Shown one piece after another: positions 1-48,453 of a stretch of 48,453 bases of DNA (the stretch's first letter is position 1; each line of letters starts with the position of its first letter). The DNA is taken from NCBI GenBank assembly GCA_011048995.1, contig DSCS01000071.1, positions 1 through 48,453 of the forward strand. The letters are read 5' to 3'. The translations under genes were made by a program, and so were the position numbers. The notes under the pieces are model-generated. The model saw only the letters and a list, made by a program, of their open reading frames with translations, was not told the origin of the DNA and ran no database searches. This DNA comes from Bacillota bacterium. Lineage in GTDB: Bacteria > Macinerneyibacteriota > Macinerneyibacteria > Macinerneyibacteriales > DSCS01.

Positions 1-714
1 GCCATCGCCCGGGCGATGGCGCGGGAAGGAGCTCATCTGATTGCGGCAGCCCGGCGGATGGAGCGCCTGACAGCTTTGAAAGAAGAGCTGGAAGGGGACT
101 GGGGCGTCAGTGTCCTTCCCCTGAAGTTGGATGTGCGCGACAGGGACGCTTGCAGGAAAGCCCTGGATTCCCTGGGTGAAGAGTGGCAGGCCGTGGATAT
201 TCTGGTGAACAATGCCGGCCTCTCCCGGGGGTTAGGCGGCCTGCAGGAGGGGGATTTTAAAGATTGGGATGAAATGATTGAGACCAATATTACCGGGCTT
301 TTGACTGTCACGCGTCTGATCGTGCCGCAGATGATCCGGCGGGGACGGGGCCATGTGATCAATATCGGATCCATCGCCGGCCATGAAGCCTATCCGGGGG
401 GCAATGTCTATTGCGCCACCAAACATGCCGTGCACGCCCTCAGCCAGGGGCTGCGCATGGATGTGGTCCATACGCCGCTGAGGGTCACGGAGATCTCTCC
501 GGGTATGGTGGATACAGAATTTTCAAAGGTGCGTTTTCACGGCGATGAAGAAAAAGCCGCTCATGTCTATAAGGGGCTGGAGCCCCTGCAGGGAGAAGAT
601 GTGGCCCGTTGTGTCGTATGGGCGGCTTTGCAGCCCCCTCATGTGCAGATCAATGAGATCGTCATCATGCCTGCTGCCCAGGCCTCGGCTACCGTCTCCT
701 ACCGAAAGAGCTGA
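1..714 (+). CDS. SDR-family NADP-dependent 3-hydroxy acid / serine dehydrogenase, YdfG-like (5' partial)
   Basis: The frame is open from base 1, so the N-terminus with the TGxxxGIG nucleotide motif lies upstream; the window begins at about the first helix (AIARAMAREG). Visible SDR marks are the ARR after strand 2, typical of NADP(H) preference, the NNAG motif, and the catalytic set Ser (INIGS), Tyr and Lys (YCATK). The C-terminal half (SPGMVDTEFS, then VRFHGDEEKA and INEIVIMPAAQ) matches the YdfG branch, which oxidises L-serine, L-allo-threonine and 3-hydroxy acids. The stop is 3 nt before the next gene, so it heads a small operon with the peptidase and the metalloenzyme. Exact substrate cannot be read from sequence. 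Confidence 0.88.
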   Translation, partial: AIARAMAREGAHLIAAARRMERLTALKEELEGDWGVSVLPLKLDVRDRDACRKALDSLGEEWQAVDILVNNAGLSRGLGGLQEGDFKDWDEMIETNITGLLTVTRLIVPQMIRRGRGHVINIGSIAGHEAYPGGNVYCATKHAVHALSQGLRMDVVHTPLRVTEISPGMVDTEFSKVRFHGDEEKAAHVYKGLEPLQGEDVARCVVWAALQPPHVQINEIVIMPAAQASATVSYRKS

Positions 715-717
715 CGG

Positions 718-1272
718 ATGGCTCTGGTCCTCTTTTTGTCGCTTTTGATCCCGGGGCCCATGCCGGCTCAGGAGTATGATTTTTGCGGGGAAGCCGCCCT
801 CGTCTATTGGCTGGCGGCCGAAGAAGGGGTGCAGATGAGTCAACGAGAGATCCATGAGAAGGTTTTAGGGTTGACAGGAGTGAGACGGGGTGCGTATAGC
901 CGGGAGATCATCGCAGGGCTGCGCCGCCGGGGCTATACTCTTCATGTGACCGAAATCTATGATGAAAAAGAGCGCCGCCGGGCCGATGCCGGAGAAATGG
1001 AGCGGTTGAGCCGGGCCTTTGAACAGTCTCTGGATCAGGGACATCCCCTTTTTATCGGCTGGTATCCCTGGGAAGAAGGGAATGAAGAGAAAAGAGGCCA
1101 TTTCAGTGTGATTGTCGGGTATGACGAAAAGTTTTTTTATCTTTATGATCCCCGTTTTGAAGAACGTCTGCTGGGCCTTTCCCGGGATAATTTAAGCAGG
1201 CATCTTTTCCTTCCTGCATTGAACCGGGGGCCGTGGGGCCTTTTCTACTTTCATGCCGCGGAGCAGCCATGA
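718..1272 (+). CDS. C39-like papain-fold peptidase, probably exported
   Basis: 184 aa. A short hydrophobic N-terminus (residues 1-15) followed by PAQ looks like a signal peptide. A Peptidase_C39_2-type catalytic triad is visible: Cys23 in DFCGEAAL, His128 in GHFSVIVGYD and Asp144 in LYDP, with the spacing usual for bacteriocin-processing-like cysteine peptidases. It has no ABC transporter domain, so it is a stand-alone enzyme rather than a bacteriocin exporter. It starts 3 nt after the dehydrogenase and its stop overlaps the next start (ATGA), so the three genes are probably co-translated. The substrate is unknown; turnover of cell-envelope peptides or proteins is only a guess. Confidence 0.75.
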   Translation: MALVLFLSLLIPGPMPAQEYDFCGEAALVYWLAAEEGVQMSQREIHEKVLGLTGVRRGAYSREIIAGLRRRGYTLHVTEIYDEKERRRADAGEMERLSRAFEQSLDQGHPLFIGWYPWEEGNEEKRGHFSVIVGYDEKFFYLYDPRFEERLLGLSRDNLSRHLFLPALNRGPWGLFYFHAAEQP

Positions 1273-2189
1273 TCATTTTTCTTTTTGTAGACGGCTTAGG
1301 CATCGGTAAACGGGATGAAAGCAATCCCTTCTATGTCGGGTCTTTTCCCTTCTTTGAAAAAGTCTTCCGACAGAATACGTCTTATGTGGACGCGGTCATG
1401 AGTGTGGAAGGATTGCCTCAAAGCGCCACAGGACAGACATCCCTTTTTACAGGGTATAATGCCGCCCGCCTTTTAGGCCATCATAAAGAGGGGTTTCCGG
1501 GAAGCCGTCTCAAGGACCTGATTAAAAAGGAGTCGCTTTTCAAGAAACTGGCCGATCAGGGATACCGGCCGACTTTTTCCAATGCCTATCTTATTGACGA
1601 TATGGAAGCTTTGAACCGGCAGCGTTTTCTTTCCGTGACATCCCTCATGGCCATGACAGTGGAGAAAAAGGTGCGCGGATTGAGACAACTGGCCAAGGGA
1701 GAAGCGGTTTTTCACGATATCACCAATCAGTCCCTGGCCGACGGAAGTGTTCCCGGCCCCCGGCAGGAGGCGCTTTTGGCGCGATTCGGGAATCATGTGG
1801 ACCGTTATCTCATCAACGCCGTCCCGGAGATCAGCCCGGAAAAAAGCGCCCGGAACCTTTTTGAAATAGCCAGGGACCATCACTTTACCCTTTTTGAATT
1901 TTTTCTCACAGACAAAGCGGGGCATGAAGGGGACATGGAGGGAGCTTTTGCTGTGCTTAAACGCCTTGAGATCTTTACAGAGACATTACTGGGGCTTATG
2001 AATACGGGGCGGCAGACGTTGATCCTGACTTCGGATCACGGCAATATCGAAAACCTTTCTGTGCCGACACATACGTATAACCCTGTGCCGTTGCTCATCG
2101 CCGGGAGGGGAGAGCGCTATCTGAAGGGGATCACGTCTCTTTATGAGATCACTCCTTCACTGGTGGAAAATGCCCATTTTTTAATGTAA
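1269..2189 (+). CDS. Metalloenzyme of the phosphoglycerate mutase / alkaline phosphatase superfamily
   Basis: 306 aa. I place the start at the ATG overlapping the preceding stop (ATGA, 1269) rather than the upstream in-frame codon, because the protein then opens directly with the first metal-binding strand, MIIFLFVDGLGIG (Asp8). The other superfamily marks follow in order: the Ser/Thr nucleophile region SATGQTSLFTG, DKAGHEGD, SDHGN, and a late His in PTHTYNP. These are the two-metal ligands of the Metalloenzyme family (PF01676), which includes iPGM and phosphopentomutase. It is much shorter than iPGM (about 510 aa) and lacks its insert domain, so a phosphatase or other phosphotransferase is more likely than a glycolytic mutase. 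Confidence 0.8.
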   Translation: MIIFLFVDGLGIGKRDESNPFYVGSFPFFEKVFRQNTSYVDAVMSVEGLPQSATGQTSLFTGYNAARLLGHHKEGFPGSRLKDLIKKESLFKKLADQGYRPTFSNAYLIDDMEALNRQRFLSVTSLMAMTVEKKVRGLRQLAKGEAVFHDITNQSLADGSVPGPRQEALLARFGNHVDRYLINAVPEISPEKSARNLFEIARDHHFTLFEFFLTDKAGHEGDMEGAFAVLKRLEIFTETLLGLMNTGRQTLILTSDHGNIENLSVPTHTYNPVPLLIAGRGERYLKGITSLYEITPSLVENAHFLM

Positions 2190-2203
2190 AAAGGCCTTTT
2201 GAC

Positions 2204-2231
2204 TTGACGCAGAGTTTTTTTTTGTTATGAT
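2204..2231 (+). promoter_or_regulatory. Sigma-70 promoter of the infC operon
   Basis: TTGACG (2204-2209), 16-nt spacer, TATGAT (2226-2231). An overlapping TTGACT lies at 2199. It sits just after the preceding stop and about 130 nt before infC, leaving room for the structured leader. Confidence 0.75.
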
Positions 2232-2237
2232 GGGCTC

Positions 2238-2361
2238 ACATAAAAGCGGGAACGCCTGTTCCTCACCGTTTCGGCCCGAAAAGGCGCCGGCCGGTTTATG
2301 AATAAAGAGTTGAAGCAGGCGGGGTGTATAGACCCGCTTTTTTAATTTAAGGAGGTGTGTT
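2238..2361 (+). promoter_or_regulatory. Structured infC leader, candidate L20/IF3-type autoregulatory leader with attenuator
   Basis: The ~125-nt untranslated stretch holds several inverted repeats: GGAAC/GTTCC (2249-2253/2258-2262), TTTCGG/CCGAAA (2269-2281), and at the end a GCGGG/CCCGC hairpin (2319-2323/2333-2337) followed by six Ts (2338-2343), which is an intrinsic terminator placed just upstream of the infC ribosome site. In Firmicutes the infC-rpmI-rplT operon is controlled by L20 binding to such a leader with premature termination. Same gene order plus same terminator position makes this the best reading, but I cannot fold it against the Rfam model here. Confidence 0.55.
2319..2343 (+). 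terminator. Attenuator hairpin in the infC leader
   Basis: Five-base-pair G+C stem with a 9-nt loop followed by TTTTTT, ending 8 nt before the infC Shine-Dalgarno GGAGG. Positioned as a conditional terminator for the ribosomal protein operon. Confidence 0.65.
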
Positions 2362-2895
2362 ATCGCTAAAGTATCGGGCAGACGAAATGAAAAAGAGGAT
2401 GCCGCCAGGATCAACGGAGCCATCAGGGCCCGGGAAGTCCGGGTTGTCGGACCTGAAGGGGAACAGATCGGGGTCATGGGATCCCGGGAAGCGTTGGAGT
2501 TAGCCGAACAAAAGGGACTGGACCTTGTGGAAGTCGCCCCCAGTGCCCGGCCCCCTGTCGTCCGGATAATGGATTATGGTAAATTCCGGTATGAGCAGAC
2601 AAAAAAACAAAAGAAAAATAAGAAAAATGTGATCCAGGTGAAAGAGATCCAGTTCAGGCCGAAAACAGACATTCACGACTATAACTTTAAACTGCGCCAT
2701 ATTCGGGAATTTTTGGAAAAGGGACATCGGGTCAAAGTGGGTGTCTATTTCAGAGGCCGGGAAATGGCCTATCTTGATAAAGGACGCGAGATTCTGGCCC
2801 AGGTCCTTGTAGAGCTTGAGGATATTGCAAAAGTGGAAAAGAATATCGACCAGGCCGGACATTTAATGTTTTTAATCGTATCACCGAAAAAGTAG
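2362..2895 (+). CDS. infC: Translation initiation factor IF-3 (non-canonical ATC start)
   Basis: 177 aa from ATC. No ATG, GTG or TTG in this frame gives a full-length N-terminus; the first in-frame ATG (2476) would cut off 38 residues that read as genuine IF-3 (RRNEKEDAARINGAIRAREV). ATC2362 lies 6 nt after a strong GGAGG (2351-2355), and the 13-nt context is the same as that in front of the ATG of the hsp20 gene at 26866. IF-3 genes are known for rare starts (AUU in E. coli), which lets IF-3 limit its own synthesis by rejecting poor start codons. The domains are standard: N-terminal fold, a Lys-rich linker (KKQKKNKK), C-terminal domain. Binds the 30S subunit and checks the initiator tRNA. 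First gene of the L35/L20 operon. Confidence 0.96.
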   Translation: MAKVSGRRNEKEDAARINGAIRAREVRVVGPEGEQIGVMGSREALELAEQKGLDLVEVAPSARPPVVRIMDYGKFRYEQTKKQKKNKKNVIQVKEIQFRPKTDIHDYNFKLRHIREFLEKGHRVKVGVYFRGREMAYLDKGREILAQVLVELEDIAKVEKNIDQAGHLMFLIVSPKK

Positions 2896-2910
2896 AAAGG
2901 ATGTGACATC

Positions 2911-3111
2911 ATGCCTAAGATCAAAACCCGAAGAGCTGCCGCCAAGCGGTTTAAAGTAACCGGTAGCGGAAAAATCGTACGCAACAAAGCCTATAAAAGC
3001 CACATATTGACAAAAAAGAGCGCCAAAAGGAAGAAGAACCTTCGTCAAAGCACTCTGGTGGACAAAAGTGATTACAAGAGGGTCAAGGATATGATCCCTT
3101 ATAAATTCTAA
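2911..3111 (+). CDS. rpmI: Ribosomal protein bL35
   Basis: 66 aa, very basic, with the family signature [35 protein letters not shown] and a C-terminal [10 protein letters not shown]. Usual length for the family. Start preceded by GAAAGGATG at a suitable distance. Lies 15 nt after infC and 14 nt before rplT, the classic order. Component of the 50S subunit. Confidence 0.98.
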
Positions 3112-3125
3112 CAGGAGGGACTAAG

Positions 3126-3482
3126 ATGAGAGCAACAAGCGGAGTCGCAAGACGAAAAAGGAAAACGCGTATTTTTCGCGCCGTTAAAGGGTATTGGGGA
3201 GCGAAAAGCAAGCTTTACAGAATGGCTGTTAATGCCCATCGCAAAGCGATGCAGTACGCTTATGTGGGCCGCAAACAGAAAAAAAGGGATTTCCGGAAGC
3301 TTTGGATCGCCCGGATCAATGCCGCCTGCCGTATGAATGAGATGAAATATTCCGAGTTTATCCACGGTTTGAAAGAAGCCAATGTGGAACTCAACCGCAA
3401 GATGCTGGCGGAGATCGCCGCGACCGACGAACAGGGCTTTAAGGCTCTGGTGGAAGTGGCCAAAAACGGTTTGAATGGATAA
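3126..3482 (+). CDS. rplT: Ribosomal protein bL20
   Basis: 118 aa, usual length. The family core is clear: MRATSGVARRKRKTRIFRAVKGYWGAKSK is the basic N-terminal extension that threads into 23S rRNA, followed by RRKQKKRDFRKLWIARINAA-type helices. Shine-Dalgarno AGGAGG precedes ATG. L20 assembles early into the 50S subunit and, in many bacteria, represses its own operon through the infC leader, consistent with the attenuator seen upstream. Its last 8 nt overlap smpB. Confidence 0.98.
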   Translation: MRATSGVARRKRKTRIFRAVKGYWGAKSKLYRMAVNAHRKAMQYAYVGRKQKKRDFRKLWIARINAACRMNEMKYSEFIHGLKEANVELNRKMLAEIAATDEQGFKALVEVAKNGLNG

Positions 3483-3927
3483 GTCTGTTGCACGGAACAA
3501 AAAAGCCCGCCATGATTATCATATTCTGGAGACCTTTGAGGCGGGCCTTGTCCTTACCGGAACGGAGGTCAAATCCTGCCGGGCCGGGAAGATGAGCATC
3601 AAAGAGAGTTATGCCCGTTTTCTAAAGGGAGAGCTCTATTTAGTCAATGCTCATATCGCCCCGTATGAGACGGGGTCGCTTTTTAATCATGACGAAAAGA
3701 GAATGCGGAAACTTCTCCTCTCCAAAAAAGAGATCCGGCGCCTTTTAGGAAAAGTAAACGAAGAAGGCTTGACACTGGTGCCTTTGAAGGCTTATTTCAA
3801 CGAAAGAAATCTCCTGAAAATCGAATTAGCCCTGGCCAAAGGAAAAAAGACCTATGATAAGCGCCAGGATATTAAAAAACGTGATATGCACAGAGAGGCC
3901 ATGCGGGAATGGAAAGGACGCCTTTGA
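3475..3927 (+). CDS. smpB: SsrA-binding protein SmpB (trans-translation)
   Basis: 150 aa, family length. Signature blocks: ARNKKARHDY near the start, GLVLTGTEVKSCR, INxxxIxPYExG-like NAHIAPYETG, RxRKLLL and the basic C-terminal tail KGKKTYDKRQDIKKRDMHRE that enters the mRNA channel. Partners tmRNA to rescue stalled ribosomes. The ATG lies inside the end of rplT (8-nt overlap), so it is translated with the ribosomal protein operon. Its own stop overlaps the amidase start by one base. The tmRNA gene itself is not seen in this window. Confidence 0.97.
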   Translation: MDKSVARNKKARHDYHILETFEAGLVLTGTEVKSCRAGKMSIKESYARFLKGELYLVNAHIAPYETGSLFNHDEKRMRKLLLSKKEIRRLLGKVNEEGLTLVPLKAYFNERNLLKIELALAKGKKTYDKRQDIKKRDMHREAMREWKGRL

Positions 3928-5105
3928 TGAAGCGTGCTGTCGTTCTGTCCTTATTTTTTATTTCATTCTTTTCTGCTTTACAGGGGTTGGCCGTCACGCG
4001 CTGGGCCACGGCCCGGGAAGGCTACGCCTTTTATGTTCATATGGAGTTTTCTCAGGATCCAGGCCTTTTGCGCCCCTATGTCACATCAGGGGGGCTGGCG
4101 CTTCTCCTTAATGAGAAGATCCGCCCTTTTCAAGTTTCCCGCGGTATTACGGTGACCGGCCGGAACATGATCCTGGATGTGGATTCTCCGGTTCACGTCT
4201 ATGGTTATAAAATGGTTCAAAAAGGGCGGCTTCTGAATATCGCTCTTTATACCACACCCTTTTTAGAACAGGCCGCTCAGCTTTTGCCCTCATTTGAGGA
4301 AGAAAAGCCCGCCGCCGAGACACCCCGGCCTCCCCAAAAAGAGTTTATCATACGCAAAGAAGCTCCCCCGGCAAGGGACCCTGCCGATCACAGAGAAAAA
4401 AAAGAGAAATGGGTCATTGTCATCGATCCCGGGCATGGGGGGCATTCTTCCGGAGCCGTAGGCCCCACGGGATATAAGGAAAAAGACCTGGTTTTGGATG
4501 TCTCCAAAGAGGTCCGGGACATCTTAGGAAAAGACAAACGGATTTCCGTTGTCATGACCCGGGAAACGGATGTCTTTAAAGGGCTGGGAGAGCGGACAGC
4601 TCTGGCCAATAAGATCAAAGCCGATCTTTTTGTCAGTATCCATGCCAACGCTGTCTGGGGCAAGGCCAGAAGACAAGTCGCCCGGGGTGTGGAGACCTAT
4701 TTTTTGGGAGAAGCCCAGACCGATGAAGACCGGGCTTTGGCTATAAAAGAAAATGAAGATATTAAATATGAGTCAGACTATGCCGATGTCGCTCTTTTAG
4801 AATTGATCCTCTCTGATTTGACACAGTCTTTGTATCAAAAGGAAAGCCATAATTTGGCGGCATTAATTCAGAATAAATTGATTAACGCTACAAAATGGAT
4901 AGACCGGGGTGTGAAGCAAAACAACTATTATGTTCTGCGCCTTTGTTATATGCCGGCGGTCCTGGTGGAAATTGGATTTATTTCTCATCCTGAAGAGGAG
5001 CAGCTTTTGAAAGGAAAAGAGAAACAGCGACGAATTGCCCGGGAGATCGCTGCCGGAATTCAGGAATATATAAGGAAACATGATGCCCTCTATGCACAGG
5101 ATTAA
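3927..5105 (+). CDS. N-acetylmuramoyl-L-alanine amidase, Amidase_3 family (AmiC-like)
   Basis: 392 aa. Start chosen at ATG3927 (TGATG overlap with smpB, AAAGGA upstream), which gives a clean signal peptide MKRAVVLSLFFISFFSALQG; an in-frame ATG 18 nt earlier would spoil it. Residues ~25-110 form a beta-rich segment in the place of an AMIN targeting domain, then a Pro/Glu/Lys-rich linker (125-160), then the zinc amidase domain: His170 (DPGHGG), Glu185 (GYKEKD), His239 (SIHANA) and the catalytic Glu348 (VEIGFISHPEEE). It cleaves the bond between MurNAc and the stem peptide in the periplasm during daughter-cell separation. Such enzymes need an EnvC/NlpD-type activator; a degenerate LytM protein next to FtsEX is encoded at 22556-23704. 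No separate regulatory site is visible. Confidence 0.93.
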   Translation: MKRAVVLSLFFISFFSALQGLAVTRWATAREGYAFYVHMEFSQDPGLLRPYVTSGGLALLLNEKIRPFQVSRGITVTGRNMILDVDSPVHVYGYKMVQKGRLLNIALYTTPFLEQAAQLLPSFEEEKPAAETPRPPQKEFIIRKEAPPARDPADHREKKEKWVIVIDPGHGGHSSGAVGPTGYKEKDLVLDVSKEVRDILGKDKRISVVMTRETDVFKGLGERTALANKIKADLFVSIHANAVWGKARRQVARGVETYFLGEAQTDEDRALAIKENEDIKYESDYADVALLELILSDLTQSLYQKESHNLAALIQNKLINATKWIDRGVKQNNYYVLRLCYMPAVLVEIGFISHPEEEQLLKGKEKQRRIAREIAAGIQEYIRKHDALYAQD

Positions 5106-6147
5106 AGATCAGGCACGGTTTCTGACATTTGAAGAGTATCAGGTAAAAGAGAAAGAGATCTCCCATCATTTTCTTCAATCGTCCCTCTGGGGGTGTTTCA
5201 AAGCCCGGCATGGTTGGGAGCCCTGCTATATGGGGGTGTTTGACCAAAAGAAATGTGTCGGGCTGGCCCTGGCTCTTTTACGGAAGCTTCCCCGAAACTT
5301 TTTATTTGCCTATATTCCCAAGGGACCGGCTTTTTCAGAGACAGAGGAGGCCTTTCTTCAAAAAAGCCTTGCCATTCGTGCGGCTTTGAAAAACAAATAC
5401 GGGCGCAGACTTCTTTTTGTACGCATGGAACCGCATAAAACTGCTCCGGAATTACCCAAACACATGTTGAAAAAAAAGGGGTGGAAAAAAGCGCCCTATG
5501 ATATTCAATATCGCTATACCCGCCTGATCCCCCTCTCCACAGAAGAGGCTTTTTGGCAGGGATTGACGTCAAAACAGCGCAACAAGATCAAAACTGCCTC
5601 CCGCAAAGGGGTCAGGATATACTCTCTCTCAGACAAAGATGCTGTAGCAGAATGGTACAAGGTCTATACGGAGACAGCCTGTCGTAATGCTATTTTTATT
5701 CATCCCCTCGCCTATTATGAGGACTTTTTCAATACGTTTCAGTCTTCGGGGACCCTTTCCTTTTGGGCGGCTTTTTATGAGGAAGAGATGTTAGCCGGAG
5801 CCTTTATTATTCATTACAGAGAAGAGTCTCTCTATATGTATTCAGGTTCTTCTGATAAAGAGCGGCAAAGACGGCCTAATGAAGCCATACAATGGGCCGC
5901 TGTCCGGGAAGCCGTCTCACGCGGATCCTTCCTTTACGATATGTGGGGTGTGGCCCCACCCGAAGAGGAACATCATCCCTGGGCAGGATTAAGCCGTTTT
6001 AAGGCCGGGTTCGGAGGAGAAGTCGCCGAGTTTGCAGGGTGTTGGGATTATCCCTGCCGTCCGCTTTTTTACAGGGCCTTTATCGCGGCAGAGAAGATCC
6101 GCCGCATTCTCCTGGCTTTTCGGCGGAAGGGGCAGAGGCGGCCGTGA
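5083..6147 (+). CDS. FemAB-family aminoacyltransferase-like protein (peptidoglycan bridge family)
   Basis: 354 aa from the second of two tandem ATGs (5080, 5083); AGGA at 5073-5076 is better spaced to 5083. The sequence has the FemAB/FmhB double-GNAT pattern: SSLWGCFKARHGWEP at the start, FAYIPKGPAF, RMEPHKTAPE, then TSKQRNKIKTASRKGV and AAFYEEEMLAGAFIIHY, and a closing LYDMWGVAPPEE with GLSRFKAGFGGE. FemAB proteins transfer amino acids from aminoacyl-tRNA to lipid II or the stem peptide; related enzymes in diderms act on other acceptors, so the acceptor is open. Its neighbours (amidase, LysM protein) support a cell-wall role. It overlaps the amidase end and shares a GTGA overlap with dus. 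There is no signal peptide, so it is cytoplasmic. Confidence 0.85.
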   Translation: MPSMHRIKDQARFLTFEEYQVKEKEISHHFLQSSLWGCFKARHGWEPCYMGVFDQKKCVGLALALLRKLPRNFLFAYIPKGPAFSETEEAFLQKSLAIRAALKNKYGRRLLFVRMEPHKTAPELPKHMLKKKGWKKAPYDIQYRYTRLIPLSTEEAFWQGLTSKQRNKIKTASRKGVRIYSLSDKDAVAEWYKVYTETACRNAIFIHPLAYYEDFFNTFQSSGTLSFWAAFYEEEMLAGAFIIHYREESLYMYSGSSDKERQRRPNEAIQWAAVREAVSRGSFLYDMWGVAPPEEEHHPWAGLSRFKAGFGGEVAEFAGCWDYPCRPLFYRAFIAAEKIRRILLAFRRKGQRRP

Positions 6148-7052
6148 AGACTTATCTGGCCCCCATGGCCGGTTATACGGACAGGGCTTTCAGAGACCTC
6201 TGCCGAAAAGAAGGGGCCGATGTGGTTTTTGCGGAGATGGTCAATGCCCGCCAGGTCCTGGCTGTTCCCGACAAAGGGAAAGAGTTGTTGCAGATCACCG
6301 CAGAAGAGAAGCCCGTCGCTGTTCAGCTTTTCGGACATGATCCGGAAGCTCTTAAGGAAGCATCTCACCTCCTTGAAGAATGGAATGTGGACTATATCGA
6401 TCTGAATTGCGGTTGTCCGGCCCGGAAGGTCGTGAAGACAGGAGCCGGATCCGCGTTGCTAAAAGACCTGTCCCTTTTAACACGGATCATCCGCGTTATG
6501 CGGGCCTCTGTCAAAAGGGCCTGCTTGAGCATTAAGATACGGGCCGGCTGGGACAGTGAATCCTTAGTTTTTCAGGAAGCCGGTAAAATTGCTCAGGAAG
6601 AGGGAGCCGATCTTCTTTTTTTTCATGCGCGCACACGCAGCCAGGGCTTTGGAGGGAAGGCTCATTGGCCTTGGATCGGGGAACTGGCAGGGCGCTTATC
6701 TCTTCCCGTTGTGGGAAACGGTGATATCCGGACATGGCAAGAGGCCGCCTTGCGGCTTGAAGAAACGTCTTGTGCCGGTATAATGATCGGAAGGGGAGCC
6801 ATCGGGAGACCCCGGTTATTCCGTGAGATCAAAGAAGGGCGCACTTACCAAGCTCCACGGGAGGACATTTTAAATCATCTGTATGAGCATTACTGTGATA
6901 AAGCCCGGTGGGCCGGGGAGCACAAAGCGGTTCTTCAGATGAGAAAAGTGGCTCCTTTTTATGTCAGAGGTTTTCCCGATGCCAAAGAGATACGTATTCT
7001 CCTGAATAAAGCAGCGTCGCTGGAGGAGGCCCGAAAAGGAATGGGATTATGA
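6144..7052 (+). CDS. tRNA-dihydrouridine synthase (Dus family)
   Basis: 302 aa from GTG6144, which overlaps the FemAB stop (GTGA) and has AGAGG 5 nt upstream; longer in-frame starts would add 35 residues of FemAB shadow. Starting here gives the family opening TYLAPMAGYTDRAFRDLC. The FMN enzyme marks are present: catalytic Cys in DLNCGCPARKV, the GAGSALL loop, KIRAGWD, FHARTRSQGF, VVGNGDI and GIMIGRGAIGRP. Reduces specific uridines in tRNA D-loops using NADPH. Which of the DusA/B/C subfamilies it represents is not certain; the length and sequence are closest to the general bacterial DusB type. Confidence 0.92.
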   Translation: MKTYLAPMAGYTDRAFRDLCRKEGADVVFAEMVNARQVLAVPDKGKELLQITAEEKPVAVQLFGHDPEALKEASHLLEEWNVDYIDLNCGCPARKVVKTGAGSALLKDLSLLTRIIRVMRASVKRACLSIKIRAGWDSESLVFQEAGKIAQEEGADLLFFHARTRSQGFGGKAHWPWIGELAGRLSLPVVGNGDIRTWQEAALRLEETSCAGIMIGRGAIGRPRLFREIKEGRTYQAPREDILNHLYEHYCDKARWAGEHKAVLQMRKVAPFYVRGFPDAKEIRILLNKAASLEEARKGMGL

Positions 7053-7657
7053 AAAAGGTTTTTCTGATGTTTTTCTTCTTCACAGCGCTTTTTTTTCAGG
7101 CCGGGGCATTCAGCCATAATGTGGAAAAAGGGGAATCCCTTTCCATGATCGTCCTTAATTACACAGGCACAATAGAGCATGTCTCTTTTGTGGCCCGGCA
7201 TAACGGAATCAAACGGCCCGACACCATTCACGCCGGCCAAACAATAAAGATCCCCCTTTCTCTTTTCTGTCCCGCTTCTGCTTACAGTGTTCCTGAAGGA
7301 TTTGATGCCGGGTATTACAAAGAGCGGGGCCTTGCAGCCGTTAAAGAAAAAAACCTCTACAAAGCCTACGGTTATCTCTTTAAAGGATATCAGAAAGAGC
7401 CTACGGCAAAATCATTGAAGAATGTCTTTTTGGCTCTTTACCGATTGGGGCGCTATGAGTCCCTTTTAGCTCTTCACGGCAAAGAAAATGAAAAGTCAGG
7501 GGAGTCGTTGATGCTGGCGGCTTTTTCTGCCTTTGCCCTGGGAAAAGAAGAAGAGGGAGAGGCTTTTCTCCGGGAGGCCCGGGAGAAGTTTCCCGGCTTT
7601 TCTCAGGCTGAAGCCGCCTTGAAGTATTTAGAGGGAACGGACGGGAGACAGCCATGA
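7049..7657 (+). CDS. Secreted LysM-domain protein with TPR-like C-terminus
   Basis: 202 aa. Signal peptide at residues 1-20 (MKKVFLMFFFFTALFFQAGA), then one LysM motif, HNVEKGESLSMIVLNYTG through HAGQTIKIP (about 23-68), which binds N-acetylglucosamine chains in peptidoglycan. The remaining ~120 residues are helical with repeat-like alternation (AYGYLFKGYQKEP, LALYRLGRYESLL, LAAFSAFALGKEEEGEAFLREA), resembling two or three degenerate TPR units. ATGA overlaps on both sides tie it to dus and to the first ECF ATPase. Likely a periplasmic wall-bound scaffold; no enzymatic domain is visible. Confidence 0.78.
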   Translation: MKKVFLMFFFFTALFFQAGAFSHNVEKGESLSMIVLNYTGTIEHVSFVARHNGIKRPDTIHAGQTIKIPLSLFCPASAYSVPEGFDAGYYKERGLAAVKEKNLYKAYGYLFKGYQKEPTAKSLKNVFLALYRLGRYESLLALHGKENEKSGESLMLAAFSAFALGKEEEGEAFLREAREKFPGFSQAEAALKYLEGTDGRQP

Positions 7658-8451
7658 TCCGTTTTGAAAATGTCTCTATTTCCTTCGGCTCCTTCAGGGC
7701 GCTGGATCATGTCTCTTTGGAAATAAGTTCCGGGGAGTTTGTAGGCCTTATCGGGCCCAACGGGTCCGGCAAAAGCACTCTTATCCGGTTGATCAACGGA
7801 CTTCTTCTCCCATCGGAAGGGAAAGTCATCGTCGATGGGCTGGACACGGCCAAAGATGATCTCTTCGAGATCAGAAAGCGGGCCGCCGCTCTTTTTCAAA
7901 ATCCGGATAATCAGATCGTCGCAGCCACCGTAGAGGACGAAGTCGCTTTCGGTCCTGAAAACTTGATGCTTCATCCGGAAGAGATCCGCCGTCGTGTTGA
8001 AGATGCCTTAAATTTTGTGGATATGCTTCACTTTAAAGACCGCCTGACAGCTAATCTTTCGGGAGGGCAGAAACAGCGGGTTGCTTTTGCGTCTGTCATC
8101 GCCATGGAGTCGCCCGTGTACCTTTTTGATGAGCCGACTTCGTTGATCGATCTTCAGGGGCGTAAAAAGATTATTGAAATCATAGGGAAATTACACAAAA
8201 AGGAGAAAACGATTCTTCTTGTCTCACACTTTTTGGAAGAGATCTTTCTGGCTCCGCGTGTCATTGTCCTTCATGAAGGGAGTGTCGTGTTTGACGGCTC
8301 TCCCCGAACGCTTCTTTACAGGGACGATGTTTTAAAACTTCTTGATTTCCCCCTTCCCGTACATTTGGAAACGGCCCGGCATTTCGGCCTTGTTCCGGAA
8401 ATCCTTGATTTAAAGAATGTGGCGCAGGCGTTGAGGAGAAAACTGCAATGA
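7654..8451 (+). CDS. Energy-coupling factor transporter ATPase EcfA1-like
   Basis: 265 aa ABC ATPase. Walker A GPNGSGKST (about 35-43), the ECF-typical Q-loop FQNPDNQIVAATVEDEVAFGPENL, signature LSGGQKQRVAFASVIAM, Walker B VYLFDEPTS and the switch His in LVSHF. The Q-loop with FGPENLG-like sequence separates ECF (CbiO-type) ATPases from ordinary importers. It pairs with the next gene as an EcfA1/EcfA2 heterodimer that powers vitamin or metal uptake. No EcfT or substrate-binding S component lies in the window, so the substrate cannot be named. Overlaps both neighbours by 4 nt. Confidence 0.9.
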   Translation: MIRFENVSISFGSFRALDHVSLEISSGEFVGLIGPNGSGKSTLIRLINGLLLPSEGKVIVDGLDTAKDDLFEIRKRAAALFQNPDNQIVAATVEDEVAFGPENLMLHPEEIRRRVEDALNFVDMLHFKDRLTANLSGGQKQRVAFASVIAMESPVYLFDEPTSLIDLQGRKKIIEIIGKLHKKEKTILLVSHFLEEIFLAPRVIVLHEGSVVFDGSPRTLLYRDDVLKLLDFPLPVHLETARHFGLVPEILDLKNVAQALRRKLQ

Positions 8452-9287
8452 ATGTCGATGTGCGGAATATCAGCTATATTTACCTTTATGATACTCCCCT
8501 GGAGACTTTGGCCCTTGATGGAGTCACACTTTCCTTGGATAGCCGGGAAAAAACAGCGATCTTAGGGCAAACAGGTTCGGGGAAATCCACCCTTATCCAA
8601 CATTTTAACGGAATCCTTAAACCCTCTGCAGGCGATGTTGCCCTGGATGGCAAAAATATTCACCATAAATCTTTTTCCGGTTTGCGCCGTAAAGTAGGCC
8701 TTGTTTTCCAATTTCCTGAAATCCAACTTTTTGAAGAGAGTGTCTATGAGGATATTGCTTTCGGCCCCAAAAATTTGGGATGGGGGCCTCACGAAGTCCG
8801 GGAAGCGGTATTCCGGGCTGTAGCCCTTTTTGCCCCTGAATTGAAGGGAAAGCTGGACGTTTCGCCCTTTTCACTGAGCGGGGGTGAAAAGAGAAAAGCT
8901 GCTCTTTGCGGAGTCTTAGCTATGGAGCCTGAATTTTTATGCTTAGATGAACCGACTGCAGGCTTGGATCCTGCAGCAAAGCGTGACCTTTTCACCCGTT
9001 TAGAGGAGATCCATGCCCGGGGAGTGGGAATTGTCTTCATCACCCATGATATTAACGATGCTTTTGCCTTTGCCCGGCGTATCATCATTATGGATCATGG
9101 GCGGGTCGTTTTGGATATGCCGCGAACAGAGTTGATGACAAATATTTCCCTTCTCGGAGATTTAGGGTTTGCTCCGCCGGATATCTGGCTTCTCTCGCAT
9201 TATGTGTCAGAATCGCTGAAAGACGGTCCCTTTTTTGAGAAAGAGGCTTTTTTCAACGCCTTGGAACGCCGGTTAAACCAGTTGTGA
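8448..9287 (+). CDS. Energy-coupling factor transporter ATPase EcfA2-like
   Basis: 279 aa. Walker A GQTGSGKST, Q-loop FQFPEIQLFEESVYEDIAFGPKNLGW, signature LSGGEKRKAALCGVLAM, Walker B FLCLDEPTAGLDP and switch His in FITHDI. The QLFEE element after the Q-loop is the hallmark of the EcfA2 subunit and contacts the EcfT coupling helices. It ends the long run that began with infC; the stop is only 3 nt from the stop of the convergent channel gene and no terminator hairpin is visible between them. It must work with an EcfT encoded elsewhere. Confidence 0.9.
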   Translation: MNVDVRNISYIYLYDTPLETLALDGVTLSLDSREKTAILGQTGSGKSTLIQHFNGILKPSAGDVALDGKNIHHKSFSGLRRKVGLVFQFPEIQLFEESVYEDIAFGPKNLGWGPHEVREAVFRAVALFAPELKGKLDVSPFSLSGGEKRKAALCGVLAMEPEFLCLDEPTAGLDPAAKRDLFTRLEEIHARGVGIVFITHDINDAFAFARRIIIMDHGRVVLDMPRTELMTNISLLGDLGFAPPDIWLLSHYVSESLKDGPFFEKEAFFNALERRLNQL

Positions 9288-9290
9288 CCC

Positions 9291-10751
9291 TTACTCATCC
9301 AAAAAAGCGATAATGCGGTTTAAAATCCTCTTTTTTTCGTTGATGACAAGGGTTTCTTTCCGATCGCCTTGAAGTTTAGCCTTATTCGCGCTGTCCCGTT
9401 CCACAACTAACCGGCTTAGAGCTTCTGTCAGAGAATCATTCTCCTTCATAAAGGCGAAGAGATCGTTTTTATGAATGAAAAAAAGCGCTCCCGGGGTGCG
9501 CATGATACAATCAGCGGAAACAGGTTTGTCTCTGAGAAGAGACATCTCTCCCAGAAATATCCCGCTCTCAGCCACTGCGATTCTTTTGCCGTTTTTTAAG
9601 ACTTCCGCTTCTCCATCCACAACGACATAAAGTCCCCGGCTCTCTTCTCCGTCAACGAGAAAAGCTTCCCCCTGTCCGTAACGCTTGACCGATCCCAAGG
9701 CAGAAAAGCGTTTGAAATCCTGGGGGGAAAGGAAAGAAAAGGCCGGAAGGCGTTGAAGGGAGGGAAGAGAAGAGGGGGAAGCAGACGGAAGTTTTTCTAT
9801 CGAACGTATGGGGTAAGGAATGACGATTCCCTTGCGTTGCAAAACATAAAAGAGATTCCTGTAAAATTCATGGCGGATGCGTCGAAAATGATAGCGGCTT
9901 TCGATGAAAAAGTAGATGATATAATTAATGGAAGACTCGCCGTAACCTTCCAGATAGATCTCAGGGCTCTCTTTTTTCGAAATATTGTCAATCCCCCGCA
10001 GTGCTTCCCGGACGGCTTCTTCCACGGCATGGGGGGGAGTGTTGTATGAGACCCCCAGGGGAAGGGCGATCTTTTCTTTTTTCAGGGGTTTAGAATAGTT
10101 CGTCAGTTTGGATTTGAGGATTTCCCCGTTGGGAATGACCACAAGATGATGGCTCATGGTCCTGATTTTCGTGTTGTACCAGTTGATCTCGACGATCTCT
10201 CCTTCATGGGGCTCCAAGCGGACCCAATCGCGGACACGGATCGGGGCATTGATGGAAATAATGATCCCGGCGAAAATATCAGCTAAAAGGGATTGTAGCG
10301 CCAGGCCTAAAATAATTGACATGACCCCCAGGGAAGCAAAATAACCTGTACTGAGTTTAGGAATATAGTTGCCTAAAAAAAGGACGATAAAAAGAGAAAC
10401 TAAAATGATTTTGATCAAATTGCGCAAAAGCTGAGGGACTTCATACTTCTTTTTCTGGATAAGATAATAGTCAAAAAAGATGACATCAATAAAGGTAAAA
10501 AGGTTGTAAAAAAGGATGAACCAAAGAGAAAGAGAAAACCAGGTGTCAACATTTTTAAACGTAAAGACCGGATAGACTTTATGACAGATATAGAAAGCCA
10601 AAAGAGCTAGAAGAAGGTGGATAAGCTTAAGTTTTTTTAATATGGGAACGGCTTTCCAGAGCATTCGTTTAAAAAGGAAAAGAAAGGCAAAGAGAAAGAA
10701 AAAACCGGCAAAGAAAAAAAGATAAACGGCAAACCGATGTACTTCTGGCAT
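9291..10751 (-). CDS. MscS-family channel with C-terminal cyclic-nucleotide-binding-like domain (bCNG type)
   Basis: 486 aa. Four to five membrane helices within residues ~8-170, including the pore-lining MscS helix (GVMSIILGLALQSLLADIFAGIIISINAPIR split by the usual Gly/Ala pattern), then the MscS beta domain (VRDWVRLEPHEGEIVEINW, VVIPNGEILKSKLTNYS), then a cNMP-binding fold at about 350-460 (FSALGSVKRYGQGEAFLVDGEE, GLYVVVDGEAEVLKNGK, GEMSLLRDKPVSADC). In the phosphate-binding cassette the usual Arg-Ser-Ala is Val-Ser-Ala, so nucleotide binding is doubtful. Family role: membrane-tension or ligand-gated ion efflux in the inner membrane. The start has no Shine-Dalgarno and lies 6 nt after a -10 box. 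Confidence 0.9.
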   Translation of the reverse strand: MPEVHRFAVYLFFFAGFFFLFAFLFLFKRMLWKAVPILKKLKLIHLLLALLAFYICHKVYPVFTFKNVDTWFSLSLWFILFYNLFTFIDVIFFDYYLIQKKKYEVPQLLRNLIKIILVSLFIVLFLGNYIPKLSTGYFASLGVMSIILGLALQSLLADIFAGIIISINAPIRVRDWVRLEPHEGEIVEINWYNTKIRTMSHHLVVIPNGEILKSKLTNYSKPLKKEKIALPLGVSYNTPPHAVEEAVREALRGIDNISKKESPEIYLEGYGESSINYIIYFFIESRYHFRRIRHEFYRNLFYVLQRKGIVIPYPIRSIEKLPSASPSSLPSLQRLPAFSFLSPQDFKRFSALGSVKRYGQGEAFLVDGEESRGLYVVVDGEAEVLKNGKRIAVAESGIFLGEMSLLRDKPVSADCIMRTPGALFFIHKNDLFAFMKENDSLTEALSRLVVERDSANKAKLQGDRKETLVINEKKRILNRIIAFLDE

Positions 10752-10757
10752 GGGAAA

Positions 10758-10785
10758 AGTATAGCATGAGGTGAGAGATGCACAA
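10758..10785 (-). promoter_or_regulatory. Promoter of the MscS-like gene, leaderless arrangement
   Basis: On the minus strand TTGTGC (10785-10780), 16-nt spacer ending in TGC (extended -10), TATACT (10763-10758), then only 6 nt to ATG at 10751. Transcription would start at or next to the start codon. Confidence 0.6.
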
Positions 10786-10794
10786 GAGAAAAGG

Positions 10795-10867
10795 TGGCGG
10801 GACCCAGAATCGAACTGGGGACACGAGGATTTTCAGTCCACTGCTCTACCGACTGAGCTATCCCGCC
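10795..10867 (-). tRNA. tRNA-Phe (GAA)
   Basis: 73 nt. 7-bp acceptor GGCGGGA/TCCCGCC, D-arm AGCTCAGTCGGTAGAGC, anticodon stem-loop with GAA flanked by T and A, T-arm with GTTCGATTC, discriminator A. The 3' flank reads CCT, so CCA is not encoded. Last gene of a three-tRNA unit transcribed leftward. Confidence 0.97.
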
Positions 10868-10882
10868 GAAACAAGAAAGAAA

Positions 10883-10957
10883 CGGAGCTGACGAGACTCG
10901 AACTCGCGACCTCCTGCGTGACAGGCAGGCGTTCTAACCAAACTGAACTACAGCTCC
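10883..10957 (-). tRNA. tRNA-Asp (GTC)
   Basis: 75 nt. Acceptor GGAGCTG/CAGCTCC, D-arm with AGTTCAG, anticodon loop CTGTCAC (GTC), T-arm GTTCGAGTC, discriminator G as usual for Asp. CCA is not encoded. Confidence 0.97.
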
Positions 10958-10966
10958 TTAAGGAAA

Positions 10967-11040
10967 TGGGCGATGTAGGACTTGAACCTACGACCCCCTG
11001 CTTGTAAGGCAGGTGTTCTAGCCAACTGAACTAATCGCCC
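10967..11040 (-). tRNA. tRNA-Val (TAC)
   Basis: 74 nt. Acceptor GGGCGAT/ATCGCCC, D-arm AGTTCAGTTGGCTAGAAC, anticodon loop CTTACAA (TAC), T-arm GTTCAAGTC, discriminator A. CCA is not encoded. First gene of the cluster; spacing to tRNA-Asp is 9 nt. Confidence 0.97.
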
Positions 11041-11057
11041 GCTGGCTGACGCAAGGG

Positions 11058-11085
11058 AATATAACATAGTCATCCTTTTTGTCAA
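11058..11085 (-). promoter_or_regulatory. Promoter of the tRNA Val-Asp-Phe cluster
   Basis: Minus strand: consensus TTGACA (11085-11080), 16-nt spacer, TATATT (11063-11058), about 18 nt before tRNA-Val. It lies in the 59-nt gap after cysS, so the tRNAs have their own strong promoter. Confidence 0.8.
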
Positions 11086-11099
11086 GCAGTAATTAAAAA

Positions 11100-12476
11100 T
11101 TAACGGCATTTTTTGTATCGGGCTCCCTTCGGAGTATCTTCAAGAATAATACCGAGATCTTGAAGCCTGTCCCGGATCAGATCTGCTGTTTCATAATCCT
11201 TTCGGCTGCGGGCTTTCTGACGCAGCTCCAGAAGGATCTCCATGAGAGCTTCAAAGGATCCGCTCGTTGCCGTGTCTTCATTTGGTAAAATAAAGAAGAT
11301 CTCATCCCAGCTTCTCAGCCATGCCTTGACGGCTCCGCACAAAGGGGCGTTCTCTTTGTCTTTATAGCAGGCAGAGACAGCTTCGAAAAAGACGCCTATG
11401 GCGCCGGAAGTATTAAAGTCATCGTTCAGAAAGCGGCGGACCCTGAGATCCCATGCTTGAACCAATGGGGAGTCAGGGATTTCCTTTTCATCTTTGAAGG
11501 AGTGAAAATAATTTGAAAACCGTTCATATTTGGCATGGGATTCCTCAAGGGCTTCGGCATTAAAATCCAAAAGTTTCCGGTAATGGGCAGAAAAGAGAAA
11601 GAGGCGGAGAACCTGGGGAGGATGATCCTTTAAGAGAGCCCGGACAGTAATATCATTGCCCAGGGATTTGCTCATCTTGGCGCCGTTGAGGTTGACGTAG
11701 GCATTATGCATCCAGACCCGGGCCAGGGGTTCTTCCAGGGCGGCTTCCGATTGGGCTATTTCGTTTTCATGATGGGGAAAGACCAGGTCTTCCCCTCCGG
11801 CGTGAATATCCAGCGTGCGGCCCGAAATGCTGCGGCTCATGGCCGAACACTCGATATGCCACCCGGGGCGGCCTTTCCCCCAGGGGCTTTCCCATGAGGG
11901 CTCATCCGGTTTTGAAAATTTCCATAAAGCAAAATCAAAGGGGTCTTCCTTTTCTTCATTGACAGAGATCCGGGAGCCCGCTTTGAGGTCATCTAAGCTT
12001 TTTTTTGAAAGCTTGCCGTAATCTTTAAAACGACGAACCCGGAAATAGACTCCGTCGGAGGTTTTATAAACATAGCCTTTTTCTTCCAAAGTCCCGATCA
12101 ATGCGATCATCGCCGGAACAGACTCCGTGGCCTTAGGGGAAAAATCGGCAGGACTGACTCCCAAAGCAGCCATGTCTTCCTGAAAAGCGGATGTGAAGCG
12201 TCGGGCGATGTCTTCCCAGAAGACTCCTTCGTCAGCGGCCTTTTTTATAATCTTATCTTCCACATCGGTAATGTTTTGAATGAACCGGACATGATATCCG
12301 TTTCTTTGCAGATAACGTCTGACAAAGTCAAAAAAAACAAAGGCCCGGGCATTGCCGATATGAATATAATTATAGACGGTGGGTCCGCAGCAATACATAA
12401 AGACTTCCCCCTCTTTGACAGGTGTAAAGGGCTCTGTTCGGCCGGCCAAAGTATTGTAAACGGCTATCTTTTCCAT
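11100..12476 (-). CDS. cysS: Cysteinyl-tRNA synthetase
   Basis: 458 aa. Start placed at ATG12476, 4 nt after AGGAGG, rather than a longer upstream frame that would read through the promoter. Class Ia synthetase: zinc Cys30 in MYCCGPTVYNY, HIGH-type HIGN (39-42), the second zinc ligands in ECSAM (Cys) and DLVFPHHENEIAQSEA (His), and KMSKS in GAKMSKSLGN. The C-terminal helical domain and anticodon-binding end (ARSRKDYETADLIRDRLQDLGI) are complete. Charges tRNA-Cys in the cytoplasm. Its promoter is divergent from that of ftcD. Confidence 0.98.
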   Translation of the reverse strand: MEKIAVYNTLAGRTEPFTPVKEGEVFMYCCGPTVYNYIHIGNARAFVFFDFVRRYLQRNGYHVRFIQNITDVEDKIIKKAADEGVFWEDIARRFTSAFQEDMAALGVSPADFSPKATESVPAMIALIGTLEEKGYVYKTSDGVYFRVRRFKDYGKLSKKSLDDLKAGSRISVNEEKEDPFDFALWKFSKPDEPSWESPWGKGRPGWHIECSAMSRSISGRTLDIHAGGEDLVFPHHENEIAQSEAALEEPLARVWMHNAYVNLNGAKMSKSLGNDITVRALLKDHPPQVLRLFLFSAHYRKLLDFNAEALEESHAKYERFSNYFHSFKDEKEIPDSPLVQAWDLRVRRFLNDDFNTSGAIGVFFEAVSACYKDKENAPLCGAVKAWLRSWDEIFFILPNEDTATSGSFEALMEILLELRQKARSRKDYETADLIRDRLQDLGIILEDTPKGARYKKCR

Positions 12477-12498
12477 AAATCCTCCTGTTACTGGCAGA

Positions 12499-12527
12499 AT
12501 TTTACTGTGTTTTGACAGAATTGTCAA
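12499..12527 (-). promoter_or_regulatory. cysS promoter
   Basis: Minus strand TTGACA (12527-12522), 17-nt spacer, TAAAAT (12504-12499); near-consensus sigma-70, followed by AGGAGG and ATG. Confidence 0.85.
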
Positions 12528-12541
12528 CGAAAGAGACACAG

Positions 12542-12563
12542 GAGAAGGCATAACGGCCTTCTC
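12542..12563. promoter_or_regulatory. 8-bp perfect inverted repeat between the cysS and ftcD promoters
   Basis: GAGAAGGC (12542-12549), loop ATAACG, GCCTTCTC (12556-12563). It lies between the divergent -35 boxes (12527 and 12572), has no T-run on either side, and so looks more like a protein-binding site than a terminator. Confidence 0.45.
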
Positions 12564-12571
12564 AATAGTCC

Positions 12572-12599
12572 TTGACAAGAAGGCCCGTCTCCTTATAGT
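12572..12599 (+). promoter_or_regulatory. ftcD promoter
   Basis: TTGACA (12572-12577), 16-nt spacer, TATAGT (12594-12599), followed by GGAGG at 12614 and the start at 12625. Confidence 0.8.
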
Positions 12600-12624
12600 T
12601 AGGGAAAGATAACGGAGGTGGATG

Positions 12625-14307
12625 ATGCAAAAGATCGTAGAGTGTGTTCCTAATTTCAGTGAAGGAAGGAATGCGGAGACAATTCAAAAAATTACAGATG
12701 AGATCCGGCAAACGGACGGGGTCGTTCTTTTGGACGTGGACCCCGGAAAAGATACAAACAGAACCGTGGTGACGTTTGTAGGTTCCCCTGAAGGGGTGAA
12801 AGAAGCCGCTTTTAAAGCCATCAAGAAAGCTTCGGAATTGATCGATATGCGTCAGCATAGCGGAGCGCACCCCCGTATGGGCGCAACCGATGTCTGCCCG
12901 TTGGTCCCTGTATCCGGAATAACAGTAGAAGAGTGCGTGGCCCTGGCACGGGAGATCGCCTCGCGTGTGGGCGAAGAGCTTGGGATCCCGGTCTATCTCT
13001 ACGAAGATGCCGCTGTCTCTCCAGAAAGGAAAAACCTGGCGGCTATCCGAAAGGGAGAATACGAAGCCCTGCCGGATAAAATGAAAGACGGTGGTTTCGT
13101 TCCCGATTTCGGGCCAGCCCGCTTTAACGCCAAATCAGGAGCAACGGCTGTCGGAGTCAGGGAATTCCTTTTAGCTTATAATATCAATCTGAACACAAGG
13201 GACAGAAAACTGGCTCATGACATTGCTTTGACGATTCGGGAAAGCGGCCGGGCCAAACGGGACCGCCGGGGAGTCATCGTAAAAGACCGGGAGGGCCGGA
13301 CAGTAAAAGTCCCGGGCCTTCTGCAAAACTGTAAGGCTGTGGGATGGTATATCGAAGAGTACGGATACGCCCAGATCTCAATGAATCTAACCAATTATAA
13401 AGTCACAAATTTACATCATGCTTTTGAAACGGTCTCCAAAGAGGCCGCCAAACGGGGTTTGCGTGTGACCGGAAGCGAAGTCGTCGGGCTTCTCCCCAAA
13501 GAGGCGCTTCTTGAGGCCGGGCGTTTTTATCTGAAGAAACAGAAAAAAAACACCGGTATCCCCGAAAAGGAGATCATTCATGCGGCAGTTCTCTCTTTGG
13601 GACTCCATGACACAACGCCTTTTGTCCCTGAAGAAAAAATCATCGAATATCGGATAAGGCCGGATAACCGGGGGCTGTCGGCTCTTTCGCTTAAAGATTT
13701 TACTGATGAGCTCTCTTCTGATTCTCCGGCTCCCGGAGGCGGAAGTGTCGCTGCTTTGGCCGGCGCTCTTTCTGCCGGGCTTTCGTCTATGGTGGCGAAT
13801 TTGACTTTCGGCAAAAAGGGTTTCGAGCGGAAAAATCATGTAATGGAAGAGGTATCCCAAAAAGCTCAGGAATATAAAAGGCTTTATTTGGGGCTTATTG
13901 AAAGGGATACAGAAGCTTTTAATGTTTACATGGATGCGATGAAAATGCCAAAAAAGAGTGATGATGAGAAAAAGCTTCGGGCGGAGGCCATGGAAGAGGC
14001 TGCAAAAAAGGCAACAGAAATCCCCCTGGAGACATTGCAAGAAGCATCGGCCCTTTGCGGCTTTGCTGAGATCGTCGGTAAAATAGGGAACCCCAACGCC
14101 GCCAGTGACGCCGCCGTTGCGGCCCTGATGGCAGAAGCCGCTGCAGAAGGGGCCTATCTGAACGTTCTTATCAATCTTCCCGGGATCTCAGATGAAATGT
14201 TCAAAGGACGGGTGGCCCGGGAAGCTGAAGAGGCCCTGGCCATGGTTAAAAAAGCGCGGAAAAAAATCGTTGCTTTGGTCAAAAGGAAAATCGAATCAGA
14301 AAAATAA
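12625..14307 (+). CDS. ftcD: Bifunctional glutamate formiminotransferase / formiminotetrahydrofolate cyclodeaminase
   Basis: 560 aa from the second of two tandem ATGs, 6 nt after GGAGG, giving the canonical opening MQKIVECVPNFSEGRN. N-terminal transferase subdomains (about 1-180 and 180-300) carry HSGAHPRMGATDVCPLVPV and FGPARFNAKSGATAVGVREFLLAYN; after a linker, the cyclodeaminase domain (about 350-560) opens with FTDELSSDSPAPGGGSVAALAGALSAG-type sequence and ends in the NPNAASDAAVAALMAEAAAEGA region. It moves the formimino group from formiminoglutamate to THF and then releases ammonia, giving 5,10-methenyl-THF, the last step of one histidine degradation route. Fusion of the two activities is the vertebrate arrangement and is also found in some bacteria. 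No hut genes lie nearby. Confidence 0.94.
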   Translation: MQKIVECVPNFSEGRNAETIQKITDEIRQTDGVVLLDVDPGKDTNRTVVTFVGSPEGVKEAAFKAIKKASELIDMRQHSGAHPRMGATDVCPLVPVSGITVEECVALAREIASRVGEELGIPVYLYEDAAVSPERKNLAAIRKGEYEALPDKMKDGGFVPDFGPARFNAKSGATAVGVREFLLAYNINLNTRDRKLAHDIALTIRESGRAKRDRRGVIVKDREGRTVKVPGLLQNCKAVGWYIEEYGYAQISMNLTNYKVTNLHHAFETVSKEAAKRGLRVTGSEVVGLLPKEALLEAGRFYLKKQKKNTGIPEKEIIHAAVLSLGLHDTTPFVPEEKIIEYRIRPDNRGLSALSLKDFTDELSSDSPAPGGGSVAALAGALSAGLSSMVANLTFGKKGFERKNHVMEEVSQKAQEYKRLYLGLIERDTEAFNVYMDAMKMPKKSDDEKKLRAEAMEEAAKKATEIPLETLQEASALCGFAEIVGKIGNPNAASDAAVAALMAEAAAEGAYLNVLINLPGISDEMFKGRVAREAEEALAMVKKARKKIVALVKRKIESEK

Positions 14308-14318
14308 TGTACTCATAA

Positions 14319-14346
14319 ACGGGGCCTGTTTCTCCGCAGGCCCCGT
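14319..14346 (+). terminator. Hairpin after ftcD
   Basis: 10-bp perfect stem ACGGGGCCTG/CAGGCCCCGT with an 8-nt loop. The run of Ts after it is weak (AATCTCC), so termination efficiency is uncertain. Confidence 0.55.
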
Positions 14347-14416
14347 AATCTCCATCTTCTTCCATTTTGCCTGTTTCAGGCTCTCAACAAAAAAAAGAAA
14401 TATTTGTAAAGGACAC

Positions 14417-14472
14417 TTGACATAATCGTTTCTTCTGGTATATTTCAGATGTAAGGCGTGCTTTACATTACA
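14417..14472 (+). promoter_or_regulatory. Promoter and candidate operator of the first XRE/DUF2178 module
   Basis: TTGACA (14417-14422), 16-nt spacer, TATATT (14439-14444). Over the expected start site sits the inverted repeat ATGTAA (14449-14454), 8 nt, TTACAT (14463-14468); a further TTACA follows at 14468 and TGTAA at 14494 next to the ribosome site. This spacing is typical of a dimeric HTH repressor controlling its own promoter. Confidence 0.6.
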
Positions 14473-14508
14473 GACCTGCAGGCTGTTATGAAGTGTAAGG
14501 AGGGTGAT

Positions 14509-14709
14509 ATGAAGAGCCGGATGAGATCACTTCGAAAAAAACGGGGGATGACACAGCAAGAGTTGGCGCAAAAAGCTTGTGTTTCCCGGCAGACGATTAT
14601 TTCTCTTGAGTCGGAGAAATATGACCCTTCCCTTGTTTTGGCGTTTAAGATCGCCGCTATATTCGGATTACCCATTGAAGAAATCTTTCTTTATAATGAA
14701 AAGGAGTAA
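14509..14709 (+). CDS. Small XRE-family HTH regulator
   Basis: 66 aa from ATG14509 (AAGGAGGG 5 nt upstream). It is essentially one Cro/CI helix-turn-helix: MRSLRKKRGMTQQELAQKACVSRQTI with recognition helix SRQTIISLE, then YDPSLVLAFKIAAIFGLPIEEIF, the YozG-like subfamily of tiny regulators. It lies 2 nt before a DUF2178 membrane protein; such pairs are widespread, and the regulator normally represses its own operon. A palindromic site overlaps the promoter. What signal it senses is unknown. Confidence 0.88.
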   Translation: MKSRMRSLRKKRGMTQQELAQKACVSRQTIISLESEKYDPSLVLAFKIAAIFGLPIEEIFLYNEKE

Positions 14710-14711
14710 AT

Positions 14712-15128
14712 ATGAAGAAATTATCCCGTATGACTTTAAAAGTTTTTGTTTTCACAAACCTTGTCTATGCTCTTTTAGTTGCTGCGGCCACGCTTATTGT
14801 CCCGCATCTTGATCTTTCACCGGGAAGCGTGTCCTTCTTTAAAGGCGTAGCCACCGGAATTGCCGTCGTGTGGCTGTTATTTGTCATTTTCGGTATCCGT
14901 GAGATGCGCAAACCTTCGTACGTCTTTGATGAGCGGTTTAAAAGCATCATATTAAAATCAGGCCTGGCCTCTTTTGTATTCAGCCTTCTTGCCGTGGACC
15001 TCTTCCTTATTCTGGCCCATCTTGACATGATTCCCTTTTGCGTTGATGTGAAAGCAATAGGGTATTATATGCTGAGCATGCTCGCCTTTTTTATTCTCTC
15101 ATTTGGGTATTTCTGTAAAAAGGGATAG
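14712..15128 (+). CDS. DUF2178-like four-helix membrane protein
   Basis: 138 aa with four predicted membrane helices (about 10-32, 42-64, 82-104, 113-133). Between helices 2 and 3 is the acidic-Arg loop YVFDERFKSIILKSGLASF, the DER feature common to DUF2178-type proteins encoded beside small XRE regulators. AAAGGAG precedes the ATG. The stop merges into a bidirectional terminator. Function unknown; the partner regulator and the conserved cytoplasmic loop suggest a sensor or stress-related membrane protein, but this is inference. Confidence 0.75.
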   Translation: MKKLSRMTLKVFVFTNLVYALLVAAATLIVPHLDLSPGSVSFFKGVATGIAVVWLLFVIFGIREMRKPSYVFDERFKSIILKSGLASFVFSLLAVDLFLILAHLDMIPFCVDVKAIGYYMLSMLAFFILSFGYFCKKG

Positions 15129-15152
15129 GGGGCGCAAGCCCCCGCTTATTTT
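15128..15152. terminator. Bidirectional terminator between the DUF2178 gene and the M18 aminopeptidase gene
   Basis: GGGGGC / GCCCCC stem (15128-15133, 15138-15143) closed by a GCAA tetraloop, followed by TTATTTTA on the plus strand. It serves the two convergent genes. Confidence 0.75.
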
Positions 15153-16449
15153 AGAGTGATCGGCTGTAAAAGGCCGTAAAGGCCTGCGTCATCAGGTTAT
15201 GATCGATGACGCCGGCTGTCTCCCGGATAGAATGCATCGCCCACATGGGGTTGCCGACGTCCACGGTTTTTATTCCTAATGAAGACGAACTGACCGGCCC
15301 GATGGTGCTCCCTGAAGGGATGTCTGACCGGTTTGTCATTTTTTGACAGGGGATTTTTTCTTCTTTGCAAAGCTGTTCAAAACGGAAAGCCGTTTCAGCC
15401 GTTGTGGCATAACGGAAATTGGCATTCAGCTTGATCACCGGCCCCTTATTGACGCGGGGGGCATAATCCGGGTCATGTTTTTCCGCATAGTTGGGATGCA
15501 GGGCATGGGCCATGTCAGCGGAGATCATGAAGGAGCGGGCTGCTGCCCGGTACCAGGAATCGGAAAGAGTCTCTTTTTCTGAAAGCAGAATACGTTGCAG
15601 GGTCTCTTTTAAAAAGAAGGAGCCGGCTCCCTGAAGTGTCTGGCTTCCGACTTCTTCGTTGTCATAAAAGACAGCAACGGAAGTCCATGGCTTTTTGCCG
15701 GCCGGAAGCAGGGCTTTTAATGCCGCATGGCACATGGCCAGATTATCCAGGCGTCCAGCGGTGATCAGCTCGGTCTCCATGCCGGCATACATCCCGGGTG
15801 TCGAGTCAAACAAGAAAAGATCCATTTCTCCGATATTTTCAGGATGTGTCCCGACCTCTTTTGCCACAAATCGGCGGAGAGCTCCTTTTTCAGGATCTTG
15901 TCCGGATGCTGAAAAAATAGCCGGCAAATGGGATTGTTTGTTCAGTTCAACTCCTTTATTGACCTCCCGGTTCATGTGAATAGCCAAATTTGGAATGACG
16001 GCTACCGGGCGTTTTGTCTTTATCAGGCGCTGAAGGGTCCGGCCCTTTTCGCTGATCATGACGCGTCCCGCCAAAGAAAGCTCCCGATCCAGCCAGGTGT
16101 TGATAATGGGGCCGCCGTAGACCTCCACTCCGAGCTTTAAATAATTGCCGGATATGGTTTCACTTTCGTTTTTGATCTTAAAAAGAGGACTGTCTGTATG
16201 GGCGCCGATGATCTTGAAACCGGTTTCAGCCGGATCTTCTGTGCCGGTGATAAAGGCCACAACAGCGGAGCTGTTCCGTGTGACGTAGTATTTATGCCCG
16301 GGCTTGAGGCTCCAGTGTTCATCCTCTTGAAGCGCCTGAAAACCTTCTTTCTCCAGGGATTGAATCAAGGCGGCTGCAGCATGGAACGCCGTAGCGGACT
16401 TATTAATAAAACTCAGCAGGTCATCTGTAAGTGCATAGATTTGATCCAT
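15151..16449 (-). CDS. M18-family aminopeptidase (aspartyl aminopeptidase-like)
   Basis: 432 aa, family length. Cocatalytic zinc site residues are visible: His in IGAHTDSPLFKIK, the bridging Asp in AGRLDNLAMC, catalytic and ligand Glu in FYDNEEVGSQT, Asp in MISADMAHALHPNY, and a late His in NPMWAMHSIRETAG. The lid sequence TWLDRELSLAGRV is also typical. Removes N-terminal (often acidic) residues from peptides in the cytoplasm as a dodecamer. AGGAG lies 4 nt before the ATG. It is monocistronic with its own promoter and terminator. Confidence 0.95.
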   Translation of the reverse strand: MDQIYALTDDLLSFINKSATAFHAAAALIQSLEKEGFQALQEDEHWSLKPGHKYYVTRNSSAVVAFITGTEDPAETGFKIIGAHTDSPLFKIKNESETISGNYLKLGVEVYGGPIINTWLDRELSLAGRVMISEKGRTLQRLIKTKRPVAVIPNLAIHMNREVNKGVELNKQSHLPAIFSASGQDPEKGALRRFVAKEVGTHPENIGEMDLFLFDSTPGMYAGMETELITAGRLDNLAMCHAALKALLPAGKKPWTSVAVFYDNEEVGSQTLQGAGSFFLKETLQRILLSEKETLSDSWYRAAARSFMISADMAHALHPNYAEKHDPDYAPRVNKGPVIKLNANFRYATTAETAFRFEQLCKEEKIPCQKMTNRSDIPSGSTIGPVSSSSLGIKTVDVGNPMWAMHSIRETAGVIDHNLMTQAFTAFYSRSL

Positions 16450-16469
16450 AATACTCCTTTCCTGGACTT

Positions 16470-16497
16470 ATGGTAATCTGATTTTGGAAAGGGTCAA
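16470..16497 (-). promoter_or_regulatory. Promoter of the M18 aminopeptidase gene
   Basis: Minus strand TTGACC (16497-16492), 16-nt spacer, TACCAT (16475-16470), 20 nt before the start codon. Confidence 0.55.
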
Positions 16498-16513
16498 GAA
16501 ATAAAAGAGAAGA

Positions 16514-16532
16514 GGGGGGATGTCATCCCCCC
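16514..16532 (-). terminator. Terminator of the DUF4282 gene
   Basis: GGGGGGA/TCCCCCC stem with a 5-nt loop immediately after the stop; downstream on the minus strand is T-rich (TCTTCTCTTTTATTTC). Confidence 0.65.
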
Positions 16533-16538
16533 GGAAAC

Positions 16539-16832
16539 TTATTTTTTGCTGTCGATGCTTTTCAGTGTTTCGAAGATCTTAAAGAGAATAATAATGATCT
16601 CCATATAAACACGTACTAAAATAGTGCTGATCAGTATAAAGAGGGGAGCACCGATGATCAAAGCCAGAAGCCCGGGAGCAAATCCGCCTTGAAAACCTGC
16701 GACGATGATGCCCAGGGCACCGAGAACGATTCCGATAAGGCTCAGGATGTAGAGGAATTTGATGATCTTCCCTGTGATAAATTCAGTGAAATTAAAATCC
16801 AACAACGCTTTGAAAAAACTTTTACCTTCCAT
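16539..16832 (-). CDS. DUF4282 small membrane protein
   Basis: 97 aa from ATG16832, with GGAGG 6 nt upstream. Opens with the DUF4282 hallmark GKSFFKALLDFNFTEFITGKIIKFLYIL, then two membrane helices (about 25-47 and 55-80) and a short charged tail. The family is uncharacterised and usually about 85-100 aa. The gene stands alone between a near-consensus promoter and a G-rich terminator. Confidence 0.85.
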   Translation of the reverse strand: MEGKSFFKALLDFNFTEFITGKIIKFLYILSLIGIVLGALGIIVAGFQGGFAPGLLALIIGAPLFILISTILVRVYMEIIIILFKIFETLKSIDSKK

Positions 16833-16862
16833 AATCAACCTCCATTAGTTTACTATTTTTTG

Positions 16863-16891
16863 ATTATATCTTATAATCTCAAGTTTTTCAA
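16863..16891 (-). promoter_or_regulatory. Promoter of the DUF4282 gene
   Basis: Minus strand TTGAAA (16891-16886), 17-nt spacer, TATAAT (16868-16863). Confidence 0.8.
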
Positions 16892-16908
16892 GACCTTTAT
16901 AAATTTCC

Positions 16909-16936
16909 TTGATTTTTTGCACCCGCCGATTAGTAT
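16909..16936 (+). promoter_or_regulatory. Promoter of the DUF4837 / outer-membrane barrel operon
   Basis: TTGATT (16909-16914), 16-nt spacer, TAGTAT (16931-16936), followed by GGGAGG and ATG at 16958. Divergent from the DUF4282 promoter. Confidence 0.6.
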
Positions 16937-16957
16937 GGACGAAAATGGGAGGTTTAT

Positions 16958-18004
16958 ATGCGGCGCTTGATTCCTGTAGCGGGGTTGATCTTCTTGACCC
17001 TTCTTTCCTGTTCCCGTCCCCATAAGTTTTCTACCATGGGGACTGAATATCAGATCACCTTATTCAGTGATGACGAGGTGGAGGTCCGTCATGGCCGCCT
17101 CATAGAAGAGGAGTTGTCCTCTCCCCTTTATTTTACTCATCGGGAGAGTGTTTTTGAAGTTACCCGGCGCGACATGGAATCCGTGGGCAAATTTATGAAT
17201 TTTAAAAATATCGTCTTTATTGATGATGTCTCCACAGAAGATGCTGTTACCGTTTTTTTGAAGGATGTCCTGGGGGAAACCCTTCTGAACAACGTGAACA
17301 GGATCTCTGTGGCCCATCAAAAAGATGTCTGGACAGAGGGGCAAAGTGTGCTTTTTCTCCTCTTCAACGGATCCGGCTACACAGAGGATGAGGTCCGGCA
17401 GGCCATGGCCGGGGGGCATAACCGTCTCTTTGAGTATATCGGAGAACGGATTCAGCGCGACCTGGAAAAAGAGAGGACATCAAAAAAGGCAGCCCAAAAA
17501 AGCCAAGAGCTTTTTGGCTTTTCTTTCCGGATTCCGGCCCGGTACGCCCTATTTAAGGAAAGCGGGGATTTCCTTTCGTTTGTAACACGATCCCCGGACA
17601 GGCTCTTTTTTGTCACGGAACTGGAAAATACGGAAGAGCCGGTGACCCGCTCGTTTATGATCGGGGCCCGGAATGCTGTCACAGAAGAGTATTACGGGGG
17701 TGACCGCGTCTTCGAAGAGCTTTATCTGTGGAAAGAAAAGGAGCCTGACGTCCCCTATTACGGAGGTTTGGATATTGTCACCGTCGCCGGGCATCCTGTC
17801 TATAAACTTACGGGATTATGGGAAAACCCGGAGACCATTCACGGAGGCCCCTTCATAACTTATTTAGTCGAATATTCGGGCCGGCGGTTCTTGCTTGATG
17901 CCATGCTTTTTCATCCTTCAGGAAATAAATGGCCCTTTTTAAATAAGATGGATGCTTCACTGAAGCGGTCTATAGAAGACATCTATTCGGGAGAATCCCG
18001 ATGA
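16958..18004 (+). CDS. DUF4837-family lipoprotein
   Basis: 348 aa. Lipoprotein signal with lipobox LLSC at about residues 15-18. The body follows the DUF4837 layout: an early MGTEYQITLFSDDE strand, FKNIVFIDDVSTED (in the family RNI-type strand), KDVWTEGQSVLFLLF, a long helix with GERIQRDLEKERTSKKA, FGFSFRIPARYALFKE, then the closing LWENPETIHGGPFITYLVE and LLDAMLFHPSGNKWPF. The family is described mainly from Bacteroidota and its function is unknown. It is probably anchored in the outer membrane. A 4-nt ATGA overlap couples it to the barrel gene, which suggests a two-part outer-membrane unit. Confidence 0.78.
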   Translation: MRRLIPVAGLIFLTLLSCSRPHKFSTMGTEYQITLFSDDEVEVRHGRLIEEELSSPLYFTHRESVFEVTRRDMESVGKFMNFKNIVFIDDVSTEDAVTVFLKDVLGETLLNNVNRISVAHQKDVWTEGQSVLFLLFNGSGYTEDEVRQAMAGGHNRLFEYIGERIQRDLEKERTSKKAAQKSQELFGFSFRIPARYALFKESGDFLSFVTRSPDRLFFVTELENTEEPVTRSFMIGARNAVTEEYYGGDRVFEELYLWKEKEPDVPYYGGLDIVTVAGHPVYKLTGLWENPETIHGGPFITYLVEYSGRRFLLDAMLFHPSGNKWPFLNKMDASLKRSIEDIYSGESR

Positions 18005-20295
18005 GGGGGGGGAAAGGGCTTTGTTTCCTTTTCTTTTTTTGTTGTGTTTTCTTTTTTCAGGCCCGGGGGAATGAATGGAGTCTTCTCCGGGATAACCTTT
18101 ATCCGTGGAAGGGACTTTCTCTTCTTGACCGGACAGATTCCGCTCGAAAAGAAGCCTTGGTTTTGTGGGGGGAAACAACCCGGTTTTTGTGGGAATGGTC
18201 CGATACAGAAAAAGGGCCGGGCAAAGAGGCGCTCTTTACCCTTTACAGTACGACAACACTTTTTGATATTGATGTCTTTTACGGACGGGAAGGTTTTCCC
18301 GAAGGAAGACGTCTTCCTCTTTATAAAGGGAATAACCATAATCTGACCTTAAACGGCACGTTCCTTTATTCTGACGATTACCTCTATCGGGCGGGGTCGG
18401 TTAAAAGCGCCTTGGATCTCTTTGTCAATAAAGAGACAGAACATTTCCATGTGGAGGGAGCGCTATCTCTGGAATCGGGAGAAAACTTTCAAGGGGGAGA
18501 GACACGGCTTTCTTTTGATCATCTTTCCCTGACCTATCGAAAAGGAACGCGGCTCAGCGTGGGAAAAATACGGCCCTTTTTCGGGCCCTTTTTGCTGGAC
18601 AAAAGGGATCACGGTATTGCGGGATTTGAAGTCGAAACGGAACTGGCCGGAGCCCGTATCCATTTTGTGGCCGCCAGGCCGGATATTCCTTTGGATTTTA
18701 CCGGGTCTAAGGCGGAACAAGTCTTCCTTGACAAAAGCAGCTGGACATCGGGGGATGTGATCTATCATTTTCCGGAGCCGTTTCACTATTTTGAAGTCGA
18801 AGAACTTCCTGTGCGCGTCTTTGAGATCCGGAGCGAAGGAGGCGAGGTCTTCACAAGAGATATCACCGCTCTGTGCACCATAACACATAGCGATGTCATT
18901 ATTCCTGCTTCTATTCTTCTTCCAGAAACGGTTCAGGTAGAGATCCGCTTCAATACTCCCCGAAACGGAGCCCGGCAGCAGATGTATATCAATGCGTTTC
19001 AGATTGAAAAAAGTATTATTCCGGAGCTCGCTCTGACACTCTCATATGTGGATCTTCACAATGATACGCATTCTGTTGAAAACACACAGGGATTAAAAGG
19101 GCCTTTGGACTCCAATATCTGGAGCCTGAAGGCTTTTTTCGAGAAGGATATTTTTGAAGTGAGTTGGCAGTATGCCCTTTCAAAAATAGTCCCGGATGAC
19201 AATCTCTTTGATGACAGGGAAATTGATTTCATACATCGTATCACAGCCAAGGCGGAGCTGCCTTCTTTTGCCATTCAGGGAGAATACGGACGCATGGGAG
19301 CCGATTATCTGCCCCATGTCCTCTCCTTGAGAGATAAATGGAAACTGTTTACGGACAGAGATGCTGACTTTCGCTGGAATTATGAAGATGAAGCCGCCTT
19401 GGGACAAGAAGGGGGGCGCGTGAGCCTTTCCATAGAGGGGATTGTCTCGCAGCATCTGGTTTTCTCCGCTTTTAAAAAACTCCCCAGTCCGTATATGCAA
19501 AAAGAAGCCTATGCGCAATATGACCGGTTTTACCTTCCCTATTACAGTTCCGCCGGCAATGATTTCCGCCTTTACGGCCCCGGAATCGACGACGGGGAGA
19601 AGGTCTCCTCTTTGTCCTGGACCGGGCAATGGCGGCAGTTTAAGGCCGGCGTCATGTATGAGACACACTGTGATGAGGATCTGGTGATCTCTCCTCTGGA
19701 AAAAGAGATCAAGACTCTCCGCTTTTCCGGAGAATGGGACGGGAACGGGCTTTTTTTGAGCGCCGTCTATTCTTCTACCCGGGATAAAATCTATTACAGC
19801 CCTCATGAAGGCGGCTTTGTTTTCCAGGGCGATGACAAAACATTGCATCTGTCGGGGGAAGCTTTTTATAAAGCGGAATTACCCTACGGATTTGCTTTAA
19901 AAGTCATGGGAGAAGGAGAGTATATTGATGATGCCGACTCTTTTTATGAGAAATGGGAGAGTCAAATGTTCCGGGAAATGATTTTTCCCGCTGACAGAGT
20001 CGATGAGAATGTTTTTCGTCTCCGCTCCGGGCTTCAGCTTTTTTATACATTTAAGAATAAAGGGTATATCAAGCTTTATTATCAGAGAGAAGATTATGCC
20101 GGCGGCAACTCATTGGGCGGTCTGCCTTTAGATTATCTTTCCTATGAGCGCGGGATAAAATTCTTTAGTGATTTCGGCGAAGAAAACTTCAGGTTTGCCG
20201 CATTCTATGATGAATATGAACTTCGATTCAATCACTGGGCTTCTTATGATTATTCGTTTAAAAGAATCGGGGCGTTACTGGAGATGAAATTTTAG
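18001..20295 (+). CDS. Large outer-membrane beta-barrel protein, function unknown
   Basis: 764 aa. Signal peptide at about 1-23 (LCFLFFFCCVFFFQARG). The rest alternates short amphipathic beta strands and charged turns (YRKGTRLSVGKIRPFFGPF, GAKIHFVAARPD-like strands, FRLRSGLQLFYTFKNKGYIKLYYQRE) and ends in EMKF, with the terminal Phe that marks BAM substrates. Strand count suggests a barrel of well over 16 strands. An inner domain (about 250-340) looks like a beta-sandwich rather than a barrel. I recognise no named family. Overlaps the DUF4837 gene by 4 nt and the convergent udg stop by 3 nt. Confidence 0.75.
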   Translation: MRGGKGLCFLFFFCCVFFFQARGNEWSLLRDNLYPWKGLSLLDRTDSARKEALVLWGETTRFLWEWSDTEKGPGKEALFTLYSTTTLFDIDVFYGREGFPEGRRLPLYKGNNHNLTLNGTFLYSDDYLYRAGSVKSALDLFVNKETEHFHVEGALSLESGENFQGGETRLSFDHLSLTYRKGTRLSVGKIRPFFGPFLLDKRDHGIAGFEVETELAGARIHFVAARPDIPLDFTGSKAEQVFLDKSSWTSGDVIYHFPEPFHYFEVEELPVRVFEIRSEGGEVFTRDITALCTITHSDVIIPASILLPETVQVEIRFNTPRNGARQQMYINAFQIEKSIIPELALTLSYVDLHNDTHSVENTQGLKGPLDSNIWSLKAFFEKDIFEVSWQYALSKIVPDDNLFDDREIDFIHRITAKAELPSFAIQGEYGRMGADYLPHVLSLRDKWKLFTDRDADFRWNYEDEAALGQEGGRVSLSIEGIVSQHLVFSAFKKLPSPYMQKEAYAQYDRFYLPYYSSAGNDFRLYGPGIDDGEKVSSLSWTGQWRQFKAGVMYETHCDEDLVISPLEKEIKTLRFSGEWDGNGLFLSAVYSSTRDKIYYSPHEGGFVFQGDDKTLHLSGEAFYKAELPYGFALKVMGEGEYIDDADSFYEKWESQMFREMIFPADRVDENVFRLRSGLQLFYTFKNKGYIKLYYQREDYAGGNSLGGLPLDYLSYERGIKFFSDFGEENFRFAAFYDEYELRFNHWASYDYSFKRIGALLEMKF

Positions 20296-20927
20296 GGGCA
20301 ATAATCCAACGCTTTTTTCAGATCTTCGACAAAAGAAGGGATGAAAGAGGACCCATTGGGCCGGACGAGAAATGAGGGATGAAAGGTCAGAACAAGCGGA
20401 ATCCCGGAATAAGAAGAGACCCGTCCGTGTTCTTTTGTGATTTTGATTTCCTTTTCCCCGCTGAGTATCATCCCGGGGACTTTTCCCAGGGAGACGATGA
20501 CGCGCGGTTTGATAAGAGCGAGTTGTCTTTGCAGGAAGGGGAGGCAGGCTTGAACAGCTTCTTCTTTGGGGTTTTCATTGTTAAAGGGGCGGCATTTCAC
20601 AATATTGGCAATATAAAAGGAAGAGGGGCTTTGTCCCATCTCTTCCAAAACTTTGCGCAGGAGACGCCCTGCCCGGCCTACAAAGGGGCGGCCGGATTCA
20701 TCCTCTTCTCTTCCGGGACCCTCCCCGACAAAGACAAGCGAAGCAGAAAGAGGACCTTCCCCTATCACAGGGTGAATGCGTTTTTCTCCATAAGGACATC
20801 GCCGGCATGCAGCGATTTCATCTTCAAAACAGGCCCAGTCATCAGAGCGGGGGGTTTTTTCTTTTAAAGGGGAGTGTTCAAGCCCGTTCGATTTCAGCCA
20901 TTTTTGATAAAAATAAAATTGTTCCAT
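20292..20927 (-). CDS. Family 4 uracil-DNA glycosylase (4Fe-4S)
   Basis: 211 aa. Four iron-sulfur cysteines are visible: ACRRCPYG (two), NIVKCRP and VQACLPFL. The catalytic motif GEGPGREEDESGRPFVGRAG (family A, GExPG) and the C-terminal TFHPSFLVR (HPS motif) are intact. An extra ~35 residues precede the domain. Removes uracil from DNA after cytosine deamination, starting base-excision repair. Tail-to-tail overlap with the barrel gene. No Shine-Dalgarno; the -10 box is 11 nt before ATG. Confidence 0.95.
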   Translation of the reverse strand: MEQFYFYQKWLKSNGLEHSPLKEKTPRSDDWACFEDEIAACRRCPYGEKRIHPVIGEGPLSASLVFVGEGPGREEDESGRPFVGRAGRLLRKVLEEMGQSPSSFYIANIVKCRPFNNENPKEEAVQACLPFLQRQLALIKPRVIVSLGKVPGMILSGEKEIKITKEHGRVSSYSGIPLVLTFHPSFLVRPNGSSFIPSFVEDLKKALDYCP

Positions 20928-20938
20928 AATGTGAAAGG

Positions 20939-20967
20939 AGTATACCCTAAAAGGGCTTGATGCGCAA
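20939..20967 (-). promoter_or_regulatory. Promoter of the uracil-DNA glycosylase gene
   Basis: Minus strand TTGCGC (20967-20962), 17-nt spacer, TATACT (20944-20939); 11 nt separate the -10 box from ATG, leaving a leader of about 4 nt. Confidence 0.55.
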
Positions 20968-20970
20968 AAG

Positions 20971-20997
20971 AAAAAGCCCGCAATAAGCGGGCTTTTT
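20971..20997 (-). terminator. Terminator after the DUF4097 gene
   Basis: Perfect 11-bp inverted repeat AAAAAGCCCGC / GCGGGCTTTTT with AATAA loop, T-run on both strands. Ends the leftward ftsE-ftsX-envC-DUF4097 unit just before the udg promoter. Confidence 0.9.
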
Positions 20998-21015
20998 CAG
21001 GGAGGCTGTTTTGTA

Positions 21016-22503
21016 TCAGCCGACGGGCCTGTTTTGTTTATGAAACAATGAGGAAAGCGTCAGATCCCCGGAAACGCTGGAAAAGGAGCGGTCTTTGATT
21101 TCAGACCTTTTGAAATCCACATCTCCGCTGACAGAACGTCCTTTGAAACCTCCCCACGTACATCTTTCACAGAAAAGGTCACCGCTGGTGGAGTTGAAAT
21201 CAACGGAGTCTGAGTCCATATCCCGGATGCTAAAATCTCCGCTGACAGTTTTCAGAGCTGCTTTACCGACAGAGATCTGTTCTCCCCTAAAATCTCCGCT
21301 TGTCGTTTCAACAATGAGTTCTTTAGAGATCATGTCTGAGCCTTTGACATCACCGCTGATTGTAGAAAGTTTTATCTCGTTGCTGAATTTTGCATTTTTA
21401 AGATAAATATCCCCGCTTGTGTTCTTCAGTATGAGAGAATCTCCTTCGGGGCCCAAAAGACTCATGTGGCCGCTGAGATTTTGCAGTGACAGAGTCCGGC
21501 TGTTAATCTGTCGGAGCTCTATCGATGAGGAAAGTCCCTTGATATGAACAGTTTCCATGGGAGGGATCTCGATGATGAAGTGAACAGACAAACGGCCGGC
21601 AGAGTGCTTGATCTCTTCTGCTATTTTAAGGGAATCTTCTTTTTGGTTCATGAGGATCTTATATCCGGATTCCGGGACGTTTTTTTTGATGATTTTCACG
21701 AGAACATCTTTCCCCGCGGCGGGGGAAATCACAACAGAGGAGGAAACCAGGGAAAGATCAAGATGGCGGATGTTTTTATAGATATAGGTCTCTGTTGATG
21801 TTTTCTTCGATTTTTCCTGGCGGTCTGATTCTGTACGGAACGAAATACCGGTATCGCTTTCCAAGACGGAAAAATCGGGGACTCTGTTTTCTAAAAGATC
21901 ATTGAGAGACTGATGCAACATATCTCGTTCCTTGAAAGCCGATTCCAATGAGCGGGTCACGGCTTTCCGGGTGAAAAAGCTGATGATTTTGCCCAAAAGG
22001 CCTAAACGGACTTCTCCTTCATCGCCTTTAATGTGAATCCCTTCGTCTGAAAGGCTGACATGCTCACCATCCGAGGAAACAAAAATACCCCGATCCGTGA
22101 TTTTGACGATATTGTCATCATGGCGCACAAAAAGCCCGTCGGGGCCTTTTTCCACAAGACTGCGCCCTTCCTGAGTTTCGACTTTATACTCTCCGTTTTG
22201 AAACCAGATCCGGGCCATCGGGCGTTGGATGGTAAACGCAACACCCCTGGGAAGTGAGAGGCGTTCAATAATCGTTTCGGAATCGATCCCTTCCAGAAGA
22301 ATCCTGTTATTTGAAAGGGAAGCTTTTAACGGGCCACTGACAATGATCAAATCTTGAGTGTCTTCGAAGGCCATGTTTTCAATGCGTGCGATATTTTTAA
22401 AGTCGAGGTCATAAGAAGACCGTGACAATGTCAGGGTCGTTTCATTGCCGAAAGCGGCTGTAAATGTGCCAAGAAGGATAATAATAAGGAATATTTTTCT
22501 CAT
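21016..22503 (-). CDS. DUF4097-type beta-helix protein with SGD repeats, exported
   Basis: 495 aa from ATG22503 (AAAGGAG upstream), giving the signal peptide MRKIFLIIILLGTFTAAFG. Residues ~80-170 hold short repeats of the form (I/V)xxSDxG (KITDRGIFVSSDGEHVSLSD). The C-terminal third has eight units centred on (S/T)SGD: NLSGHM, NTSGDI, TISGDV, TTSGDF, TVSGDF, STSGDL, SVSGDV, SVSGDL, about 20 residues apart, the ladder of a DUF4097 right-handed beta-helix. Family function is not known; related proteins are exported or membrane-bound. It lies 52 nt after the envC-like gene in the same direction. Confidence 0.82.
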   Translation of the reverse strand: MRKIFLIIILLGTFTAAFGNETTLTLSRSSYDLDFKNIARIENMAFEDTQDLIIVSGPLKASLSNNRILLEGIDSETIIERLSLPRGVAFTIQRPMARIWFQNGEYKVETQEGRSLVEKGPDGLFVRHDDNIVKITDRGIFVSSDGEHVSLSDEGIHIKGDEGEVRLGLLGKIISFFTRKAVTRSLESAFKERDMLHQSLNDLLENRVPDFSVLESDTGISFRTESDRQEKSKKTSTETYIYKNIRHLDLSLVSSSVVISPAAGKDVLVKIIKKNVPESGYKILMNQKEDSLKIAEEIKHSAGRLSVHFIIEIPPMETVHIKGLSSSIELRQINSRTLSLQNLSGHMSLLGPEGDSLILKNTSGDIYLKNAKFSNEIKLSTISGDVKGSDMISKELIVETTSGDFRGEQISVGKAALKTVSGDFSIRDMDSDSVDFNSTSGDLFCERCTWGGFKGRSVSGDVDFKRSEIKDRSFSSVSGDLTLSSLFHKQNRPVG

Positions 22504-22555
22504 ACCCGCTCCTTTCTGTTCTTGCTTATAGGACAAAAAAGGGAAAGGGTTTGTT

Positions 22556-23704
22556 TCATTTTGAGGGAGAGAGCCATTCTAAGGGAGAGAGCGGCCGGGC
22601 TTCTTTGCGGATTTCGAAGTGAATCAAAGCGGTATCGGAAAGGATGTCGCGCCCGGCCGATCCGAGAACATCGCGGGGCGAAACCAGGTCTCCTTCCTGG
22701 ACGCCGGCTGAGTAGAGATTGGAGTAAATAGTAAAGTAGTTCTCTCCATGATCAAGGATGACCATGGTTCCGAGGCTTTTAAAAGGGCGTGAATAGATGA
22801 CTTTTCCCCCGGCCACCGCCCTTACCGGAGACTGAAAGGGAGCAGCGATGTCGATCCCGTCATTGGTCAACACTGTTTTATAGACAGAGTCTATGTTTTT
22901 ACCGAAATTTTTGTAAACATTTCCCTGAGCAGGCCAGGCCAAAACACCTTTCAAATCAGCGAAGCGCACACCGGCGTCGTAAGTAGAACCCTTTTTTTCA
23001 AGGTCACGGATCAGTCCGGTCAATGCGTCCTTTTGTTTTTTCAATTCCGACTCCAGCTGGGTGTAGTATGTTTTTTTTGAGCGGATGGAAGAGAGGGCGT
23101 TAGATTTTTCTTTGTCCAGGCGCACAAGCTTTTTTTCGGCGACTTTTGCGCTAAGAAGGTGAAGAGTAAAACGCTCCAGGACTTCCGCTTTTTCCACACG
23201 GACCAAACCCAGTTCTTCCATGGTCTCAATATTTTCTTTTAGAATATAATAATTAAAATGGCCCAAAACAGAAAGAAGAAAACGGTCCCGGCCTGACTGC
23301 ACGGCAGTGCCGGGCATCAACGGCTCCATCGCGGCTTTTCGCCAATTGAGAAAAGATTGATAAAAGACGGAGTTTAAAAAAAGGGTAAGTTTCTTCTGTT
23401 TTTCGGATAAGCGGGCCCCGCGTTCGTCTAATGTCTCGACGTCCTCTTCTGCTTTTTTTACGGCATTCTGAAGACGGAGTTTTTCGCTGCGGGCCTGATC
23501 GATCTGCTTCTGAAGGCGTTGAAGCTGCTGAAGCATATCTCCTTCCTTATCGGAGAAATATTCGCTCTTTTCGCGGCTTTCTTTAAGCTGTTTTTCAATC
23601 TCATCCAATTCCTTTTGTTTTGCCCTGATCTCATGTCCCAGCCCTTGCCCGTGAGAGGGCAAGACGAGGAAAAAAAGAATGAAGACAACGCTGAAAATAC
23701 GCAT
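22556..23704 (-). CDS. EnvC-like amidase activator: coiled coil plus degenerate LytM (M23) domain
   Basis: 382 aa. Signal peptide to about residue 19, long coiled coil (about 22-115 and 185-240), then a LytM domain from 255. Compared with active M23 enzymes, the first zinc His is Asn281 (NDGIDIAAP), the central catalytic His is Asn329 (IYSNL), and the first His of the HxH pair is Leu360 (LIHFEIR); only Asp285 and His362 remain. That loss is typical of EnvC, which activates amidases instead of cutting wall itself. It follows ftsX with stop and start 1 nt apart, and FtsEX recruits EnvC in E. coli. The amidase at 3927-5105 is the likely client. By inference it acts in the periplasm at septa. Confidence 0.88.
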   Translation of the reverse strand: MRIFSVVFILFFLVLPSHGQGLGHEIRAKQKELDEIEKQLKESREKSEYFSDKEGDMLQQLQRLQKQIDQARSEKLRLQNAVKKAEEDVETLDERGARLSEKQKKLTLFLNSVFYQSFLNWRKAAMEPLMPGTAVQSGRDRFLLSVLGHFNYYILKENIETMEELGLVRVEKAEVLERFTLHLLSAKVAEKKLVRLDKEKSNALSSIRSKKTYYTQLESELKKQKDALTGLIRDLEKKGSTYDAGVRFADLKGVLAWPAQGNVYKNFGKNIDSVYKTVLTNDGIDIAAPFQSPVRAVAGGKVIYSRPFKSLGTMVILDHGENYFTIYSNLYSAGVQEGDLVSPRDVLGSAGRDILSDTALIHFEIRKEARPLSPLEWLSPSK

Positions 23705-23705
23705 A

Positions 23706-24572
23706 TTATTTGAAAAACCGGTTAATGGCTTTTTCCGTTCCTAACAGGGCCAGAAGGATGATCAGTACGCCTGCGGGAAGTAGCTCTTCCGTGGTAAGAA
23801 AGCGTAAGTCGGGGAAATAATCACGCAGTGAATCGAATAAAAAACGGAGAAGGGCAAGTGCCCCTGCCAACGAGAGAAGAGCATAAAAAAAAGATTCAAG
23901 ATAAAAAGGGGTTCGGATATAAAGTTTTGTCCCTCCCACAATCTCCATAATTTCAATTTCATCGCGAAGAGGATAAAGAGTCGCCTTGAAAATCGAGACC
24001 CAGAGGATAAACGTTACTAAAAAGAGAGCTCCCAAAAGGATAAGAAAAAAAACATCCGCTCCCCGGGCCATCTGATAGAGCCGGGCGAACCAACCTCCGG
24101 GGTAAATGACTTCAGAGACCCCCTCTTTTTTTTTCAGGTTTTGGGCAAAAGAAGAAATATGCGGCAAAGATTCCATGGCCATCACGCATTGAATCGTCAA
24201 CGTCGGGGGCAGGGGGTTTTCTCCGAGAAGAGCGACCGCTTCAGCCAAAGTCTCATCCTGGGATGCGAAGGCGTTGAGGTTTTCTGTTTCATCCCGGTAG
24301 GTCATGCTGCGGATCTCGGTGAGGCTCTCTTCTTTGAGAGAAGAGATAAGCTGAGAGACGGCCTCGGAAGAGAGCCCTTTTTCGAGAATGACTTCGATCC
24401 GGGCGTGGCTTGTAAAAAGGTTCAATGCCAGGTTGATATTACCTCTGGCCAGGAGTATCCCCAAATTGATAGAAATGAGAATAAAAAGGGAAAGGACCAG
24501 GGGCCAGGATGTGCGTCTGTGCCGAACAATGTTTTTCAATCCCATCTTGATCAGGAAGAAAAACCTAGTCAC
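23706..24572 (-). CDS. ftsX: Cell division protein FtsX
   Basis: 288 aa from GTG24572, which overlaps the ftsE end by 8 nt and has GGAGGG 7 nt upstream; a longer ATG start lacks a ribosome site. Layout is standard: cytoplasmic N-terminus, TM1 (about 28-48), a periplasmic loop of ~120 residues that binds the EnvC coiled coil, then TM2-TM4 with the FtsX-specific FKATLYPLRDEIEIMEIVGGTKLYIRTPF loop. Forms an ABC-type mechanotransmitter with FtsE at the division site. Confidence 0.95.
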   Translation of the reverse strand: MTRFFFLIKMGLKNIVRHRRTSWPLVLSLFILISINLGILLARGNINLALNLFTSHARIEVILEKGLSSEAVSQLISSLKEESLTEIRSMTYRDETENLNAFASQDETLAEAVALLGENPLPPTLTIQCVMAMESLPHISSFAQNLKKKEGVSEVIYPGGWFARLYQMARGADVFFLILLGALFLVTFILWVSIFKATLYPLRDEIEIMEIVGGTKLYIRTPFYLESFFYALLSLAGALALLRFLFDSLRDYFPDLRFLTTEELLPAGVLIILLALLGTEKAINRFFK

Positions 24573-25218
24573 GAATCCGCCCTCCATCGATTTCAATTGT
24601 TCGAAAAGGATAGCGGCCGACCAAATGATAGTCATGTGTCGCCATAATGACAGTTGTCCCCTGGGCATTGATCTGTTTCAGCAGGTCCATGATCGTCGAA
24701 GAGAGAGACGGGTCCAGGTTCCCTGTTGGCTCGTCAGCTAAAAGCAGCCGGGGGGATGTGACCAATGCACGGGCGATGGCTGTACGCTGCTGTTCCCCGC
24801 CTGAAAGTTGATACACTGGCGTTTTGATCTTATGGGACATATGAAGATCTGACAATGCCTCTAAAATGCGTTTGTGAGCGACTGAGGGAGAAAGTCCGAC
24901 AACATTGGCGGCCAGAGCCATATTTTCATAAACGGTTTTTGTCAGTATGAGTTTAAAATCCTGAAAGACAACGCCGATTTTCTGCCGGAGCAGCGCCCTT
25001 TGACGATGAGACATCTTCCGCACCCTTTTGCCCAGGACATAGAGTTCTCCGCGGGTCGGGCGTTCCTCACCGTAGATGAGCTTCAAAAAGGTTGTCTTGC
25101 CGGCTCCACTCGGCCCTGTGAGAAACAGGAATTCACGGTCATTGATCGTGACATTGATATCTTTCAATGCCGGCCATGTTTTTAAATAGGTCTTGTAGAG
25201 ATGGCTCATCCGGATCAT
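24565..25218 (-). CDS. ftsE: Cell division ATP-binding protein FtsE
   Basis: 217 aa. [11 protein letters not shown] opening, Walker [11 protein letters not shown]-loop VFQDFKLI, signature LSGGEQQR, Walker [13 protein letters not shown], switch His MATHD. ATP hydrolysis by FtsE drives FtsX shape changes that switch on wall hydrolysis through EnvC. The ATG follows a -10 box by 6 nt and has no Shine-Dalgarno, so the transcript seems leaderless. Confidence 0.96.
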
Positions 25219-25224
25219 ATTGTT

Positions 25225-25252
25225 ATCATAGCAAAAAAGAACTTATCTTCAA
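25225..25252 (-). promoter_or_regulatory. ftsE promoter, leaderless arrangement
   Basis: Minus strand TTGAAG (25252-25247), 16-nt spacer ending TGC, TATGAT (25230-25225), 6 nt to ATG25218. Same geometry as the mscS-like promoter. Confidence 0.65.
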
Positions 25253-25266
25253 GAGAGAATAGACCC

Positions 25267-25294
25267 TTTACCTTTTTTTATTTTTTTTTATAAT
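25267..25294 (+). promoter_or_regulatory. manC promoter
   Basis: TTTACC (25267-25272), 16-nt T-rich spacer, consensus TATAAT (25289-25294), followed by AAAGGAGG and the ATG at 25321. Divergent from ftsE. Confidence 0.65.
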
Positions 25295-25320
25295 AGAGAG
25301 ACCTTGTGAAAGGAGGCGTC

Positions 25321-26673
25321 ATGACATTTTTGATTTTAGCCGGTGGAAGCGGAAAGCGTCTTTTCCCGTTAAGCCGGGAGACATTCCCGAAACAGTTTTT
25401 GCCTTTGTTTAACGGACGCTCTTTGTTGGAAGAGACTCTTTCCCGGGCATGCGGAAAGCGTTGTCTGATCGTCGGAAGTTCCGAAAGCGCCCATCTTTTG
25501 AAAAATGCATCGGAAAAGGCAGCGGCTGAGGTTTTAGCGGAGCCCTTCGGGCGGAACACCGCTCCGGCTATTTTGTTCGGCTTGACATGTGTGGATGACG
25601 AAGAGATCGTCGCTGTGATGCCGGCCGACCATTATATCCAGGACAGGCCGTTGTTTCAAGAACGCTTGCAAGAGGCGGAAAAGCTGGCCGGAGACGGGTA
25701 TATTGTCACCTTGGGGATATGTCCTGATGCTCCGGAAACCGGGTATGGGTATATTAAAAAAGGGAGGCCGGCCGGGACAGGTTATGTTGTTGATTCTTTT
25801 ACGGAAAAACCCGATGAAGAAAAAGCCCGCTCCTATTTGGATTCCGGGGACTATCTGTGGAATTCCGGGATGTTCATCTTTAAAAAAAAGACTCTGTTAG
25901 GGGAGTTCAAGAACCTTTCTCCACAGCTTTATGACTTTTATGAGGCATTGAGTTGTTCCCGGGAGGAGTCATTTCAGGCGATCTATCAAAAAGCTCCTGA
26001 TATCTCTATTGATTATGCCGTTATGGAAAAGACAAAAAAAGCTGTCGTTATCCCGGGTGATTTCGGCTGGAGCGATATCGGGAGCTGGCGAGCGCTCAAG
26101 GCCCTGTTTGACCCCGGCGAAGGCAATGTTTCACTGAATGCCGAGCTTTTCCCTTTGGAAAGTCAGAATAATATTGTTTCAGCTCCGGGGAAAACAGTTG
26201 GCCTTTTGGGTGTTGACAATCTGGTTGTCGCCGACACAAAAGATTTCCTTTTTATCGGTTCTTTAGAGCGTTCACAGGAAGTCAAAGAGATCGTCTCCAT
26301 CGTCGGGAAGAAATATCCTGAAACAGTGCGATCCCATAAGGACGAAATACGCCCATGGGGGGAATTTACGACTCTGGAAGAAGGGGACGGCTTCAAGGTG
26401 AAAAAAATTACCGTATCCTCCGGAGAAAAGCTTTCACTTCAGTATCATCATCATCGAGAAGAGAATTGGATCATTGTTCAGGGGGACGCTCTGATGACCC
26501 TTGGGGAACGCACTTTTTCCGTAAAGGCGGGAGATACAGTCGCTATCCCCCGGGGGGAAACCCATACCATTGAAGGGGTCTCTCTGACCATTTTTATTGA
26601 AGTGCAGCGAGGAGACTATTTGGGTGAAGATGACATCGTTCGGTTGGATGACCGCTACGGGCGAATGAAATGA
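25321..26673 (+). CDS. manC: Mannose-1-phosphate guanylyltransferase / mannose-6-phosphate isomerase, type II
   Basis: 450 aa from ATG25321 (AAAGGAGG 6 nt upstream). The nucleotidyltransferase part carries FLILAGGSGKRLFPLSRETFPKQF-type sequence with the GGSGxRLxPxSR-PKQF signature, VMPADHYI, GYGYIKKG, FTEKP and DYAVMEKT. The C-terminal cupin (about 345-450) has the isomerase metal residues in LQYHHHREENWIIVQG and GETHTIEG. It makes GDP-mannose from mannose-1-P, and by family may also supply mannose-6-P. No glycan biosynthesis genes lie adjacent. Confidence 0.93.
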   Translation: MTFLILAGGSGKRLFPLSRETFPKQFLPLFNGRSLLEETLSRACGKRCLIVGSSESAHLLKNASEKAAAEVLAEPFGRNTAPAILFGLTCVDDEEIVAVMPADHYIQDRPLFQERLQEAEKLAGDGYIVTLGICPDAPETGYGYIKKGRPAGTGYVVDSFTEKPDEEKARSYLDSGDYLWNSGMFIFKKKTLLGEFKNLSPQLYDFYEALSCSREESFQAIYQKAPDISIDYAVMEKTKKAVVIPGDFGWSDIGSWRALKALFDPGEGNVSLNAELFPLESQNNIVSAPGKTVGLLGVDNLVVADTKDFLFIGSLERSQEVKEIVSIVGKKYPETVRSHKDEIRPWGEFTTLEEGDGFKVKKITVSSGEKLSLQYHHHREENWIIVQGDALMTLGERTFSVKAGDTVAIPRGETHTIEGVSLTIFIEVQRGDYLGEDDIVRLDDRYGRMK

Positions 26674-26678
26674 CTGAA

Positions 26679-26718
26679 TATTGGACATGTGTAGTTTTAA
26701 TAGACACAGTGTCCAATA
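26679..26718. repeat. Long inverted repeat between manC and hsp20: manC terminator or upstream activator site
   Basis: TATTGGACA (26679-26687) and TGTCCAATA (26710-26718) are perfect complements; inside them TGTGT (26688-26692) pairs with ACACA (26704-26708) leaving one bulged G. Half-site centres are 31 bp apart, about three helical turns. It starts 5 nt after the manC stop and lies ~100-140 bp upstream of the sigma-54 promoter, where an enhancer-binding protein would act. A T-run follows only after ~10 nt. Confidence 0.6.
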
Positions 26719-26820
26719 ATTAAACATTTTTTTAGAGGCTGTGTTTTGACGCCGCATTTTCAAGTTCTGTAACTGGCTATATTTCTTCCCGTTAGCTTTG
26801 CATGGTATTAAAAAGCATTT

Positions 26821-26836
26821 TGGCACGTCTCTTGCT
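26821..26836 (+). promoter_or_regulatory. Sigma-54 (RpoN) promoter of the hsp20 pair
   Basis: TGGCACGTCTCTTGCT: the -24 GG (26822-26823) and -12 GC (26834-26835) are exactly 10 nt apart, with TGGCAC and TTGCT matching the sigma-54 consensus. It lies 30 nt before the hsp20 ATG. No competing sigma-70 promoter with good spacing is seen here. Confidence 0.75.
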
Positions 26837-26865
26837 TTATACAAAATAAAAAAAGGAGGTGTGTT

Positions 26866-27339
26866 ATGAAACCTGTGAAACGAAATGAGGAGAACAGACT
26901 TGATGTCGTAAGGCGTAATGATCCGTTCCGCAGCTTTTTTGATGAATTTGAGTCTATGTTCGAGGACTTTTTCAGACCCGGCTTTCTTAGTGAATACAAA
27001 GACTATCCTGTCGCTATTCATGCTGATGTCGGAGAAGACGATGAGAAATATATGATCAAGGCCGCTTTGCCGGGAATGAAAGAAGATGACATCAAAGTCT
27101 CTGTCGAGGACGGCGTCCTCGTTCTCCGGGCGGAGCGTCGGGAAGAGGAAAAAGAAGAAAAGAAAGGTTATTTCCGCCGGGAGATAGGGTACGGCAAGTA
27201 TGAGCGGCGGTTCAGGCTGCCGGATAATGTCAATCTTGAAAAAGTGGATGCCCGCTACAAAAACGGTATTCTGGATATCGATCTGCCGAAAAAGGAAAAG
27301 GGGTTGTCCCGGAAAGAAATCAAGGTCAAGGGGGCCTGA
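26866..27339 (+). CDS. Small heat-shock protein, Hsp20 family (first of two)
   Basis: 157 aa. N-terminal arm NDPFRSFFDEFESMFEDFF, then the alpha-crystallin domain (about 45-150): IHADVGEDDEKYMIKAALPGMKEDDIKVSVEDGVL split across strands, RRFRLPDNVN and the dimer/oligomer strand ending in KNGILDIDLPKKE. ATP-independent holdase that binds unfolding proteins. Strong AAAGGAGGTGTGTT before ATG. Expression is probably driven by the sigma-54 promoter 30 nt upstream. Confidence 0.95.
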   Translation: MKPVKRNEENRLDVVRRNDPFRSFFDEFESMFEDFFRPGFLSEYKDYPVAIHADVGEDDEKYMIKAALPGMKEDDIKVSVEDGVLVLRAERREEEKEEKKGYFRREIGYGKYERRFRLPDNVNLEKVDARYKNGILDIDLPKKEKGLSRKEIKVKGA

Positions 27340-27347
27340 GCCCCCTT
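27328..27347 (+). terminator. Hairpin at the hsp20 stop codon, possible intercistronic attenuator
   Basis: AAGGGGGC (27328-27335) and GCCCCCTT (27340-27347) with a CTGA loop that contains the stop codon. Only three Ts follow, so partial termination or RNA stabilisation between the two hsp20 genes is more likely than full stop. Confidence 0.55.
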
Positions 27348-27368
27348 TGATCCTCTCAAGGAGGAAGA

Positions 27369-27725
27369 ATGACACTTATTACTTTGGGGCGTTGCTGCCC
27401 TCCGGATATACAGGGATTCGAAACACATGTCAGGCGCGATGCTGATGATTTTGTTATTCAGGCGGCCTTGCCCGGTGTTGAGAAGGAGAAGATACAGGTG
27501 ACAATGGAAGAAAGAAGACTCCATATCAAAGCGTTCCGCGATGATTCGTTTTCGCGGGGGCGGTCTCTGCGAAGCGAGTTGCCCCGAGGTGAGCTGGAGA
27601 AAAATTATTCGCTGCCTGAAAATATTGATGCTGAAGCGGTTACCTCTTCATATGACAATGGCATATTGACAGTTCGTCTGCCGTTAAAACAACAACCCGG
27701 CCCCCGGGCCGTTCCTATAGATTAG
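27369..27725 (+). CDS. Small heat-shock protein, Hsp20 family (second, short)
   Basis: 118 aa. Almost only an alpha-crystallin domain: ETHVRRDADDFVIQAALPGVEKEKIQ, MEERRLHIKA, KNYSLPENIDAEAV and YDNGILTVRLPLKQ. The N-terminal arm is very short and holds two adjacent Cys (GRCCPP), and the IxI-type C-terminal tail is reduced. It may act as a partner of the longer Hsp20 29 nt upstream rather than form large oligomers by itself. AAGGAGGAAGA precedes ATG. Confidence 0.92.
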   Translation: MTLITLGRCCPPDIQGFETHVRRDADDFVIQAALPGVEKEKIQVTMEERRLHIKAFRDDSFSRGRSLRSELPRGELEKNYSLPENIDAEAVTSSYDNGILTVRLPLKQQPGPRAVPID

Positions 27726-27742
27726 CGAAATCCCTTCGCTTA

Positions 27743-27763
27743 GGGGCGGGTTCTCCCCGCCCC
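27743..27763 (+). terminator. Hairpin after the second hsp20 gene
   Basis: GGGGCGGG (27743-27750) pairs with CCCGCCCC (27756-27763), 5-nt loop. No T-run follows. A smaller GCGAA/TTCGC stem (27725-27739) precedes it. Confidence 0.5.
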
Positions 27764-27784
27764 GACATTGTCAACTCTTTTGAC

Positions 27785-27811
27785 TTGACACACGTCTTTC
27801 ATCATGATAAT
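27785..27811 (+). promoter_or_regulatory. Promoter of the ylxM-ffh operon
   Basis: TTGACA (27785-27790) and GATAAT (27806-27811) with a short 15-nt spacer; 9 nt further is the ATG at 27821. No Shine-Dalgarno (CTCCTTTTC) precedes that ATG. Confidence 0.45.
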
Positions 27812-27820
27812 CTCCTTTTC

Positions 27821-28153
27821 ATGAAAACGGAATATATGCGAGAATACACAATAGAGCTCTATGAGATCTACAAAGAACTGTTGACATCCAAGCAGCGCAA
27901 ATACTTTGAAAACTATTATTTCGAGGATCTGACTTTGAGCGAGATCGCGGAAAATTTCCGGGTAAGCCGGCAAGCCGTGCAGACCGCGTTACAAAAAAGC
28001 AGTGAGAATCTGGGACGTTTTGAGAGGGCGTTAAAAATCCATGAAAAGCGTTCCTACAGGGTACAGGTTTTAAAAGAGCTGGAAGAGGCGGTCCGAAAGA
28101 CGCCTTATTATTCCCGGGTCTCAGGCCTCACGGAAAAGATAAAGGGATCATAA
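27821..28153 (+). CDS. SRP-associated HTH protein YlxM/UPF0122 family
   Basis: 110 aa, the family length, from ATG27821; an upstream TTG in frame is part of the -35 box and is rejected. ELYEIYKELLTSKQRKYFENYYFEDLTLSEIAENFRVSRQAV is the sigma-70 region-4-like HTH of this family, here given in part. YlxM (p13) proteins are encoded directly before ffh in Firmicutes and bind SRP. Here its stop overlaps the ffh ATG by one base, which supports the same role. Confidence 0.88.
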   Translation: MKTEYMREYTIELYEIYKELLTSKQRKYFENYYFEDLTLSEIAENFRVSRQAVQTALQKSSENLGRFERALKIHEKRSYRVQVLKELEEAVRKTPYYSRVSGLTEKIKGS

Positions 28154-29457
28154 TGTTTGATGCGTTATCCTCTAAATTGGATGTGGCCTTTAAAAAGCTC
28201 TCACGCAGAGGGGTTTTGCGTCCTGCTGATGTCAAAAACGGTTTGCGGGAGATCCGTATTGCTTTATTGGAGGCGGACGTTCATTATAAAGTCGTCAAAG
28301 ATTTTATTCGCCGTGTGGAAGAAAAGGCCGTTGGAGAAGACGTCCTTAAAAGCCTGACTCCGGCTCAGCAGATCATCAAGATCGTGCGTGATGAGATGCT
28401 TGATGTTTTGGGTGCACCGGCCCCAGTCAACAGCGACACCTCGCCCACGGTTATTTTATTGGTGGGGCTTCAGGGCGCAGGGAAAACGACAGCAGCGGCA
28501 AAACTAGCGAAGAAATTCAAAAAAGAGGGCTTAAAGCCTTTTTTAGTGGCAGCGGATCTGCAACGGCCGGCAGCTGTCGACCAATTGGAGCAATTAGCTC
28601 GTGACATCGATGTCGGGATCTATGCCACCAAAGAGACAAAAAATGTGCTGAATACCGTTCAAAAGGGGATCGAAGCGGGCCGAAAAAATTTTGCAAAAAT
28701 AATAATTGTGGATACTGCAGGACGGCTTCAGATAGACCGATCCCTTATGGAAGAACTGGTTCTTATTAAAAAAAAGGTCTCTCCCCGTGAGACTTTGCTC
28801 GTGGCCGATGCTATGGCCGGGCAGGATGCCGTCAATGTCGCGGCCGGCTTTCATGATCAAATCGGTATTGACGGTGTCATCTTTACTAAAGTGGACAGTG
28901 ATGCCCGCGGGGGCGCCCTCCTTTCTCTGCGCATGGTCACCGGTACGCCGATCAAGTTTGTCGGCGTAGGCGAGAAAAGCGATGATTTAGAGGCTTTTCA
29001 ACCCGAGCGCATGGTGTCGCGCATCCTTGGGATGGGGGATGTCCTGACACTTATTGAAAAAGCCGAGGAACAATTCAGTGATGAAGAAGCCCGTGATATG
29101 GAGGAAAAATTCCTCAAAGCCCAGTTTACCCTCGAAGATTTCATGAAACAGATCAAGATGATAAAAAAAATGGGGTCTCTCAGCAGCCTGGTGAAAATGA
29201 TCCCCGGCATGCCCCGTGATATGGATGTGGACGAATCACAGCTGATACGTGTGGAGTCGATCATTCAATCGATGACACCGCGAGAGCGCCGGTATCCCGC
29301 GATCATCAAAGCCAGCCGGAAAAAGAGGATCGCGGCGGGATCAGGAAGAAGCGTGGCCGAGGTGAATCAGCTGCTGCGACAGTACGAAGTGAGTAAAAAA
29401 ATGATGAAAAAGATGGGAAAAGGCGGATTAAAGGGAAATGTTCCCGGCCTTTTTTAG
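28153..29457 (+). CDS. ffh: Signal recognition particle protein Ffh (SRP54)
   Basis: 434 aa. N domain, then G domain with GLQGAGKTTAAAKLA (G1), DTAGRLQ (G3), TKVDSDARGG (G4) and VGVGEK (G5); M domain from about 295 with FTLEDFMKQIKMIKKMGSL, the signal-binding hydrophobic loop (SSLVKMIPGMP) and the RNA-binding motif SRKKRIAAGSGR. Binds signal sequences and 4.5S RNA, and docks on FtsY. Usual length, though with a short C-terminal tail. AAAGGGA is the ribosome site. Confidence 0.98.
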   Translation: MFDALSSKLDVAFKKLSRRGVLRPADVKNGLREIRIALLEADVHYKVVKDFIRRVEEKAVGEDVLKSLTPAQQIIKIVRDEMLDVLGAPAPVNSDTSPTVILLVGLQGAGKTTAAAKLAKKFKKEGLKPFLVAADLQRPAAVDQLEQLARDIDVGIYATKETKNVLNTVQKGIEAGRKNFAKIIIVDTAGRLQIDRSLMEELVLIKKKVSPRETLLVADAMAGQDAVNVAAGFHDQIGIDGVIFTKVDSDARGGALLSLRMVTGTPIKFVGVGEKSDDLEAFQPERMVSRILGMGDVLTLIEKAEEQFSDEEARDMEEKFLKAQFTLEDFMKQIKMIKKMGSLSSLVKMIPGMPRDMDVDESQLIRVESIIQSMTPRERRYPAIIKASRKKRIAAGSGRSVAEVNQLLRQYEVSKKMMKKMGKGGLKGNVPGLF

Positions 29458-29483
29458 GTTAACACGGATAACAGGAGGTCACT

Positions 29484-29750
29484 ATGGCAGTGAAAATCAG
29501 AATGAAGCGTATTGGCAAAAAGGGACAACCCTATTACAGGGTCGTCATCGCAGATTCCCGGACAAAAAGAGACGGCCGGGTCATTGAAGAGGTCGGATAT
29601 TATAATCCCAATGCTCAGCCGGCCGATGTCTCTATCAGAGAAGAGCGGGTTTTGGAATGGCTTTCTAAAGGAGCCCAGCCTACGGTCATTGCCAGGAATC
29701 TGCTTAAAAAATGCGGAATATGGGCTAAGTTTGCCGAAGGGAAAAAATAA
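29484..29750 (+). CDS. rpsP: Ribosomal protein bS16
   Basis: 88 aa with [24 protein letters not shown], the family opening, and GYYNPN, then [18 protein letters not shown] is 6 nt before the ATG. Lies 26 nt after ffh in the conserved ffh-rpsP-khpA-rimM-trmD-rplS order. Component of the 30S subunit. Confidence 0.98.
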
Positions 29751-29766
29751 GGATATGAGAGAGAGA

Positions 29767-29994
29767 ATGAAAGAAAATCTGGCCTTCTTTGTCCGGGAGC
29801 TTGTGGAAGATAAAGAGTCTGTCTGCATTGACCTGGAGGAGGACCGGGAAACGATTACCCTGAAGATCCGTCTGGCGGAAAAAGACCGCGGAGCTGTTAT
29901 CGGGGTCAACGGGAAAAGAATCAAAGCCCTGAAAGAGGTCATCCATATGGAGGGCTTCAAAACGGGGAAAAAGGTGCGTCTGGAAGTCATATGA
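29767..29994 (+). CDS. khpA: KH-domain RNA-binding protein KhpA
   Basis: 75 aa from ATG29767, which gives the normal KhpA opening (MKENLAFFVRELVEDKESV) and length; an alternative ATG at 29755 would add four residues but sits 1 nt from AAGGA. Single type II KH domain with the GxxG loop VIGVNGKRIK. Binds RNA, usually as a dimer with KhpB, and affects translation and cell-size control. Overlaps rimM by 4 nt. Confidence 0.93.
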   Translation: MKENLAFFVRELVEDKESVCIDLEEDRETITLKIRLAEKDRGAVIGVNGKRIKALKEVIHMEGFKTGKKVRLEVI

Positions 29995-30497
29995 ATTATT
30001 ATCGTATCGGCCGCATTATGAAGCCTCATGGGATACGGGGAGCCTTTAAAGTCTTCGTGGAGACCGATTTTCCTCAGCGGTTTAAAGATGACAAAGTCAT
30101 CACTCTGGAACATAAGGGGGAAAGAAAAGATTTCCCCTTAGAGGATGTCAAATTCCTCAACGGCGGGGTGGTTGTTTTGAAAGTCACCGGAATCGAATCT
30201 CCTGAAGAGGCGACGCTGTATAAAAATGCTTCCCTGGTCATTCCCGAAGAAGAGCTCTTTCCTTTGGACGAGGATATGTTCTATGAGCATGAACTGATCG
30301 GATGCCGGGTCTTAGACGGCGAAAAAGAGATCGGTTCTTTAAAAGAGATTTTTTTCAATGGAGGGACCGATGTCTATGTCGTGGAATCTTCTGAGGGAAA
30401 AGAGATCATGATCCCGGCTGTAAAGGCTTTTATAAAAGAGATCAATACAGATGAGCGGACGATATGTGTAGAGCTTATTGAAGGGATGATGGAATGA
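29991..30497 (+). CDS. rimM: Ribosome maturation factor RimM
   Basis: 168 aa. N-terminal RimM domain ([17 protein letters not shown], then [15 protein letters not shown]) and C-terminal PRC-barrel ([34 protein letters not shown]). Helps assemble the 30S head around S19. ATGA overlaps on both sides tie it to khpA and trmD. Confidence 0.96.
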
Positions 30498-31732
30498 CCG
30501 TCGATGTGCTGACCTTATTTCCCGAGATGTTTGCCTCTCCGTTTGAAGAGAGTATTTTGAAAAGAGCTCGGGAAAAAGGGCTATTGTCACTGAATATCCA
30601 TAATATCAGGAATTACACATCAGACAAACATCAGGTAGCCGATGATTATCCCTACGGAGGCGGGGCCGGCATGGTGATGAAAGCCGAGCCGGTGGTCAAC
30701 GCCGTGGAAGCGCTTCAAAGCGGTCATTACCGGGTTTTAATGACTCCCCGGGGGACACCTTTGACACAAAGTGTCGTACGGCGCCTTTCCCGGCAGAAGA
30801 AGTTGATGTTGGTGTGCGGGCGATACGAAGGGGTCGATGAGAGAGTGTCGGAGCTTGTTATCGATGAGGAAATCTCTGTCGGTGATTTTGTCCTCTCCGG
30901 AGGAGAGTTGCCGGCGATGATGCTTATCGATGCTGTAACTCGCCTGATTCCCGGGGTCCTGGGCAATGAAGCCTCCGTCTCGGAAGAGAGTTTCAGCGGT
31001 GATCTGCTTGAATATCCCCAATATACCCGTCCCGCCGAATTTCGGGGGATGAAAGTCCCTGATGTCCTTTTGTCAGGTAATCATAAGGAGATCGAAGCCT
31101 GGAGAAAAGAGAGGGCCTTGGATAAAACACGTAAAATACGACCCGATCTTGCGGCACAGGTGTCTGTTTACGGAGCTCTTGTCCATTACCCGGTAACGGA
31201 CAAGAGAGGTGACGTGATCAGCACATCCATCACACCTATCGATCTTCATGATATGTCCAGGACATTTCACACATACGGCTTAAAAAAGCTGTTTATCGTA
31301 TCGCCGCATCCGGCTCAAAATGAGGCGGTAAGACAGATGCTTGATTTCTGGCAGGAGGGAGCCGGAAAAGCCTATAATTCTAACAGGGCAGAGGCCCTTT
31401 CGCTGACACGGCTTACAGAAAACATTGATGAAGTTGTCAGCCGCATAGCCCGTGAGGAGGGACAGACGCCTGAACTTTGGGTGACAAGTGCCCGGCTTCA
31501 GGAGCCGGTAACAGGCTACAGCGAAGCCCGGGGTCGTCTGGCGGGTTTAAAAGAGAAACCTCTTTTAATTCTGTTTGGAACCGGTTGGGGGTTAGCCCAA
31601 ACCATTGTAGAGAAAGCGGATATCAGATTGGCGCCTGTGAAAGGCGTCGGTCATGATTTTAACCATTTGTCGGTACGCAGTGCCGCAGCTGTCATATTGG
31701 ACAGATTATTTGGAAACGGGAGGTCGTTATGA
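30494..31732 (+). CDS. trmD: TrmD tRNA m1G37 methyltransferase fused to a second SPOUT-type RNA methyltransferase domain
   Basis: 412 aa against about 230-260 for a normal TrmD. Residues 1-~235 are complete Trm[25 protein letters not shown], the knot motif [11 protein letters not shown], the catalytic Asp in [12 protein letters not shown] and [10 protein letters not shown]. After ~RKIRPDL comes a second domain (about 240-412): [47 protein letters not shown], and [23 protein letters not shown], which resembles the stand-alone RNA methyltransferase (PF09936 type) that follows trmD in Thermotoga and others. TrmD makes m1G37 next to the anticodon and prevents frameshifts; the target of the second domain is unknown. 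Confidence 0.95.
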
Positions 31733-32079
31733 ATGAAATCATCAGACAGATCAACAGCGAAAATCTCAGAAGTGATTTGCCTGAGGTCAAAGTAGGGGAC
31801 ACAGTAAAAGTCTTTGTCAAGATCACGGAAGGAAACAAAGAAAGGATCCAGTTCTTTGAAGGCTTGGTTTTGAAACGTCAGGGCTCCGGATTGAATACGA
31901 ATTTTACTGTGCGCCGCGTAACAGGGAAAATCGGTGTCGAGAGGACATTTCTTATGAATTCTCCTCTTATCGATAAGATCGAAGTGAAAAAAAGCGCTAA
32001 AGTCAGGCGCTCTAAGCTCTATTATATGCGGGAGCGCTTCGGTAAAAAGGCTCGTCTCAAGGAGAAACGCGACTTTTAA
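31729..32079 (+). CDS. rplS: Ribosomal protein bL19
   Basis: 116 aa, family length. [29 protein letters not shown]-type opening (given in part), [35 protein letters not shown] and [18 protein letters not shown]. Sits at the 30S-50S interface. Overlaps trmD by 4 nt. Confidence 0.98.
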
Positions 32080-32085
32080 GGCTTC

Positions 32086-32766
32086 ATGAACGATAATGTT
32101 GCCTTTGATCTGGAAAAGTTAAAGGAGAGGCCCCGGGCCCGCTATATCATCGGTCTTGATGAAGCCGGGCGGGGGCCTTTGGCCGGGCCCCTTTCTGTCG
32201 GCCTTTTTCTCCAATGGGAAGACGCTGTTTTTGTAGAAGGAGTGGGCGACTCAAAAAAACTGAGTCCGAAGAAGCGGCAGACCTTGTTTGCGAGGTTGAA
32301 AAGAGAACCCGGAACGTTGTGGAGGGTCATCTTGATCTCTCCACGCGAAGTCGACCGGCTGAATATTTTAGAAGCAACCCGCCGGGGCATGGCGAGTTTG
32401 ATCTCTTCGCTTCCTGCAGGGGTTCTAGCCAAATCAGTGATCCTGACGGATGCCGTGAAACCGGGACTTCCGGGAATAACCGTCAGGGAAGTGATCCGGG
32501 GTGATGCTTTTTCCTACGTCGTAGGATGTGCTTCTATTGCTGCGAAAGTGATCCGGGACGATTATATGGACACGGCTGCTTTACGGTATCCGGACTTTCG
32601 CTTTGAGCAGAACAAAGGATACCCGACACGGCATCACCAGGAAATGCTCCGGACTCTGGGACCTACTCCTCTACATCGGAAAAGCTATCGGCCTGTGAAA
32701 GAAGCTTTAACTGCGCAAATAAAAGAAGTGTTTATCTCCGGCCTCAACAAGGAGGGAAAAAGATGA
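32086..32766 (+). CDS. rnhB: Ribonuclease HII
   Basis: 226 aa. Catalytic acids in IGLDEAGRGPLAGPL (Asp, Glu) and in LTDAVKP and KVIRDDYMD; ASIAAKV and NKGYPTRHH are family motifs. It cuts RNA at RNA-DNA junctions, including single ribonucleotides misinserted in DNA. The ATG is 6 nt after the rplS stop, and the rplS-rnhB order is widely kept. A 4-nt overlap joins it to traB. Confidence 0.96.
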   Translation: MNDNVAFDLEKLKERPRARYIIGLDEAGRGPLAGPLSVGLFLQWEDAVFVEGVGDSKKLSPKKRQTLFARLKREPGTLWRVILISPREVDRLNILEATRRGMASLISSLPAGVLAKSVILTDAVKPGLPGITVREVIRGDAFSYVVGCASIAAKVIRDDYMDTAALRYPDFRFEQNKGYPTRHHQEMLRTLGPTPLHRKSYRPVKEALTAQIKEVFISGLNKEGKR

Positions 32767-33647
32767 AACGATTCTGTATTGTTGTTTGGATGTTGATCAG
32801 TACCGTAGTCCTTTTTTCATGTACCCGCCCCATGGACCCGCTCTTTTATGCTGCCCGTAAGGGAGAGAAGAATGTCTATCTCTTCGGATCCATTCATGGC
32901 GCGGACAAAAGTTTTTATCCTTTGCCTGAAAAAGTGGAGCAAGCCTTTTCAGAAGCACAGGGGCTGGCGGTTGAGGTGGATCTCCGGGAGATGAATGCGA
33001 TGTCCGGTGAAATGAATCAATTTATCCTTCAAAAAGGGTTTTACCGGGAAGGGATGACGCTGGAAAAAGCTTTAGGAGATAAAGCGAGTGCGTTTAAAGA
33101 GTATTGCAAAACAGAGGGGATCCCCTGGCAGCAGGTTAACCCTTTGAGACCCTGGATGGTGACGATGGTCATCACACAAATAGGGATGAGAAATGCGGGT
33201 ATTGACACGCAGTTTGGCATCGACCTCTATTTTATGGAGAAATGGGAGAGAGAAGAGATCATCTCTCTGGAATCCCTCCAGGGGCAGTTAGAGATGATGT
33301 CCGGTATTCCTGAAGACGTTCAGTTGCTTATGCTTATGGAAAATGTCGAAGAGAATAAAGGCCTGAAAAAAGCGCTCAAAGAGCTGGCGGCTCTCTGGAA
33401 AAAAGGAGATGAAGCTGAGCTTGAAGCGGCTGTTTTCAAAAGCCGTTATGAAAACAAAGAACTGGAGCCTTACTATGATGCTCTGTTTGACCGAAGGAAC
33501 CGGCAGATGTCCCTTGTTATCGATGATGCATTGAAAAGAGACGATATCAGCACTCTTTTTGTTGTCATCGGTGCAGGACATTTGGTGGGAGAAAAAGGGG
33601 TTCCCGCTTTACTGGAAGAGATGGGTTATCATATCGAGCGGTTATAA
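32763..33647 (+). CDS. TraB/GumN-family lipoprotein
   Basis: 294 aa. Lipoprotein signal with VLFSC lipobox at about residues 16-20. TraB/GumN (Tiki-like) marks: YLFGSIHGADKSFYPLP, LAVEVD, RPWMVTMVI, GIDLYF, ERN-like DRRNRQMS and the closing VVIGAGHLVGEKGVPALLEEMGY. Related eukaryotic Tiki proteins are metal-dependent proteases with GxxH and E/H ligands, and the GSIH and GAGH sites fit that layout, but bacterial members are uncharacterised. It lies last in the SRP-S16 operon through an ATGA overlap. Confidence 0.87.
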   Translation: MKRFCIVVWMLISTVVLFSCTRPMDPLFYAARKGEKNVYLFGSIHGADKSFYPLPEKVEQAFSEAQGLAVEVDLREMNAMSGEMNQFILQKGFYREGMTLEKALGDKASAFKEYCKTEGIPWQQVNPLRPWMVTMVITQIGMRNAGIDTQFGIDLYFMEKWEREEIISLESLQGQLEMMSGIPEDVQLLMLMENVEENKGLKKALKELAALWKKGDEAELEAAVFKSRYENKELEPYYDALFDRRNRQMSLVIDDALKRDDISTLFVVIGAGHLVGEKGVPALLEEMGYHIERL

Positions 33648-33652
33648 AACCC

Positions 33653-33681
33653 TTGAAACCACTTGAAAGGTATGGAATAAT
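33653..33681 (+). promoter_or_regulatory. Promoter of glyQ-glyS
   Basis: TTGAAA (33653-33658), 17-nt spacer, AATAAT (33676-33681). Between the start site and GGGAGG is a compact palindrome AGCAACCGTTGCT (33692-33704). Confidence 0.6.
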
Positions 33682-33719
33682 CATCATCGTGAGCAACCGT
33701 TGCTGAGCAGGGAGGAATA

Positions 33720-34580
33720 ATGACATTTCAGCAGATGATCAGGACTTTAAATGATTACTGGTCGGATCAGGGGGCGCTGCTCCTCTATCCCTATGATATG
33801 GAAAAGGGGGCAGGGACATTTAATCCCCATACGTTTCTTCGCTCATTAGACAGACGGCCCTGGAAAGCGGCCTATGTGGAACCCTGCAGACGGCCGAAAG
33901 ACGGCCGTTACGGAGAGAACCCTTACCGGGGGCAGCATTATTTTCAATATCAAGTTGTCTTGAAACCTGTTCCGGAGAATATTCAGGAGATGTATATCGA
34001 GAGCCTGTCCCGTTTAGGAATCACCCCGGATGAACATGACATCCGTTTTGTCATGGATGATTGGGAATCGCCCACTGTCGGTGCTTGGGGCCTGGGATGG
34101 GAGGTCTGGGTCGATGGTATGGAAGTGACGCAATACACCTATTTTCAACAGGTCGGGGGGCTGGAAGTCGATCCTGTCACTGTGGAATTGACCTACGGCC
34201 TGGAACGGTTGGCGATGTATATTCAGAAAAAAGAGAGCATGTTTGATCTGCAGTGGAATGAAGAGACCACATATGGAGATGTCTATTACGATAATGAAGT
34301 GGAAAATTCCCGGTATAATCTCGAAAAAGCAGATACGGCCTTTCTTTGGTCAGCTTTTGAGGCCCAGGAAAAGGAATGTCTGCGGCTGACAGAGGAAGGG
34401 CTGGTCCGTCCCGCCTATGACTATGTCATAAAAAACTCCCATCTTTTTAATCTTCTGGAAGCCCGGGGAGCGATATCCGTTTCAGAACGGACGAATTTCA
34501 TCGGGCGCATACGCAGGCTGGCCCGGGCCTGTGCCAAAGCTTACCGTGATGCGGAAAACCGGGGTGAAGACAATGAGTGA
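33720..34580 (+). CDS. glyQ: Glycyl-tRNA synthetase alpha subunit
   Basis: 286 aa, family length. Class II catalytic subunit: [66 protein letters not shown] and [12 protein letters not shown]. Together with GlyS forms the bacterial alpha2beta2 enzyme, as opposed to the single-chain alpha2 type. GGAGG before ATG. Overlaps glyS by 8 nt. Confidence 0.98.
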
Positions 34581-36675
34581 TCTCCTTTTTGAAATCGGTG
34601 TCGAAGAGCTTCCGGCCGGCTATATTTTCCCGGCGGTATCATTTTTTTGTGATTCTATCAAAGAGGCCTTGAAGGAGCATGGGATCCTGTGGGAAAGGGA
34701 CGCTTCCTTTGCAACTCCGCGCAGGCTGGTGCTTTTTTTTAAAAATGTTGCTGAAAAAGAACCGGACAGGTGTGAGAAAATTATTGGGCCGCCTCAAAAC
34801 ATATGTTTGAAAGAGGGACAGCCGACAAAAGCCTATGAAAAATTCATGGAGAAAAATATCCTCACAGAGAAGGATGTTTTTTGGGAGGAGACAGAAAAAG
34901 GGATCTATCTTGCGGCTAAAAAGGATATTTCGGGACGCATGACGAAAGAGATCATTGCTGAAGCTTGGCCTCGCATCCTCACGGCGATCCCTTTTCCCAA
35001 AAAAATGAAATGGGATGACAGTGGCTTTCTTTTTGCCCGGCCTGTGCGCTGGCTTTTGGCCCTATGGGGAGAGGAGCTCCTTCCGTTAAATGCCGGTTCC
35101 GTCGCTGCAGGACAGGAGACCCGTCTTTTGCGGAACAGCGTTCCGGATCGCAAAACGATTTCCTCACCCAAGGAATATTTTACAGTTATGGAAAAAAGCG
35201 GGATTGTCCTCTCACCGGAAAAGCGCAGATCCGTGATCCTTGACGGCATTAAAACCAAAATGAAAGAATACGGAGCTGATTCTTTCTATTCAGAGGAGCT
35301 GGCTGAAGAAGTCGTCTATCTGGTTGAAAGCCCCCAAGTTCTGGCCGGATCTTTTCAGGATCAGTATCTTTCACTGCCTCCTGATGTGATCTCTGCAGCC
35401 ATGAGCCAGCATCAGCGTTATTTCAGCCTTTACAAAGACGGCAAGATCCTTCCTGTCTTTGTCTTTGTGGCAAACGGAAGTTTTCTCAAGAACAGTGAAG
35501 TCGTCAAAGGAAATGAGCGTGTTCTCAAAGCGCGACTGGATGATGCCATGTTCTACTGGAAAGAGGATGTCTCCCGGGGCCCTGAAAAGCTCTATGAATT
35601 ATTGGATTCGATCACCTGGCTGGAAGGGCTGGGTTCTTTAAAAGAGAAAACAGATCGTCTTGTGGAATTGACAGCAGGACTTTCAAACAGCGACCCGACG
35701 GCCCTGGAAGGGGCCCGGTATGCCAAGATCGATATCGCTTCGGAAATGATCAAAGACGGAAAAGAGTTTACAAAACTGCAAGGACTCATTGCCAAGTATT
35801 ATCTTCTGGAGCATCAAATTGAGGAGAAGGTTGCTGATATTGCTGAGCAGCATTATTGGCCCCGTGTCTGGGGGGAGGCGCTTCCGAATCGCCGGGCCGC
35901 AGCGGTGAGCCTTGCAGACAAGGCGGATAATATCGTAGGGGCCTTTATCAAAGGCTTTATCCCTACGGGGACGAAAGATCCCTATGCACTGCGCCGCCAG
36001 GCCAACAGTATGATCGCCCTTCTTTTGGGGTATGAAGGAAGTACTGTTCATCCGGAAAACGGGTTTCCCCTTCAATCTGCAGATGAACTCTTTGAGCGCT
36101 GTGTAAAACTGTATTCTGAAGAAATGCTGCCTTCCGGAGAAGTGTGCGGGATTTTAAGTCAGGTCAAGGCTTTTTTTGATGAGCGGTTCAAGGCTCAGTT
36201 GAAGGCTTTGGACATTCCCTATGACATTGTTGATGCTGTCTGCGACACTCCTGATAAGAGTTTGACCGAAAAATATACAAAGGCGCTGGCCTTTAAATCT
36301 TTATCCCGGCGGGAGGAGTTCAGAGATGTGGCTGCGACGTTTCGGCGTGTTAATAACATTGTAAAAAAAGCCAGAGAAGAGCTGAACAGGGATGATTTCG
36401 GGACTCCTGACCCCAAAGTTTTTGTGGAAAAAGAGACCATTGCGATGTATGATCACTGGCTGAAATCAAAGAAACTCATTCGGGAGGCGGGCAATCGCTA
36501 TGAAAAGATCTTTGATATCATTCTTGAGCTTAAAAGTGTCGTTGATGTGTTTTTTGATACAGTCCTGGTCATGGATAAGGATGAGCGCATGCGGAATAAC
36601 CGATTAGCTCTTCTTCAGGATATTTCTGCTCTGTTTAGTGAGATCGTCAATTTTGACCATATTGTTGTGACATAA
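34573..36675 (+). CDS. glyS: Glycyl-tRNA synthetase beta subunit
   Basis: 700 aa from ATG34573, giving the family opening [16 protein letters not shown]; a longer in-frame start lies inside glyQ. Contains [18 protein letters not shown], the HD-like stretch [37 protein letters not shown] and a C-terminal anticodon-binding region ([21 protein letters not shown]). Binds tRNA-Gly and positions it for GlyQ. Last gene before ppdK, with a 15-nt gap. Confidence 0.97.
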
Positions 36676-36693
36676 AGAATAAGGAGGATAATG

Positions 36694-39351
36694 ATGGGTA
36701 AATATGTTTATTATTTTGGTAGCGGCCAGACTGAAGGAAAGGCCGATATGAAAAACCTTTTGGGCGGTAAAGGTGCGAATCTTGCGGAGATGGCCAATTT
36801 AAACGTCCCGGTCCCTCCGGGGTTTACTATTACCACGGAAAGCAGTGTGGAATATTACGGACATGGTGAAACATTGTGGGACGAGCTCAAAAATGAGGTC
36901 ATGGGGAATCTGGAAAAATTGGAAAAGTCCATGGGAATCAAATTCGGAGATAATAACAATCCGCTTCTTGTCTCTGTGCGAAGCGGTGCCCGTGTTTCTA
37001 TGCCGGGAATGATGGATACGATTTTGAATCTCGGACTGAATGATGATGCCGTAAAAGGAATGGCTGACATTACATCGAACCCTCGGCTGGCCTATGACTC
37101 CTACCGCCGGTTTATTCAAATGTTTTCTGATGTTGCCATGGGTGTGGACGGAAGCCTCTTCGAACACGCTTTGGAGTCCATTAAAAAGAAAAATGGGTAT
37201 AAAATAGATACGGAATTGACCGTTGAGGACTTGAAGAAGTTGGTGGAAGAGTATAAAGCCATTTACAAAAAAGAGCAGGGACAGGAGTTTCCTCAGGATC
37301 CCATGGAACAATTATGGGCGGCCATCGAGGCCGTGTTTAAGTCATGGAACACAAAAAGGGCGGTTCATTACCGCAAACTCCATGGTATTCCTGATACCTG
37401 GGGAACGGCTGTCAACGTGCAGGCCATGGTTTTCGGGAACATGGGAGATGACTCGGCGACAGGTGTCTGTTTTACCCGGGATCCTGCCACAGGTGAAAAC
37501 GTCTTCTTTGGAGAATATCTTATCAATGCCCAGGGAGAAGACGTCGTGGCCGGAATCAGGACGCCTCAGCCTATTAATAAAAGCAAGAAAAAAAATGAAA
37601 ATGAAATCTCTTTGGAAGAGGCGATGCCTAAAGCCTATGCCCAACTGGTGGAGATCTATAAAAGACTGGAAAAACATTACAGAGATATGCAGGATCTGGA
37701 GTTTACTATCCAAAAGGGAACGCTTTTTATGCTGCAGACCCGAACCGGTAAAAGGACGGCTCAGGCTGCCGTAAAGATTGCTGTGGATATGGTGGACGAA
37801 GGGTTGATTTCCAAAGAAGAAGCCGTGCTTCGTGTCGCCCCCGATCAGCTGGATCAGCTCCTTCATCCCATGATCGATCCCGACGCGGAGATGAATGTCA
37901 TCGCTGCCGGCCTGCCGGCTTCTCCGGGGGCTGCCGTAGGAAAGGTGGTCTTTGATGCCGAACATGCCTTTGAAGAGGCTGAAAAAGGAGAAGATGTCAT
38001 CCTCGTCCGTATGGAAACATCTCCTGAAGATATCAAAGGAATGGCTGCCGCCAACGGTATTCTCACGGTCAGGGGCGGCATGACCTCGCATGCGGCTGTC
38101 GTGGCCCGGGGCATGGGGAAATGTTGTGTCTCCGGAGCTGAAGCCATTAACCTGAGCTATCAAAAAAAAGCCTTTGAAGTGAACGGCACAACCGTTAAAG
38201 AGGGAGAGTGGATCACCCTTAACGGCTCGACCGGTGAAGTCATGCTGGGGAAAGTCCCTACCATGGATCCGGTTTTAGCCGGGGATTTCGGGAAACTCAT
38301 GGAATGGGCCGATGCGTTTAGGACAATCGGCGTAAGAACAAATGCCGACACTCCTCATGATGCAAAAGTAGCCCGGGAATTCGGAGCCCAGGGTATCGGT
38401 CTTTGTCGGACAGAACACATGTTCTTTGAAGGCGACCGTATACGCGCGGTCAGGGAAATGATCCTTTCTGAAGAAGAAAGCGGAAGACGAAAAGCTTTAG
38501 CTCAAATCGAGCCCATGCAGACAGAGGATTTTGTCGGGATCTTTGAAGCGATGGAAGACTTGCCTGTGACGATCCGTCTTTTGGATCCTCCTCTTCATGA
38601 GTTTGTTCCGCATGAAAAAGAGCAGCAGGAGGCCATGGCCCGGCAGATGAACGTGAGTGTCGAAAAGATCAGAGAAAAAGTAGATCAGCTTTCTGAGTTC
38701 AACCCGATGTTGGGCCACCGGGGGGTCCGGCTGGGGATCACTTTCCCGGAGATCTATGAAATGCAGGCCCGCGCTATTCTGAGGGCGGCATGCCTCGTTC
38801 AGAAAAAGGGCAAAAAGGTCTATCCCGAAATCATGATTCCGTTAGTGGGGACAAAACCGGAGTTTGATATTATGAGAGAGATGGTAGACCGCGTGGCCCA
38901 AGAGATCTTTGCCACAGAAAATGTGAAGGTCGGCTATACTGTGGGAACGATGATTGAAATCCCCCGGGCCTGTCTGATCGCCGATAAGATCGCTGAGAAA
39001 GCAGAATTCTTCTCTTTCGGAACCAACGACTTGACCCAGATGACTTTCGGGTATTCCCGTGACGATGCCGGGAAATTCCTGAAAGAGTATGTGGATAAAA
39101 AGATTTTGCCCCGCGATCCTTTCCAGGCTTTGGATCAGGAAGGGGTCGGTGAGATGGTGGAGATCGGTATTGAGCGGGGACGAAAAGAGCGTCCCGAACT
39201 CAAGATCGGGATTTGCGGAGAACATGGCGGGGAGCCCTCCTCTGTGGAGTTTTGCCATAGAGCGGGGATGAATTATGTCTCCTGTTCGCCGTACCGTGTT
39301 CCCGTGGCCCGGCTGGCGGCCGCCCATGCAGCTTTAAAAGAGAAAAAATAA
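36694..39351 (+). CDS. ppdK: Pyruvate, phosphate dikinase
   Basis: 885 aa from the second of tandem ATGs (36691, 36694), 6 nt after GGAGG. N-terminal ATP-grasp (LLGGKGANLAEMANL, VRSGARVSMPGMMDTILNLG), swivelling phosphohistidine domain (TVRGGMTSHAAVVARGMGK, catalytic His) and C-terminal PEP/pyruvate TIM barrel (GLCRTEHMFF, SFGTNDLTQMTFGYSRDD, GICGEHGGEP with the Cys acid). Interconverts pyruvate, ATP and Pi with PEP, AMP and PPi; in anaerobes it often runs glycolytically with PPi saving. A strong terminator follows. Confidence 0.98.
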   Translation: MGKYVYYFGSGQTEGKADMKNLLGGKGANLAEMANLNVPVPPGFTITTESSVEYYGHGETLWDELKNEVMGNLEKLEKSMGIKFGDNNNPLLVSVRSGARVSMPGMMDTILNLGLNDDAVKGMADITSNPRLAYDSYRRFIQMFSDVAMGVDGSLFEHALESIKKKNGYKIDTELTVEDLKKLVEEYKAIYKKEQGQEFPQDPMEQLWAAIEAVFKSWNTKRAVHYRKLHGIPDTWGTAVNVQAMVFGNMGDDSATGVCFTRDPATGENVFFGEYLINAQGEDVVAGIRTPQPINKSKKKNENEISLEEAMPKAYAQLVEIYKRLEKHYRDMQDLEFTIQKGTLFMLQTRTGKRTAQAAVKIAVDMVDEGLISKEEAVLRVAPDQLDQLLHPMIDPDAEMNVIAAGLPASPGAAVGKVVFDAEHAFEEAEKGEDVILVRMETSPEDIKGMAAANGILTVRGGMTSHAAVVARGMGKCCVSGAEAINLSYQKKAFEVNGTTVKEGEWITLNGSTGEVMLGKVPTMDPVLAGDFGKLMEWADAFRTIGVRTNADTPHDAKVAREFGAQGIGLCRTEHMFFEGDRIRAVREMILSEEESGRRKALAQIEPMQTEDFVGIFEAMEDLPVTIRLLDPPLHEFVPHEKEQQEAMARQMNVSVEKIREKVDQLSEFNPMLGHRGVRLGITFPEIYEMQARAILRAACLVQKKGKKVYPEIMIPLVGTKPEFDIMREMVDRVAQEIFATENVKVGYTVGTMIEIPRACLIADKIAEKAEFFSFGTNDLTQMTFGYSRDDAGKFLKEYVDKKILPRDPFQALDQEGVGEMVEIGIERGRKERPELKIGICGEHGGEPSSVEFCHRAGMNYVSCSPYRVPVARLAAAHAALKEKK

Positions 39352-39371
39352 TCATCTTTTCTTTTCTCTTT

Positions 39372-39394
39372 AGGGGGCTTTGGCCCCCTTTTTT
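39372..39394 (+). terminator. ppdK terminator
   Basis: AGGGGGC / GCCCCCT stem with TTTG loop followed by TTTTTT. Confidence 0.9.
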
Positions 39395-39463
39395 CATTTC
39401 ATTTTCATCACATCTTCATCTCCTATTGATTTAACGCCCGTATGGTGAGAGAAAGGAGATGAA

Positions 39464-39544
39464 ATGATCTTTTTTGGAATCATTCTGTTTTTAGGCTTAA
39501 CGCTGACAGCCGTCGTGTTATCGGAGCGCAACAAGAAGAGATAA
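39464..39544 (+). CDS. 26-aa single-helix membrane microprotein (hypothetical)
   Basis: ATG39464 with AAAGGAG 6 nt upstream encodes MIFFGIILFLGLTLTAVVLS followed by ERNKKR and TAA: one membrane helix with a positive C-terminus, so N-out or re-entrant orientation with the tail in the cytoplasm. Strong ribosome site and an otherwise empty 256-nt gap after ppdK support expression. No family known to me. Confidence 0.55.
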   Translation: MIFFGIILFLGLTLTAVVLSERNKKR

Positions 39545-39553
39545 AAGTTTTGC

Positions 39554-39582
39554 TTGAAACCCGACTTTTTTATGTGTATCAT
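39554..39582 (+). promoter_or_regulatory. Promoter of the 75-aa membrane protein gene
   Basis: TTGAAA (39554-39559), 17-nt spacer, TATCAT (39577-39582), then AAAGGAGG and ATG39608. Confidence 0.65.
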
Positions 39583-39607
39583 CAGAGTATTATAGAAAGG
39601 AGGCGTT

Positions 39608-39835
39608 ATGGCTAAAACAGGCGCTGTTACTTTAGGGGAATGGATTATCACCTATCTTTTGATGTTGATTCCTATTGTGAACCTGGTTCTCTTGGTGATC
39701 TGGGGATTCGGCGGGAATGCTAATGAAAGCAAAGCCAATTGGGCGAAAGCGACATTGATCTTTATTGCCGTCAGCTTTGTTCTTTCCCTGATCATGGGAA
39801 GTGCCATGGCCGGCATATTTGCCCGCATGCAGTAA
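39608..39835 (+). CDS. Small two-helix membrane protein, hypothetical
   Basis: 75 aa. AVTLGEWIITYLLMLIPIVNLVLLVIWGF forms the first helix region and ATLIFIAVSFVLSLIMGSAM the second, split by the conserved-looking loop GGNANESKANWAKA. Short proteins of this design (GEWI..IPIVNxVxL..W.F plus NW.KA) occur in many bacteria without a named function. Own promoter and terminator, so it is a monocistronic unit. Both ends are hydrophilic and no catalytic motif is present. Confidence 0.72.
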   Translation: MAKTGAVTLGEWIITYLLMLIPIVNLVLLVIWGFGGNANESKANWAKATLIFIAVSFVLSLIMGSAMAGIFARMQ

Positions 39836-39846
39836 AATTTATGAAC

Positions 39847-39871
39847 CGGGGGCTTCGGCCCCCGCGTTTTT
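39847..39871 (+). terminator. Terminator after the 75-aa membrane protein gene
   Basis: CGGGGGC / GCCCCCG stem closed by TTCG, then GTTTTTG. It ends 4 nt before the start codon of the next gene. Confidence 0.8.
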
Positions 39872-39874
39872 GTT

Positions 39875-40249
39875 ATGAAAATCATCCGTGTTATTTGTGT
39901 CAACCCGTCGGCAGAAGAGCGGCAGAAAGTATGCGGCATTCTGAGGACGTTTCCCCTATTCCGACTCATCGAAAGTTTCTCCTCCATGAGAGACGCTCGT
40001 ACTCTTATGGAAAAAACGGCCCCCGAGCTGTTGATCTGTCATGAAGATAACGACGTCACAGACATCTCAGGTTACACGAGGGATCTCAAGAGAAATCCGG
40101 AATATCTGATTCTCTCCCACGACCCTGCCGTGGGTATTCGCGCTTTGGAAAGAGGGGCTGTGTTTTTACAATATCCCGTGACTCCGGAAAAGATGGCTCT
40201 GGCTCTTTGGCGGGCCTATGAAAATCTTTTATTTAAAAAAATCCAATGA
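39875..40249 (+). CDS. Degenerate response-regulator receiver-like protein
   Basis: 124 aa, about one receiver domain. Strand 1 (IIRVICVNPSAEERQKVCGIL) lacks the usual acidic pair; the region after strand 3 (PELLICHEDNDVTDISGY) offers Asp/Glu but not the PDxxLLD pattern; strand 4-5 positions give YLILSHDP, GAVFLQYPVT, where the invariant Lys before Pro is replaced by Tyr. It is therefore a pseudo-receiver that probably does not accept phosphate. No output domain. There is no Shine-Dalgarno: the T-run of a terminator hairpin lies directly in front of the ATG, so how it is translated is unclear. Confidence 0.6.
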   Translation: MKIIRVICVNPSAEERQKVCGILRTFPLFRLIESFSSMRDARTLMEKTAPELLICHEDNDVTDISGYTRDLKRNPEYLILSHDPAVGIRALERGAVFLQYPVTPEKMALALWRAYENLLFKKIQ

Positions 40250-40263
40250 TTTGAAAAAATGTG

Positions 40264-40300
40264 TTGACTATTTCTAACATCATGTTAGAATTACCTAACA
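40264..40300 (+). promoter_or_regulatory. Promoter with palindromic operator of the second DUF2178/XRE module
   Basis: TTGACT (40264-40269), 16-nt spacer, TAGAAT (40286-40291). The spacer is filled by a perfect inverted repeat, TTCTAACA (40272-40279), TCA, TGTTAGAA (40283-40290). A third CTAACA half-site at 40295-40300 is 21 bp (two helical turns) from the first. Binding here would block RNA polymerase. Confidence 0.75.
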
Positions 40301-40315
40301 CTTAAGGAGGTTTTC

Positions 40316-40708
40316 ATGAAATCATTTTTTGTTCCCCTGTTGGTTTTGGCCATTCTTCTTGCCGGGATCCTTTTGCTTTTCTTTACCGGTCCTCTGTCGA
40401 CCCTTGACCTCATCCAGGTGGCTGCACTTTTCTTCATTTTAGCAGGGACGGCTCTTTTCGTTGCAGACAGGTATAAAAGTTACAGGCGCCGGGAGCCGGC
40501 CGAGGACGAGCTTTCTAAGGCCTTATGCCGTAATGCCGCTTCAGCGTCCTTTTATGTTTCCCTTTTCCTATGGCTTTTTCTCAAAATACTCAGCAGGCGC
40601 ATCGCTTTAAGCACAGGAAATTGGATCACTTTGGGGATCTTGGGCATGGCCCTGTCCAATATTATGATCTGGTGCTTCATGAAATGGAGAGGCATGAGAA
40701 ATGGATAA
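40316..40708 (+). CDS. DUF2178-like four-helix membrane protein (second module)
   Basis: 130 aa, four membrane helices (about 5-25, 31-50, 76-95, 101-121). The central loop [24 protein letters not shown] has the acidic-Glu feature of DUF2178-type proteins and corresponds to the DER loop of the protein at 14712. TAAGGAGG lies 7 nt before ATG. Gene order is the reverse of the first module: membrane protein first, regulator second. Function unknown. Confidence 0.72.
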
Positions 40709-40907
40709 CAAAATCAAAGAGTTCCGGGCGAAATTCAATTTGACACAACAGGAGCTGGCAGACAAGGTCCGGGTACGCAGGGAGACGATCGTTTTTCTGG
40801 AAAAGAATAAATATAACCCTTCGTTGATGTTGGCCCGTCAACTCTCCCGGGTCTTTGATGTTGTCATTGAAGAGCTTTTCATCTTTGATGAAGAGAAGGG
40901 AGAATGA
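40701..40907 (+). CDS. Small XRE-family HTH regulator (second module)
   Basis: 68 aa. [30 protein letters not shown] is the helix-turn-helix (quoted in part: [18 protein letters not shown]), followed by [23 protein letters not shown], as in the regulator at 14509. The recognition helix differs (RRET against SRQT), which fits the different palindrome at this promoter. Overlaps the membrane protein gene by 8 nt. Likely autorepressor of the module. Confidence 0.88.
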
Positions 40908-40925
40908 TACGGAAATTAAAATAAA

Positions 40926-40953
40926 TTGACTCTTTGACGGAAAAGTGTAAAGT
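40926..40953 (+). promoter_or_regulatory. Promoter of the propeller lipoprotein gene
   Basis: TTGACT (40926-40931), 16-nt spacer, TAAAGT (40948-40953); AAGGAG and ATG follow at 40985 and 40998. Confidence 0.65.
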
Positions 40954-40997
40954 AAGGAGAAATTTTAACCGTTTGAAAACGGGGAAGGAGTAACGTG

Positions 40998-42128
40998 ATG
41001 AAAAAAGCAACAGTCATTATTTTTTTGGGGGCCCTCATGCTTCTCTTCGGAGGCTGCGGGTCGAAGGCGGTCCCTGTGGAGACGGTGTCCGTGGTCAAGG
41101 CCTGGATGCCCGAGTATATGGCGCCCAATGACCCCCAGGGGAAAGCAGCCCTATACCAGAAAGAGATCTACTATCCCGTGATCGAAGGCAATGCCTTCGG
41201 GCTGCAGTTTTACTCACTCACCGGGGAGAAGGGGCGGCGGATCATGTTTCCAGCCGGAAACGGCCCGGGGGAGGTCCAGCCTTTTACCGTCTCGGCTCTC
41301 AAGATCGTCAATGAACGGATCTACATTGTGAACCTGGCCACGCGTACCCTTTCCCTCTATGATACTGAAGGGGAGTACCTGGACGATATTCAGCTCAATG
41401 ATGAGATGGGGTTCATCTATTCACTGGACACGTTCAAAGACCGATTCTATTTTACCGGACTCTTCAAAAACAGGATCGGAGCCATCGACCTGAAGGACGG
41501 CTCTCTCATCAAGCGTGTGGAATATGAGGACCCCATCACCGATATGACAAAGATCATGGGTTCAGACCTCAAGACCGGATCCCTCAATGTGGATCAGTCC
41601 AACGGTCATATCTACCTGGGGTATTTCAACGCGCCCTACCGGGTGGAGGAGTATGATGAGGACCTGGATCTCGTGCGCACCATGACCCGTCCCCTGAAAG
41701 AGAAGTACGAGAACTTGAAGGTGGGTGGCCAGGGGGGAGGGCACATTCTCATCGCTTCTGTGAAGAATGACGAAAAATATATCTACGCCTGTTTCGGAGG
41801 AGGGCAGAAGACAACCCGCGACGGCGGGGAGATGCAGATCGAAGCCTTGCCCCGCCCCTTCTTTGTCTCTGTCTTCGACAAGGCGTCCGGACAATGCGTC
41901 AAAGAGATCCGGATCGACAATATCCCTGTTCTTGAAGGCGTGGCAGGGCTTGTGGGCGTGACGAAAGAGCATATTGTCTTTCTCTTCGCCGATTTTAAAG
42001 ACACCCTGAAAGACGTTGTTCTAAACGGGGAGGACGAAAAACAGGTGGATCTCCTGGGACAAATGGGGTTGAAAATGCATTTTGCCTTTGTGGTGACGGA
42101 CAATCCCCTGTATGAACACGGTCAATGA
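40998..42128 (+). CDS. Six-bladed beta-propeller lipoprotein
   Basis: 376 aa from ATG40998 (AAGGAG 7 nt upstream). Lipoprotein signal with LLFGGC lipobox. Beta-rich repeats of 40-50 residues follow: FPAGNGPGEVQPF, IYIVNLATRTLSLYDTEGEYL, FYFTGLFKNRIGAIDLKDGSL, IYLGYFNAPYRVEEYDED, YIYACFGGG, FVSVFDKASGQCVKEIRI. The GNGPGEV element is typical of the 6-bladed beta-propeller (PF17170-like) lipoproteins. Probably periplasmic or outer-membrane binding protein; ligand unknown. Codon choice looks richer in C/G third positions than that of its neighbours, and the 3' end overlaps a dead gene, hinting at recent arrival. Confidence 0.8.
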   Translation: MKKATVIIFLGALMLLFGGCGSKAVPVETVSVVKAWMPEYMAPNDPQGKAALYQKEIYYPVIEGNAFGLQFYSLTGEKGRRIMFPAGNGPGEVQPFTVSALKIVNERIYIVNLATRTLSLYDTEGEYLDDIQLNDEMGFIYSLDTFKDRFYFTGLFKNRIGAIDLKDGSLIKRVEYEDPITDMTKIMGSDLKTGSLNVDQSNGHIYLGYFNAPYRVEEYDEDLDLVRTMTRPLKEKYENLKVGGQGGGHILIASVKNDEKYIYACFGGGQKTTRDGGEMQIEALPRPFFVSVFDKASGQCVKEIRIDNIPVLEGVAGLVGVTKEHIVFLFADFKDTLKDVVLNGEDEKQVDLLGQMGLKMHFAFVVTDNPLYEHGQ

Positions 42129-42443
42129 CCTGATACGGAAAACGGCCCGGGAGCTTTTCCCCCGGGCCGTTGAGTTGCGCCGCTCTTTTCATCGGTATCC
42201 CGGAACAGGGTGGAATGACTACCGCACAGCCTCTTTAATCAAAACGGATGGAAATTCTCCTGCGGGAAAGAATTGACGGGAGGAGCACAGCGTTTGGGGT
42301 TGCCTTCTGAACAGAAACAGAGTGAAGAATGGGAGCGGGCCGTATACCTCTCTTCCGATTTTGATTTTAATGAGAAGGCTTTGGAAAAGGCTCTTGGTGT
42401 TTTATTGGCCTTGCTCCAGGTATCAACGGAAAAAAGGAAATGA
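42112..42443 (+). pseudogene. Remnant of an M20-family amidohydrolase (AbgA-like aminobenzoyl-glutamate hydrolase subunit)
   Basis: Frame 1 from ATG42112 reads MNTVNDLIRKTARELF, then VELRRSFHRYPGTGWNDYRTASLI, the M20/AbgA N-terminus (HRxxExGWxExRTAxLI), and runs into a stop at about 42272. A second frame (open 42219-42443) picks up as NGWKFSCGKEL, then GGAQRLGLPSEQKQSEEWERA, which is the next AbgA segment, and then jumps to SSDFDFNEKALEKALGVLLALLQ, which resembles the C-terminal end of the family (FDxDExAL). So one frameshift and one deletion of roughly 300 codons are needed. About 110 of ~430 codons remain. The start overlaps the propeller gene by 17 nt. Confidence 0.7.
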
Positions 42444-42444
42444 T

Positions 42445-42918
42445 GTGAAAAGAATCCGATATTTTTTATTCTTTGTCCTTCTTTTCTCTTATTCGTATTC
42501 TTCTGCTATGGAGATCCCGGTTTATTTTTTTACCGACGAGCATTGTCCGGATTGCCGCCAAACCGGCGCAACCCTGGAAGGGCTGAAAGAGGATTTCCCT
42601 TTGAAGATCCGTTATTTCCGGGCAGATGAGTCCCTGAAGTCCTTGCGGCCTCTTTATCAAAAGCGGCAGTTTGTCCCCCGGGAGATTCCCATTGTCCTTA
42701 TCGGAGAAGAGATCCTGGAAGGGAGCCACCCGGAAGAGACTTATCGAAGGGTTTTAAGAGGCTACAAAGAGGATACATTTGCTTCTCTTTTCAACGGAGA
42801 AGGGGATAATGGCCCAAAGGAAATAAAAGTTGCGTGGAAAACGGTTCTTGCAGCAGTTTATCTTATCGGTATTTACCCCTGTGCTTTTTCCGTTTTTCTC
42901 CTTATGATTTTTTGTTAA
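42445..42918 (+). CDS. Thioredoxin-like protein fused to the first piece of a DsbD/CcdA-type membrane domain, C-terminally truncated
   Basis: 157 aa from GTG42445 (AAGGAA upstream; 1 nt after the end of the M20 remnant). Signal peptide to about residue 20, then a thioredoxin fold with redox motif CPDC (DEHCPDCRQTGATLEGL) and IPIVLIGEEILEG (cis-Pro loop). After a charged linker comes AWKTVLAAVYLIGIYPCAFSVFLLMIF, which matches the first helix of Trx-DsbD fusion proteins (GLIDGINPCAF), then an immediate stop. The other helices are missing from all frames downstream, so the gene is probably decayed, though the Trx part could still fold. Such fusions move reducing power across the inner membrane. 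Confidence 0.6.
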   Translation: MKRIRYFLFFVLLFSYSYSSAMEIPVYFFTDEHCPDCRQTGATLEGLKEDFPLKIRYFRADESLKSLRPLYQKRQFVPREIPIVLIGEEILEGSHPEETYRRVLRGYKEDTFASLFNGEGDNGPKEIKVAWKTVLAAVYLIGIYPCAFSVFLLMIFC

Positions 42919-43145
42919 AGAATTACTGCAGAGTCCGTGTTTGCCCAAAAGAACACAAGCCGGGGTTAACACATGGCTTTTGCCGCTTATCGGGAAACGC
43001 AGGCGTCGCATTGCTTATCGCCGGGCGGGGCGAACAGCAAAAGCTTATTAATGATGAAATAATCAAAGAGAGTTATCTTCCCTGCATAAAAAAAAGGTCC
43101 GCTTTTTTGCGCTTTGCTGTATCTTTTTGAAGCAATCGGAGAAAA
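42919..43145. other. 227-nt stretch without a recognisable gene, probable decayed DNA
   Basis: Follows the truncated thioredoxin gene. Short open frames exist in two plus-strand frames but none shows a known motif, ribosome site or membrane pattern. It borders the 3' end of a minus-strand membrane protein gene. Best read as the remains of the truncated gene or of an adjoining one. Confidence 0.5.
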
Positions 43146-43448
43146 CTATTGTGAGGCAGGTTGCGTTGGTTTTTTTCGGAAAAGAGCGAAGAGAAGAGCA
43201 CAGATGCCATAGATCATTGCGAAAGGCAAAAGAGCGGGGATGATCAGCGGAAGCAGGGCCGCCAGAGGGATCAAAAGAAGAACGGCGATAAGAGAAAAAA
43301 GGGCGGCGACAAGACGGATGATGAAGGCTGCCAGAATGAAAAAAAAGATCATCGTTAGGAGTCCGCCTGTAAATAAAAGTCCCGCAAACGGGGGAAAAAT
43401 GATAAAGAGGAGAAAGGCCGTTATCACTAATGAGAAGAACAGTCGCAT
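43146..43448 (-). CDS. Highly hydrophobic small membrane protein, hypothetical
   Basis: 100 aa, nearly all hydrophobic, with three to four helices (about 4-24, 27-50, 52-74, 76-92) and a short basic tail RKKPTQPASQ. GGGAGG precedes ATG43448 at good distance. The gene stands just before the terminator of the SPFH operon on the same strand. I recognise no family. Confidence 0.65.
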   Translation of the reverse strand: MRLFFSLVITAFLLFIIFPPFAGLLFTGGLLTMIFFFILAAFIIRLVAALFSLIAVLLLIPLAALLPLIIPALLPFAMIYGICALLFALFRKKPTQPASQ

Positions 43449-43502
43449 AATACCTCCCTTTTGTAATAGGACGTGATAATCGGTAAAAATGTTTCAAAAA
43501 AA

Positions 43503-43522
43503 AAGGCGCCCGAAGGCGCCTT
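43503..43522 (-). terminator. Terminator of the nfeD-SPFH operon
   Basis: Minus strand AAGGCGCC, TTCG tetraloop, GGCGCCTT followed by a run of Ts. Textbook intrinsic terminator 11 nt after the SPFH stop. Confidence 0.92.
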
Positions 43523-43533
43523 CAGAGTTCAGT

Positions 43534-44268
43534 TTACTTTTTCAGGAACGGCTTGATCATATCCAGGGGGATGGGGAAGACGATCGTCGAGTTGTTCTCC
43601 GATGCGATATCATTAAGAGTCTGCAAATATCTTAATTGCAGGGACATAGGAGATTTCGTCAGCATTTCAGAAGCTTCAGCCAGTTTTTCGGCGGCCTGTT
43701 GTTCTCCCTGGGCGTTGATGATCTTCGCTCTTCGGATACGTTCGGCTTCAGCCTGACGAGCCATGGCGCGCTGCATTTCCTGAGGAAGATCGACATGTTT
43801 GATTTCGACTGCAGTGACTTTTACACCCCAGGGGTCTGTCAGCTGGTCCAGAATCGTCTGGAGTTCGTCATTGATCTTATCTCTCTGAGAGAGGAGTTCG
43901 TCCAGTTCTACCTGGCCCAAAATAGAGCGCAAAGTCGTTTGAGCCAGCTGCTGAGTCGTATAAACATAGTTTTTGACTTCAATGACGGCTTTCACCGGAT
44001 CGACAACACGAAGATAGACAACGGCGTTGACACGGACAGAGACATTGTCTTTGGTGATAATATCCTGTTCAGGGACGTCAATAGTCAGGAGGCGCAAGCT
44101 GATGCGTTCCATCTTATCCAGCACGGGGAAAAGAAAAATCAACCCGGGCCCCTTTACGGGGATGACACGGCCTAAACGGAAAATAACCGCCCGTTCATAT
44201 TCACGGATGACCCGGAACATGGACGGCAAAAGAATGAGAAGGATAAACAGGACAACATAAATATACAT
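43534..44268 (-). CDS. SPFH-domain protein (stomatin/HflK-like, slipin)
   Basis: 244 aa from ATG44268 (AAGGAGG upstream). One N-terminal membrane helix (about 2-16), then the slipin-type SPFH domain: [55 protein letters not shown] (in part), [54 protein letters not shown] (in part) and a coiled C-terminus ending in PLDMIKPFL. Forms oligomeric membrane microdomains and, in slipins, works with an NfeD protease or NfeD-like partner, here the next gene upstream. Confidence 0.95.
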
Positions 44269-44278
44269 ACCGACCTCC

Positions 44279-44617
44279 TTAGATAAGTGAAAAATGTGTT
44301 TCTTCCACAATCAAAACCATGTTTCTTATCCCTTTGACAATGACAGGAGCCCCTTTTTTTACGGGATCCCTGCTGATTGCCTGCCAGATCTCTCCATGAA
44401 CAAATGCCCGGCCTCCTTGAGGGGAGATCGCCGTGCGGGCTGTCCCGGTGACACCGATCAACCCGTCAAACCCGGTTTGTGTCTTTCGTTTGTGGGCTTT
44501 TACCGCCAGAACAACCCCAACAGAAGCGATGAGAAGAAAAATGACAGTGGCAGTGACAATAAAACCCTGAGAAAAGAGCTGAAAAAGCAGATTAAGGAAA
44601 TGAACATCTAACTCCAT
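44279..44617 (-). CDS. NfeD-like short membrane protein (YuaF type)
   Basis: 112 aa. One or two membrane helices (about 15-40), then an OB-fold domain (about 48-110): [32 protein letters not shown] (in part) and [17 protein letters not shown]. It lacks the N-terminal serine-protease part of long NfeD proteins, so it is the short partner form. GGAGG is 6 nt before ATG. Translated first, 10 nt before the SPFH gene; the two probably form one membrane complex. Confidence 0.92.
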
Positions 44618-44637
44618 AATAAACCTCCATAAAAGGT

Positions 44638-44666
44638 ACTATAGCGGAAAGAATAAAGGATTTCAA
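44638..44666 (-). promoter_or_regulatory. Promoter of nfeD-SPFH
   Basis: Minus strand TTGAAA (44666-44661), 17-nt spacer, TATAGT (44643-44638). Confidence 0.75.
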
Positions 44667-44683
44667 TAGAAGAAGAGTAATCA

Positions 44684-44712
44684 TTGAAAAATTGATAGAG
44701 ATGGACTATAGT
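44684..44712 (+). promoter_or_regulatory. Promoter of the TPR lipoprotein-murE-DUF4230 operon
   Basis: TTGAAA (44684-44689), 17-nt spacer, TATAGT (44707-44712), 17 nt before ATG. Same boxes as the divergent nfeD promoter. Confidence 0.75.
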
Positions 44713-44729
44713 CAATCAAAGAGGTTAAG

Positions 44730-46076
44730 ATGAGACGTTTATGGATTTATTTTTGCCTGACATTGCTTTTTTCGGGGGGCTGTTCTCAAAAGGCGCCTCA
44801 AGGGAAGTCTATTGCGGAGAGCGGAACTGCCGAGCCCGTGTTGGTGGATTCTTCGGATATCGTCCCGTATTTTAAATATTACGTCAAGAGGTATACGGAG
44901 ATGTGGGAGGAGGGGACTTTTGTCCGAAGTGTCGTTGATGATGTCGGCCGAAAGTTGATGTATTTGGCCGAATCATACCCCGATTCCCGTTATGCTGACG
45001 ATGCTTTATTTTTGGCGGGAAAACTTTATTTGGATATGGGCGATTATGACCGGGCCAAATCCTTTTTTGAAGAAATCGTGGACCGTTATCCCCGCGGAAC
45101 AGTCAGTCCTCTTTCCAATAAATCAGGATACAGCTTCCATATTGCTCCTCTGGCTCATCTGCTGATTGCCCAGATCTATCAATATTATCTGGAAGACATT
45201 CCCATGGCTTATTGGGAATACAGCCGCATTCACAAAAAATATGCACATTTCATCGAAGAGTATTATCTTCTCAATGACACAACCGGGCATGTCCTGGCAG
45301 AGGCGCAACTGAATATGGGGGAGCTGAGCGCTTCTCTTTTCGGGGTTAAAAGCGCCATTGAAAACTATCAGAGAACTGTGCTCCGGTATTCCGGATTCAC
45401 CTGGGAGAATGGCAGCGGAGTGAAATTCGACTACGGGATCCATGCCTTGGAGCGTATGTATCAGATGAGTATGAGGAACAGTATCGCCGCTGATTGGGCT
45501 CTCATTTTTTTCAATGAGATGCTGCGTCAACAGATCTATTCTTCCGTTCACACCACCATTCTCTATTATCGGGGCCTTATCGAATATGAGAGAAAACAGT
45601 ATAAAAAAGCCGTGGCGACGTTTAAAGAATTGATTTATTCCTTCCCGGTCGAAAGCGATAATGATGTCATTGCTTCCATGAAGGCCCTTGAAGTCTTAAA
45701 AGAAATCGAAGTGATGAAGCTGGAGTATCTTAAAGCGGAGACAGAAAACCTCCCGGAGCAAGTGGCCCGGACAATTGTAAAGGGCAAGGAAAACGAGCTG
45801 CTTCAGGTGGAAGCCCTTCTGTTTTTGGGGCGTCTTTATTTTGAACAGGGGAAAACAACGGATGCTCTTGACGCTTTAGGAACCATTTTCAGGAGATATC
45901 CTTATATGATGGCATTATCCGGAAAAGAAGCTGTTCTGGATGCCGCATCCATTGTCAAAGAGTTGGGATCCCCGGAAGAATATACCGCTTTTCTTCAGAA
46001 AAACATTTTCTATATTCCTGAAAAATATGGAGCTAAGGGGTTTCTCAGAAAAGAGATAAAGGCTTATGGATCTTGA
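44730..46076 (+). CDS. TPR-repeat lipoprotein
   Basis: 448 aa. Lipobox LFSGGC at about residues 13-18. Several TPR units: VVDDVGRKLMYLAESYPDSRYADDALFLAGKLYLDMGDYDRAKSFFEEIVDRYP (quoted only as its pattern: YADDALFLAGKLYLDMG, DYDRAKSFFEEIV), a central block with IAQIYQYYLEDIPMAYWEY, TILYYRGLIEYERKQYKKAV and ALLFLGRLYFEQGKTTDALD. Resembles YbgF/BamD-type periplasmic scaffolds without their specific signatures. Overlaps murE by 11 nt. Probable outer-membrane-anchored protein interaction platform. Confidence 0.82.
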   Translation: MRRLWIYFCLTLLFSGGCSQKAPQGKSIAESGTAEPVLVDSSDIVPYFKYYVKRYTEMWEEGTFVRSVVDDVGRKLMYLAESYPDSRYADDALFLAGKLYLDMGDYDRAKSFFEEIVDRYPRGTVSPLSNKSGYSFHIAPLAHLLIAQIYQYYLEDIPMAYWEYSRIHKKYAHFIEEYYLLNDTTGHVLAEAQLNMGELSASLFGVKSAIENYQRTVLRYSGFTWENGSGVKFDYGIHALERMYQMSMRNSIAADWALIFFNEMLRQQIYSSVHTTILYYRGLIEYERKQYKKAVATFKELIYSFPVESDNDVIASMKALEVLKEIEVMKLEYLKAETENLPEQVARTIVKGKENELLQVEALLFLGRLYFEQGKTTDALDALGTIFRRYPYMMALSGKEAVLDAASIVKELGSPEEYTAFLQKNIFYIPEKYGAKGFLRKEIKAYGS

Positions 46077-47502
46077 CCGTTCGATGTTTTTCCTGTTAGG
46101 CGGAAGTCAATGGGCCTGCCCCGGCAAAAGGGTGAGTTTTGAGCGGTTGACCTCAGATTCCCGTGCCTGCCGGCCGGGCGTCCTCTTTGTCGCTAAAGCC
46201 GGGGAGAAAACTCATGGAGAGCAATATGTTCGGGATGCTTTGCGGCATGGCGCACAAGCTGTTGTCGCAGAAAGAGAAGTACCCGGGGTCTCTACGTTAG
46301 TCGTTCCGTCCATGGAACATTTTGAAAAGCGAATGCTCCCGGCCCTTTATGCCGAAGCCTTGGGAAAGATTGACCTTACAGGGATAACGGGCACTAAGGG
46401 CAAGACGACAACGGCCTTTTTCTTCTATCAGGGGGCCTTGCAAAATAATATCAAAGCAGCGTATATAGGCACTGTGGGGTTTTATACGGCAGAAGGGTTT
46501 TACAAGCGGAATATTTTGACGACTCCGGATATCTATGACCTTTATGCCTGGTTGAAGTTTTTTGCGGACAGCGGCCATACCCATTGTGTTTTAGAAATTT
46601 CTTCTCATGCTATAGCACAGGGAAGAATAAGGGGTTTGTCGTTTCAAAGCATAGGGTTTACCAATCTTTCATGGGATCATTTAGATTATCATCACAACAT
46701 GGAAGAATATTTTGAAATCAAAAAAAGTCTTTTTACTCATTATCGGAGTCATCACGCTTTTGTCAACTGCGATGACCCCTGGGGAGCACAATTGAAAACA
46801 TCGGTCAGTGAAACCACGGGTTTTGGGCAAACAGCCGGTGAAATCCGGTTTTCTTGGAAGAAAAACGAATCGGAAAGCCTCATCTCTCTCTCAACAGGCG
46901 AAAGCGTACGGTTAGGGATGCCGGGAGAGTTCAATGTTTATAATGCTGTCCTGGCTGCTCTCCTTTTGAAATCGGCCGGATGTCCCGAAAAGAAATGGCA
47001 GATGGGTTTCAGCGGTGTTCCGGGGCGTTTGGAGCGAATCGACCATGACGGGATTATCATTTATATAGACTATGCCCATACTCCGGACAGCCTGGAAAAA
47101 GTTCTGGCGCTTCTGAGCCAAAAAGAACATAAGCAACTGATTACTGTCTTTGGATGTACCGGCGACAGGGACAAAGGGAAGCGCCCTGAAATGGGCCGTA
47201 TTGCTGCCCGCTTCAGTGATTTTGTGATCATTACATCAGACGATCCCCACAGAGAGGATCCCCTCGCCATCTGCCGGGATGTGGCAAAGGGCATACAGAA
47301 GGGTGTTCCTTACGAAGTCCGCCCCGGTCGGGAAGAGGCGATTTCCTTAGCCTTGAAAAAAGCACAAAAAGGGTCTATTGTATTAATAGCGGGGAAGGGA
47401 CATGAGCGGTTTCAGATATTTGACGGATACGAGGTCCCGATGAATGACAGGGAGACTGTCGAATCCCTGCTTAAAGTAAGGAGAGATTATGGGGAAGATT
47501 AA
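46066..47502 (+). CDS. murE: UDP-N-acetylmuramoyl-tripeptide synthetase MurE
   Basis: 478 aa, family length. P-loop GITGTKGKTTT (107-117), the UDP-MurNAc site DSRACRPGVLFVA, TTPDIY, EISSHA, carbamylated Lys219 in YFEIKK, NVYNAVLAALLL and YAHTPDSLEKVL, GCTGDRDKGKRPEMG. Adds the third residue to UDP-MurNAc-L-Ala-D-Glu. The specificity motif is DDPH (392-395) where meso-DAP enzymes have DNPR; the Arg that holds the DAP carboxylate is His. The third residue of this wall therefore cannot be called DAP with confidence. Starts inside the TPR gene and overlaps DUF4230. Confidence 0.95.
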   Translation: MDLDRSMFFLLGGSQWACPGKRVSFERLTSDSRACRPGVLFVAKAGEKTHGEQYVRDALRHGAQAVVAEREVPGVSTLVVPSMEHFEKRMLPALYAEALGKIDLTGITGTKGKTTTAFFFYQGALQNNIKAAYIGTVGFYTAEGFYKRNILTTPDIYDLYAWLKFFADSGHTHCVLEISSHAIAQGRIRGLSFQSIGFTNLSWDHLDYHHNMEEYFEIKKSLFTHYRSHHAFVNCDDPWGAQLKTSVSETTGFGQTAGEIRFSWKKNESESLISLSTGESVRLGMPGEFNVYNAVLAALLLKSAGCPEKKWQMGFSGVPGRLERIDHDGIIIYIDYAHTPDSLEKVLALLSQKEHKQLITVFGCTGDRDKGKRPEMGRIAARFSDFVIITSDDPHREDPLAICRDVAKGIQKGVPYEVRPGREEAISLALKKAQKGSIVLIAGKGHERFQIFDGYEVPMNDRETVESLLKVRRDYGED

Positions 47503-48109
47503 AACGGTGATTATCATAATTCAGCTGATTGTCATTATTTTATTGTTAGCTTATATTATCAGGCTTAAATCTCAACCTTCTCCCACAGAAGAGGAAAAAA
47601 TCATCAACACCCTGATTATCAATGATATAAAGGAAATATTAAAGCTCTCTGTCCTTGAGGTCAATGTGTCGGATATTGTGGAAAGCCGTAAAGAACAATT
47701 TGTGAATATTCTTTCTTTTCCGGTCTATGTGGGAAACAAAGAGATGGATCTCCTTGTGCGGGGAAAGATGAGTGTCGGTTTTGATCTGAAAAAAATGAAA
47801 GATGATGCTTTCCTTCTGGATAAAAAGTCAAAGACGATTACCGTCACTATGCCTGCCCCCGAGCTTATCGCCACCGATATTGATTACAGGTTCATGAATG
47901 AGTCAAAGACTTTTTGGCTTTCTATCCGGGAAGAAGAGCGCAATCAGATCATGGCATTCGGCAAATCGCGGCTTTATCGTATCGCCAGGGATAAACGGAT
48001 ATTAGATAAAGCGGAATTTTCGGGGGTCGAAACGATACAGTCGTACCTTGAGAAACTTTTTCCGGGATACAACGTGAGCGTCATTGTCACGGCCCGGGAC
48101 GAAAAATAA
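47489..48109 (+). CDS. DUF4230-family membrane-anchored protein
   Basis: 206 aa. Single N-terminal membrane helix (about 5-24), then the DUF4230 body: NDIKEILKLSVLEVNVSDIV, LVRGKMSVGFDLKKMKDD, KTITVTMPAPELIATDIDYRF, and IARDKRILDKAEFSGVETIQSYLEKLF (in part). Family members are uncharacterised, often near envelope genes. AAGGAG lies 5 nt before ATG. The 14-nt overlap with murE means co-translation. No terminator is visible before the rRNA promoters. Confidence 0.85.
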   Translation: MGKIKTVIIIIQLIVIILLLAYIIRLKSQPSPTEEEKIINTLIINDIKEILKLSVLEVNVSDIVESRKEQFVNILSFPVYVGNKEMDLLVRGKMSVGFDLKKMKDDAFLLDKKSKTITVTMPAPELIATDIDYRFMNESKTFWLSIREEERNQIMAFGKSRLYRIARDKRILDKAEFSGVETIQSYLEKLFPGYNVSVIVTARDEK

Positions 48110-48116
48110 AAAAGTG

Positions 48117-48145
48117 TTGAACTCCGGGAACAGCCGGGGTATAAT
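48117..48145 (+). promoter_or_regulatory. Ribosomal RNA operon promoter P1
   Basis: TTGAAC (48117-48122), 17-nt spacer, TATAAT (48140-48145), about 185 nt before the 16S 5' end. Confidence 0.75.
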
Positions 48146-48193
48146 AGATGTTAATAAGAAAAGAATAATTTCCATTTTTTTTATGATTTTCTA

Positions 48194-48222
48194 TTGACAA
48201 TAATCTTTGACGTGTGTATATT
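48194..48222 (+). promoter_or_regulatory. Ribosomal RNA operon promoter P2
   Basis: TTGACA (48194-48199), 17-nt spacer, TATATT (48217-48222), 77 nt after P1. Tandem P1/P2 is the usual rrn layout. Downstream is a CACC-GCAA-GGTG mini-hairpin (about 48231-48242) in the 5' leader, then A/T-rich sequence up to the 16S start. Confidence 0.82.
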
Positions 48223-48329
48223 GTCTTTCGCACCGCAAGGTGTTTGCCTGTTTAAGGGCTGTTGTAGTGAAATGGAATAGATAGCAGAGCGGGTTTCAAT
48301 TAAATTAATTTCTTTTGAATTATAATCAA

Positions 48330-48453
48330 CTCAATGAGAGTTTGATCCTGGCTCAGAGCGAACATTGGCGGCGCGTTTAACACATGCAAGTCGAGCGAGA
48401 AAGTTTCTTCGGAAACGAGTAGAGCGGCGAACGGGTGAGTAACACGTGAGTGA
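48330..48453 (+). rRNA. 16S ribosomal RNA, 5' partial
   Basis: AGAGTTTGATCCTGGCTCAG begins at 48337 (E. coli position 8), followed by GCGAACATTGGCGGCGCG, TTTAACACATGCAAGTCGAG and a short V1 hairpin with TTTCTTCGGAAA, then GGCGAACGGGTGAGTAACACG. The 5' end is estimated at about 48330. The gene runs off the right edge, so no tRNA spacer or 23S is seen. V1 is short; I cannot place it in a phylum by eye. Confidence 0.98.

Follow-up and report, generated by a model that had tools for sequence, protein, structure and literature searches.

Among the closest systems described so far is that of E. coli, in which sigma-32 transcribes ibpAB and sigma-54 additionally transcribes ibpB (PMC4370416), a precedent named in the first-pass annotation of the present locus. 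A 2025 survey found a chaperone cluster that includes COG0071 (IbpA) to be enriched among the sigma-54 targets predicted for Planctomycetota and Bacteroidota (PMC12316311). In Borrelia burgdorferi, sigma-54 drives a sigma-70-family stress factor within the Rrp2-RpoN-RpoS cascade (PMC3037356, PMC1976401), and the enhancer-binding protein (EBP) motifs of Desulfovibrio vulgaris include TGT/ACA half-sites 9, 11 or 12 bp apart (PMC4641369). The literature searched gave no clear instance of a sigma-54 case of small heat-shock protein (sHSP) control in Stigmatella (SP21) or Geobacter.

We analyzed a window of 48,453 nt (the whole stretch of DNA under study) from a 1.884 Mb draft MAG of 75 contigs, about 26 kb of which is N (hereafter G000). 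It carries two consecutive hsp20 genes, and its nearest named relative is a MAG of Candidatus Mcinerneyibacteriota (L058), which has the same hsp20-1/hsp20-2 gene order and an Hsp20 81% identical. As for E. coli ibpB, the locus points to an sHSP gene transcribed by sigma-54, with EBP dependence implied; in E. coli, however, the sigma-54 promoter is additional to that of sigma-32, whereas the hsp20 pair of G000 as a whole has it as its first and only well-supported promoter. The IbpA/sHSP family is under predicted sigma-54 control here, as in the predicted regulons of Bacteroidota and Planctomycetota. Their cluster includes GroEL, DnaK and GrpE, whereas in the present genome, from another phylum, CIRCE stands at groES and hrcA, with sigma-54 elements at the sHSPs only. 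A sigma-54-controlled sHSP is already a known kind of system, of which the G000 operon is a well-supported further case.

A sigma-54 element ahead of the hsp20 operon

The features of the operon and its surroundings are as follows.

25306 to 26673, plus strand: upstream neighbour, manC-like mannose-1-phosphate guanylyltransferase/isomerase (PF00483, PF01050); context only
26821 to 26836, plus strand: sigma-54 -24/-12 element TGGCACGTCTCTTGCT, TGGCAC-GTCTC-TTGCT; consensus match, kept in the congeneric genome G001 and before two hsp20 copies in G002
26847, plus strand: predicted transcription start (+1), from standard sigma-54 geometry with the C of the -12 GC at -12
26853 to 26860, plus strand: Shine-Dalgarno sequence AAGGAGGT of hsp20-1, identical in G001
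26866 to 27339, plus strand: hsp20-1, 157 aa, Hsp20/alpha-crystallin (PF00011, 93.5 bits), 81% identity to G001
27369 to 27725, plus strand: hsp20-2, 118 aa, second Hsp20 (PF00011, 70.2 bits)
27743 to 27763, plus strand: hairpin 3' of hsp20-2, 8-bp GC-rich stem without a T run (27726-27775: -20.6 kcal/mol, z -2.95)

The first-pass annotation had described TGGCAC-N5-TTGCT with exact GG-N10-GC spacing ahead of an Hsp20 pair, and the sequence bears out both parts. GG lies at 26822-26823 and GC at 26834-26835, 29 nt separate the element from the ATG of hsp20-1 at 26866, and both proteins score above the PF00011 alpha-crystallin cut-off of 20.8 bits. TGGCACGTCTCTTGCT contains each of the defining parts of a sigma-54-dependent promoter (-24 TGGCAC, -12 TTGCW and GG-N10-GC). 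The two genes, with a gap of 29 nt between them, are presumed to be cotranscribed, and the strong hairpin at 27743-27763 is a possible 3' end of the operon. Further downstream in the window, a sigma-70-like TTGACT-17-CATGAT (27780-27808) precedes a ylxM-ffh operon and contrasts with the hsp20 promoter. A TrmD-like ORF of 412 aa (30494-31732), above the usual TrmD length, appears, when read by eye, to be fused to a second RNA-methyltransferase domain.

Within the window, TGGCAC-N5-TTGCT has a single exact match, which is TGGCACGTCTCTTGCT. Across the G000 genome, the pattern TGGC-N7-TTGCW matched 17 times, with TGGCAC in one of the 17, the hsp20 element, which was also the sole match to the strict form TGGCACR-N4-TTGCW. 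With a looser consensus, two 12/12 matches were found in 3.77 million positions, the hsp20 element and an intragenic one. Ten first-order Markov genomes gave 0 to 1 strict matches each (mean 0.2, one strand). Since about 0.2 strict matches per strand are obtained in such genomes, the single strict match alone is weak evidence, and it is the position of the element and its conservation in three genomes that carry the case.

Conservation of the element and other possible hsp20 promoters

We compared G000 with G001, which is congeneric, and with G002, from another family of the same order. G001 has TGGCACGGTCTTTGCT before hsp20, at the same distance to the ATG as in G000, and in G002 TGGCACAATCATTGCT precedes hsp20 and TGGCATGCAATATGCT precedes a further hsp20 located on a different contig. 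The spacers of these elements vary and both boxes are constant. Consensus words do arise by chance, as the intragenic 12/12 match in G000 illustrates. That the hsp20 element is likewise a sigma-54-like word without function is nevertheless hardly credible: it stands at the same position, with altered spacers, in three genomes from two families, it belongs to a conserved regulon, and such elements are enriched before hsp20 in other phyla.

The sigma-54 promoter might instead be real and auxiliary, with a sigma-70-type promoter or read-through from manC supplying basal or heat-induced hsp20 transcripts, as the E. coli ibpAB/ibpB precedent would allow (PMC4370416). manC, which has the same orientation and lacks a canonical terminator, lies 192 nt upstream of hsp20-1, and a 9/12 sigma-70-like match, TTGGCA-16-CAAAAT, overlaps the element. 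However, when G000 and G001 are compared ahead of the Shine-Dalgarno region, the strongest conserved block is the sigma-54 element, with 47% identity further upstream, and no conserved sigma-70 promoter was seen at hsp20 in this comparison. In addition, both hsp20 genes of G002 have divergent upstream genes, and therefore need promoters of their own and leave no bypass of the element by read-through from a co-directional neighbour; both still carry the element. We regard an auxiliary role as possible, if rather doubtful. The earlier statement that no sigma-70 alternative is apparent holds roughly, sigma-70-like matches in the region being at about background frequency (4 found vs 2.3 expected); it overlooked the 9/12 match lying across the element itself. 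It is plausible, from these comparisons, that the sigma-54 element is the only hsp20 promoter.

Control of hsp20 by HrcA/CIRCE or by an RpoH-type sigma factor, as for other chaperone genes, was also considered, as HrcA is encoded in G000 and an RpoS-like sigma factor is present. CIRCE was found at groES (C3:5761, 0 mismatches) and at hrcA (C3:41252, one mismatch); at hsp20, none was found within four mismatches, which sets the operon outside the HrcA/CIRCE regulon. Moreover, the alternative sigma factor is itself preceded by a sigma-54 promoter, and hsp20 has no other conserved promoter block. Control of this type is thus very improbable.

A repeated upstream box as a probable enhancer

Upstream of the promoter, three copies of an inverted repeat were detected.

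26671 to 26687, plus strand: candidate EBP box a, TGACTGAATATTGGACA, 7/8 match to TGTC-N9-GACA, overlapping the manC stop codon
26690 to 26706, plus strand: candidate EBP box b, TGTAGTTTTAATAGACA, 7/8 match to TGTC-N9-GACA
26710 to 26726, plus strand: candidate EBP box c, TGTCCAATAATTAAACA, 7/8 match to TGTC-N9-GACA

Counting matches of at least 7/8, the boxes precede the TGG by 150, 131 and 111 nt in G000 and by 151, 132 and 112 nt in G001, and the pitch of 19-20 nt is kept between the two genomes. This array is the only triple and the only intergenic TGTC-N9-GACA array in the 1.88 Mb of G000, and a triple array occurred in 0 of 10 simulated genomes. G002 has one clear box only, TGTATAATTATTACACA, of the form TGT-N11-ACA, at -133, where no gene ends upstream; the array, as far as can be read from these genomes, is therefore poorly conserved beyond the genus. 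A reading of the repeats as GACA-N2/3-TGTC palindromes was tried and rejected: it gave no other intergenic site, and both congeneric genomes are better described by TGTC-N9-GACA at a 19-20 nt pitch. The TGT-N11-ACA architecture upstream of a sigma-54 promoter resembles that of EBP motifs in D. vulgaris (PMC4641369). The main text of that paper gives no heat-shock target, unlike the putative hsp20 target here, whose cognate EBP can be named only among candidates.

These repeats could also be the manC terminator, with the EBP binding elsewhere or acting from solution. They set in at the stop codon of manC, and their RNA forms a good hairpin directly after manC in both congeneric genomes (-16.5 kcal/mol and z -3.0 in G000; z -4.5 in G001). 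Nevertheless, the feature that is conserved is the pitch of the three boxes, at equal distances from the -24 element; the array sits at a typical enhancer distance with no T run directly after it, and the box of the same type in G002 does not follow a gene end. A pure terminator is in our view unlikely. The triple array is the probable enhancer of the hsp20 promoter; since its RNA also folds immediately after manC, it may in addition act in part as a terminator.

RpoN, its activators and the sigma-54 regulon

The first-pass annotation had left rpoN to be looked for in the genome. The gene is intact in G000 (TIGR02395, 314 bits vs an equivalog cut-off of 277; PF04552, E 1.3e-46), together with seven EBPs that strongly match PF00158, the sigma-54-activation domain. 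The genome-wide search for the same element, also proposed there, delineated a regulon of hsp20 and the following members.

C23:23105-23860: 251-aa RpoS-like sigma factor, site before the gene, best family TIGR02394
C24: ORP-like Fe-S/ATPase operon, adjoining its own EBP
C20: pilA
C7: pilX-like gene
C41: EBP adjoining cas6 and cas1

The regulon site, TTTTGGCACR-N5-TGCTTWAT, was derived from fifteen sites in three genomes, which when aligned are nearly invariant except in the spacer and which precede the same kinds of gene across the three genomes. G000, G001 and G002 all have the sigma-factor and pilX sites, and G000 and G001 share the pilA and ORP sites.

The C23 protein belongs to the sigma-70 family (regions 2 and 4); at 177.7 bits vs the TIGR02394 cut-off of 378.7 it is RpoS-like only, below the RpoS equivalog level. 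Its gene has a sigma-54 promoter in all three genomes (G000:C23:23059-23860, L220 and L269; L218 in G001; L268 in G002). As in the Borrelia cascade, sigma-54 would here drive a sigma-70-family stress factor (PMC3037356, PMC1976401). The sigma-factor promoter has its own conserved upstream palindrome, ATGAAC-N3-RTTCAT, in G000 and G002, and a search for a box common to the hsp20 and sigma-factor promoters found none. Because their upstream boxes differ, the two promoters probably respond to different EBPs, unlike the Borrelia cascade. With another palindrome at the sigma-factor promoter, sigma-54 is probably a hub with several activators in this organism and not the centre of one stress regulon.

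Outside the pilus loci, three sets of EBPs are kept by orthology in G000, G001 and G002: the C14 kinase/EBP pair, the PspF-like C6 EBP and the orphan regulator C23:2505-3842. We infer that these are the best candidate hsp20 activators, among which a comparison of EBP recognition helices picked out no single one. The PspF-like EBP, which has no receiver domain, follows two M42-type peptidase genes, a family name assigned by eye, and does so in all three genomes (G000:C6:16986-20017; L253 in G001; L249 in G002). At G000:C41:417-3737 (L176), an RtcR-like EBP (NF038308, 269 bits vs a cut-off of 650) with its own sigma-54-like promoter lies directly 5' of cas6 and a type I-B-like cas1, a possible sigma-54 link to CRISPR. 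The ORP-like iron-sulfur/ATPase operon (G000:C24:6684-11081, L157) has an adjacent PAS-type EBP, and its sigma-54 site is preceded by long inverted repeats; this arrangement is also found in G001.

Sigma-54 elements before hsp20 genes in other phyla

Beyond the phylum, 48 hsp20 loci were searched over 420 kb on both strands, and five of the six consensus matches lay just upstream of hsp20 on the same strand, at four loci including one of a rumen Treponema. Consensus sigma-54 elements stand directly before hsp20 genes or clusters in L035, L048, L052 and L075, all from other phyla, with two elements 61 nt apart in L052. In two other phyla, we also compared the positions of Hsp20 domains with those of strict sites, and obtained at least 7 and at least 4 co-locations, against expectations of 0.016 and 0.011 (P about 1e-16 and 1e-9); one genome, G019, is shared between the co-location genomes and the four hsp20 loci. 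Counting strict sites only, at least 13 distinct genomes outside the phylum have one before hsp20. RpoN control of an sHSP had been called rare at the outset, a view contradicted by these counts and by COG0071 among the survey targets (PMC12316311). The predicted sigma-54 wiring of sHSPs recurs across phyla far above chance and is not rare.

Proposed mechanism and significance

Taken together, these results make it very probable that 26821-26836 functions as a sigma-54 (RpoN) promoter for the operon of two hsp20 genes and that it is opened by an array-bound EBP. The original proposal that such a promoter drives the hsp20 pair, and hence makes it dependent on an EBP, is supported by the rpoN gene, the conservation of the element, the regulon and the enhancer-like upstream array, all read from sequence. 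An ATP-driven activator, and not the common heat-shock machinery, probably turns on the hsp20 pair.

RNA polymerase with sigma-54 would wait at -24/-12 in a closed complex. An AAA+ EBP, bound as a hexamer to the TGTC-N9-GACA array about 110-150 bp upstream, would loop to the promoter and, going by established sigma-54 biochemistry, remodel the closed complex with ATP into an open one, with transcription predicted to begin near 26847. EBP binding to the array, the identity of the EBP and its signal are the putative parts of this scheme. The sHSPs would form an on-demand branch apart from HrcA/CIRCE.

As a tentative extension, several little-studied phyla might share an EBP-driven sigma-54 heat-shock branch dedicated to sHSPs. 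Damage to proteins would be sensed there by an EBP not yet characterised, which would then activate sHSP operons whose promoters are otherwise silent. This branch would run parallel to HrcA/CIRCE and, via another EBP, to the sigma-54-driven RpoS-like factor; here the EBP would bind TGTC-N9-GACA arrays and could be the PspF-like one beside the M42 peptidases.

Because no transcription starts at a sigma-54 promoter before an AAA+ activator has spent ATP on it, an sHSP operon placed behind one would be a strict on-demand switch. Which EBP binds the array, and what that EBP senses, is the testable question raised by this locus. The recurrence of the arrangement across phyla, together with CIRCE at groES and hrcA in this genome, suggests that many bacteria place holdase chaperones under one sensor and the folding machinery under another.
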